Positions 1 through 37,481 of a stretch of DNA of 37,481 bases are shown piece after piece. The stretch is from an uncultured Nitrosospira sp. (GTDB lineage: Bacteria; Nitrospirota; Nitrospiria; Nitrospirales; Nitrospiraceae): the NCBI GenBank assembly GCA_900696515.1, contig CAADGK010000135.1:1-37481 (forward strand), in the 5' to 3' direction. The number at the start of each line of letters is the position of its first letter. The stretch's first letter is position 1. Made by a program: the position numbers and the translations under genes. The notes under the pieces are model-generated. The model made no database searches, was not told where the DNA came from, and was given only the letters and a program-made list of their open reading frames with translations.

Positions 1-221
1 CTGCAGACCTGTTGCATCCAAGGGTCGGGTTGCGGCTGGATCCAATCAGAGCCAACGACATGGGCAAATTGCAGTCCGCACACCGCAAGCTCCGGCGTCA
101 CGATCCATTGAGCGTCGATTGCTGCGGCATGTTTGATGGCCTCGACAATCAAGTACCGGTTCCGATCAATAGCTCCGGGAACCGTCTCGAGATGAAGCAG
201 CGCGATCTTGCCTTTCGTCAT
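1..221 (-). CDS. Carbon-nitrogen hydrolase (nitrilase superfamily), N-terminal part
   Basis: This is the first 73 codons of a gene that runs off the left edge of the window. The frame reads MTKGKIALLHLETVPG, then later TPELAVCGLQF. That arrangement fits nitrilase/amidase-fold enzymes: an opening beta strand, then a Glu in a TPE-L-x-x-x-G motif, which would be the first residue of the Glu-Lys-Cys triad. Lys and Cys lie outside the window, so substrate and activity cannot be judged. The ATG sits one base after the btuD-like stop codon (TAA at 223-225), so it is the last visible gene of the B12-import operon and probably cotranslated. Its link to cobalamin is unknown. Confidence 0.7.
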   Translation of the reverse strand, partial: MTKGKIALLHLETVPGAIDRNRYLIVEAIKHAAAIDAQWIVTPELAVCGLQFAHVVGSDWIQPQPDPWMQQVC

Positions 222-222
222 C

Positions 223-1125
223 TTACTCGTTCCCTATGGTCTTCCGACCTGGCAATGTCACTCGCGGTACGCCAGAAGTCGGATGTCGATCGACGAGAAC
301 CTGACATCGATAGACCTGCTCCAACACCATCGGCTCGATGACTTCATCGGGAGTTCCAAGCCGAACCACCTGTCCCTCGGCAAGCAGCAGGAGCCGATCG
401 CAATATTGGCTGACGAGATTCAAATCATGTGAGATCAGAATCACCGTCAGGCCACGCTCATCCTTCAATCGGCAGAACACCGATCCGATCTCAACCTGAT
501 GTTGCAAATCGAGAAACGCCGTCGGCTCATCAAGCAACAAGACTTGCGGTGTCTGAGCCAAGGCTCGCGCAATCATCGTCCGCTGCCGTTCTCCACCAGA
601 AAGGTCCGTGACCGCCCGCCGGGCCAAGTGGACAACGTCCATCGTCCTCATGGCATCCTCGGCAATAGCCACATCCTCCCCGCTTTCCCATCCCAAGCCA
701 CTTCCCCATCGGTTTCGAGGGCGATGAGGGAATCGCCCCATTAAGACCGTTTCCGCAACCGTAAAGGGAAAAAGCTGCGATGTGTCTTGTGGGACCACTC
801 CAACGACACGAGCAATATCGTCTTGCGTCATTCCTGTCAGATCTCGGCCGAACAAAGTGATGCCCCCCTGCTGCGGACTGGCAAGCCGCGCCAAGAGTTT
901 GAGCAGGGAGGTCTTTCCTGATCCATTGGGCCCCACGATGCCCAGCACTTCCCCTTCGGTCACCTGAAACGACAGGTCGTCGAGAATCCACGTGCTACGC
1001 GCGGATTCCTTCGACTGGTATCGAAACCGAACGGACTGCACGTCGTAGGCGCAACATGATGCGACCACCCTAGTCGCACAAGGCTCCTTGAAGAAACTGG
1101 GTCGACTGTCAGGGACTCCGCTCAT
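223..1125 (-). CDS. btuD: ABC transporter ATP-binding protein, cobalamin/iron-siderophore type (BtuD-like)
   Basis: This is the cytoplasmic ATPase of a type II (BtuCD/FecCDE) importer. Walker A GPNGSGKT is at residues 65-72, the Q-loop near VPQD (111-114), the LSGGE signature at 175-179 and Walker B VLLLDEP around 195-201, so all ATPase elements are present. At 300 aa it is longer than the usual ~250 because of a ~30-residue N-terminal extension that may be non-native; a later start is possible. Its ATG overlaps the stop of the permease gene (ATGA at 1122-1125), which shows translational coupling. The upstream B12 riboswitch makes cobalamin or another corrinoid the most likely substrate. The sequence alone cannot exclude haem or siderophore. 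Confidence 0.88.
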   Translation of the reverse strand: MSGVPDSRPSFFKEPCATRVVASCCAYDVQSVRFRYQSKESARSTWILDDLSFQVTEGEVLGIVGPNGSGKTSLLKLLARLASPQQGGITLFGRDLTGMTQDDIARVVGVVPQDTSQLFPFTVAETVLMGRFPHRPRNRWGSGLGWESGEDVAIAEDAMRTMDVVHLARRAVTDLSGGERQRTMIARALAQTPQVLLLDEPTAFLDLQHQVEIGSVFCRLKDERGLTVILISHDLNLVSQYCDRLLLLAEGQVVRLGTPDEVIEPMVLEQVYRCQVLVDRHPTSGVPRVTLPGRKTIGNE

Positions 1126-2270
1126 GTCAACCGATCCTTGCGCCAGAGGAGGAGGTACACGAAGAATGGCCCGCCGGCCAGAGCGGTGATAATGCCGACC
1201 GGTATTTCTGTGGGCGCAATCAACGTCCTGGCCAGCGTATCCGCACCCATGAGAAACGTCCCTCCGGCCAGTGCCGAGGCAGGCAGAAGCAGTCGATGAT
1301 CCGCGCCGATGGCCAGACGCACCGCATGGGGCACCACCATCCCGATAAACCCGATCATGCCGCTGACGGACACCACGGCACCAGTGACCAACGCCGTCAA
1401 GATGAAGATGGAACGCTTTGCCCGTTCTGTATCGACACCAAGAGAACGGGCCGCATCTTCCCCTAATGCCAGGATATTCAAGGCGCGCATCTGTCTGAAC
1501 AGCAGAAGAAGACTGATCGAAAGATAGGCCACCACCCCAACGAGCCCACTATAGGTAGGAGACGTGAGCGTTCCCATCAACCAGGCCATCATCCCGTATG
1601 AACGGTTGGGGTCCAGGATCGACGTAATGAACATGATCAAGGCGGAGAAGATGGCATTCACAATCACCCCGGTCAACAGCAGGCTATGAATCGGCAACCG
1701 TTCAGAGCTGCTCGCCATTCGGTAGACAATCCCCAACGCCGCGATCCCACCGGCAAAGCCGCACGCGGGCAACGCCGCTTCCGCTAAGAATGTCGTGCCC
1801 GCTCCACACAAGACACCCACGGCTGCACCGAGCGCCGCTCCGCTGGAGACGCCGAGCACATAGGGGTCCGCTAGGGGGTTTCGTAACAAGGCCTGTAAGA
1901 CGACACCCACCGACGCGAGCGAGCACCCAACCAAGAAGCCCAGCAACACACGCGGGAGTCGGATCTGGAGCAAGATTGTCCGTGTGATATCCGCCGCACC
2001 GCCGTCCGCGTCAGGCTGATCACCTGTCATGATGCCCACGAACACACGGAGCAGCTCTCCATAGGCAATCGGTTGAGCTCCGAAATGAAGACACACCAGG
2101 CTCACGGCAACCGCCGTCAGACTCAACGGCCCAAGGATCAGGATCAAGCGTGAACGGGTCAGGATGGATCCTTGCACAAGGCTGCCGCGCGCAGAGGGCG
2201 CAGAACCTTGTTCAGGAGACGGCCGATCGGCACAGGAACGTGGAGACCCTGTGGCTGACGGCAGGTTCAC
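1122..2270 (-). CDS. btuC: FecCD/BtuC-family ABC transporter permease
   Basis: The inner-membrane permease of the importer. About ten hydrophobic segments cover residues 40-380, with family patterns such as LRLPRVLLGFLVG and the run RNPLADPYVLGVSSGAALGA typical of BtuC/FecD/FhuB. A GTG at 2270 is preferred: GAGG lies 5 nt upstream, and the btuF stop (2278-2280) is only 7 nt before it, giving 382 aa. The open frame continues to 2360, but that would overlap btuF by 83 bases and adds a sequence with no permease character. The gene overlaps btuD by four bases. Together the two would form a BtuC2D2 complex fed by the upstream binding protein. Confidence 0.88.
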   Translation of the reverse strand: MNLPSATGSPRSCADRPSPEQGSAPSARGSLVQGSILTRSRLILILGPLSLTAVAVSLVCLHFGAQPIAYGELLRVFVGIMTGDQPDADGGAADITRTILLQIRLPRVLLGFLVGCSLASVGVVLQALLRNPLADPYVLGVSSGAALGAAVGVLCGAGTTFLAEAALPACGFAGGIAALGIVYRMASSSERLPIHSLLLTGVIVNAIFSALIMFITSILDPNRSYGMMAWLMGTLTSPTYSGLVGVVAYLSISLLLLFRQMRALNILALGEDAARSLGVDTERAKRSIFILTALVTGAVVSVSGMIGFIGMVVPHAVRLAIGADHRLLLPASALAGGTFLMGADTLARTLIAPTEIPVGIITALAGGPFFVYLLLWRKDRLT

Positions 2271-2277
2271 AAGAGCC

Positions 2278-3315
2278 TCATGGATGGAGCGCGGGGGCAC
2301 CGGAATCGAATAGTTCAGGATGAATCGCCCGGACGAGCTGCTCCAGCCCGTCAATGACACGAGGCCCAGGACGATTCAGAAGACTTGACGGGACTTCATG
2401 AAACCGCTGCCGTTTGACCGCCGAGAGGGAGTCCCAACGCTGCCACTGCTGCTGCTCGCTTCGCGGCACCGTTTCCACCTCGCCGCTCGGGAAAATCAGC
2501 ACTTCCGGATCTTCCTTGAGCACGGCCTCCATGCTCAGTCGTGGATAGGCCACACCCGCCTGAGCGGCGACATTGACTCCTCCCGCCAGGCCGATCATCT
2601 GATGGATAAAACTTCCCGGCCCGACGCTGATCAACGGCTGGCTGTTCAACACATACAAGACTCGCTTCGCAGGGAGCGTCGCCACTTTGAGCTTGAGCTC
2701 GGCCATCCGCTGACGCATGCGCTGAGTGACGTCGTTCGCGGCTGAGGTTTTCTCGAACATCGTTCCCAAGGTATGCATCTGGAGCGGGATATCCTCCAAT
2801 GTCTTGGCATCGAGTACGAACACGGGGATTTTGAGCTGCTCAAGTTTCGACTGGAGATCGGGACGGAGAAAGTCCTTGGGTGTAAATACCATATCCGGTC
2901 GCAAACCGATGATCGTTTCCACATTGGGATTGGCATAGCCGACTTTGGCTTTGGATTTGGCGCCGGCCGGGTAATCGCAAAATTCCGTGACGCCGACGAT
3001 CTGGTCTTCCAGGCCCAGCGAAAACAGCATCTCGGTGATACTCGGCGCCAACGACACCACGCGAGCCGGGGGCTTGGCCAGATAGAGGCGTCGCCCGGCA
3101 TCATCGACAAAGGCCCTGGACGAGACATGGGCCATAAACGGCATGCCGGTAAGAATTCCTTGTGGCCGTCGCTTCATGAGTGAAACCGTGGAACCATCAG
3201 CCGATGCCATACTCACATCAAGCAACAGCAGGCAGACACAGAATCCGATGCCCCACTGATACCTGCGATTGCGTTCACACGGAGTTCCTCGCAAGGCCGC
3301 AGCAAGTGAACGCAT
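2278..3315 (-). CDS. btuF: Periplasmic cobalamin-type substrate-binding protein (BtuF-like)
   Basis: Class III periplasmic binding protein that would deliver corrinoid to BtuCD. Family landmarks are visible: RVVSLAPSITEMLFSLG near the start of the mature protein, then VGVTEFCDYP, then NVETIIGLRPDMVF, the typical TroA/BtuF N-lobe, followed by the long linking helix and a C-lobe ending in GLEQLVRAIHPE. An N-terminal signal peptide (basic NRRYQW then hydrophobic FCVCLLLLDV, ending near MASA) follows the ATG at 3315. The open frame extends to 3444, but that part contains the riboswitch terminator at 3383-3422, so the longer start is unlikely. The 3315 start has no strong Shine-Dalgarno and remains uncertain within a few dozen codons. 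Confidence 0.82.
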   Translation of the reverse strand: MRSLAAALRGTPCERNRRYQWGIGFCVCLLLLDVSMASADGSTVSLMKRRPQGILTGMPFMAHVSSRAFVDDAGRRLYLAKPPARVVSLAPSITEMLFSLGLEDQIVGVTEFCDYPAGAKSKAKVGYANPNVETIIGLRPDMVFTPKDFLRPDLQSKLEQLKIPVFVLDAKTLEDIPLQMHTLGTMFEKTSAANDVTQRMRQRMAELKLKVATLPAKRVLYVLNSQPLISVGPGSFIHQMIGLAGGVNVAAQAGVAYPRLSMEAVLKEDPEVLIFPSGEVETVPRSEQQQWQRWDSLSAVKRQRFHEVPSSLLNRPGPRVIDGLEQLVRAIHPELFDSGAPALHP

Positions 3316-3382
3316 AGCTGCTCGTACGTTGCAGGCGGTCAACGATGCGAGAACACCGCAAGAAACCCGTTTCAACGTGATA

Positions 3383-3422
3383 GCAATAAAAATCCCCAAG
3401 GCCTGACCAGACCTTGAGGATT
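3383..3422 (-). terminator. Riboswitch-controlled intrinsic terminator upstream of btuF
   Basis: On the minus strand an 11-bp stem (AATCCTCAAGG with CCTTGGGGATT, one G-U) closes a 10-nt loop and runs directly into TTTTTATTG, a textbook rho-independent terminator. The 5' arm segment CCTCAAGG (3412-3419) is also perfectly complementary to CCTTGAGG at 3456-3463, which gives a competing antiterminator. Location between the aptamer and btuF makes it the expression platform. Confidence 0.85.
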
Positions 3423-3483
3423 GCACCCGCTTCTTCATCCTCACCCGTTCCCCAGCCTCAAGGGAACAACGGTCAGATCTTCG

Positions 3484-3663
3484 AGCAGATCTTCTGGCTC
3501 ATGGATCCCCCTACTCCCCGTGGCTTGCCAACAGATCAGTCATGGGTCACTGGTCATGAGTCACCGGGAAGCTGCTATCCTCTATGACCGATGACTATTT
3601 CGCCAGCGGCGCGGCGGGACCGCGAGGTCGTTAACCCACTTCCCTTGCTCGAAGGCTCCTAAG
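3484..3663 (-). ncRNA. Cobalamin (AdoCbl) riboswitch aptamer
   Basis: The leader of the btuF operon carries both conserved halves of a B12 riboswitch. The 5' half at 3600-3645 reads AAGGGAAGTGGGTTAACGAC, then GCGGTCCCGCCGC, matching the family GGGAA..GGT.AA..CC..GCGGTCCCGCC core. The 3' half at 3485-3500 reads GAGCCAGAAGATCTGC, matching the family AGCCAGGAGACCTGC. A variable region between them holds heptad repeats (3537-3564). A promoter at 3670-3699 places the transcript start near 3663, just before the aptamer. The downstream terminator (3383-3422) implies that B12 binding ends transcription before btuF. Exact ends are approximate. Confidence 0.85.
3537..3564 (-). repeat. Degenerate heptad repeat inside the riboswitch variable region
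   Basis: Four consecutive 7-nt units, GTGACTC ATGACCA GTGACCC ATGACTG, lie in the non-conserved middle of the B12 aptamer. They follow an RTGACNN pattern. This is one of several heptad families scattered through the window. Confidence 0.7.
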
Positions 3664-3669
3664 CAGAGC

Positions 3670-3699
3670 ACAATAGGAGAGGGGTGGAGAAGTTGTCAA
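3670..3699 (-). promoter_or_regulatory. Sigma70-type promoter of the B12 operon
   Basis: A consensus -35 TTGACA (3694-3699) is followed by an 18-nt spacer and a -10 TATTGT (3670-3675). The predicted start, about 3663, coincides with the 5' edge of the riboswitch aptamer, which supports both calls. Confidence 0.6.
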
Positions 3700-3753
3700 G
3701 ATCGACAAGCTCGCTCCTCCGCCTCCCGCTGCATCATGAGAAGAATCAGATGC

Positions 3754-3783
3754 TTGTGAGCGTTCATCCGGCTATGGTAGTAT
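3754..3783 (+). promoter_or_regulatory. Possible promoter of rpmB
   Basis: TTGTGA (3754-3759), an 18-nt spacer and TAGTAT (3778-3783) lie 45 bases upstream of the rpmB start. The match is moderate. It diverges from the B12 operon promoter about 55 bases away. Confidence 0.35.
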
Positions 3784-3828
3784 TCGCCAGTTCAACTGAA
3801 TTTCACTTCAGCGAGAAGGAGTACGATC

Positions 3829-4020
3829 GTGGCATTTATGTGTGAAGTGTGTCTCAAAAAGCCGGTCTCCGGAAACAATGTCAGCCATGCGAATAACAAG
3901 ACCCGGCGCGTGTTCAATCCCAACATTCAAACCGTGCGAGCGGTCGTCGGCAAGAGTCACAAGAGGATCCGCGTCTGCACCCGCTGTCTGCGTTCTGGAT
4001 TGGTCAAGAAAGCCGTCTAA
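3829..4020 (+). CDS. rpmB: 50S ribosomal protein L28
   Basis: A small basic large-subunit protein of 63 aa, normal for bacterial L28. Family features are the opening [22 protein letters not shown] and the later RVFNPNIQ. The two CxxC pairs, CEVC near the N-terminus and CTRC near the C-terminus, mark the zinc-ribbon (C+) form of L28. The frame starts with GTG at 3829, with AGAAGGAG about nine bases upstream; the ATG three codons later is less well spaced. The gene stands alone, divergent from the B12 operon, and is followed at once by a palindromic repeat that may end its transcript. The usual partner rpmG is not adjacent. Confidence 0.95.
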
Positions 4021-4026
4021 CAGGAA

Positions 4027-4117
4027 TGCTGAAAAAGGCCGCCAGCGGTGTTCTCGCATCGCTCAAAGGCTCAGCGTACCGAAGCGTACGCCTCTCCGCT
4101 CGCTGCGGCCTTGATTT
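4027..4117 (+). repeat. Palindromic intergenic repeat downstream of rpmB, possible terminator
   Basis: An imperfect palindrome with outer arms AAGGCCGCCAGCGG and CGCTCGCTGCGGCCTT, an inner hairpin AGCGTAC-cgaa-GCGTACGCC, and a T-rich tail TTGATTTTTG. The inverted sequence is clearly related to that at 36427-36535 (shared GAGGCGTAC, then TGAGCGATGCGAGAAC), so it is a dispersed family. Its position 7 bases after the rpmB stop suggests it also works as that gene's terminator. Confidence 0.65.
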
Positions 4118-4187
4118 TTGATCATCCTGAGGCTATTCCGGTGTTAGTGCCGAATCAGTCATAAAACTGCCAATCTTTCCTAACAGT

Positions 4188-4502
4188 TCAGGGTACGCTC
4201 CACAGAATCCGGCCTCCTCGCTCAACTAACTTGATGGCGGAAGGATCATCAGGCGAGAGAGTGAGGGTCCGGTTTCCATCCTTACTCCGAAGCACCAACC
4301 CCACTTCCCCCTTCGCATCCAGGCCAAGACCGGCACGAGCTTTCCCTAATGAATCCAGCAATAAGAATTCTTCCGCGTTCACTCCATTCAGCTTCTGTGC
4401 CTCGACAGTCTTCGGGGAAAAGACCTGGGAGCTGAGGATCCCACCGACTATTCCGCCACAAAATGCTGCGGCGCACAGCATGAGCATCTGTTTATTCTTC
4501 AC
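4188..4502 (-). CDS. Small exported/membrane-anchored protein of unknown function
   Basis: A 104-aa protein not assigned to a named family. Residues 5-27 are hydrophobic (LMLCAAAFCGGIVGGIL) and end near VFSPKTVEAQ, a signal peptide or N-terminal anchor. The remainder (LNGVNAEEFLLLDSLGKARAGLGLDAKGEVGLVLRSKDGN) has a repeated beta pattern in which short strands carry DxxGKxRAxLGL; similar patterns occur in bacterial proteins of unknown role that look like short beta-solenoids. The GTG at 4502 is chosen because AAAGGA lies six bases upstream. The frame stays open to 4580, but that N-terminus is not signal-like. It lies alone, between the rpmB-associated palindrome and the next gene. Confidence 0.65.
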   Translation of the reverse strand: MKNKQMLMLCAAAFCGGIVGGILSSQVFSPKTVEAQKLNGVNAEEFLLLDSLGKARAGLGLDAKGEVGLVLRSKDGNRTLTLSPDDPSAIKLVERGGRILWSVP

Positions 4503-4755
4503 GACTGATCCTTTCGGACAATGGATAGAAAAACCGAGGTTGACAGGAAGAATCCTACGCAAGATGCCGGCCCACAGCAACCCGTACGCATCACATCAAA
4601 ACGACCGTCGGTTCAAAGCCGTGAGGGATGGAGGAGAGTTTTTCGTCGCTGCGAGATTCGAACATGACCGCGTCAATACGCGACTCTCTCACTGTTGCAC
4701 CAGACGGTGAGGATTATATCCCGGGCGACGCCCGGCGATTGCTTTCCCCTTGCAT

Positions 4756-5520
4756 CTAGGACTTCGTACCGATGAAGACAAACCCGTCCGTTTTCCCGCT
4801 GTTGAGTGCGGCACTGGTGAGCTGCTTGGCCCCAGCATCATAGAATCCGATTCCGTCCACTGTCGCCGCTCCGAGGCTGCATCCATTTTGCCCGCCGAAT
4901 GTAATGGTCACATTGAACACATTTCCGTGCGTCCTGGGTGCAAACGTGCCGGTGAAGATACAACCCGTATTGGTATTGCCGGAAATGCCTCCGGCAGCGG
5001 TGACCTCAACCGTCGCGGTTTCGCTCGTTGTAATGGACCCCGTATACGTGCCTGCAACGGCGTTCATGTTCGGAGGTACATCATAATCGTTGTCATATGT
5101 GGTCGTGAATGTGTTGTGCACATTACCCTGAGAATAAGAAATCGTGCCAGTAAAGCCTTGCTTCGTTATATAACTGCCGGTGATGGTCGCGTTGAGCAAT
5201 CCCGTTTGCAAATTAAAGTCTTTCGCGTCCGACGAGATGAAGACCCCATTTTGTGAGCTGCTCGTTCCCTGGATCAGCCCTGACAGAATTGAGGGATCGC
5301 CGGCGACAGAATAGAGGATCCAATAGGAACCGTCATCAAGGACAAGGCCGGACATGGCACGGTTGGTAGTGGGGATCGTCCCCAGCCAAAGCCCCTCCGC
5401 AGAATCTACAGGGAGCGCCGTAGGAGATGGCGTGGACGTCTCACCACCGCCACCGCAAGCAGACAGACTTGAGAGAAGTAACAAGCCGAGAACGCCGCGC
5501 TGAATTCGTTTACAATACAT
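4756..5520 (-). CDS. Putative lipoprotein, beta-rich, function unknown
   Basis: 254 aa starting at an ATG preceded by GGGAG. The N-terminus KRIQRGVLGLLLLSSLSAC is a lipoprotein signal, with the lipobox LSAC at about residues 19-22, followed by a glycine run and a Ser/Thr/Pro linker. The remainder alternates short Gly/Thr/Ser-rich strands (GTYTGSITTSETATVEVTA, then GCIFTGTFAPR), suggesting a secreted beta-barrel or sandwich with two further Cys that could form a disulfide (GNTNTGCIF and GGQNGCSLG). No enzyme motif is visible. Similar lipoproteins are common as orphan envelope genes; the neighbours give no functional hint. Confidence 0.75.
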   Translation of the reverse strand: MYCKRIQRGVLGLLLLSSLSACGGGGETSTPSPTALPVDSAEGLWLGTIPTTNRAMSGLVLDDGSYWILYSVAGDPSILSGLIQGTSSSQNGVFISSDAKDFNLQTGLLNATITGSYITKQGFTGTISYSQGNVHNTFTTTYDNDYDVPPNMNAVAGTYTGSITTSETATVEVTAAGGISGNTNTGCIFTGTFAPRTHGNVFNVTITFGGQNGCSLGAATVDGIGFYDAGAKQLTSAALNSGKTDGFVFIGTKS

Positions 5521-5735
5521 GGGTCATCTCCCTCGGTGAAGCCAGGACTGAACCGAAAAACAGAGCCGTATTCCTAACAGTCTCTGTAGGGAGACTCCTA
5601 TCCCTCTCAAGTTGGGGGCAGATACAACGAGATCATAGGACACGGGTATCGACTTCAAACGAAACCGTACCTCGCACCATTAACTAAGGAAACTGTCTGG
5701 ATGGAGGAAATAGCTGGCGAAGTGATTGAAGCCCT

Positions 5736-5811
5736 TGGAACGGGCGATGAGATTTGAACCACACTCCGTCGGAGGATCGACTTTAGGATCTTCCTCCCGG
5801 CTCTCGCACGA
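5736..5811 (-). repeat. Degenerate copy of the tRNA-Gly 3' end plus flank (copy A)
   Basis: The stretch from 5736 matches the tRNA-Gly 3' end and T-arm with two differences over about 26 bases (TTGGAACGGGCGATGAGATT on the plus strand). The following ~50 bases resemble the flank of copy B at 5873. The T-stem is broken by a base shift, so this is not a functional tRNA. Confidence 0.65.
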
Positions 5812-5872
5812 AGGTCATCGCATTCAACGTTTCTTGCGCGTCACGCCTGATGTTTCACGCATCACGTCTTTC

Positions 5873-5948
5873 TTGGAGCGGGCGATGGGATTTGAACCAC
5901 ACTCCATCGCCGGGTCGGCCCTGAAGCTTGCCTCCCGGCTCTTGCTGA
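5873..5948 (-). repeat. Copy of the tRNA-Gly 3' end plus flank (copy B)
   Basis: 26 bases at 5873-5898 are identical to 6051-6076, the CCA end, acceptor strand and T-arm of the real tRNA. After that it diverges from the tRNA but resembles copy A (ACCACACTCC, later CTCCCGGCTCT). It lacks the D-arm and anticodon. It may be an old attachment-site scar or a repeat derived from the tRNA. Confidence 0.7.
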
Positions 5949-6051
5949 GGGGGCCAGCCCCCCTCGCACTCTCCCCACGAAAGGGGCGCACCCCTTTCGG
6001 AATCCCCCGTCATGGGTTCGAATCCCACTCAAGATCATGTTGGATTGGAGT

Positions 6052-6126
6052 TGGAGCGGGCGATGGGATTTGAACCCACGACAACTTGCTTGGGAAGCAA
6101 GGACTCTACCACTGAGCTACGCCCGC
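6052..6126 (-). tRNA. tRNA-Gly (anticodon CCC)
   Basis: A complete cloverleaf on the minus strand. Acceptor GCGGGCG pairs with CGCCCGC; the D-arm has GTAGCTCAGTGGTAGAG. The anticodon stem CTTGC/GCAAG closes the loop TTCCCAA, giving anticodon CCC (reads GGG). The T-arm is GTGGGTTCAAATCCCAT, then discriminator T and an encoded CCA. It lies 88 bases downstream of tyrS on the same strand and may be cotranscribed with it. Its 3' end is repeated twice farther downstream. Confidence 0.95.
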
Positions 6127-6214
6127 TCGCTGGAGATCTTATACAGGAACAGCGGCTGGCTGTCCAGCCGGAGGAAAATCATGATTTCTCAGGAGATCCA
6201 CCCAGCCATTGCTA

Positions 6215-7423
6215 TTAGACCCTTTCCACTATCGCAAACTTTCTTCTTCCAACTTTCAATCGATATTGCTTGCCCTGGGCAAGCTCAAGCGTGGCATTGG
6301 CATCGCTCTGTTTCTGCCCGTCGATCTCGACGCCGCCTTGGATGATCAGCCGGCGCGCGTCGCTCTTGCTGGGAACCAGCCCTGTTTTGGCGACAAGATC
6401 AACCAACCCGATGGCCTTTCCAAATCGCAGATCATTGATCGTCAATTGCACCCGCACATCCGGCTCATCGGGAAATTCTTGTTTCTGGAACTTCTTTGCA
6501 AATTCCGCTCTCGCCTGTTTTCCGGCTTCTGCTCCGTGATACTGCGCGACAATCAATTCGGCCAGTGTCTGCTTGGCTTCCATCGGATGCAGGGACCTGG
6601 CATGACCGAGATCTTCCGTCGTGAGCAATTCATAGTAGCGATACATCAGCTGGTCGCTGATCGACATGACCTTGCCGAACATCTCGCCAGGCTTATCTTC
6701 CAGCGCGATGTAGTTGCCGACGCTCTTGCTCATCTTCTTCACGCCGTCCGTGCCTTCGAGCAACGGCATCGTCATCACGACTTGTGGTTCCTGACCATAG
6801 TCCCGCTGCAACTCCCGCCCGACCAAAAGATTGAATTTTTGATCCGTCCCGCCCAACTCCACATCCGCCTTCAACGCAACGGAGTCATACCCCTGCACAA
6901 GAGGATAGAGAAATTCATGGACACTGATAGGTTTCTGTTCATGGTACCGCTTGTGGAAGTCGTCCCGCTCCATCATGCGGGCGACACGATAATGCGCGGC
7001 CAGCTGAATCAATCCATCAGCCGTCATCGGTCCCATCCAGCGACTATTGAACTCGATGGTGGTTTTCCTTGGGTCGAGAATCTTGAAGATCTGCCGTTGA
7101 TAGGTCTTGGCATTCTCTTGGACTTGTTCCTTGGTCAGTGCCCGACGCGTCTCGGACACGCCGGTCGGATCGCCGATCATCCCTGTGAAATCTCCGATCA
7201 GGAAGATCACGTTGTGTCCAAGGTCTTGAAAATGCTTCAGCTTATGGATCAGGACCGTGTGCCCAAGATGAAGATCCGGCGCCGTCGGATCGAATCCCGC
7301 CTTAATGCGTAACGGGCGTTTTTCAGAAAGCGATCGCTTCAGCTTGGCTTCAAGCTCAGAGTGCTGAATCACCTCCACCGCACCACGGAGAATCAAGTCG
7401 AGTTGTTGCACTACATCCTTCAT
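6215..7423 (-). CDS. tyrS: Tyrosine--tRNA ligase
   Basis: Class I aminoacyl-tRNA synthetase that charges tRNA-Tyr in the cytoplasm. The HIGH-like motif is DLHLGH at residues 50-55, and [10 protein letters not shown] (191-200) lies in the tyrosine-binding region. The KMSKS loop KKMSKS is at 229-234, and a C-terminal S4-type RNA-binding domain covers about 340-402 ([18 protein letters not shown]). The length, 402 aa, fits the TyrZ-like branch with the compact C-terminus. The ATG overlaps the stop of the comEA-like gene (ATGA at 7420-7423), so it is the last protein gene of the gcvH-lpd-comEA-tyrS set. All catalytic motifs are intact. Confidence 0.97.
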
Positions 7424-7860
7424 GACGCACGTCGCTCCGTCTCTCGTTGTGTCTCCCTCGTGGAGACTGTGACCAATGACTTGAGGCGACCGAATTTCTT
7501 GGCGCCGATCCCCTTGACCTCACGCAGATCCTCGACCGTCCGAAACCGTCCTGCCGATTCTCGAAATGCAATCACCCGTTGCGCCAGGACCGCACCGATA
7601 CCCGGTAAAGCCTCCAGTTCACCAGCAGTGGCTCGATTCAAGTCCAGCAAGGCTGGATCGTGCAGGCCGACCGCCTTGGCCGATGCCGCACGATTCTGGG
7701 TAAGTCCATGGCGACTGGAATCGTTCACGAATTCCGCAGTCGGCTCCTGCGTGGACGCACCAGGCAATTCGACAGACACATGGCGCACCCATCCCATCCA
7801 CAGCACCATTCCCATCGTGACAACCAGCATTCCCAATTTGAGAAGGAGAGATTTGATCAT
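7420..7860 (-). CDS. ComEA-like helix-hairpin-helix protein
   Basis: 146 aa. One N-terminal transmembrane segment ([21 protein letters not shown]) is followed by a ~50-residue linker and a C-terminal pair of helix-hairpin-helix units. These read [29 protein letters not shown], then [18 protein letters not shown], the pattern of the ComEA DNA-binding domain. ComEA-type proteins bind incoming DNA at the outer face of the inner membrane during transformation; many homologues outside competent species have no demonstrated role. Start and stop overlap lpd and tyrS by four bases each, so it is cotranslated with housekeeping genes, not with competence genes. Confidence 0.85.
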
Positions 7861-9290
7861 CCCTTCCCTGTCTTTCTCAGCTGGTGAATGGCGGCTCCAT
7901 CGAGATCTTCCATCGCTTCCATCACGCCTTCAGCGAGTGTTGGATGGGCATGGATGAGACGAGCGACGTGGCCGGCCGTCGCCCCCACCTGCATCGCCAA
8001 CGCCGGTTCATGGATGAGATCAGCCGCATGGGCTCCGAGAATATGCATACCCAGAATCCGGTCGCTCTCGGCGTCAGCAATCACTTTGTAGAACCCGGTC
8101 GTCTCGCCTGTGGCTTGAGCCTTCCCCAACGCCCCATAGCGAAACCGTCCGACCTTCACTGCCTGGTTCGGATCCTTTCCGTTCTGCTCCGCTCGCGCTC
8201 TGGCCTGTTGTTCGGTCAATCCGACACGTCCGATCTCCGGCAGAGTGAAGATGCCGGCCGGGATCACGGCATAATCGATCGTCCGTTGATGTCCTGCAAT
8301 ATTCTCAACCGCCACCTGCCCCTGCGTCGATGCGACATGGGCCAACATCGCCTTGCCTGTCACATCCCCGATCGCATAGATGCCGGGTACGTTTGTGCGC
8401 AGGTGTTCATCAACCAGCACATCACCCCGAGGCCCAAGCACAACACCGACCTGTTCCAATCCGATCCCTCGCGAATTGAACCCGCGCCCCACCGAAACCA
8501 GAAGCTTCTCAGTCGCAACCATGCTCCCGTCTTTCAACGACAACATCAGCGACTCGGGTAACCGCTCGCATGTCTCCACCGTCGTGCCGGTTATCACGGT
8601 CACGCCCCGCTTTTTCAACTCACGCTCCATGGTGGACGAAATCTCCTCATCCTCCAATGGAAGGAGCCGCGGCATAAGTTCAAGAATGGTGACCGCTGTC
8701 CCAAGGCCGCTGTACAACGCAGCGAACTCGCATCCCTCCACTCCACCACCCAGGATGGCCAGGCTGGCCGGAACCTGTGTCATGTCAAGCATCTGCTGAC
8801 TCGTCACGATCTGCCGGCCGTCGATGGGAAATTGCGGAAGGTTCGGCCAGGAGGATCCGGTCGCGATCACCAGTGCATCGGCGTGAATCTCGCGTTGCGC
8901 TCCGTCCGGGAGTGTTACGGCAATGGTACGTGCGTCCTTGAGTATCCCCTGCCCAGTGACCTGCTCGATCCCCCAGCCCTTGAGCAGAGTCCCGATCCCT
9001 TTGACAAGTGAAGCGACCACCTTTTCTTTTCGGGCCACCATACGGGCCAGATCATACGTCGCAGGGGCCTGAAGCATCAGTCCCAGATCCTCAGCCTTCT
9101 TGAGCTTGTCACCAAGCTCCACGACGGAAAGCAGCGCCTTGCTGGGAATACACCCCCAGTTCAGGCAGACCCCGCCGAGCTTCTCTCGCTCGACGACCGT
9201 GACCCGTGCGCCAAGTTGAGCCGCACGGATGGCTGCGACATAGCCGCCGGGGCCGGCTCCAAGAATCGCGATATGGGTTTGATCGGACAT
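7857..9290 (-). CDS. lpdA: Dihydrolipoyl dehydrogenase
   Basis: FAD-dependent disulfide oxidoreductase that reoxidises dihydrolipoamide with NAD+ (E3 of 2-oxoacid dehydrogenases; L-protein of glycine cleavage). The FAD Rossmann motif GAGPGG is at residues 11-16. The redox pair C42-x4-C47 is in GGVCLNWGCIPSK, and a second dinucleotide motif ILGGGVEGCEFA is near 180. The second FAD-binding segment GIYAIGDVTG is near 310, and the C-terminal interface has the catalytic HAHPTLAE dyad. Length 477 aa is normal. It follows gcvH by 71 bases on the same strand, which suggests that the lipoyl H-protein is a direct electron donor. No E1/E2 genes lie nearby. Confidence 0.95.
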   Translation of the reverse strand: MSDQTHIAILGAGPGGYVAAIRAAQLGARVTVVEREKLGGVCLNWGCIPSKALLSVVELGDKLKKAEDLGLMLQAPATYDLARMVARKEKVVASLVKGIGTLLKGWGIEQVTGQGILKDARTIAVTLPDGAQREIHADALVIATGSSWPNLPQFPIDGRQIVTSQQMLDMTQVPASLAILGGGVEGCEFAALYSGLGTAVTILELMPRLLPLEDEEISSTMERELKKRGVTVITGTTVETCERLPESLMLSLKDGSMVATEKLLVSVGRGFNSRGIGLEQVGVVLGPRGDVLVDEHLRTNVPGIYAIGDVTGKAMLAHVASTQGQVAVENIAGHQRTIDYAVIPAGIFTLPEIGRVGLTEQQARARAEQNGKDPNQAVKVGRFRYGALGKAQATGETTGFYKVIADAESDRILGMHILGAHAADLIHEPALAMQVGATAGHVARLIHAHPTLAEGVMEAMEDLDGAAIHQLRKTGKG

Positions 9291-9361
9291 GGGCAGGGTA
9301 GGTCTACGGAGAAGTTACGAATGATGAACGAGGTTGCGGATGCTCAACCTCGACCTGGGCC

Positions 9362-9751
9362 TCAACCTTTTTTCTGACTGGCGAGAAACGCCTCGTATTG
9401 CGAGGCCGTCATCAGTTGATCGACTTCTCCGGGGTTGCTCAGCTCGATAACGGCCATCCACCCTTTGCCATAGGGGTCCGAATTCACGACTTCAGGGGCA
9501 TCTTTCAAGTCTGTATTGATCTTGGTCACCGTCCCGCTGACCGGCGTGTAGATCGTTGAGGTAGTTTTGGTCGACTCAACCTCCCCGATCTGTTGCCCGA
9601 CCTTCACCATCGCCCCGACCTTGGGAAGATCAAGAAAGACGATGTCGCCCAGGGCATCCTGCGCAAAGTGGCTGATCCCCACCGTCGCCTGTTTGCCTTC
9701 GACTCGAACCCATTCATGCTCTTGGTGGTACCGCAAATCGGATGGAATCAT
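9362..9751 (-). CDS. gcvH: Glycine cleavage system H protein (lipoyl carrier)
   Basis: 129 aa, the standard length for the lipoyl carrier that shuttles the aminomethyl group between P, T and L proteins. The opening LRYHQEHEWVRVEG and the hammerhead segment GDIVFLDLPKVG are typical. The lipoyl lysine is predicted at K62 in GEVESTKTTSTIYTPVSG; the usual residues after the Lys are AAS or SVS, so TTS is a small variation. GGAG precedes the ATG. The neighbouring lpd supplies the L-protein, but gcvT and gcvP are not in this window, so the protein may serve the glycine system or protein lipoylation from another locus. Confidence 0.93.
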   Translation of the reverse strand: MIPSDLRYHQEHEWVRVEGKQATVGISHFAQDALGDIVFLDLPKVGAMVKVGQQIGEVESTKTTSTIYTPVSGTVTKINTDLKDAPEVVNSDPYGKGWMAVIELSNPGEVDQLMTASQYEAFLASQKKG

Positions 9752-9925
9752 GTCGGCTCCGTTCTAGAGATTCAGTATGAGAGGCTGAGATTTAGGAGAG
9801 ATCGGGCAACCGACTGCTCTGCCTCAACCTTGACCGGATCAATTCTTCAGGATGGTAGTGGGAGCGGTCGGCATTGTCAAGAAACGGGCCGGCGAGTTGG
9901 TGGCCGACCCGTTGCTTGAGTCCTG

Positions 9926-10345
9926 CTACCCGAAGATTTCCATGCCGGGGAAAAAATACCCGATCTCAAACTGAGCGGTTTCCGGTGAGTCAGACCCATG
10001 GACCGCATTGAACTCAATATTTGTTCCATGGGCTTTGCGGATCGTTCCCGCATCAGCCTTCGCCGGATCCGTGGCGCCCATCAACTCCCGATTCTTCTTG
10101 ATCGCATTCTCACCCTGGAGCACGATCACGACAGCCGGACCGGAGGACATGAACGCACAGAGGCTCCCAAAAAACGGTCGCGCCTTGTGCACCGCATAGA
10201 ACCCCTCCGCCACCGGCTGGGACATCTGAATCATCTTGATGGCGATCGGCTTCAGCCCAGCCTGTTCATACCGATGGATAATATCTCCGACGACATTCTT
10301 CTTGACCGCATCCGGCTTGACGATAGCCAACGTTCGTTCGTTCAT
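9926..10345 (-). CDS. ndk: Nucleoside diphosphate kinase
   Basis: Transfers the gamma-phosphate of ATP to other NDPs through a phosphohistidine. The opening [12 protein letters not shown], the [16 protein letters not shown] loop and GTIRKAHG are all family features. The catalytic histidine is H116 in NAVHGSDS. Length 139 aa matches the short bacterial form; the C-terminal [12 protein letters not shown] is intact. A good promoter lies 50-80 bases upstream (10398-10427), so the gene is probably transcribed on its own. The minus-strand gene upstream (10532-12046) ends 186 bases away. Confidence 0.97.
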
Positions 10346-10397
10346 GATCGCTCCAACTCCTCCAAATTGTTAACAGATCCGGTGAAACAGCGGGCAC

Positions 10398-10427
10398 ATT
10401 ATAGGGGGGCCCTCTCCTGCCTTGCAA
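10398..10427 (-). promoter_or_regulatory. Promoter of ndk
   Basis: On the minus strand, TTGCAA (10422-10427) and a perfect TATAAT (10398-10403) are separated by 18 bases, with the predicted start near 10391, 46 bases before the ndk ATG. The spacer carries a long C run (GGGCCCCCC). Confidence 0.65.
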
Positions 10428-10531
10428 GCAGGCCACGCCGACTCCCGTGACAGCACCTCCGGGGGTAGTTCAAGAACTTCGACAGGCCACTCGATGGGTT
10501 CAGCACGATCACAGATACGCCTTCTCCACGT

Positions 10532-12046
10532 TCATACGGCCTTGAGACGGAAGAATCCGTAGACCGCCATCTTGAACAAGAGCCTTCCCTGTGCAAGCCG
10601 TCTGATCGTGGCGCTGCCGAACGTCCGCGCTTCATACCGAACGGGAATCTCCACGATCTGCAGACTGAGTTTCGACGCACCAAACAGCATATCAAAATCT
10701 CCGAGAGGATCGAACTCGCCGAAGTACGGCCGATTGGCCACGATGCGTTCGTAGTCTCGTCGGAACAAGACTTTTGTCCCGCACAGTGTGTCCTTGATTC
10801 GCTGATTCAGCAACCAAGAGAACACCGCCCCGAACACCTTGTTCCCGCACAGTGTGGACAGGCCCATCGCCCGCCCCTCCCGGGGATAGACCAGCCGACA
10901 GCCGATGACGCACTCGCCTTTTCCGCTCGCGATGGTTTCGTAAAATTTCGGGAGGGTTTCCGGCGGCATCGTCGCGTCCGCGTCCAGGATCATGAGAATA
11001 TCTCCCGCCGCATGGGCAAACCCCTTGCGGACTGCATCGCCCTTCCCTTGCCCGTCCTGTATCAGGAGCTTGATGTTCCTCCCCGGGTAAAAAGCCGTGA
11101 CACGTGTGATTTCCTCGGCCGTCCCGTCGGTCGAATGCCCGTCGACAAACAGAATCTCTTGCCGGCCTCCGAACTGCGGGATCCGTCTGAGCACCGCATC
11201 AATGTTGCCTTGTTCATTCCGACACGGAATCACGATAGTCGTCGAATAGGGCCGCTCCGGCCTCCTGAGCCGCGCGCGCGCGATCACGTAACGGGAGAGA
11301 CAAAGATCACGAAACCCCGGAAGATGGGCCAGCCACCTGTTGCACAAGGGAGCCAGGAGCGGAATACACAGGGGCAGCAACAATCGCCGCTCGACCTTCA
11401 CCACATCGAAGTCGGCGAGGTACAATAGATTCGTGAGATCCGCCGGCGAGAGCCAGCTGTGCTCGCGCTGCGGCATTTTCAGCCCGAGCTTCTCACATAA
11501 CCGAAGCATCGGCTCCCACAGATGGTTATGGGAGGACACCACCACCCTCGTGTGAGCTGTACAGAGACGCCGCAGCCGTGTGAACGCCGTCTGCACGTCG
11601 ACGAGATGACCGACCACGTCCGTAAGAAGGATGACGTCGAAGCATTCATCGAGTCGCAGCGTTTCAACGTCTCCGACTCGAAACTCCAAGGTCGGATGCC
11701 GTCGGGCCGCCTCGTTCACCATGGCAGGACTCAGGTCGATGCCCAGCCCGCGCGATGGCTTCAACGCGGCAAGAAGATTCCCGATCCCCGACCCGATTTC
11801 CAAGACTCGTAATCCCTCCGGCACGAGGAACCTGAGATATCGAGTCTGATCCTCATAGTAGGCGCGGGCCTTCTGCTCCCACGACAGCCGTTGCGGAGCA
11901 CAGGCATCAAAATGGTCTCGGATGGCTTTTTTCTTGGCGGCAGTCTGGAATCGCCCCTCGGGATGAAGGGGATCCGTCGACGAATCGTGATCCGTCTCGT
12001 CCCAATCCGGAGAAGGAAAGAGTTTGTAGAGTCTCGCTGGCCCCAT
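10532..12046 (-). CDS. Fusion of SAM-dependent methyltransferase and GT2 glycosyltransferase
   Basis: 504 aa with two domains. Residues 70-200 form a class I methyltransferase: SAM motif I VLEIGSGIGN (81-90), an acidic residue at the end of strand 2 (LGIDLSP), then FDVILLTDVVGHL. Residues 269-500 form a GT-A fold glycosyltransferase family 2 of the dolichyl-phosphate-mannose-synthase type: TTIVIPCRNEQGN, VDGHSTDGT, GKGDAVRKGF and the metal-binding DAD at 355-357. A hydrophobic linker (RRLLLPLCIPLLAPLCN, 220-236) joins them and may associate with the membrane. The likely role is modification of a lipid-linked sugar or envelope glycan. The acceptor is unknown. The gene is transcribed alone. Confidence 0.88.
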   Translation of the reverse strand: MGPARLYKLFPSPDWDETDHDSSTDPLHPEGRFQTAAKKKAIRDHFDACAPQRLSWEQKARAYYEDQTRYLRFLVPEGLRVLEIGSGIGNLLAALKPSRGLGIDLSPAMVNEAARRHPTLEFRVGDVETLRLDECFDVILLTDVVGHLVDVQTAFTRLRRLCTAHTRVVVSSHNHLWEPMLRLCEKLGLKMPQREHSWLSPADLTNLLYLADFDVVKVERRLLLPLCIPLLAPLCNRWLAHLPGFRDLCLSRYVIARARLRRPERPYSTTIVIPCRNEQGNIDAVLRRIPQFGGRQEILFVDGHSTDGTAEEITRVTAFYPGRNIKLLIQDGQGKGDAVRKGFAHAAGDILMILDADATMPPETLPKFYETIASGKGECVIGCRLVYPREGRAMGLSTLCGNKVFGAVFSWLLNQRIKDTLCGTKVLFRRDYERIVANRPYFGEFDPLGDFDMLFGASKLSLQIVEIPVRYEARTFGSATIRRLAQGRLLFKMAVYGFFRLKAV

Positions 12047-12187
12047 GGAGATCCATGTACGGATAGCAGTGGATCCACAGTAGCACCGGCAAGCCGTTTT
12101 GACACGAGTTCCGGAAGAATCGGCAGAACCACATCCGGACTAACTTCGTTGGGCGTTCCTACTACACTACCGACACGCCGCTGCAAC

Positions 12188-12268
12188 CATATTCGTCGTT
12201 CGTGAAGCGTGAAGTGTCTGAATCCGAAGCGAGATACGCTTCACGTGTGACGTTTCACGAGATTCCGG
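12188..12268. repeat. CTTCACG-type heptad repeats in imperfect inverted arrangement
   Basis: On the plus strand, CGTGAAGCGTGAAGTG (12201-12216) and CGCTTCACGTGTGACGTTTCACG (from about 12237) can fold on each other. The segment 12194-12214 is identical over 21 bases to the inverse of 31972-31992 inside lhr. It lies just downstream of the DUF2314 gene and might also act as a transcript end. The rest of 12047-12278 shows no gene I can support. Confidence 0.6.
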
Positions 12269-12278
12269 ATGTTTCTCA

Positions 12279-12788
12279 TCATCGGTCACAGTCCAGACCG
12301 TATTGCTTCTGAATCTTCTGGGCCACCTCGGGCGATTCTTTGGTCAAGAGTGCACAGGTCGTGAAATTTCCGATGACTTTCTTCTTGCCCTTGTCGACAT
12401 ACGTCCAGTCGACGATCTCCGTCTTCGCAAATGAATAGGCCTGGCCCTTCTTCAAGGATCGGACCACCGGCGTATTTTCGATCCGTCCCGACCACAAATC
12501 GCCTTCACCTTTCAGATCTGAAATCCAGAGGTACTCGAGACTCTCGCCTTCGCTGACCCGCACCTTCACCGAGTAGTGGCCGGTATCGGACGGCGGCGAT
12601 CCCGCTTTTTTCAGAAAGCCCTCCAGCCCGGCACGCGCACGCGTCATGGCTTTTTGCATGGCCGGGTCCTCATCGCTGACCTCGACCGTTCCGTCGTTTT
12701 TCGCCTTGTCTGTAAATGATTCGGAGAATACCGGTGTCGATAGCAGCGCCACGATCAACGCAATATGCAGTGCAACCAGTCGTCGCAT
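12279..12788 (-). CDS. DUF2314 (YegJ-like) secreted protein
   Basis: 169 aa with a Sec signal peptide (RRLVALHIALIVALLSTPVFSES). The mature part shows the DUF2314 layout: DPAMQKAMTRARAGLEGFL, then SVKVRVSEGESLEYLWISDL, NTPVVRSLKKGQ, DWTYVDKGKK and a closing IGNFTTCALL. The family has no established biochemical role; homologues (E. coli YegJ) are found across proteobacteria, often as single envelope genes. A Cys in TTCALL and another near the C-terminus (LDCDR) could form a disulfide. It is divergent from the transglycosylase-like gene, and the two share a ~130-bp promoter region. Confidence 0.82.
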   Translation of the reverse strand: MRRLVALHIALIVALLSTPVFSESFTDKAKNDGTVEVSDEDPAMQKAMTRARAGLEGFLKKAGSPPSDTGHYSVKVRVSEGESLEYLWISDLKGEGDLWSGRIENTPVVRSLKKGQAYSFAKTEIVDWTYVDKGKKKVIGNFTTCALLTKESPEVAQKIQKQYGLDCDR

Positions 12789-12920
12789 AACTCCCCTCTC
12801 ACGAATGGGCGGACATTGGGCGAGTATATTGACCCTTCTCTCAACCGTAAAGCAAGATTCCGACTGCTCCGTACTCCGTTGTCACGTGTCGGAACTCTCC
12901 CTGACATCCCCGTTGACAGA

Positions 12921-13802
12921 ATGAATTCATCTGGTCATTGTTACCCCGACACCATGTCGCGTCGTCACGGTGCCCCTCATACTCCCTCCCGCCATCAGCG
13001 TCCTACGCGTCCCCTGATGCGTGTCGCTCGTGGAAGCTGGCACGTCCTGACCGCTTGCCTGCGTGCCGTCCGTCACGCTCCGCCGACCATACAAGTATGG
13101 AGCACCGTGGCCATCCTGATCACCGCGGCCCTCACTATCAACTGGGTCTATCACGCCTATTACAAGCCGACGGAACTGTTCTTTCCCGTGGAACCGGCCT
13201 TTCACAAGAGCCCTCGTGAAACCTGGGAGGAGTATGGAGCCCTGTTCGAGGCCCATTCAACGGCCATCATCACACCTGAATTACTGGCGGCCATTGCGCA
13301 AGCCGAAGGGTCCGGTAATCCGGTCGCCCGCACCTATTGGAAATGGCGCTTCACCGCACACAATCCGCTGGAGTGGTATCAACCGGCCTCCACGGCCGTC
13401 GGCATGTTTCAGATCACCGACGGCACGTTTCAGGAAGCAAAACGCTATTGCATCCACAACCATGTCGTCGTCGAACAGGGGCCGTGGAACAATTTCAATT
13501 CCTGTTGGTTCAACAGCCTCTATAGCCGAGTCATTCCCGGCCATGCCATGGAGATGACCGCGGCGTTGCTCGACCGATACGTCACGCGGTTGGTTGCTGA
13601 CCGGGGAGCCACGTTCGAGCAGAAACAGGAGCTGGCCGCCGTTATTCATCTCTGCGGGGCTGGAGCCGGACGCAACCATGTCTTGCGCAACTTTCGCCTG
13701 ACTCCGCATCAGCACTGCGGCGCCCACGATCTCCGAACCTACCTCTTGAAAATTTCGGCTCTCACGCAGCAATTCGCATTGCTCAAGGGACGGTCAGGAT
13801 GA
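12921..13802 (+). CDS. Membrane-anchored transglycosylase-like (SLT fold) protein
   Basis: About 293 aa. A basic N-terminus is followed by one transmembrane helix (WSTVAILITAALTINWVYHAYY, roughly residues 60-81) and a periplasmic lysozyme-like domain. The probable catalytic Glu is in LLAAIAQAEGSGNPVA, equivalent to the ESxGNP motif of lytic transglycosylases, and AVGMFQITDGTF replaces the family's GLMQIMPxT. Four Cys in the domain (YCIHN, SCWFN, HLCGAG, QHCGAH) suggest disulfides. It probably cleaves or binds peptidoglycan. The start is uncertain: the frame is open from 12765, but that would overlap the divergent gene; ATGs at 12921, 12954 and 13017 all lack a good ribosome-binding site. Confidence 0.75.
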   Translation: MNSSGHCYPDTMSRRHGAPHTPSRHQRPTRPLMRVARGSWHVLTACLRAVRHAPPTIQVWSTVAILITAALTINWVYHAYYKPTELFFPVEPAFHKSPRETWEEYGALFEAHSTAIITPELLAAIAQAEGSGNPVARTYWKWRFTAHNPLEWYQPASTAVGMFQITDGTFQEAKRYCIHNHVVVEQGPWNNFNSCWFNSLYSRVIPGHAMEMTAALLDRYVTRLVADRGATFEQKQELAAVIHLCGAGAGRNHVLRNFRLTPHQHCGAHDLRTYLLKISALTQQFALLKGRSG

Positions 13803-13805
13803 ACT

Positions 13806-13845
13806 TTTGAGTACTGACTCCCGAGTGCTGAGCGCGCAGTCATAC
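13806..13845. repeat. GAGTGCTGAG-type heptad repeat
   Basis: Intergenic heptads GAGTACT GACTCCC GAGTGCT GAGCGCG CAGTCAT resemble the motif AGTGCTGAGGACTGAGTGC found at 34280-34298 (inverted) and within lhr at 29487-29505. Confidence 0.5.
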
Positions 13846-13907
13846 GAGAACATATCCGGCGCACAGGACCGACCTGTTCGTGGTATGGTGGGCGATCCAC
13901 CCGCATC

Positions 13908-15224
13908 GTGATGAACGACCACCGCTCACACATTCCAGACCCCCCTCATACCCTTCGCACAACCGTCCTGGCCGGCGCCATCGGCAATGTGCTGGAATGG
14001 TATGACTTCGCGCTCTTCGGATACTTCGCGCCCGTCTTGTCCGTCCTGTTTTTCCCGGCTTCGGATCCGGCTTTATCATTGATCGCCACATTCAGCGTTT
14101 TTGCCGTCGGATTTCTGGCAAGGCCGCTGGGCGCACTCTGCTTCGGCTACTGGGGAGATACACGAGGACGCCGGTCGGCGCTGTCATGGTCCGTCATCCT
14201 CATGGCGATTCCCACGTGCCTCCTCGGCCTATTGCCGACCTATGCTCAGATCGGGCTCGCCGCGCCGATTGCGCTGACCGTCCTCCGTTTTATTCAGGGG
14301 TTCTCCGTCGGCGGTGAATTTACCGGATCGGTCACCTTCCTGATCGAACATGCCGCGCCGAACCAACGAGGCTATATCGGCAGTTGGGCTGGATTCAGCG
14401 CCCAAATCGGCGCGTTGTCGGGATCCGGCATCGGCGCCCTGGCCGGCGCGAGTTTTACCCAGGAGACCCTGCATGATTGGGGCTGGCGCATTCCCTTCTT
14501 GGCCGGGAGCGTCATCGCATTAGTCGGCTGGTACCTTCGCCGGCATCTTCCTGAATCGCCCGCCTTTGAACGACTCCAACAGAGCGGGGTGGTCTCATCA
14601 ACGCCGATTCGTGACTTTGCCCGTCAGAACCGGACACCACTGCTCCAGGTCATCGGACTCGTATTGCTGCATGGCGTGGGGTTCTACATCTTTTTTGTCT
14701 ATCTCCCCACCTATCTGACGAAGGTGAGTGATCTCTCGATGAAAACAGCATTGACCATCAATACGGTCTGCATGGCCGTCATGGCAATGCTGATCCCGAT
14801 CATGGGCAAGTTGGCCGATCGAATCGGCCCCCGACGGGTGCTCGCTGCCGGTGCGATGGGCCTCGCGCTCGGCACAGTCCCGTTCTTCTCCTGGTTCAGT
14901 AGCGGAGACGTGATATCGGTAGCCTTGGCGCAATTGACCGTGACCGTTTTCGTCGCCGCCTACATGGGGCCCTTCTTTGCCATCGTCGCCGTCCTCTTCC
15001 CGGTCGCCCACCGGTATACTGGGCTTTCGATTTCATACAATATGGCTTCGGCGCTGTTCGGCGGAACAGCGCCATTGGTCGCGACCATGGTTTTTGAACG
15101 GAGCGGAAACCTCCTTGCACCAGGATGGTATGTCAGTGCATGCGCGATCATCTCATTGCTTGTCCTCATAACGATTCGTGACGAAGGACAAGAGCCAGCT
15201 GCGTTTCACGCCAGCCCCCGTTGA
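13908..15224 (+). CDS. MFS transporter, metabolite:H+ symporter (MHS) family
   Basis: 438-aa inner-membrane carrier with about 12 transmembrane helices. The first helix carries the MHS signature GNVLEWYDFALFGYFAPVL. The first-loop MFS motif appears as GYWGDTRGRR, and the second half repeats it as GKLADRIGPRR. Members such as ProP, KgtP and CitA move small organic acids, betaine or proline with protons; the substrate here cannot be told. GTG at 13908 and ATG at 13911 are adjacent possible starts. The cytochrome P450 gene begins 49 bases after the stop, so the two may be cotranscribed, suggesting uptake or release of a compound linked to P450 chemistry (inference). Confidence 0.9.
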   Translation: MMNDHRSHIPDPPHTLRTTVLAGAIGNVLEWYDFALFGYFAPVLSVLFFPASDPALSLIATFSVFAVGFLARPLGALCFGYWGDTRGRRSALSWSVILMAIPTCLLGLLPTYAQIGLAAPIALTVLRFIQGFSVGGEFTGSVTFLIEHAAPNQRGYIGSWAGFSAQIGALSGSGIGALAGASFTQETLHDWGWRIPFLAGSVIALVGWYLRRHLPESPAFERLQQSGVVSSTPIRDFARQNRTPLLQVIGLVLLHGVGFYIFFVYLPTYLTKVSDLSMKTALTINTVCMAVMAMLIPIMGKLADRIGPRRVLAAGAMGLALGTVPFFSWFSSGDVISVALAQLTVTVFVAAYMGPFFAIVAVLFPVAHRYTGLSISYNMASALFGGTAPLVATMVFERSGNLLAPGWYVSACAIISLLVLITIRDEGQEPAAFHASPR

Positions 15225-15273
15225 CAGTCGTTCTCCTCCATGCTGGAGTCCCACTGAGTACGAACCATCGCCC

Positions 15274-16689
15274 ATGACCGACCAACACACACCAACATCG
15301 CAGCTTCCCGGACCACCGGTCTCTCGCTGGTGGGGCTGCTTCGCTGAGCTTCGACGAGATACGCTTGGATTTCTCTTGCAGAGTCAACACTACGGTGACG
15401 TCGTCAAGCTCCCCATGGGCCTGGTCGCTGAACTGCTCCTGCGGCAGCCCGATGCCGCCATGTATCTCTTGAATCATCCGGCTGACGTCAAACATGTCTT
15501 GGTGACGAATCAAGACAATTATCGGAAGTGCCCGGTTCCTCCGGTCGAATCACGGATCTTCGGGCAAGGCGTCCTGCACACGGAAGGCGATACCCATCAT
15601 GCTCAACGGCGGCTGTTTTTGCCGTTTTTTTACGGACACCACGTAACGGCCTACAGCAAACTCATCACCGATACAGCACGATCCCGAGTGGCCCAGTGGC
15701 ACGATGGCATGACGATCGACATTGGACAGGACATGGCCCATCTCGCCCTCTCGGTCATCTGGCGTCTCCTCTTTGGACACGATGTGCAGTCGGATACCGG
15801 CCTGATTCGTGACTCCATTTCAGCAGGCCAGCGACTCATCAAGCTTCAGTATGATTCGCTCCTAGCCAGTCTGATCCCGCTCTGGATTCCCATTCCCCGG
15901 CATCGCCGGTTCACCCGAGGCTTCCACGTAATTGAGAACACCCTTATTCAATTGATCCGTGATCGGCGACGCAGTGCCGAGCACCGAGATGATGTGCTCT
16001 CGCTCTTACTGGCCGCGAAGGATGACCATGGTCACCCGTTGAGCGAAAAAGAGATTCGTGACGAGCTCATGACATTCTTGCTCGCCGGTCATGAAACCAC
16101 CGCCAATGCCCTCACATGGACATGGCTTCTTCTGTCCCAGAATCAATCAGTTTGGGAGAGGTTGGTGTGTGAATTGGGAAATGTGCTCGGCGACCGCCCT
16201 CCCGACGCGGCCGACCTGCCTCGCCTTCCCTACTTGAAGATGATCTGGGACGAGTCGCTTCGCCTCTATCCGCCCGCCTGGAGCTTGCACGGCCGCCTAG
16301 CACAGAAAGAGGATCGACTTCCTTCCGGAGCGACTCTTTCTCCCGGTTCGTGGGCCTTCATCAGCCCCTGGAATCTTCACCGCAATCCACGCTGGTTTCG
16401 TGAGCCCGCCCGATTTGACCCGGAGCGGTTTTCGCACGAAGCGACCAGAGCCCGTCCGGCCTATGCGTGCATTCCCTTCGGCGCAGGTGGACGCCGCTGC
16501 CTGGGCGAGTCGTTCGCTGAACTTGAGGGCCTCTTGATCCTGGCCACGATCGCGTCGGCTGTTCGACTCGATCTCCTCGACAAGCAGACGATTCACCCAG
16601 AGCCTGGGATGACCCTCCACCCGAGAGATCCGATCGAGATGATCGTCCGGCGAATCGATCTCCCCAACGCCCATCCTGCTGTCGTATAA
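15274..16689 (+). CDS. Cytochrome P450
   Basis: Haem-thiolate monooxygenase of 471 aa, soluble by sequence (no N-terminal anchor). Diagnostic motifs are all present: I-helix AGHETT (271-276), K-helix ESLR (327-330), the PERF-type segment FDPERFS near 383, and the haem loop FGAGGRRCLG with the axial Cys at residue 409. HAQRRLFLPFF matches the C-helix. ATG at 15274 is chosen because the longer frame from 15178 would overlap the MFS gene. It resembles the CYP102/CYP4-like branch more than the class I short bacterial P450s; no redox partner gene lies next to it. The substrate is unknown, likely a lipid or terpenoid by comparison with that branch. Confidence 0.93.
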   Translation: MTDQHTPTSQLPGPPVSRWWGCFAELRRDTLGFLLQSQHYGDVVKLPMGLVAELLLRQPDAAMYLLNHPADVKHVLVTNQDNYRKCPVPPVESRIFGQGVLHTEGDTHHAQRRLFLPFFYGHHVTAYSKLITDTARSRVAQWHDGMTIDIGQDMAHLALSVIWRLLFGHDVQSDTGLIRDSISAGQRLIKLQYDSLLASLIPLWIPIPRHRRFTRGFHVIENTLIQLIRDRRRSAEHRDDVLSLLLAAKDDHGHPLSEKEIRDELMTFLLAGHETTANALTWTWLLLSQNQSVWERLVCELGNVLGDRPPDAADLPRLPYLKMIWDESLRLYPPAWSLHGRLAQKEDRLPSGATLSPGSWAFISPWNLHRNPRWFREPARFDPERFSHEATRARPAYACIPFGAGGRRCLGESFAELEGLLILATIASAVRLDLLDKQTIHPEPGMTLHPRDPIEMIVRRIDLPNAHPAVV

Positions 16690-16781
16690 CTCGCCTCTCT
16701 CCAACGGCTACCCTTCTGTCTATTGATGTGGTAGAACTCGCATCTGTGTCTGGACGACCTTTGACTAACCGGCCATCCTCG

Positions 16782-17975
16782 ATGGACAACAGAACATTGA
16801 CTCTACCTGGTATCCTCCTGACGCTCTTCGGTCTTCTTCTCTCGGGATGCCTCTCTCCTATTACCCTGACTCGAGCCGTCATCGCCTACGACGACGCCAT
16901 CACCGAATCACAATCCAAGCAACTGCTTGTGAATATAGCCAGAGCACAGCACCATCAACCGATTCACTTCACCGGCGTCTCCAACGTGGCGGCGACGTTC
17001 GATTTTCGATTGACCGCCGGTGCCACGCCGGCTTTGACCGGTGATGCAAGCCGAACGATCTTGCCCGTCATCGGAGGAAGCGTCGCAGAGAACCCAACCA
17101 TCAGTATTGCGCCGATCGAAGGCGAGGAATTCACCCAACGCCTCCTCACGCCGTTCCAGGAATCCAAACTGACCTTACTTCTTCGGCAAGGGATCGATAT
17201 CGATCTCCTCCTTCGGTTAATGGCGAAGGAAGTCCGAATGAGCCACGGCGACGGAGCAGTCGCCTATCGGAACAACCCATCGGATAAGGCCGGCTATGAG
17301 ACGTTCAGACGAGTGGTGCTTCATCTCTCAGCGATTCAAGACCACAATAGCCTCTATGTCGAACCTATCAACGTCGAACGAAGCTGGACGATTCCTGCGG
17401 AATCGGTCACCGCGGAAGGTTTTAAAGCGCTCGAACAGGAATACCACGTGTCCTATCACGCCAAGGACAAAACGTTCACGTTGCGCAAACAAGTCGAAGG
17501 CGGGACGCTCATTACGAATTACGATCCGAATCTCCTCTCTCGAGAGGAACGGGCCCGGTTGCAACACGAGAACGAGCAAGGGCTCCCACACGATGTGACG
17601 TTTGATATTCGCCCTGGGCATTACGGCGGAGACTGGCCCCTGAAAGGAGACTTTCGGTTGCGTAGTTTCAACGCGATACTGAATTTTCTTGGGCTGTCCA
17701 TCGCGGAAGAGCCGGAATACCCTGTCGAGAAGGACAATCGCACGCCGGAGGTCGCTGAAAATCCCGTGAACACGATGGACCTGATTGTGTCATCGTCAGC
17801 TCCGTCCGAACTCGACCTCGTGATGAAATCGCATGGAAGCTACTATGCGGTGAATACAATCGGTCCACAGGCGCGCTGGAACCGCGAAGCCTTCAAGCTC
17901 TTGTCACAGCTCTTTCAGATGACCGTTACAGAGGTCCCGCGAGCCGGCGTGCCGAGCATCACCATCGCGAAATAG
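16782..17975 (+). CDS. Putative lipoprotein, function unknown
   Basis: 397 aa beginning MDNRTLTLPGILLTLFGLLLSGC, a lipoprotein signal with lipobox LLSGC near residue 23. The mature protein has a short Leu/Ala-rich helix (YDDAITESQSKQLLVNIARA) followed by a beta-rich middle and an acidic C-terminus. I have no named family for it. Similar proteins start with the same helix, which in them sits just after the lipid anchor. The ATG at 16782 is chosen over 16728 because the signal peptide then begins correctly. The gene follows the P450 by 92 bases on the same strand and is followed by a strong terminator. Confidence 0.78.
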   Translation: MDNRTLTLPGILLTLFGLLLSGCLSPITLTRAVIAYDDAITESQSKQLLVNIARAQHHQPIHFTGVSNVAATFDFRLTAGATPALTGDASRTILPVIGGSVAENPTISIAPIEGEEFTQRLLTPFQESKLTLLLRQGIDIDLLLRLMAKEVRMSHGDGAVAYRNNPSDKAGYETFRRVVLHLSAIQDHNSLYVEPINVERSWTIPAESVTAEGFKALEQEYHVSYHAKDKTFTLRKQVEGGTLITNYDPNLLSREERARLQHENEQGLPHDVTFDIRPGHYGGDWPLKGDFRLRSFNAILNFLGLSIAEEPEYPVEKDNRTPEVAENPVNTMDLIVSSSAPSELDLVMKSHGSYYAVNTIGPQARWNREAFKLLSQLFQMTVTEVPRAGVPSITIAK

Positions 17976-18027
17976 CGACGTCACAAAGAGTGAGCGGTGA
18001 ACCCGCAGTGAACGGTCGCAAAGATAG

Positions 18028-18076
18028 GCAAAAAGACCGCCCAGCAAAGCGAGAACCGCGCCGGAGGTCTTTTTGC
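18028..18076. terminator. Strong, probably bidirectional, hairpin terminator
   Basis: GCAAAAAGACC (18028-18038) and GGTCTTTTTGC (18066-18076) form an 11-bp perfect stem around a 27-nt loop, with A and T runs inside the stem so that either strand ends in U's. It closes the plus-strand lipoprotein transcript and may also shield the minus-strand gene on the right. Confidence 0.75.
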
Positions 18077-18084
18077 GAATCCTG

Positions 18085-18280
18085 CTAGCCCACATTATTC
18101 ATGACGGTACGTCGAGAAATCACGGAGCCGCGTCGCGAGAGCGGCGCGCGGAGCCTGGAGGACCTGAGGCGTACTTATGCAGTACGTCGAAGGCCCGAGG
18201 GGCGAGCCCGCCGACCGAAGGCGTATCGCAGCAGCGGATCGGCGATTGCAGCAGAAGCGCTCATGAATAATGCGGGCTAG
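18085..18280. mobile_element. Short element with 20-bp terminal inverted repeats (MITE-like), copy 1
   Basis: Ends CTAGCCCACATTATTCATGA (18085-18104) and TCATGAATAATGCGGGCTAG (18261-18280) are inverted repeats with one mismatch. No transposase is inside. The right ~52 bases (CAGCAGCGGATCGGCGATTG onward) match copy 3 at 32694-32911, while the middle holds a palindrome (GAGGCGTACttatgcaGTACGTC) related to the repeats at 4027 and 36427. It looks like a nonautonomous mobile element or a chimera of two repeat families. Confidence 0.7.
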
Positions 18281-18597
18281 GCGTCGACTCGATCCAGATT
18301 GGGCTTCGGCGGACGTCGACCGATCAGATAGATAATGCCTGGGAAAAGCATGGTCGTGCCTGGGAAAATAATCCGATTTCCCCACCAAGGTAGTTCCCAT
18401 CCGGGAAACTTCATCCTCAGAAGTCCCAACGCATAGGTGAGCGCTACCGATGCCAGGATCCCATAGACATAGGCAGGCACCAGCGTCGTGGACTGATCTT
18501 CGCTTCGCTGTCGTAACGCGGCAGTCACACCCTTGAAAAGAAGATACATGGAAAGGATGAGACAGGCGGAACCATAATACACTGCATATTCTTGCAT
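18277..18597 (-). CDS. Small inner-membrane protein, function unknown
   Basis: 106 aa with about three hydrophobic helices: YYGSACLILSMYLLFKGVTAAL, AYVYGILASVALTYALGLL and FPGTTMLFPGIIYLIG, joined by short polar loops. No known family is recognised. The stop codon TAG (18277-18279) lies in the outermost bases of the neighbouring inverted-repeat element, so the C-terminus (NLDRVDA) may have been set by that insertion. The gene is divergent from the PII-like gene; the start codons are about 220 bases apart. No clear ribosome-binding site is seen upstream of the ATG beyond a weak GAGG. Confidence 0.65.
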   Translation of the reverse strand: MQEYAVYYGSACLILSMYLLFKGVTAALRQRSEDQSTTLVPAYVYGILASVALTYALGLLRMKFPGWELPWWGNRIIFPGTTMLFPGIIYLIGRRPPKPNLDRVDA

Positions 18598-18820
18598 AAC
18601 ACCGACCTCGTTAATGCCGTTGCCCAGCAGTCTGCTGCTCGTTTATAGCGTATTACCTCCAAACTTGTCGAGCCGTGCACATACATCGCAACCAACGGGC
18701 GGTCACTTGTGCATGTCCCTTTCTCATCTTGTATTTTCCGACCACTGTCACCACAATGGCGACTCAACGCCGGAGGCGGTCTCGGTCCCGACTCCTCGCC
18801 CATGCTCAGGAGTGACTCCT

Positions 18821-19126
18821 ATGAAAATGTTGGTCATCGTGTTCCGGGAATCACTCGTGGAACAGATACATGCGTTACTCAGTGACTACGACGTCGCCGC
18901 CTACAGCGAGCTGCACAATGTCACCGGGAAAGGCGCGACGGGTTTAACCAGCCAATTCTTTCTCGCGCCGGCCACCAACCGCATGATCCTGACGGCCGTC
19001 TCCGACCAGTCGGCGTACAGGCTCATCGACGCGTTTGCGCGTTTCCGATTGGAACAAGAAGCAGCACAAGGGGACACCATCGTCCCGCTTCATGTGTTCG
19101 TGTTACCGTGCGAACAAGTTGTATGA
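18821..19126 (+). CDS. PII-like/ferredoxin-fold small signalling protein
   Basis: 101 aa in the PII (GlnB-like) ferredoxin fold, by pattern. It opens MKMLVIVFRESLVEQIHALL (strand then helix), has a loop AYSELHNVTGKGATG that in relatives is the flexible T-loop region, then a strand NRMILTAVSDQSAYRLIDAF and a C-terminal strand LHVFVLPCEQV. Homologues are single-gene PII-like proteins found beside transporters. The residues needed to call uridylylation or 2-oxoglutarate binding are not evident. The ATG at 18821 has GGAG eight bases upstream. An upstream in-frame start at 18614 lacks such a site and adds an unconvincing N-terminus. Confidence 0.6.
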   Translation: MKMLVIVFRESLVEQIHALLSDYDVAAYSELHNVTGKGATGLTSQFFLAPATNRMILTAVSDQSAYRLIDAFARFRLEQEAAQGDTIVPLHVFVLPCEQVV

Positions 19127-19130
19127 CGTC

Positions 19131-19345
19131 ATCCGGTCGACATGATCCGCGAACGCGTCTACTGCAACCACCGACACGCCACTGCGACAGGCTTGAACTC
19201 TGAAAGTTGTGAATGTTGAATGCTCCCCTCGCAAAGACGGAGAAGCGGGGCGAGTGATCCGGATCAGCTGATAGCCCCGTACCGGACAAACCAGATAGAC
19301 ATGACAGACCAACTTCGCTGTAAACCGTCATCACACTGAGGACCA
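19131..19345 (-). mobile_element. Degenerate copy 2 of the inverted-repeat element (reverse orientation)
   Basis: On the minus strand the run GGTCTGTCATGTCTATCTGG, then CTGATCCGGATCACTCGCCC, then TTTGCGAGGGGAGCATTC matches copy 3 at 32694-32911 step by step, at roughly 75 per cent by eye. The terminal repeats are largely worn away. It fills the 353-base gap between two genes, in which I see no coding potential. Confidence 0.65.
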
Positions 19346-19405
19346 ATGCCGTCCGTGTCACCATGGAACAGCCGATCCGGGATCCTCGGCCACAGGAAAT
19401 ACGAC

Positions 19406-19434
19406 GGCCTCCAGGAGCTGTCCTCCCGGAGGCC
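19406..19434. repeat. Hairpin with a conserved loop, copy 1
   Basis: GGCCTCC (19406-19412) pairs with GGAGGCC (19428-19434), and the loop AGGAGCTGTCCTCCC is similar to that of the hairpin at 20016-20050. It lies just downstream of the minus-strand gene 19480-19848. Confidence 0.6.
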
Positions 19435-19479
19435 ATGAGAGAGCCTTTCGTTCAACACCATCGCACCGAAACCGTTCGG

Positions 19480-19848
19480 TTAATAAGAGCTTGGTTCCAA
19501 TGATTCGGCGGCTTCCTCCGCCTGCTTCTTGGCTTTGGATTTCTTCGCCTTCGCCGCCTTCTTCATCTCCTTGTGCTCGGCCTTCAGCGCATCTCGTTTG
19601 CCCTTCATCTCTGATCGCATCTGCTCCCGTTTGGCCTTCATGTCAGCCTTCATCTGGTCTCTTTTCGACTTGAGACTCTCCTTCATCTGTTCCTGCCCAG
19701 TATTCATCTCACTCTTGGCTTCGCCGGCCATGGAACCCACTTCGCCCTTCAACTCAGAGCCAAGATTTGTCAGCTCATCGGCCATCGCCGGAAAACCAGA
19801 CCCAACGATCATTGCCGACAGAACTGCGGAAATCATGATGATGCGCAT
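19480..19848 (-). CDS. Secreted, lysine/glutamate-rich helical protein
   Basis: 122 aa. The N-terminus IIMISAVLSAMIVGSGFPAMADE is a Sec signal peptide cleaved near AMA-DE. The rest is almost entirely charged helix with repeated KxxMKxxMKxKRxQMRSEM units and a KKAAKAKKSKAKK tail, a probable long coiled coil. A strong GAGGAGG sits nine bases upstream of the ATG. No family could be named; similar proteins occur as abundant periplasmic spacers or metal/stress-related proteins in other bacteria, but nothing here decides between these. A hairpin (19406-19434) follows downstream. Confidence 0.75.
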   Translation of the reverse strand: MRIIMISAVLSAMIVGSGFPAMADELTNLGSELKGEVGSMAGEAKSEMNTGQEQMKESLKSKRDQMKADMKAKREQMRSEMKGKRDALKAEHKEMKKAAKAKKSKAKKQAEEAAESLEPSSY

Positions 19849-20015
19849 GAATAGCCTCCTCTAATCTATGGTTATTCCAACAGGACCGGAGCCAGAAGCC
19901 GGTGCCCAGTCTAGGGCTATCGTGAGACGAGATTTCTGGCAACTGATTTTGTAGTTTCGGACGTGTTCGTACTGCCTGAGAGATGGAGGAACGAAGAGGA
20001 GAGGACCAGAATTAC

Positions 20016-20050
20016 CACGGCCTCCAGCAGGTTCTCCCCCGGAGGCCGTG
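20016..20050. repeat. Perfect hairpin with a conserved loop, copy 2
   Basis: CACGGCCTCC (20016-20025) and GGAGGCCGTG (20041-20050) form a perfect 10-bp stem with a 15-nt loop AGCAGGTTCTCCCCC. It resembles the hairpin at 19406-19434, including the loop, and lies downstream of the 22-aa gene. No U-run follows on either strand. Confidence 0.65.
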
Positions 20051-20075
20051 CAAGAACATGCCGTGGACCAAGCTC

Positions 20076-20099
20076 GCGCCGCTTCACATGAAGCGGCGC
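20076..20099. terminator. Perfect 10-bp hairpin just after the 22-aa gene
   Basis: GCGCCGCTTC and GAAGCGGCGC flank a 4-nt loop, one base downstream of the stop codon of the microprotein on the minus strand. A U-run is lacking, so it may protect the mRNA 3' end and need not terminate. Confidence 0.5.
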
Positions 20100-20100
20100 A

Positions 20101-20169
20101 CTACGCCCTGACCTGCCACAGCAAATACACCAACCCGACCACCAATGCCGACACCACGACGAGATGCAT
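20101..20169 (-). CDS. 22-aa single-pass membrane microprotein
   Basis: ATG at 20169, translation MHLVVVSALVVGLVYLLWQV followed by RA and a TAG stop. Nearly the whole peptide is one hydrophobic helix with a basic last-but-one residue, the shape of known bacterial membrane microproteins (for example KdpF- or CydX-like subunits, to which I see no specific sequence match). GGGAGGG lies seven bases upstream, a stronger ribosome-binding site than most genes in the window have. A perfect hairpin follows immediately. It stands in an otherwise empty 545-base gap. No partner gene is adjacent. Confidence 0.55.
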   Translation of the reverse strand: MHLVVVSALVVGLVYLLWQVRA

Positions 20170-20394
20170 GAACACCCTCCCTCACTGAATAGTTGTGTAT
20201 AGGTCCGACGCTGGAAATCAGCGCCTGATCTACGGGTATCGCGAGATTGGTTTTCAGGCAATGTATTTCAAGATTTTGGACAGGAGCTACTCCGAACTGT
20301 GACCTACGGTAGGATGACGACGCTGATCTTCGGAGGTCATGCAGACCTGGAAATTTTGGCCGCGCATAGAAGGAGATGCATCAGGGAGTTGCCA

Positions 20395-21222
20395 CTACCA
20401 GTTCTGAGCCCAAATCGGCGCCGGCGTAGGATTCGGTTCAAGACGTGAAAGATCTGCTTCGAAGAGAATCTCGGGGCTCTCGCCTCTCAACTTTCGCATC
20501 TGCAATTGACCAGATCGCGTGGCCACGAGTAGATGTCCCTCTCGACTCCAATCAGCCCATTGAAGATCATCCAAGAGATCGAGATCGCCGTTGGATTCCA
20601 ACGAGTAGCGGACATTCAGACCATCGACAGCCTGGTCGACACCGGACTCTCCACCTGCCCACCCCACACTTTCCACACAAAGTACTCGTGTGCCACAGGG
20701 CTGAGGCTTTCGCATACGCGCGTTACGATGTTGATCCCAAGCATCCCTATAATCACGAGCCGGTGAGTCCTCCGCTTCGATCCACCCTCGTTGCCGTTCG
20801 TTGGCGAATTGCACTACCGGGATCGATCGTAGCCTGTAGGGAATCGGGAGCGTCTCCATCGGCACATTGTCACTTCTGTCCTCCTCGGTGAAATAATAGC
20901 CGCGTGTCCATGTCCCACAGGTACCGAAGGCATGCAGCGCCGTCAGCCACGGCAATTTTGAAATGGCAACGTACGCCTCACCATGTTCCCATGTCGCACT
21001 CGGTTTATGGGCGAAGTAACAGAGGTACTGTCCATCGGGAGACAGATCCGCCCGCCGGGGAAAGATCCGACCACCAAGCCAGGCACCCGGTTCGTATCGT
21101 TGACCAGCCAGATCCCACCGTCCGAGATGCGTCCAGTTACTCGGCCCTCGACGAAACACGGCCACCACCGGTGCCTGCGTTGCGGGAATGCAATAGATCC
21201 GAGGAGCGGCTTGCTGCATCAT
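20395..21222 (-). CDS. Hypothetical protein with beta-propeller-like segments
   Basis: 275 aa, no signal peptide, unassigned. Segments such as RRADLSPDGQYLCYFAHKP and LQWADWSREGHLLVATRSGQL resemble blades of TolB/WD40-type propellers (a D-S-P-D-G-x-Y-L pattern, then W-S-x-x-G-x-L-x-V-A). Aromatic residues are abundant (WTHLGRWDL, TWTRGYYF). It could be a cytoplasmic binding or scaffold protein. The first two codons are both ATG (21220-21222). The start of the gene lies 16 bases from the end of 21238-21606 on the same strand, so the two are probably cotranscribed. Confidence 0.7.
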   Translation of the reverse strand: MMQQAAPRIYCIPATQAPVVAVFRRGPSNWTHLGRWDLAGQRYEPGAWLGGRIFPRRADLSPDGQYLCYFAHKPSATWEHGEAYVAISKLPWLTALHAFGTCGTWTRGYYFTEEDRSDNVPMETLPIPYRLRSIPVVQFANERQRGWIEAEDSPARDYRDAWDQHRNARMRKPQPCGTRVLCVESVGWAGGESGVDQAVDGLNVRYSLESNGDLDLLDDLQWADWSREGHLLVATRSGQLQMRKLRGESPEILFEADLSRLEPNPTPAPIWAQNW

Positions 21223-21237
21223 GAGCGATCAATTCCC

Positions 21238-21606
21238 TTAGAATAACTCAGTCAGTAATAGTGGCGTCAGCGGAGGACTCCCTCCATAGGTGCAATCACC
21301 CGTCGTGGGAGAAGTAAACCAGGCCCGGACGTGATACATCTCCCCCTCAACGTAGATCTTACAATTCGTCGACTGCCGACCGGTTCGAATCTCCAGTGAA
21401 TCATCGCCGCACTTGGGTAAGAACCGAAAATGCGAGGCGCCCGGCAACAAACGTCCCAGGCTCACCGGTTGCTCACAGACAAAGAGGACGGCTTCCTCAA
21501 CCGGTTGCGGACCGCGATTCTCAATACGCAGGGTCGACCAATTCAGCCAGAGGAGATTCGGCGCCAGGAGAAGCACAAATGATCCAAAGACGACCGCACG
21601 CTTCAT
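21238..21606 (-). CDS. Small exported protein, function unknown
   Basis: 122 aa. One N-terminal hydrophobic stretch (AVVFGSFVLLLAPNLLWLNW) serves as signal or anchor. Four cysteines follow (FVCEQP, PKCGDD, TNCKIY, GDCTYG), consistent with two disulfides in the periplasm. The pattern STLRIENRGPQPVEEAVLFVC suggests an immunoglobulin-like beta sandwich. No family name can be given. It sits immediately upstream of 20395-21222 on the same strand (16-base gap) and overlaps a possible small upstream ORF by four bases. Confidence 0.65.
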   Translation of the reverse strand: MKRAVVFGSFVLLLAPNLLWLNWSTLRIENRGPQPVEEAVLFVCEQPVSLGRLLPGASHFRFLPKCGDDSLEIRTGRQSTNCKIYVEGEMYHVRAWFTSPTTGDCTYGGSPPLTPLLLTELF

Positions 21607-21788
21607 CTCTCATTCCTTGTCCCACGAGGCCCAGGCGTGAGAACAACTCTCATGCCGCCGTGGAACGACCAGGCATCGGGAGATGCCACGACAACTGATG
21701 CAAAGAATAGACAAAGTGTGACTCGTGAATACCGGATCGGCAAGCAAGTTGCCAAAATGTGTACGAGCACCCGGATGGAGAAGATCAT
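21603..21788 (-). CDS. Possible 61-aa exported peptide, uncertain
   Basis: The frame reads MIFSIRVLVHILATCLPIRY, later LCLFFASVVVASPDAWS, a plausible signal sequence, then a 20-residue basic tail ending RGTRNER. Its stop overlaps the next gene's ATG (ATGA at 21603-21606), a coupling pattern seen elsewhere in this window. Against it, no good ribosome-binding site is placed before the ATG and no homologue is recognised. The rest of 21789-21902 contains nothing I can support. Confidence 0.3.
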   Translation of the reverse strand: MIFSIRVLVHILATCLPIRYSRVTLCLFFASVVVASPDAWSFHGGMRVVLTPGPRGTRNER

Positions 21789-21902
21789 CCTTGGAAATAG
21801 TTCGCTGCGGCAGGCACCTGTGAGAGCTTCGCGTGAGAGTCACTACCCATTTTCAACAAGGCCGGTTCCGTCACGAGCGGCCATCGTGCGGGGTGAGGGC
21901 CA

Positions 21903-21930
21903 TTGATCTGCAATGGATCAGTTGTATAAT
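21903..21930 (+). promoter_or_regulatory. Promoter placing the transcript start on the GTG of the next gene
   Basis: TTGATC (21903-21908), a 16-nt spacer and perfect TATAAT (21925-21930). The predicted first transcribed base, seven after the -10, is about 21937, the first base of an in-frame GTG. Confidence 0.5.
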
Positions 21931-21936
21931 GTCCAC

Positions 21937-22284
21937 GTGAATCGGATCGCTTTCCATTGCATGATCCTACTTCTAACCGGCTGCGTAGGCCTATCGCTGG
22001 CAATTGGAGAGGAATCACCGCGACAGCCCAGCGCAAAAGAACGGTTACAGCAAGTACTGGACGCAGAGGGTGGCACAACCGTCCACATGGATGCCGCCGG
22101 CAATGTACACACGTCGACCACTCTCCCGAACGGCGAGCAAATCATACGGGTACAGCCGCCACAAATCCCCGGGCTCAATCTTGGTCCACCGCTGCAAATG
22201 AACAACAGGCCCCTTCAGCTTCCACCGCCCCCCTCTGGGCCCGCGCAACCGCCTCCACCAGAATACCCCCAGAGAGCACGCTAG
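21937..22284 (+). CDS. Putative lipoprotein with proline-rich tail; possibly leaderless
   Basis: 115 aa if started at GTG 21937. The N-terminus RIAFHCMILLLTGC carries a lipobox LLTGC, then a short helix (PSAKERLQQVLDAEGG), a small beta region (TTVHMDAAGNVHTSTTLPNG) and a proline-rich end (RPLQLPPPPSGPAQPPPPEY). Such tails often cross peptidoglycan or bind partners. The frame is also open from ATG 21913, but the TATAAT at 21925-21930 lies inside that extension, so the GTG is preferred. Translation would then begin at the very 5' end of the mRNA. The Sel1 gene follows 47 bases later and may be cotranscribed. Confidence 0.65.
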   Translation: MNRIAFHCMILLLTGCVGLSLAIGEESPRQPSAKERLQQVLDAEGGTTVHMDAAGNVHTSTTLPNGEQIIRVQPPQIPGLNLGPPLQMNNRPLQLPPPPSGPAQPPPPEYPQRAR

Positions 22285-22331
22285 AATTCGTCTTGACGAG
22301 CTGTTTGCGAGCACGGCATACTCGGCAGCCT

Positions 22332-22799
22332 ATGAGATCAATCACCGTCTTCATCCTTCTGGCGGCGCTTGTTTTCCCCGTTGAGTCCAGCCTTGCATTC
22401 CCGCCGGCCGGAACGAAAGACCTGTCTACACTCCAGACTCAGGCCAATCAGGGAAATGCGGAGGCGCAGAACGGTCTCGGAGAACTGTACGCCAAGGGAA
22501 AAGGCATGCCACAGGACTACACCCAAGCACGAACGTGGTATGAAAAGGCGGCGGCACAGGGACACCCGCATGCGCAAAACAATCTCGCAGAACTCTATTT
22601 CGCAGGACTTGGGGGTCCTCAAGATTATGTACGGGCCTACATGTGGGTAGATCTTGCGGCCGGACATATGAAGGGTGAGGACCACAAACAAGCGGTGGAG
22701 AATCGAGATGATGTTGCCCAGCGCATGACTCCCGCACAAATCACAGAAGCCAAGCGCCTCGCGGAACAGTGTCGGTCAAATAAGTTTAAGGGCTGCTGA
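22332..22799 (+). CDS. Secreted Sel1-repeat protein
   Basis: 155 aa with a signal peptide (RSITVFILLAALVFPVESSLAFP). Two full Sel1-like repeats follow: LQTQANQGNAEAQNGLGELYAKGKGMPQD, then ARTWYEKAAAQGHPHAQNNLAELYFAGLGG, and a third partial unit VRAYMWVDLAAGHM. Sel1 repeats form alpha solenoids that mediate protein contacts; family members regulate envelope stress or secretion in other species, but the partner here is unknown. The ATG at 22332 begins the signal peptide; the much longer frame from 21957 overlaps the lipoprotein gene in another phase and is not supported. One Cys pair (EQCRSNKFKGC) lies at the C-terminus. Confidence 0.85.
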   Translation: MRSITVFILLAALVFPVESSLAFPPAGTKDLSTLQTQANQGNAEAQNGLGELYAKGKGMPQDYTQARTWYEKAAAQGHPHAQNNLAELYFAGLGGPQDYVRAYMWVDLAAGHMKGEDHKQAVENRDDVAQRMTPAQITEAKRLAEQCRSNKFKGC

Positions 22800-22855
22800 G
22801 AGTCGCCAAACCAGCTCGATTCGATCTCTCTACTGAGCAATCAGACACACACGTT

Positions 22856-23239
22856 TCACTCTGTCCTAGGAATCATCAGTATCGCAATCCTAGACAGAGC
22901 TGCTCCAAGCAATATCGCCCCATTGCCCCACAAGCAATCGGTCAGAAAAGAATCGAAGGACGTATAAAGCGGAAGTAGCAGCCCAAAAGCGAACCCAAAT
23001 ACAGCCCCAGTTCGCGCAGCCCAAATGAGGGACTTGGCCCCACCCGCTGCTGTGAATCCAACGTGTGCACCAAACGAGCCAAACGCTATGAGGAGAAGCT
23101 CGGCAAGAACAAGCTTCCGAAAGGAATACTGGCCACGCAGATGAACGTCCCACATATTAAGAACATAGACAGCGATGACCGAATAGGGAAGCAAGGCTAG
23201 AACGGCTCCCGAACCAAATGCCTTAACAGATTCCATCAT
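22856..23239 (-). CDS. Small integral membrane protein, function unknown
   Basis: 127 aa with about four hydrophobic segments (GAVLALLPYSVIAVYVLNMW, LVLAELLLIAFGSFGAHVGF, TGAVFGFAFGLLLPLY, GNGAILLGAALSRIAILMI). Glycine spacing GFAFG and AAGGAK suggests packed helices. I do not recognise a family. Two consecutive ATG codons start the frame. It lies between the Sel1 gene (convergent) and the HepT/MntA pair. The 212-base gap at 23240-23451 shows no gene or structure I can support. Confidence 0.55.
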   Translation of the reverse strand: MMESVKAFGSGAVLALLPYSVIAVYVLNMWDVHLRGQYSFRKLVLAELLLIAFGSFGAHVGFTAAGGAKSLIWAARTGAVFGFAFGLLLPLYTSFDSFLTDCLWGNGAILLGAALSRIAILMIPRTE

Positions 23240-23451
23240 GGTTCAGCTTCAGACAGCAGCGAAGCCGAATCAGTTCCTGACCTTGCACCGGCAAGAGGAA
23301 TGCAATCGGCACCTCATCCGACTCGCCCCTTGGACGTCCGCCCACTGCAGCGAGGGAGTCGACTTTGAATCGCGTTTGCTTTCAGCCTCAGCCCCGAAGC
23401 ACCAGTCATTTTCAGCATGGTTTCGAAGCTGGGGAAATGATGCATTCAAGG

Positions 23452-23889
23452 CTATTGCAATACAGGCGGAATCTTTTCAATGAAGCGCTGAACGTGGTCC
23501 AAGTATACGGGAATCCGGCGGACTGCGACGGGCAAGGCTTCGTACACTCGCTCAGGATCGATGTCATCGTACTCGTGGACAATCCGATTGCGGAGCCCTG
23601 CCGCCATCGCCATCTCCTTGGCGAGGTCAGCTGTCATCACTCCAAGCGTGCTCAAGCGCACGAAGGATTCGTGATAGTCCTTTGGTGGGACCTGGCCCGA
23701 CTCCGTGATGAGATGAAAGTTTATGTCGATCATACGACCGATTGCTCGTTCAAGATACCGCTCGGCCAAAGCTTCGTTGATGGAATCCTCCAAGTACTGC
23801 TCGCGCGATAACTGAGACAACCGGATCATCGCAGCCACGTCCTCAAGAATGAGGCTCATTTTTCTGGTGATGAGCTGGCGGTCGATCAT
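23452..23889 (-). CDS. hepT: HepT-like toxin of a HepT/MntA toxin-antitoxin pair
   Basis: 145-aa all-helical protein of the DUF86/HEPN class. The HEPN catalytic motif Rx4HxY is visible as R100-NRIV-H105-E-Y107 (GLRNRIVHEYDD). HepT is an RNase-like toxin; in characterised systems it is neutralised when MntA adds AMP groups to the Tyr of this motif. The Tyr is present here, so regulation by modification is possible. The gene is second in a two-gene unit, its ATG overlapping the end of mntA by four bases. Length and motif order are normal. Confidence 0.88.
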   Translation of the reverse strand: MIDRQLITRKMSLILEDVAAMIRLSQLSREQYLEDSINEALAERYLERAIGRMIDINFHLITESGQVPPKDYHESFVRLSTLGVMTADLAKEMAMAAGLRNRIVHEYDDIDPERVYEALPVAVRRIPVYLDHVQRFIEKIPPVLQ

Positions 23890-24317
23890 GGACGAGAAGG
23901 CTCCGCCGTGAGTGCTGCTAGTCGCTTCGCGACTGATTGTCGCTCAAGCTCCAAGTAGGGGCGATAGTCTTGGTAGGTTTTGAACGAGTACAGACGCAGA
24001 CGGGCGAAATCTTGGGATGTCCCGAAGAGTATCCGACAGCTCTCCATGATTTTCTTCCGAAAGAGTGGATCTGCCCGATTCAGGATAGCCAGATCAACCT
24101 TGCGTCCAGGAAATTGTGACTGGAAGGCTTCCTGCAGCTCCAAAATAGTCCCTAGCGACAGGATAGGAGTATCGAATTGCACCGCCAGATCCAGATCGCT
24201 GTCATCATGCGTCGTTCCAGTGACCGTGGAACCAAACTGGAGGACGACACGAATGCCGAAACGCTGGGCAAGTTCTCTCAGCCCAGAACTTGAGTCTATA
24301 ACCGCTGCATCGTTCAT
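23886..24317 (-). CDS. mntA: MntA-like nucleotidyltransferase antitoxin
   Basis: 143-aa minimal nucleotidyltransferase of the pol-beta superfamily. The active-site pattern GSxxxG..SDxDL is clear: G29-S30 in QFGSTVTG, then D41 and D43 in DDSDLDLAV. A third acidic residue is expected in GRKVDLAIL. MntA-type antitoxins AMPylate their HepT partner. The C-terminal half (YSFKTYQDYRPYLELERQSV) is helical and may contact HepT. It is the first gene of the pair, 4 bases overlapped with hepT, and no separate regulator lies alongside. Confidence 0.87.
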   Translation of the reverse strand: MNDAAVIDSSSGLRELAQRFGIRVVLQFGSTVTGTTHDDSDLDLAVQFDTPILSLGTILELQEAFQSQFPGRKVDLAILNRADPLFRKKIMESCRILFGTSQDFARLRLYSFKTYQDYRPYLELERQSVAKRLAALTAEPSRP

Positions 24318-24462
24318 CTACCCTCTCTGAGGTTTCTTATTCACGCTGTAGCCTAGCCGAGACAGCGATAATTGTCTATGCGACAGATGAAACTGCTCAT
24401 CGCGGTAGGCCAAGAAAACACCCCATGAGATTCGGCTGAAAGGATTTCTCCCCTCGTCCCAT

Positions 24463-24500
24463 ATCCTCCTGTGAAAGCCGCCAACCAACCTGAGGAGGAT
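24463..24500 (+). promoter_or_regulatory. Possible ribosome-binding-site sequestering hairpin
   Basis: ATCCTCCT (24463-24470) is the exact complement of AGGAGGAT (24493-24500), which contains the Shine-Dalgarno of the RnfD-like gene; the loop is 22 nt. Pairing would hide the ribosome-binding site. It could be a translational control element or coincidence. Confidence 0.4.
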
Positions 24501-24502
24501 GT

Positions 24503-25390
24503 ATGGGCCAAGACAACGGCACAAGCCAACCAAGCGAACCATCTGCCTGGCGGGATCCTCGCGTTTATCAAATCGCTAGCCTTTCGACTCTCCTCCTCCA
24601 CGGGCTGCTCGTGCTCCACTTCAACATCTCAATCTGGCAGATCGTCATCACCATCAGCACAGCCCAACTAATGCAATATGCGAGTACCCGCTATTGCCAC
24701 CTGCCGTTCTTTGACCCCAAGAGCGCGCTGATTTCATCCCTCTCGCTGTGCCTTCTCCTTCGCACAAATGATTGTGCTGTTGCTGCACTCGCCGCTGTCA
24801 TCGCAATCAGCAGCAAATTCATCATTCGCTGGAAGGGCAAACATGTCTTCAATCCCACCAACCTGGCGCTTGTCGTTGTACCCGCCAGTGGCCTCGGCTG
24901 GATCTCACCAGGCCAATGGGGACAAGTCGCATGGTTCGGCTTTTTGATCGCCTGCCTGGGGAGTCTCGTCGTGACTTGCGCGGTCCGAGCAGATGTCACC
25001 CTCGCATTTCTGACCTTCTACATCGGACTACTCATTGCGCGAGCCCTCTGGCTCGGCGATCCGCTCACAATTCCACTCCATCAGATTGAGAGTGGCGCAT
25101 TACTGATCTTTTCATTCTTCATGATTTCCGACCCCAAGACGACACCTGACTCCAGAGCCGGACGCATCGTCTATGCCCTGCTCGTTGCGCTTGCCGCTCT
25201 TTACGTTCAGTTCCATTTCTTCAAACCAAACGGACCGCTCTGGGGATTAATCATCTGTAGCCCTCTTGTGCCTCTCATCGACAGGCTACTTCCAGGCCTC
25301 CGTTATGACTGGGGCACGCCTACGGACGGTCATCGTGCTAGGCCAACGCAGCTCCCGTTCTTGTTTCAACCACAAAGGAGGGTTTCATGA
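24503..25390 (+). CDS. RnfD/NqrB-family membrane protein (stand-alone, UnbU-like)
   Basis: 295 aa, eight to nine transmembrane helices. Family marks are GKHVFNPTNLALV, WFGFLIACLGSLV and FSFFMISDPKTTPDSRAGRIVYA. RnfD and NqrB carry a covalent FMN on the Thr of an SGAT motif; here the corresponding region reads ESGALLIFSFFM, so that flavin site appears lost. Other Rnf genes are absent, so this is not an electron-transport complex operon. Stand-alone relatives are annotated UnbU in some genomes. The gene has GAGGAGG upstream and overlaps the DUF2330 gene by four bases (ATGA at 25387-25390), showing a linked function. Confidence 0.8.
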   Translation: MGQDNGTSQPSEPSAWRDPRVYQIASLSTLLLHGLLVLHFNISIWQIVITISTAQLMQYASTRYCHLPFFDPKSALISSLSLCLLLRTNDCAVAALAAVIAISSKFIIRWKGKHVFNPTNLALVVVPASGLGWISPGQWGQVAWFGFLIACLGSLVVTCAVRADVTLAFLTFYIGLLIARALWLGDPLTIPLHQIESGALLIFSFFMISDPKTTPDSRAGRIVYALLVALAALYVQFHFFKPNGPLWGLIICSPLVPLIDRLLPGLRYDWGTPTDGHRARPTQLPFLFQPQRRVS

Positions 25391-26739
25391 GTCCCGTACT
25401 GGTTCCTCTGCTCACATTCGTCCTCAGTCTCCTGCTCTGGACTAGCGATACATCGGCCTTTTGCGGGTTTTATGTCGGCAAAGCCGATACACAACTGTTC
25501 AATAAAGCATCGGAAGTGGCCATCACTCGCCACGACAACAAGACCGTCATCACCATGGCCAATGACTTCAAGGGCGACGTGAAGGAATTCGCGATGGTCG
25601 TGCCAGTCCCTACCGTGCTAGAGAAAGATCAGATCCACATCGGTGATCCGGCTGTGCTGAAACACCTGGCCGATTACTCGGCACCGCGGCTGGTGGAGTA
25701 TTTCGACGAGAACCCTTGTGTCCGGTACGAGCTGATGGAACGCCGTAGTCTCGATATGGCAAAGAACATGGCACCGGCAAGCGCCTCAGCCAGAGAACGC
25801 GATACGGCACTCGGCGTGACTGTCGAGGCGCAGTATACCATCGGCGAATACGACATTCTGATTCTGTCAGCCAAGGAAAGTCACGGGCTTGAAACCTGGT
25901 TAGCTGAGGACGGATACAAGATTCCACATGGGGCTTCCACCGTGCTGCACAGTTACCTTAAACAGGACATGAAGTTCTTCGTGGCAAAGGTAAACCTGAC
26001 CGAGCAATCCAAGCTCGGCTTTACTCACCTGAGGCCGATCCAGATCGCCTTCGAATCCCCCAAATTCATGCTGCCGATCAGGCTGGGAACAATTAACGCC
26101 GACGGTGCACAGGAACTCTTCATCTATACACTGACAAAGCAAGGGCGCGTCGAAACGACGAACTACCGGACGGTCCGATTACCGGAGGCTCAGGAGGTTC
26201 CGCTGTACGTCAAGGATAAGTTCGGCGACTTTTATCGTGACCTCTTCACACAGCAAGTGAAGCGCGAACACGAACGCGGGGTGTTTCTCGAATATGCCTG
26301 GGATATGACCTGGTGCGATCCTTGTGCTGCAAACCCACTCTCAGCTGAAGAGCTGAAGAACTTGGGCATCTTTTGGCAAGAGCGCCCGAACGGCAAGCAG
26401 CGTGGAGGCACCATGCCGCAGGCACAGAACGTGTTCCTCACCCGTCTCCACGTTCGCTACGACGCGGCCCACTTTCCAGAAGACTTGATGTTCCAGGAAA
26501 CGTCCGATCGGAATAATTTCCAGGCCCGTTACATCCTTCGCCACGCATGGACCGGAACGGATGAATGTCCAGCCGCGACGGCCTACCGCCAGCAGTTGCG
26601 GGAGCGGTATGAACACGAGGCACAGACCCTGGCGAATTTGACCGGATGGAATATCGGCGCAATTCGCAATGCCATGAATCTGGCGTCATCGCCGGAAGGC
26701 ACAGTGAGGAAGTGGTATCAGCAACTCTGGGCGAACTAA
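25387..26739 (+). CDS. Secreted DUF2330 protein
   Basis: 450 aa. A signal peptide (VPLLTFVLSLLLWTSDTSAFC) precedes the DUF2330 core: CGFYVGKADTQLFNKASEVAI, then ANDFKGDVKEFAMVVPVPTVL, the run DYSAPRLVEYFDENPC, and a C-terminal part with WCDPCAANPLS and YILRHAWTGTDECPAA. DUF2330 proteins have no known function. Four Cys in two groups (CDPC, ENPC/DEC) are candidates for disulfides or metal binding. Its ATG overlaps the RnfD-like stop, so the pair is cotranslated, with the membrane protein probably the anchor or transport partner. A strong hairpin follows the stop. Confidence 0.87.
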   Translation: MSPVLVPLLTFVLSLLLWTSDTSAFCGFYVGKADTQLFNKASEVAITRHDNKTVITMANDFKGDVKEFAMVVPVPTVLEKDQIHIGDPAVLKHLADYSAPRLVEYFDENPCVRYELMERRSLDMAKNMAPASASARERDTALGVTVEAQYTIGEYDILILSAKESHGLETWLAEDGYKIPHGASTVLHSYLKQDMKFFVAKVNLTEQSKLGFTHLRPIQIAFESPKFMLPIRLGTINADGAQELFIYTLTKQGRVETTNYRTVRLPEAQEVPLYVKDKFGDFYRDLFTQQVKREHERGVFLEYAWDMTWCDPCAANPLSAEELKNLGIFWQERPNGKQRGGTMPQAQNVFLTRLHVRYDAAHFPEDLMFQETSDRNNFQARYILRHAWTGTDECPAATAYRQQLRERYEHEAQTLANLTGWNIGAIRNAMNLASSPEGTVRKWYQQLWAN

Positions 26740-26752
26740 ACCGGAGACAGCA

Positions 26753-26779
26753 GGCCGAGGCCTCAACGAGGCCTCGGCC
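26753..26779 (+). terminator. Hairpin terminator after the DUF2330 gene
   Basis: GGCCGAGGCC (26753-26762) and GGCCTCGGCC (26770-26779) form a perfect 10-bp GC-rich stem with a 7-nt loop, 14 bases after the stop. The tail TTGAGTATTGG is only mildly U-rich. Confidence 0.65.
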
Positions 26780-26814
26780 TTGAGTATTGGTATCAACTTC
26801 TCTGTGGAACGACG

Positions 26815-27729
26815 TTAACCTTGGAGTGAGAATGAGAATGCAGTGAGATGCACCGAGCTATACGCTGTGACCACATTGCTGTTCGCGCTGGGCGATTGGG
26901 CGTACTCCGGTCCTTGTTCTACAGACAGATCCGGCCCCTCAGCCTGATGCTCATGGCCCGGTGGTATCTCCTTCAGCAGGTCATGATGCAGCTTCTCAAA
27001 AAACCCAGCCAGATACGTCTGGAATTTCGGCAATTCAGCTTCCGCTTCCTTTAGGGCATTGAACACCTGCTGAATAAGCGAGGCAAGCTGCCCGTTCTGG
27101 ACCGACTCTTTGAGAACAACTCCGTCTGATGTATCCCCTGAGGGGGTGGGCGCCGTGGTACCGGTAGACGACTGCGGGATCGCCGCCGCCGTCTCAGGCG
27201 CCCCACCCGAGACATGAGTTGATCCTGTGACCACCGCCACCGATCGAATGACCTCCAGACTGAGGTCCAGACTGGAGACTGTGTCTAACCCACTCAGTCG
27301 TTCCGCAAGCTTCGCCGCATGCACTTGAGTCTTCTCTCCCTGTCCCTCGACAAATCCCCGAAAGAGCTGAGAGATATTCTGGAACAGCTTTTCAAGATCG
27401 TGCAACTCCTGATCATTGAGATGCCCATTCACCGCAATCCCGAAGTCTTGTTGAATCGCAACTTCTGTCGTTCTGGCTCCCACACTCACAGACGCATGAT
27501 CAGCCTCTAACCGAGCGCGATACGTACCGGTGCGAAACTCGGTTTCCAGGTCTGCCGTAAGGGTGACCCTATCTCCCTCTGCCGTGGTCACGTTGAGACG
27601 TCCGGAAAAATCATTGGATACGGCAAAACCGCTGACTTGCGTATCCAACCGCTGCCCCCCGACAGCGCCAAACTGGTGTAGATTGACGAATTGGCGGGGA
27701 TCAAGAGGAGTCAAGGCTTCTACCGGCAT
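26815..27729 (-). CDS. Hypothetical protein, low-complexity middle
   Basis: 304 aa, no signal peptide or membrane segment. Residues 40-100 form a beta-rich segment (SGRLNVTTAEGDRVTLTADLETEF, then ASVSVGARTTEVAIQQDFGI). Residues 105-150 are a Leu/Glu helix (LNDQELHDLEKLFQNISQLF). A Pro/Ser/Thr-rich linker (about 180-205) leads to a helical C-terminal part (LASLIQQVFNALKEAEAELPKF). The C-terminus ends in YSSVHLTAFSFSLQ. No family is recognised; the make-up resembles secreted or surface-associated proteins without a Sec signal. It is divergent from the DUF3015 gene, with ~130 bases of shared upstream DNA. Confidence 0.68.
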   Translation of the reverse strand: MPVEALTPLDPRQFVNLHQFGAVGGQRLDTQVSGFAVSNDFSGRLNVTTAEGDRVTLTADLETEFRTGTYRARLEADHASVSVGARTTEVAIQQDFGIAVNGHLNDQELHDLEKLFQNISQLFRGFVEGQGEKTQVHAAKLAERLSGLDTVSSLDLSLEVIRSVAVVTGSTHVSGGAPETAAAIPQSSTGTTAPTPSGDTSDGVVLKESVQNGQLASLIQQVFNALKEAEAELPKFQTYLAGFFEKLHHDLLKEIPPGHEHQAEGPDLSVEQGPEYAQSPSANSNVVTAYSSVHLTAFSFSLQG

Positions 27730-27862
27730 CAGACACCCTCTGAGTGGTTGAGTCCTACTGATACGTTCTTTGCTTCTCTATCGGCAGAGAAACAACTGAA
27801 CTTAAGACACTCTATGCTATAGTCAAAACCCAGGCTACCTTATCAAGGCAAGGAGGATCTTT

Positions 27863-28261
27863 ATGCGAAACATTTTGCACAGTGTGATGATCGCATCGGC
27901 ATGCCTGGCACTGACAGGAACGGGGTGCACCGTAAAGGGCACGATTAATCAGATCACTGATACGACGTCGAACGTCACCGGGACGACATCCGGAGCAGCC
28001 TGGTGGAATGAAGATGGTCAGATCAAGCCGGACTTCAAAGCTACCGCATTTGTGACCTTTAATCAGGCGAATCTGATCCAGGATTTGGCAGCAGGACGAG
28101 GCGAGTACTTGGGATCCATGGGTCGTCTATTGGGTATTCCGGCTGACCGCCAAACAGCATTTTCTTCAGCCGCTCAATCGAATTATTCCCAGGTGGCCGA
28201 CCAAACGCCTGCAGGATTGCTCAGCTTCTTACGCGAGACGTCCAAACCGTTCATGCAGTGA
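27863..28261 (+). CDS. DUF3015-family lipoprotein
   Basis: 132 aa with a lipoprotein signal (SVMIASACLALTGTGC, lipobox GTGC about residue 22). The mature protein shows the DUF3015 pattern FVTFNQANLIQDLAAGRGEYLGSMGRLLGIPADRQTAF, which in other bacteria marks small periplasmic proteins of unknown role. A strong AAGGAGG lies seven bases before the ATG. It converges with lhr, whose stop is nine bases beyond its own. A hairpin inside the end of lhr (28290-28315) may stop this transcript. Confidence 0.78.
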   Translation: MRNILHSVMIASACLALTGTGCTVKGTINQITDTTSNVTGTTSGAAWWNEDGQIKPDFKATAFVTFNQANLIQDLAAGRGEYLGSMGRLLGIPADRQTAFSSAAQSNYSQVADQTPAGLLSFLRETSKPFMQ

Positions 28262-28270
28262 CCGAGGATA

Positions 28271-31200
28271 TCATGGGGATCGCTCGACTGTTGCCGAACC
28301 GAAGGGTTCGGTAACAGCGAGGAGCCCATCACCGTGGCGACCGACTACGGCCCGGACAAGCACACCGTCCTTCAAGACCAGAAAGTTGGTTGGCACCGCC
28401 GGAACCCGTGGGCCTGGGAGAATCACCCCAGCGAGGTTCAGTGGGTCAGTCGCGGATAGTTTGATCTCATGACTTGAAGCGCCGCTCATTTTCCTGATCG
28501 CACGCAACGCTTCCACGGCCTCCGATAACGCGAACTGTTCGCCGGTAAATCCACTCACGAATCGACCACCACGCACCTCCCCTGCCATTTCCATCCGTCT
28601 GTATTGCACGAGCAGATCTCGCCAGGACTGAACCAGCGATTCACGAGCCAATAAATCACGAAAGACGACGCCGTAGCGGCGAAGGAGCTGGTGAGCCACC
28701 TGCTCGCTTGCGCTGGCAGCTGACAGCTGCCGGCTATCAGCTTGTCTGAGTAACGACCAGCGTCCCGCTGCATGCCGTGGTCGACGAGCCCGTTCGCGTC
28801 CTTCCGCACGACGTCGATGAGGGTCCATGAGGGAGCGGAGATTATCAAAGCCGTCAGCCGTTGCGAAACCGGCGGCGACGAGTTCCCAGAGTCCCTGCTC
28901 CACCTCAGTCTGCAGGTAATGGGTGATTCGGACCAGGTCATTGAAAAAGCTGGCCCCTTGTTGCGTTAAGACTCCGTGGAGATCCTGGGCAACCGGGCTC
29001 AATTGAGATATTGGCTCAGCGGGAATGGTCGTTGTCCCATCTCGCACACCCTTCATCAACCAGTCACTGTCTTCACGTGGGAACAAACTAATGGGCGCAA
29101 TACTGGTTGGAACAATCCGTCGACGATCCATGTCCCCTGATTGGGAAAGCCTCGGATGCGGAGAGAGACGCCCCCAACAGACCGCACCACCGAGACAAAG
29201 ACGATCTAGGAGTTCAGGTTCGTACTTGGCCATGCGCGAGCGCAAGAGCTGTGGCTCCCATGCGGAAGCCGCCGCCTCGAATCCTGCCAGCTGTCGAATC
29301 ACCGCTTGTAAACCGGCTTCCCCGTGCTGACGCGACCCCGGCACGACATGTTGCCATTGTAGGAGGAACCGCATGAAATCCGTCGCCGAAACCGGCTCCA
29401 CTTCCTTGCGCAAGATTCCGATCGTCAGCCGATGGATCCGAGCAAGTAAACGGCGATGGCACCACTCGGGCGAGGGAGTGGCAGAAAGTGCTGAGGACTG
29501 AGTGCGGAGTGCTGCGTGGGGACGGAACTGGCCTTGGAGGACCTGGCCTTGGGATTCAAGACGTACCATTGCAGCATCGATTGCCGACACCGAAAGATGC
29601 AGCCGCTCGGCCAATTCAACCGTCGTCATCGGGCCAGTGCTTTCCATCCAACCCAGAACAATGGTATCCAGAGTTGCGTCTTCTTCCCCCTCAAGTACCC
29701 GCTCAACCCGCTCCCTATTCTCCGTCGCAACCCATCCCTTTACCCCTGACGCCTCACCCTTCAGCGTGAGCAGGACAGCTCGCCCAGACTCCATAAGCAA
29801 CGGAAGATAGGCAGCCCATTGAGTTATCTCGGATTCAGGTAGCCAGGACAAGGTCAGGAGTGCGTCGTGAAGTTCATCGGCATCGCGCACGACCGGCCAC
29901 GATTCGCGGGCCACTTCAGCGATCGCCTCCGGATCGAGCGCGCCGACTTGACCCAGCAGGTCCGGCGGCAGGGTCCGTCTCATTTCCACCGCGCGCGCCC
30001 GCCGTTCTTCCAGCGGCGCATCATCGAGGAAGGCATAGGGATTCGCATTCAAGATCTCGTGCGAGAACACGGACGGCGTCGGTGTATCCACCGCCACACA
30101 GCGGATCGTCCCCGTCTCGATCCGGCGCAGCACAGCGATCAACCCCTCCAGATCCATTGCGTCAGTCAAGCAATCCCGCAGCGTTTCCTGCACCAGTGGA
30201 TGGTCCGGAATGTGACGAACCGCTCGTTGTCCGGTCAGATTCTCCTGGCAGGCAATCGCGTCCGGAAACACAGCGGCGAGCAAATCCTCGGACTTCATCC
30301 GTTGAATCTGGGGAGGAACTTTCTTTCCGTTCGAGAATCGCAGCAACGCCAGCGCTCGCGAGGCATTCCACCGCCAGCGGGTAGCAAACATCGGGGCCAG
30401 CAATACTGCTTGGATCAACGTCTCTCGCACGCTGTTGGAATGCAGATAGCTGAACACGGACTCCAGAGGGAAACTGTGCTTCTCCCCGAGCGAAATGACA
30501 AGACCATTGTCCGTGGCCGCGGCTTGGAGCTCAAAGTCGAACGTGACACAGAATCGTTTGCGCAGCGCTAACCCCCAGGCCTTGTTGATCCGCCCACCGA
30601 AGGGCGCGTGGATGACCAGCTGCATCCCGCCGCTTTCATCGAAGAACCGTTCGGCGACGACGCAGTCCTGGGTCGGCACGACACCTAATACCGCGTTTCC
30701 AGACACAACGTATTCGATAACCTGTTGGGCGCCACGGGCGTCGAGGGCGCATTCCTGGCGAAGCCAGCTGAGAGCTGACAGCTGACAACTCTCAGCTGAG
30801 GGATCTTCGCTTGTGAGTCGCTCAATCTCGGAACGAAGACCGGCGACTTCGGCAGAGAGTTCCGCTGTGCGGGAGGGAGCTTCACCGAGCCAAAAAGGAA
30901 TGCTGGGCGGGGCGCCATGAGCATCTTCCACCCGCACCTTGCCTGACTCCACGCCTTTGATGCGCCAGGACGTATTGCCAAGCAACATGATGTCGCCGGC
31001 CAAACTTTCCACGGCGAAATCTTCATCAACGGTACCAACCACTGTGCCTTCCGGCTCCGCGACCACCGCATAGGTGGCCGTGTCAGGAATAGCCCCACCG
31101 GAGGTGATCGCCGCCAGCCTCGCCCCACGACGACCCTTGATGCGATGATTGATTTGGTCATGATAAAGATAGGCCAGTCCCCTGCCTCGGTTGGTCGCAA

Positions 31201-32653
31201 TCCCCTCCGCCAACATACGGACGATGCGGTCGAATGTTGTCCGCTCCAGGTCACGATAGGGGTCAGCCCGTCGAACAAGCGCGAACAAGTCCTCTTCGCT
31301 CCAGGTCTGGGTCGCGGCAGCTGCCACGAGTTGTTGCGCCAGGATGTCGAGCGGAGCTAACGGCACTTCGATACGATCTAACGTACCGTTCTTGGTCGCC
31401 CGGATCAGCGCGGCACATTCGAGCAACTCATCTCTCGTCGTGGCGAACAGACGGCCTTTGGGAATCGCTTTAATCCAATGGCCGGCACGCCCGATGCGTT
31501 GCAAGCAAGTGGCAATGGCTCGCGGCGACCCGATCTGGCAGACCAGATCGACCGTACCCACGTCGATGCCAAGCTCGAGTGAGGCCGTTGCCACAACCAC
31601 GCGCGTCTTGCCGGACTTCAACCGTTCCTCGGCTGATAACCTGATCTGCCTTGACAGGCTGCCGTGATGGGCTGCCACCGCATCGGACCCAAGATCCAAG
31701 AGTCGCTCTTCCAGGTAATGAGACACTCGTTCAGCCAAGCGGCGCGTATTGACGAACACCAGCGTCGTCCGGTGTTCCCGCACCAGCTCGGCGACACGGT
31801 CATAGAGATCAGACCAGATGGCATTCGTCGCGATGGCACTCAATTCGTCTTTTGGGACTTCAACTGCGAGATCCATCCGGCGCCTATGGCCGACGTTGAT
31901 GATGGTGCAAGGGGAAAAGCTGATAGCCGACGGCTGATGGCTGTCAGCCTGGGAGTCGGGAATGATCGACGCTTCACGCTTCACGAACGACGCCGATCTA
32001 TTGCCGACAAGAAACCGCGCAACGGTTTCAATCGGACGTTGCGTCGAAGAGAGGCCAATTCGTTGTGGCTTCGTGAACGTGTGGGCTTCCAGCCGTTCAA
32101 GTGACAGGGCGACATGGGATCCGCGCTTATTCGGCGCGAGGGCATGGATTTCGTCCATGATCACGGTGCGGACGGTCTGTAAGAGTCGTCGGCTCTTGTC
32201 CGCCGTCAATAAGATAAACAGCGATTCGGGCGTCGTGACGAGAATATGCGGCGGCCGTTTGAGCATCTGTTGCCGATCCGCCATCGGCGTATCCCCGGTA
32301 CGGACGAGCACCCGAAGCTCCGGCATCATAAGTCCAGCCTGCAGCGCACGTTCGCCGATCTCGGCCAACGGTTTCCGAAGATTCTTCTGGATATCATTGC
32401 TCAGCGCCTTCAGCGGTGAGACATACAGGATATGAGTCTGATCATCGAGCTCGCGAGCGAGGGCTTGCTTAAAGAGCTGATCAATACAGGAGAGAAAGGC
32501 CGCGAGAGTCTTACCTGATCCGGTCGGCGCGGCAATCAGCACATCCGCGCCGGATTGAATCGCGGGCCAGGCCTGTCGCTGGACGTCGGTCGGCTGCCCG
32601 ACCGACGTCTGAAACCATTCAACAATGAGGGGATGAAATCCGGACAGCGGCAT
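28271..32653 (-). CDS. lhr: Lhr-type long DNA/RNA helicase
   Basis: 1460 aa from ATG 32653 (a GTG 18 bases upstream is alternative). Superfamily 2 helicase: Walker A APTGSGKT with Lys48, DEAD-box variant DEIH in VIMDEIHALAPNKRG, motif III-like SSTQRPIE, and motifs V-VI in ELGIDVGTVDLVCQ and CLQRIGRAGHW. The Lhr-specific winged-helix and long C-terminal half follow. Lhr proteins unwind 3'-tailed and RNA-DNA duplexes and contribute to repair. Four stretches (around residues 221-248, 618-629, 1046-1059 and 1302-1315) have a biased composition (ADSHQPSAISF, SCQLSALS, TQSSALSAT, SRQLSAASA) and coincide with heptad repeat DNA, so they look inserted. The core motifs are intact and the frame is unbroken. 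Confidence 0.92.
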   Translation of the reverse strand: MPLSGFHPLIVEWFQTSVGQPTDVQRQAWPAIQSGADVLIAAPTGSGKTLAAFLSCIDQLFKQALARELDDQTHILYVSPLKALSNDIQKNLRKPLAEIGERALQAGLMMPELRVLVRTGDTPMADRQQMLKRPPHILVTTPESLFILLTADKSRRLLQTVRTVIMDEIHALAPNKRGSHVALSLERLEAHTFTKPQRIGLSSTQRPIETVARFLVGNRSASFVKREASIIPDSQADSHQPSAISFSPCTIINVGHRRRMDLAVEVPKDELSAIATNAIWSDLYDRVAELVREHRTTLVFVNTRRLAERVSHYLEERLLDLGSDAVAAHHGSLSRQIRLSAEERLKSGKTRVVVATASLELGIDVGTVDLVCQIGSPRAIATCLQRIGRAGHWIKAIPKGRLFATTRDELLECAALIRATKNGTLDRIEVPLAPLDILAQQLVAAAATQTWSEEDLFALVRRADPYRDLERTTFDRIVRMLAEGIATNRGRGLAYLYHDQINHRIKGRRGARLAAITSGGAIPDTATYAVVAEPEGTVVGTVDEDFAVESLAGDIMLLGNTSWRIKGVESGKVRVEDAHGAPPSIPFWLGEAPSRTAELSAEVAGLRSEIERLTSEDPSAESCQLSALSWLRQECALDARGAQQVIEYVVSGNAVLGVVPTQDCVVAERFFDESGGMQLVIHAPFGGRINKAWGLALRKRFCVTFDFELQAAATDNGLVISLGEKHSFPLESVFSYLHSNSVRETLIQAVLLAPMFATRWRWNASRALALLRFSNGKKVPPQIQRMKSEDLLAAVFPDAIACQENLTGQRAVRHIPDHPLVQETLRDCLTDAMDLEGLIAVLRRIETGTIRCVAVDTPTPSVFSHEILNANPYAFLDDAPLEERRARAVEMRRTLPPDLLGQVGALDPEAIAEVARESWPVVRDADELHDALLTLSWLPESEITQWAAYLPLLMESGRAVLLTLKGEASGVKGWVATENRERVERVLEGEEDATLDTIVLGWMESTGPMTTVELAERLHLSVSAIDAAMVRLESQGQVLQGQFRPHAALRTQSSALSATPSPEWCHRRLLARIHRLTIGILRKEVEPVSATDFMRFLLQWQHVVPGSRQHGEAGLQAVIRQLAGFEAAASAWEPQLLRSRMAKYEPELLDRLCLGGAVCWGRLSPHPRLSQSGDMDRRRIVPTSIAPISLFPREDSDWLMKGVRDGTTTIPAEPISQLSPVAQDLHGVLTQQGASFFNDLVRITHYLQTEVEQGLWELVAAGFATADGFDNLRSLMDPHRRRAEGRERARRPRHAAGRWSLLRQADSRQLSAASASEQVAHQLLRRYGVVFRDLLARESLVQSWRDLLVQYRRMEMAGEVRGGRFVSGFTGEQFALSEAVEALRAIRKMSGASSHEIKLSATDPLNLAGVILPGPRVPAVPTNFLVLKDGVLVRAVVGRHGDGLLAVTEPFGSATVERSP
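28290..28315 (+). terminator. Hairpin within the 3' end of lhr, possible terminator for the DUF3015 gene
   Basis: GTTGCCGAACC and GGTTCGGTAAC pair with one mismatch around GAAG. It lies 29 bases after the DUF3015 stop. There is no U-run. Confidence 0.4.
28711..28748 (-). repeat. Heptad repeat within lhr (AGCTGAC type), site 4
   Basis: GGCAGCTGACAGCTGCC plus CTATCAGC form two to three heptads inside the lhr reading frame, encoding the biased stretch DSRQLSAASA. Confidence 0.6.
29487..29505 (-). repeat. Repeat fragment within lhr, site 3
   Basis: AGTGCTGAGGACTGAGTGC on the plus strand is identical, inverted, to the intergenic repeat at 34280-34298. In the lhr frame it encodes part of TQSSALSAT. 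Confidence 0.75.
30768..30802 (-). repeat. Heptad repeat within lhr (AGCTGAC type), site 2
   Basis: GCTGAGAGCTGACAGCTGAC and then ACTCTCAGCTGAG lie in frame, encoding ESCQLSALS. The heptad unit is AGCTGAN. Confidence 0.65.
31911..31995 (-). repeat. Composite repeat insert within lhr, site 1
   Basis: Two repeat types are adjacent: GCTGATAGCCGACGGCTGAT with GGCTGTCAGC (31929-31950), and a CTTCACG heptad block (31972-31992) identical over 21 bases to the inverse of the intergenic 12194-12214. It encodes about 28 residues (KREASIIPDSQADSHQPSAI and on) between helicase motifs. Confidence 0.75.
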
Positions 32654-32693
32654 GGTGCGGAATCGTACCACACCATGCCGGGTGACTCTATCC

Positions 32694-32911
32694 AGCCTGC
32701 ATGATTCATGACAGTTTGTGGCGACGCTGGTCTGTCTTGTCTATCTGGTTTGTCTGGTGCGGGGCAGTCATCTGATCCGGATCACTCACCCCGCTTCGCC
32801 GACTTTGCGAGGCGAGCACTCAACACTCACAATTCACAACGTTCTGAGTCCAAGCTTGTCACAGCAGCGGATTGGCGATTGCAGCAGAAGCGCTCATGAA
32901 TGATGCGGGCT
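32694..32911. mobile_element. Short element with terminal inverted repeats (MITE-like), copy 3
   Basis: Starts AGCCTGCATGATTCATGA and ends TCATGAATGATGCGGGCT, an 18-bp inverted repeat with two mismatches. It is 218 bp and has no ORF of its own that I can support. The right ~52 bases match copy 1 at 18085-18280; the middle matches the reverse of copy 2 at 19131-19345. It lies just upstream of lhr, so it could affect that promoter. The remainder of the gap, 32912-33110, shows no clear gene. Confidence 0.7.
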
Positions 32912-33110
32912 CTGGGCAGGTAAGCGCGATGGCATCACCCGCGTCACGCGAAGCTTGAAACCAGAAACACTGCACGGCATCGTCACCGATAGCGGATGGC
33001 CCAGATGCTCTCACGAGTCCCGTCAGATTGCGACCTGAAACCTACGACGTTGTCACCGCTGTCGAGATCACCTCGGAGACCGTTCACGTGACGAATATCG
33101 TGGTTCTCAA

Positions 33111-33233
33111 TCAGCGACGCCGTCGGCCACGTTTGGGGAGGTGAACGGGTCGGGCGAGTGCCGGTATCAGGCTACCGGCCAACAGCGGCATGCAAAGAAG
33201 TGCGAGTCCGAGTGCCAAAGCTTTCGACAGCAT
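33111..33233 (-). CDS. 40-aa hydrophobic/basic microprotein
   Basis: ATG at 33233 with GGAGG five bases upstream. Translation is MLSKALALGLALLCMPLLAG followed by SLIPALARPVHLPKRGRRRR and a TGA. One hydrophobic helix is followed by a strongly basic tail, so it could be a membrane-anchored microprotein with the tail in the cytoplasm or a cleaved signal peptide with a tiny basic product. No family is known. A longer frame to 33629 overlaps the glycosyltransferase gene on the other strand and lacks any signal, so the short start is preferred. It is divergent from the GT2 gene. Confidence 0.5.
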   Translation of the reverse strand: MLSKALALGLALLCMPLLAGSLIPALARPVHLPKRGRRRR

Positions 33234-33429
33234 AGAGACCTCCGAGGAAATAGCCTTGTGTCCTCTATCGGCCGACAGGCAGTATGACTTTACCGACTGA
33301 AACATCCGGACTATCGGCATCCAGACGTCGCCGGCACGTTCCCTCATCCCTCGCCACAACTCGTGCTCGATTCCCGACCGGGCTGAATACCCATTCCCTG
33401 ATCCATCGTTCCTGTGGCATGATGTCGAT

Positions 33430-34155
33430 ATGGATCTATCAATCGTCATCCCGGCGTTCAACGAAGCGCGTCTGATCGAACAGACTCTGCGATCCGTGAC
33501 GACGTCACTGGCCGCAAACGCGGAGTCCGGCTTCTCATCGGAAGTGATCGTGGTCGACAACAATTCCACCGACAACACGGCGGAGCTTGCCAGACAGACC
33601 GGCGCCCGGGTTGTCTTCGAACCGATCAACCAGATCGGTCGGGCTCGGAACGCGGGCGCCGCTCAGGCGAGTGGTGAGTGGCTCCTTTTTCTGGATGCGG
33701 ACAGTGTGCTCAGTGCGGGACTGTTGGCGGATATTTTTCGTGTGATCGATTCGGGAAAGTACGTCGGCTGCGGGAGTACGTTGCGAATGGAAGGACTGCC
33801 CTGGTGGGCGCATCTCACATTGCAACTCTGGACCGGTACTTCCGTGCTCTGCCGCTGGGCCGCCGGGGCACTCGTTGTCTGCCGCCGCGATGCCTTTCAA
33901 GCCGTCGGCGGCTTCGACCAAGAACTCTATGCGTTGGATGAAATCAGACTCAGCAAGCAACTCAAACAGTGGGGACGGCAGCGGAACCTGCAATTTACTA
34001 TTTTGACAACACACCCACTTGAAACCTCGTCTCGCAAAATCTCACTCTACTCGAGCCGCGAGATTGCATCTCAGATCTTCCGCATCTTTTTCCTACCAAA
34101 GAAGACCTTGCAAGATAAAAAGCGTCTCTCTGTCTGGTACGACGGTCGACGGTAA
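33430..34155 (+). CDS. Glycosyltransferase family 2
   Basis: 241 aa, a single GT-A domain. It opens DLSIVIPAFNEARLIEQTL, with VIVVDNNSTDNTAELA (donor nucleotide binding), GRARNAGAAQASGEWLLFLDADS (the DAD metal motif) and a late FDQELYALDEIRLSKQLK, where the ED/DE region suits the acceptor base. It lacks transmembrane helices. The reaction is transfer of a sugar from NDP-sugar to an unknown acceptor. No other polysaccharide genes are adjacent; the methyltransferase-GT2 fusion at 10.5 kb is a different subfamily. A run of heptad repeats follows the stop. Confidence 0.9.
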   Translation: MDLSIVIPAFNEARLIEQTLRSVTTSLAANAESGFSSEVIVVDNNSTDNTAELARQTGARVVFEPINQIGRARNAGAAQASGEWLLFLDADSVLSAGLLADIFRVIDSGKYVGCGSTLRMEGLPWWAHLTLQLWTGTSVLCRWAAGALVVCRRDAFQAVGGFDQELYALDEIRLSKQLKQWGRQRNLQFTILTTHPLETSSRKISLYSSREIASQIFRIFFLPKKTLQDKKRLSVWYDGRR

Positions 34156-34156
34156 C

Positions 34157-34298
34157 CAGTTTCAGGTGTCGGGTCTCAAGTTTCAAGTCTAAGGGTCTTC
34201 AGTTTCTGCAAAACATGAAACATAAAGCCTGAAACTCGAAACCAGAAACTCAGCCCACTTCGCCCGCTCAGCGAGGCAAGCACTCAGTCCTCAGCACT
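34157..34298. repeat. Cluster of heptad repeats (TTTCAAG and AGTGCTG types)
   Basis: CAGTTTCAGGTGTCGGGTCT, then CAAGTTTCAAGTCTAAG, later AACATGAAACATAAAGCCTG and AAACTCGAAACCAGAAACTC: 7-nt units based on GTTTCAN and its inverse. The end carries GCACTCAGTCCTCAGCACT (34280-34298), also found inverted in lhr. The gap 34156-34382 holds no other feature. Confidence 0.7.
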
Positions 34299-34382
34299 GC
34301 AAGCGAGTCTGGCTCCGTGCCTCGTGGGCCACGGAGCCGGACGATGCGCCTTACGATGCGAACAGATGCCCAAATAAACCAG

Positions 34383-35549
34383 TTACAGAGGACGCCAGAG
34401 AACATTCACCACACCAACGGCATTGGGATACCATCCGGCCCCAGCCCATGCTGTATGGGATTGCAGGCAGGTGTAGCGTCGCCCTTGATAGACGACCACG
34501 TCACCAACCTTGTAGGTCTTGCCTTCTGTCCACGTCGTTCCTGACGGTGGAGGCGGATTCGTGCCGGGCGGGAAGGTGGTATCGAGCACATAGCGTACTC
34601 CCAAATCAGCGGTGAGGGCGTACACTTGAAGTATCGTCCTTCCGACAGGCACCACAACCGTTCCGCTCTGGAGTTGACCGATGCGCACGAATCGCGAGGC
34701 CTGATTGACCAGAGTCGCCAGATCTTTCAACCACTCGCTCGCCGGCTGGTCTCCGTTCTGGACCGTCAAGTTGTGCGTCTCTACGTCGGCACCGTTGCGA
34801 TCAAACACGCGGAATTTCATCGTCGTCCCAATCGGCAGGTCACTCGCGGCAATCTGGCCGAGTTGCTGAAATCCGGTCGGGGTCGGCGGCGTTCCGCCCC
34901 CTCCTCCGAATGTCACATCCGAACAACTGTAAAATGCCTCCGTGCTATCGGAACGTTGCCACACTGCGTACAGCAGGTGACGTCCTTGGCGCGCTGGCAA
35001 ATTCAACTGCATGAGGTAACGGCTATCCGGTGTGGTGATGACCTGCGGACCAAACACTTCGGCGACGAGGTCTAAATCAGACCACTTCAGCGGTGCGGTC
35101 GCCGGGTTCCACCCATTTCGCGTGAGATAAAATTGCCATGACAACGTGCGATGGGGTGCGGTGACATGATAGCGAAACTCATAGCGCCCGCTCGAGATCG
35201 GTGACCATGGCGTGGCGTCCCAGTCGCTCCGCGCCAAGTCGAACCCCTTGAACTTCTCTTGGCCACCGGCACAGAGTTTTCCGTCCGGCACCACCGCGCG
35301 ATGGTTGCCGCCGGCCCCAGCCTGATTTACACCGTTCCAATCGTAGATCGCCTGAGCTCCGCCGAACGCGATCGCCGCCACACACTCGGAGAGGGCCTGT
35401 CCCTGGTGTTTATAACAATTGTATTGTCGGCTGATGGGAAATTCAGGCGCGCCATGCGCTGACGCCGGTACCGTCTGAGCAAGTATGCTGAGAGCTGTAC
35501 CAATCGACAGAATAGTGGACATGATTGCAAATGTACGAACATAGAACAT
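34383..35549 (-). CDS. Secreted AA10 lytic polysaccharide monooxygenase with GbpA-like and CBM5/12 domains
   Basis: 388 aa. Signal peptide residues 1-31 ending in ASA; the mature protein begins with H32, as required for the copper histidine brace. The second copper ligand is H133 in TAPHRTLSWQFYLT, and the axial aromatic F206 is in TEAFYSCSDV. A glycine-proline linker follows, then a middle domain (QQLGQIAASDLPIGTTMKFRV) like GbpA domain 2. Residues 343-388 (TWTEGKTYKVGDVVVYQGRR, then YTCLQSHTAW) form a chitin-binding module of the CBM5/12 type. It oxidatively cleaves chitin or cellulose, most likely chitin. GGAAGGAG precedes the ATG. No chitinase gene is nearby. Confidence 0.93.
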   Translation of the reverse strand: MFYVRTFAIMSTILSIGTALSILAQTVPASAHGAPEFPISRQYNCYKHQGQALSECVAAIAFGGAQAIYDWNGVNQAGAGGNHRAVVPDGKLCAGGQEKFKGFDLARSDWDATPWSPISSGRYEFRYHVTAPHRTLSWQFYLTRNGWNPATAPLKWSDLDLVAEVFGPQVITTPDSRYLMQLNLPARQGRHLLYAVWQRSDSTEAFYSCSDVTFGGGGGTPPTPTGFQQLGQIAASDLPIGTTMKFRVFDRNGADVETHNLTVQNGDQPASEWLKDLATLVNQASRFVRIGQLQSGTVVVPVGRTILQVYALTADLGVRYVLDTTFPPGTNPPPPSGTTWTEGKTYKVGDVVVYQGRRYTCLQSHTAWAGAGWYPNAVGVVNVLWRPL

Positions 35550-35800
35550 CTCTGATGCTCCTTCCTTCGCAGGGCGATAGATGGATTGCTATGAAACCTT
35601 AGAGGACCTTGTCTGCCCGGCGGACGGCTCTAGAGTGGAGCAAGTATGGTGCCCATGTGACACACATTCGTTACCCAATGTATTCGGTGCATTATGGGAT
35701 GAGTCGGGCTGACATGATTGCAGATGTGAATGATCTAGCCTTCAAGTACTCCTCGCAGCTGCACGATGACTAGTGATCGTGCACAAGCAGTGACCTGAGC
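35550..35800. other. Intergenic region with a small hairpin
   Basis: Between the LPMO promoter side and the TlpA-like stop. GCACGAT-gactagtg-ATCGTGC forms a 7-bp hairpin around 35760-35781, 20-40 bases after the TlpA-like stop on the minus strand, possibly ending that transcript. No ORF with coding character is seen. Confidence 0.4.
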
Positions 35801-36331
35801 TCACCCTGGCTCCGCGAGCAGGGCCTGAATCTGCCGCTCTGTTTCGCTGTACCCACCCTCGCCGATTTTCACATGGCGAATAATCCCGCGCTTATCGATC
35901 AGGTACATCGCCGGCCAGTAGCGATTCCCATATCGGTTCCAGGTTGAGAACTCATTATCGATCGGCACAGGAAAACTGATCTCATGCTCCTTGAGATATC
36001 GCCTCACATTCTCGATCTCGCGTTCGTGCGAAAACTCTGGCGAATGCACTCCAATCACCACGAAGCCCTGATTCTTGTACTGCTGGTACCACTGCTTCAC
36101 ATAGGGCTCCACGTTTCGGCAGTTGTAACAGCCAAACGTCCAGAACTCGACCATGACCACTTTTCCTTTGAGTTCAGCCATCCGCAGCGGCGCGCTATTG
36201 AGCCAGGTGGCGTTCGTAATCTCAGGAGCAGGCTTTCCAAGCATGGCATCCGCCGATTGCAGTGAGAACCATCCGACCACCACGACCATGACCAGAATTC
36301 CTAGCCAACGACCCCATGACTGTTTCCACAT
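35801..36331 (-). CDS. Membrane-anchored thioredoxin-like protein (TlpA/redoxin family)
   Basis: 176 aa from ATG 36331, which has GAGG nine bases upstream; a longer frame to 36403 lacks one. A single hydrophobic helix (WLGILVMVVVVGWFSL) anchors it or serves as signal. The thioredoxin fold follows: LGKPAPEITNATWLNS, KVVMVEFWTFGCYNCRNVEPY with the active-site pair C68-x2-C71 (CYNC), then FVVIGVHSPEFSHE, and the cis-Pro segment YWPAMYLIDKRG. YNC in the active site is typical of TlpA-like proteins coupled to c-type cytochrome or sulfur chemistry. It probably reduces disulfides in the periplasm. A molybdopterin oxidoreductase gene lies upstream on the same strand, 208 bases away. Confidence 0.88.
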   Translation of the reverse strand: MWKQSWGRWLGILVMVVVVGWFSLQSADAMLGKPAPEITNATWLNSAPLRMAELKGKVVMVEFWTFGCYNCRNVEPYVKQWYQQYKNQGFVVIGVHSPEFSHEREIENVRRYLKEHEISFPVPIDNEFSTWNRYGNRYWPAMYLIDKRGIIRHVKIGEGGYSETERQIQALLAEPG

Positions 36332-36426
36332 ATTCTGTACCTCGGTTGGAGGTTCACCTTTTACCCAATCGTACTCCAAGTCCTCACGATCACAGACGAA
36401 CACCAGCGACCCGCAGAGTGATCAAA

Positions 36427-36535
36427 CAAGTCATCCAGGAAGACCGTAGCGAGCGAAGGGCCGAGGCGTACCCTCTGGGGTACGTCGAGGGTCTGAGCGA
36501 TGCGAGAACGATGCTAGCGGCTTGTTTCATCACTC
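36427..36535. repeat. Palindromic intergenic repeat, second copy
   Basis: CGAGCGAAGGGCCGAGGCGTACC, ctctgg, GGTACGTCGAGGGTCTGAGC and GATGCGAGAACGATGCTAGCGG form nested inverted repeats. It is the counterpart of 4027-4117. It separates the TlpA-like gene from the molybdopterin gene. Confidence 0.6.
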
Positions 36536-36539
36536 TGCT

Positions 36540-37313
36540 CTAAATGCCGGCGTACCATTCATACCCCTGATCCTCCCAATAGCCGCCTTTTCCCCCACCG
36601 ATGTCGGCTAGAGATTCAACCAGTTCAATCTTCATGACGTACTTGGCTTGTTTGTACCCAAGCTGGCGCTCAAACCGCAGCCGCAGGGGCGCGCCGTGCG
36701 GAATATCCAACGGCACGTCATTGAGCTCGTAGGCCAAAATCGTCTGGGGATGAAAGCAATCGGCCACCGCCATGCTCTCGTAATAGGCAATCCCTTCGTC
36801 GTCCACGTCAGCACAGTGAAATACCGCATACCTCGCATTTGGCAGTGGCTCGACCTGGTGCATCAAGTCTCCGATTGGCACACCGGTCCATTTACCGATG
36901 GCACTCCAGCCCTCTACACAATCATGACGCGTGATCTGTGTTCGAGAGGGAAGCTCTTTTAGTGCTGCGAGGGACCAACTCCTCGGCTGCTTGACCAAGC
37001 CGGCCACCTCCAACGTCCAGTCAGAAAAGTTCTGAGCCACGTGCTCCGCATAGGCCTCCGTGCCAGGGTCGGTATTGCCATTGGCCGGAAAGATGGCCGA
37101 GATGTCGGACACACCGTACTCCTTCGCCAAGGCATCTTGCGGCGTCACGGCTCGCTGTACGGTTTCCGTCACCCGTTCAGCCTTGCTGAGGATGCCCGGA
37201 AACCAGCTGCTCTGGGTAAGGTTGTCACAGCCGGATAACGCCACCAGACTTGCAGCACCGACTGTCCCCTTCAGGAACTGTCTTCGTTTCATTGATTGTT
37301 TCTGCGCAAACAT
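36540..37313 (-). CDS. Tat-exported molybdopterin-dependent oxidoreductase (sulfite-oxidase/MsrP fold)
   Basis: 257 aa from ATG 37313, which follows GGAGG by four bases; the frame from 37379 lacks one and its extra N-terminus contains repeat-like DNA. The N-terminus MKRRQFLKGTVGAASLVALSGC is a twin-arginine signal, with C29 as a possible lipidation site. The catalytic molybdenum-ligand Cys is C132 in ITRHDCVEGWSAIGKWTGVP, the signature of the sulfite oxidase/MsrP (YedY) family. FHCADVDDEGIAYYESMA and YELNDVPLDIPHGAPLRL are further family blocks. It probably reduces or oxidises a small sulfur or N-oxide substrate in the periplasm. No membrane cytochrome partner (MsrQ) is adjacent. Confidence 0.9.
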   Translation of the reverse strand: MFAQKQSMKRRQFLKGTVGAASLVALSGCDNLTQSSWFPGILSKAERVTETVQRAVTPQDALAKEYGVSDISAIFPANGNTDPGTEAYAEHVAQNFSDWTLEVAGLVKQPRSWSLAALKELPSRTQITRHDCVEGWSAIGKWTGVPIGDLMHQVEPLPNARYAVFHCADVDDEGIAYYESMAVADCFHPQTILAYELNDVPLDIPHGAPLRLRFERQLGYKQAKYVMKIELVESLADIGGGKGGYWEDQGYEWYAGI

Positions 37314-37356
37314 ATTGCCTCCGTAATCAGTGGTGGGTGTGGGAGCTTCTGGTTTC

Positions 37357-37477
37357 ATGGATCGAGTTTCATGTTTCATGTTTAACGTTTCAAGTTATGC
37401 AGGAGTTACACTTCTCAGACCTGAAGCCTGAAAGATGAAACCTGAAACTATTGACCGTGCCGCTTCACGCTTCACGA
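37357..37477. repeat. Heptad repeats (TTTCATG and CTTCACG types)
   Basis: GAGTTTCATGTTTCATGTTT with AACGTTTCAAG, then GATGAAACCTGAAAC and CGCTTCACGCTTCACGAATGA, near the right edge of the window. These are the same families as at 34157 and 12188. Confidence 0.65.
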
Positions 37478-37481
37478 ATGA

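Follow-up and report, generated by a model that had tools for sequence, protein, structure and literature searches.

A CbpD-type LPMO gene, probably gained by horizontal transfer, in a small group of Nitrospira genomes of apparent comammox type

GbpA of Vibrio cholerae joins an AA10 domain to a GbpA_2 module and possesses a further domain. CbpD of Pseudomonas aeruginosa (PDB 7sqx and 8c5n) is built from an AA10 domain, GbpA_2 and a C-terminal chitin-binding module, a CBM73; it is active on chitin, and its host encodes chitinases of both the GH18 and the GH19 family, one of each (PMC7902821). Three features are common to chitin-active AA10s, namely a TAXH motif, a tyrosine on the surface and a glutamate in the active site, with CbpD carrying SAPH and YDWNGVN (PMC9344471), and an axial phenylalanine is typical for AA10s (PMC11137697). 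According to PMC13325158, a chitin-active LPMO is also kept in Lactiplantibacillus plantarum, a bacterium without chitinases; among 26 organisms whose LPMOs are putatively active on chitin, L. plantarum and P. putida are the only ones to combine a lone LPMO with the lack of GH18, GH18 is likewise absent from Cellulomonas flavigena, and the purpose of the orphan LPMO is left open for L. plantarum.

The window examined here, a stretch of 37,481 nucleotides from a draft genome (G000), carries an LPMO gene that an earlier note, made from the sequence alone, had described as encoding a secreted AA10 enzyme with a GbpA-like domain and a CBM5/12 module (Table 1). That description holds, with secretion as a prediction. 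LPMO_10, GbpA_2 and CBM_5_12 each scored above their Pfam cut-offs, LPMO_10 with 176.8 bits against a cut-off of 23 and with all model positions covered (1–183 of 183), as in a full-length AA10. The protein thus has the trimodular layout of CbpD, with CBM5/12 rather than CBM73 as the third module. Residues 1–31 resemble a Sec signal peptide when judged by eye, with a mean hydropathy of 1.45 over residues 6–26.

Table 1. Features of the LPMO gene and its surroundings in the window
Feature	Position	Strand	Remark
CbpD-type trimodular AA10 LPMO gene	34383..35549	-	ATG start, 388 aa, intact ORF
Putative signal peptide, residues 1–31, ASA just before His32	35457..35549	-	judged by eye
AA10 catalytic domain, residues 32–212	34914..35456	-	Pfam LPMO_10, E 9e-52
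AA10 domain features: H32, H133, F206, T130-A-P-H133, YDWNGVN 69–75, E204			alignment and sequence
GbpA_2 module (module X), residues 231–317	34599..34859	-	Pfam, E 1.8e-14
CBM5/12 chitin-binding module, residues 339–378	34416..34535	-	Pfam CBM_5_12, E 1.8e-13
111-bp conserved block upstream of LPMO	35634..35744	-	candidate promoter/regulatory region
Ribosome-binding-site-like GGAAGGAG ahead of LPMO ATG	35558..35565	-	AGGAAGGA invariant in four genomes
9-bp hairpin downstream of LPMO stop	34311..34338	-	paired in 4/4 genomes; no T run
AhpC-TSA/redoxin family gene	35801..36403	-	one edge of insertion site
Molybdopterin oxidoreductase (Oxidored_molyb) gene	36540..37379	-	flanking gene
Family 2 glycosyltransferase (GT2) gene	33430..34155	+	other edge of insertion site
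Lhr-type helicase gene	28271..32671	-	next neighbor

A direct check of the sequence confirmed His, His and Phe at residues 32, 133 and 206. The alignment comprised 24 rows, some of them truncated tblastn segments (the window protein, 22 of the 31 loci from the scan for relatives, and a more distant LPMO, L089); in it A131, H133, E204 and F206 are the same in every row, and H32 and T130 in nearly every one. The copper ligands named in the earlier note are therefore in place, forming a predicted histidine brace with an axial phenylalanine and with a putative cleavage site ahead of H32. The stretch T130-A131-P132-H133 (TAPH) fits the TAXH motif of chitin-active AA10s, where CbpD has SAPH (PMC9344471), and Tyr69 supplies the surface tyrosine. 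The L2 consensus Y(W)EPQSVE is replaced by YDWNGVN, the same departure as in chitin-active CbpD. From TAPH, together with the YDWNGVN shared with CbpD, chitin is therefore our best guess for the substrate, and judged by homology the enzyme most likely oxidizes chitin.

CbpD (7sqx) is also the closest solved protein by both sequence (E 6.8e-73) and fold (E 3.9e-28), with 43% identity in the fold alignment, whereas V. cholerae GbpA (2xwx) reaches only 26% although it shares AA10 and GbpA_2. LpLPMO10A of L. plantarum is likewise a chitin-type AA10 from a host without GH18 chitinases (PMC13325158), but it is a single-domain protein of a Gram-positive commensal, whereas the protein described here is trimodular and comes from a nitrifier. 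The structure prediction proposed in the earlier note supports the fold and not the copper geometry, the model being of middling quality (mean pLDDT 70.5 and pTM 0.47, with pLDDT of 56–60 around residues 31–80). Superposition of the whole chain on 7sqx gave TM scores of 0.44/0.56 with an rmsd of 12.6, and AA10-only structures matched the model with target-normalized TM scores of 0.82–0.83.

The named relatives with more than 85% identity are all Nitrospira MAGs, namely UBA5698 (95%), RBC100 (87%) and Bin36 (86% and 89%, in two pieces). A PF03067 match above cut-off was found in four of the 79 genomes of the genus Nitrospira, all four of these carriers being drafts. The window genome has matches to AmoA and AmoC; across the carriers, AmoA was matched in G000 and, partially, in G061 (Bin36), with no match in G010 and G076, and AmoC exceeded the cut-off in all four, in G010 (two fragments) and G061 by fragments only. 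Since AmoC is present in 4/4 carriers and RBC100 is counted among comammox MAGs (PMC7305129), the gene content identifies the carriers as comammox Nitrospira, least certainly G010, which sharpens the nitrifier-like host proposed earlier. The same two observations overturn a reading of G010 and G076 as strict nitrite oxidizers based on the missing AmoA, less firmly for G010. Across the phylum, 5 of 395 genomes had PF03067 above cut-off, two of them (G263 and G292) from another family of the order. In the protein tree the LPMOs of both fall beside those of Stenotrophomonas and a Lysobacterales MAG (99/98) and thus represent a separate acquisition. In both genomes (L090 and L089, respectively) the CbpD-type LPMO gene adjoins a gene for a repeated-domain protein (partial sequence) and one with a CXXCH haem motif.

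A nitrifier was expected to have little use for chitin, and the gene content of the carriers agrees. Our search covered GH18, GH19, GH20, NagA and CBM5/12. GH18 was matched in none of the 79 Nitrospira genomes (6/14 control genomes) and GH20 in none of the four carriers and one of the 79, G031 (control 4/14). GH19 was likewise found in no carrier, and five of the 79 genomes had partial matches (43–46 positions), three of them above cut-off, with 0/14 in the controls, so that the sensitivity of this model is not demonstrated. No carrier had NagA above cut-off, three of the four showing weak matches of about 45–54 positions (control 7/14 above cut-off), and none had a CBM5/12 outside the LPMO; the five genomes with CBM5/12 comprise the four with LPMOs and one with a match below cut-off (G028). 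The combination of a GH18, GH19 or GH20 hydrolase with NagA, by which a chitin degrader would be recognized, was accordingly not found in these drafts, and a dedicated chitin degrader, which the earlier note had named as the outcome that would speak against it, is not indicated. Because GH18, GH19, GH20, NagA and additional CBM5/12 modules were not found in the carriers, the Nitrospira protein is by gene content an "orphan" chitin LPMO like that of L. plantarum, setting it apart from CbpD with its GH18- and GH19-encoding host. Scavenging of the polymer to feed the cell itself, one of the roles suggested earlier, is unlikely for the same reason, the hydrolases and NagA not having been found. 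The single GH20 match in G031 (L071, E 7.5e-89) lies in a genome with AmoC and without an LPMO match.

As for the export route, canonical type II secretion was considered and set aside, with GspD above cut-off in 0/4 carriers (control 2/14) and secretin matches below it in all four. Among the secretin regions of G000, L091 is a type IV pilus set (PilM/N/O/P), L094 is a Tad set and L086 has a GspD-N0 secretin close to a gene with PilZ; L093 and L092 have TPR-secretins, one of which adjoins T2SSE and T2SSF genes.

The Nitrospira copies are 86–95% alike, and the nearest relatives found outside the genus are Roseateles/Mitsuaria-type proteins with 58–60% identity, in a scan by short peptide patterns that may miss nearer ones. 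These proteins belong to another phylum and show a CBM5/12-like C-terminus as in the Nitrospira LPMO, visible in the alignment, where 3/9 rows are cut within this module. In a midpoint-rooted tree of 31 proteins, from which the partial sequences L004, L024 and L032 were left out, the three full-length Nitrospira LPMOs group at 100/100 with nine Burkholderiales proteins (from Roseateles, Mitsuaria, Rubrivivax and a Burkholderiaceae MAG), which hold together only at 90/79; a branch of 0.63 leads to the Nitrospira group, and the next deeper fork carries a long-branch warning. Because the nearest relatives outside Nitrospira are of the Roseateles/Mitsuaria type, horizontal gain of the gene by Nitrospira is likely, and a single gain from the Burkholderiales side, with the direction of transfer presumed, is the simplest reading. 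Five viral pattern matches contained no relative, giving no sign of viral carriage, and 89 of 72,556 plasmid records matched, every one with less than 60% identity. GC3 gave no sign of transfer, the LPMO gene (63.2) matching four neighbors (63.6–65.7), a hint that the gene was not acquired recently.

In trees of 12 genomes, the molybdopterin gene places the four carriers together (97/98), and the GT2 gene groups G000 with G010 and leaves G061 apart from the remaining carriers. Between G000 and G010, dS is 0.29 for the LPMO gene against 0.70–1.21 for the redoxin, GT2 and molybdopterin genes; later exchange of the LPMO gene among carriers is therefore possible, a point against a single gain.

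The gene sits among conserved neighbors. The order in G000 and G010 is molybdopterin gene, redoxin, LPMO, GT2 and Lhr, and in G061 it is the same, split over two contigs; in G076 the redoxin gene is absent between the molybdopterin and LPMO genes, and the contig ends shortly past the LPMO. In eight LPMO-free loci (L044, L045, L047, L048, L049, L050, L054 and L069) 12–16 bp separate the aligned end of the redoxin gene from that of GT2; in L069 the redoxin match covers just the end of the gene. A further LPMO-free locus, L055 (G009), has a longer gap, and no more than fragments of its redoxin and molybdopterin genes were matched, which suggests decay; in L043, L046, L052 and L053 the redoxin is present with no GT2 within the stretch examined. 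A search for LPMO remnants, which also took in a 14th locus that has the gene (L003), found none in the 13 LPMO-free loci (lowest E 1.8 by tblastn and 0.17 by blastn).

Upstream of the gene, the 111-bp block is 69–83% identical as compared to 51–68% for the rest of the leader (six pairs from four Nitrospira genomes), having been picked by eye from the alignment and with a small gap in one pair (69.1 vs 67.9). Downstream, the hairpin is paired in 36/36 cells, above slid controls, with a single pair changing on both sides; with four sequences the shuffle control was not significant (240/500 shuffles as high), and the hairpin is a possible transcript end. The interval 34156–34250 between LPMO and GT2 contains GTTTCAAG-like repeats. 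At its N-terminus the molybdopterin gene is predicted to encode MKHETRSMKPEA, which resembles a GTTTCAAG-like repeat in translation, and the start of this gene may therefore be miscalled.

The frame is open and free of stops in three genomes, and dN/dS is 0.051–0.12 in nine pairwise comparisons (Nei-Gojobori; dS 0.29–1.63, some near saturation), the flanking genes giving 0.035–0.108 in 11 comparisons and no value in the 12th. In G061, the frame departs from the LPMO sequence behind residue 124 on one contig and is picked up again on a second one (L024:8373 and L004:1-167). The 18-bp ends at the breaks match as an inverted repeat at 17 of 18 positions, with ATGAG on both sides, and the gene looks as if interrupted by an insertion sequence that duplicated 5 bp of its target. 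Because it is broken there, the LPMO is dispensable in G061.

We lean toward a reading, at somewhat better than even odds, in which a small comammox clade gained a CbpD-type chitin LPMO by transfer and uses it for attachment to chitin, for priming chitin for neighbors, or for both. The gene would have come from a donor that was probably a Roseateles/Mitsuaria-like betaproteobacterium and would have been inserted between the redoxin and glycosyltransferase genes, with its upstream region kept in the carriers. The protein would be exported, cleaved ahead of His32 and loaded with copper at the H32/H133 brace with axial F206, and CBM5/12 and the AA10 surface would hold it to crystalline chitin. 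With a reductant available, and with H2O2 or O2 as cosubstrate, the enzyme would oxidize C1 and nick the chitin chains. As the search turned up neither hydrolases nor NagA for using the products, the likely benefit would be indirect, in that the slow-growing nitrifier is anchored on chitin-bearing particles and/or the chitin is loosened for chitinolytic neighbors, whose GlcNAc catabolism would free ammonium, the energy source of the nitrifier. A stronger form makes the LPMO an ammonium-harvesting public good, opening chitin that the nitrifier cannot eat so that the released GlcNAc is deaminated by chitinolytic neighbors and the resulting ammonium goes to the nitrifier; we regard this form as rather unlikely. 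Reciprocal feeding through urea is a theme of the Nitrospira literature, and the public good, if real, would extend it to a nitrogen-rich polymer.

The alternative that survives best, with a clearly smaller though appreciable chance, is a GbpA-like adhesin that serves only attachment, to chitin or to GlcNAc-bearing biofilm surfaces, its redox activity being incidental. The retained GbpA_2 and CBM5/12 modules and the missing chitin hydrolases suit it, as does the GbpA equivalog NF009690 being the sole NCBIfam match, which stays below cut-off (152.2 vs 481 bits), a difference from GbpA itself. However, the copper ligands and second-sphere residues are under strong purifying selection, beyond the needs of a pure adhesin. 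The same selection bears on a captured passenger gene without a role in Nitrospira, which the rarity of the gene and its interruption in one carrier would favor; with low dN/dS (at dS partly near saturation), a stop-free frame in three genomes, a conserved leader and GC3 like that of the neighbors, we consider a passenger improbable. Copper capture, another of the roles first suggested, would here mean that the protein captures copper for the copper-dependent ammonia monooxygenase or delivers it to that enzyme, and AmoC in all four carriers and the reactivation of copper-free CbpD by azurin (PMC7902821) fit such a role. No positive evidence for it emerged: the Pfam model of the BIM1-like copper acquisition protein (PF20238) scored 15.1 against a cut-off of 27 bits, the chitin-binding surface and both modules are kept, and 47 of 49 AmoA-matched genomes have no LPMO match, making it very improbable. 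A binning error that put a betaproteobacterial stretch into a Nitrospira bin, as the betaproteobacterial affinity of the nearest outside relatives might suggest, has a negligible chance, since contamination is ruled out by the shared insertion site and the eight genomes with the LPMO-free site, the gene lies among Nitrospira genes in differently named MAGs, and the copies resemble each other far more than the Burkholderiales proteins.

Comammox bacteria are viewed as ammonia specialists, and an LPMO under purifying selection without chitinases would, on our preferred reading of attachment and/or priming, tie part of this group to surfaces that bear chitin. In one cluster of ammonia-oxidizing archaea, 11 of the 15 genomes are reported to encode GH18 chitinases, perhaps bacterial in origin (PMC12753310), and contact with chitin may therefore be a wider theme among nitrifiers. 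In the literature searched (titles and the starts of abstracts, with few subscription papers covered) we found no description of this LPMO gene; the MAG name UBA5698 had no match, and the word "chitin" is absent from the nitrifier paper PMC10579370. The protein itself belongs to a known family type, and the orphan, horizontally gained, comammox setting is the part that we did not find described. Since genomes with an occupied and with an empty site are both available, the locus is a clean test case for the purpose of orphan LPMOs.

Two further observations concern the window itself. When positions 26001–37481 were compared between G000 and G010 (L002) in 250-bp steps, identity was 94–100% from 26001 to 32000 and mostly 72–91% over the remainder of the window, where individual steps rise to 97% in the LPMO gene and 96% in the redoxin gene; a sharp, recombination-like boundary lies near 32000, inside the Lhr gene. 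Elsewhere in the window, a cytochrome P450 gene (15178–16689, E 7.1e-69) overlaps the end of an MFS transporter gene (13908–15224).
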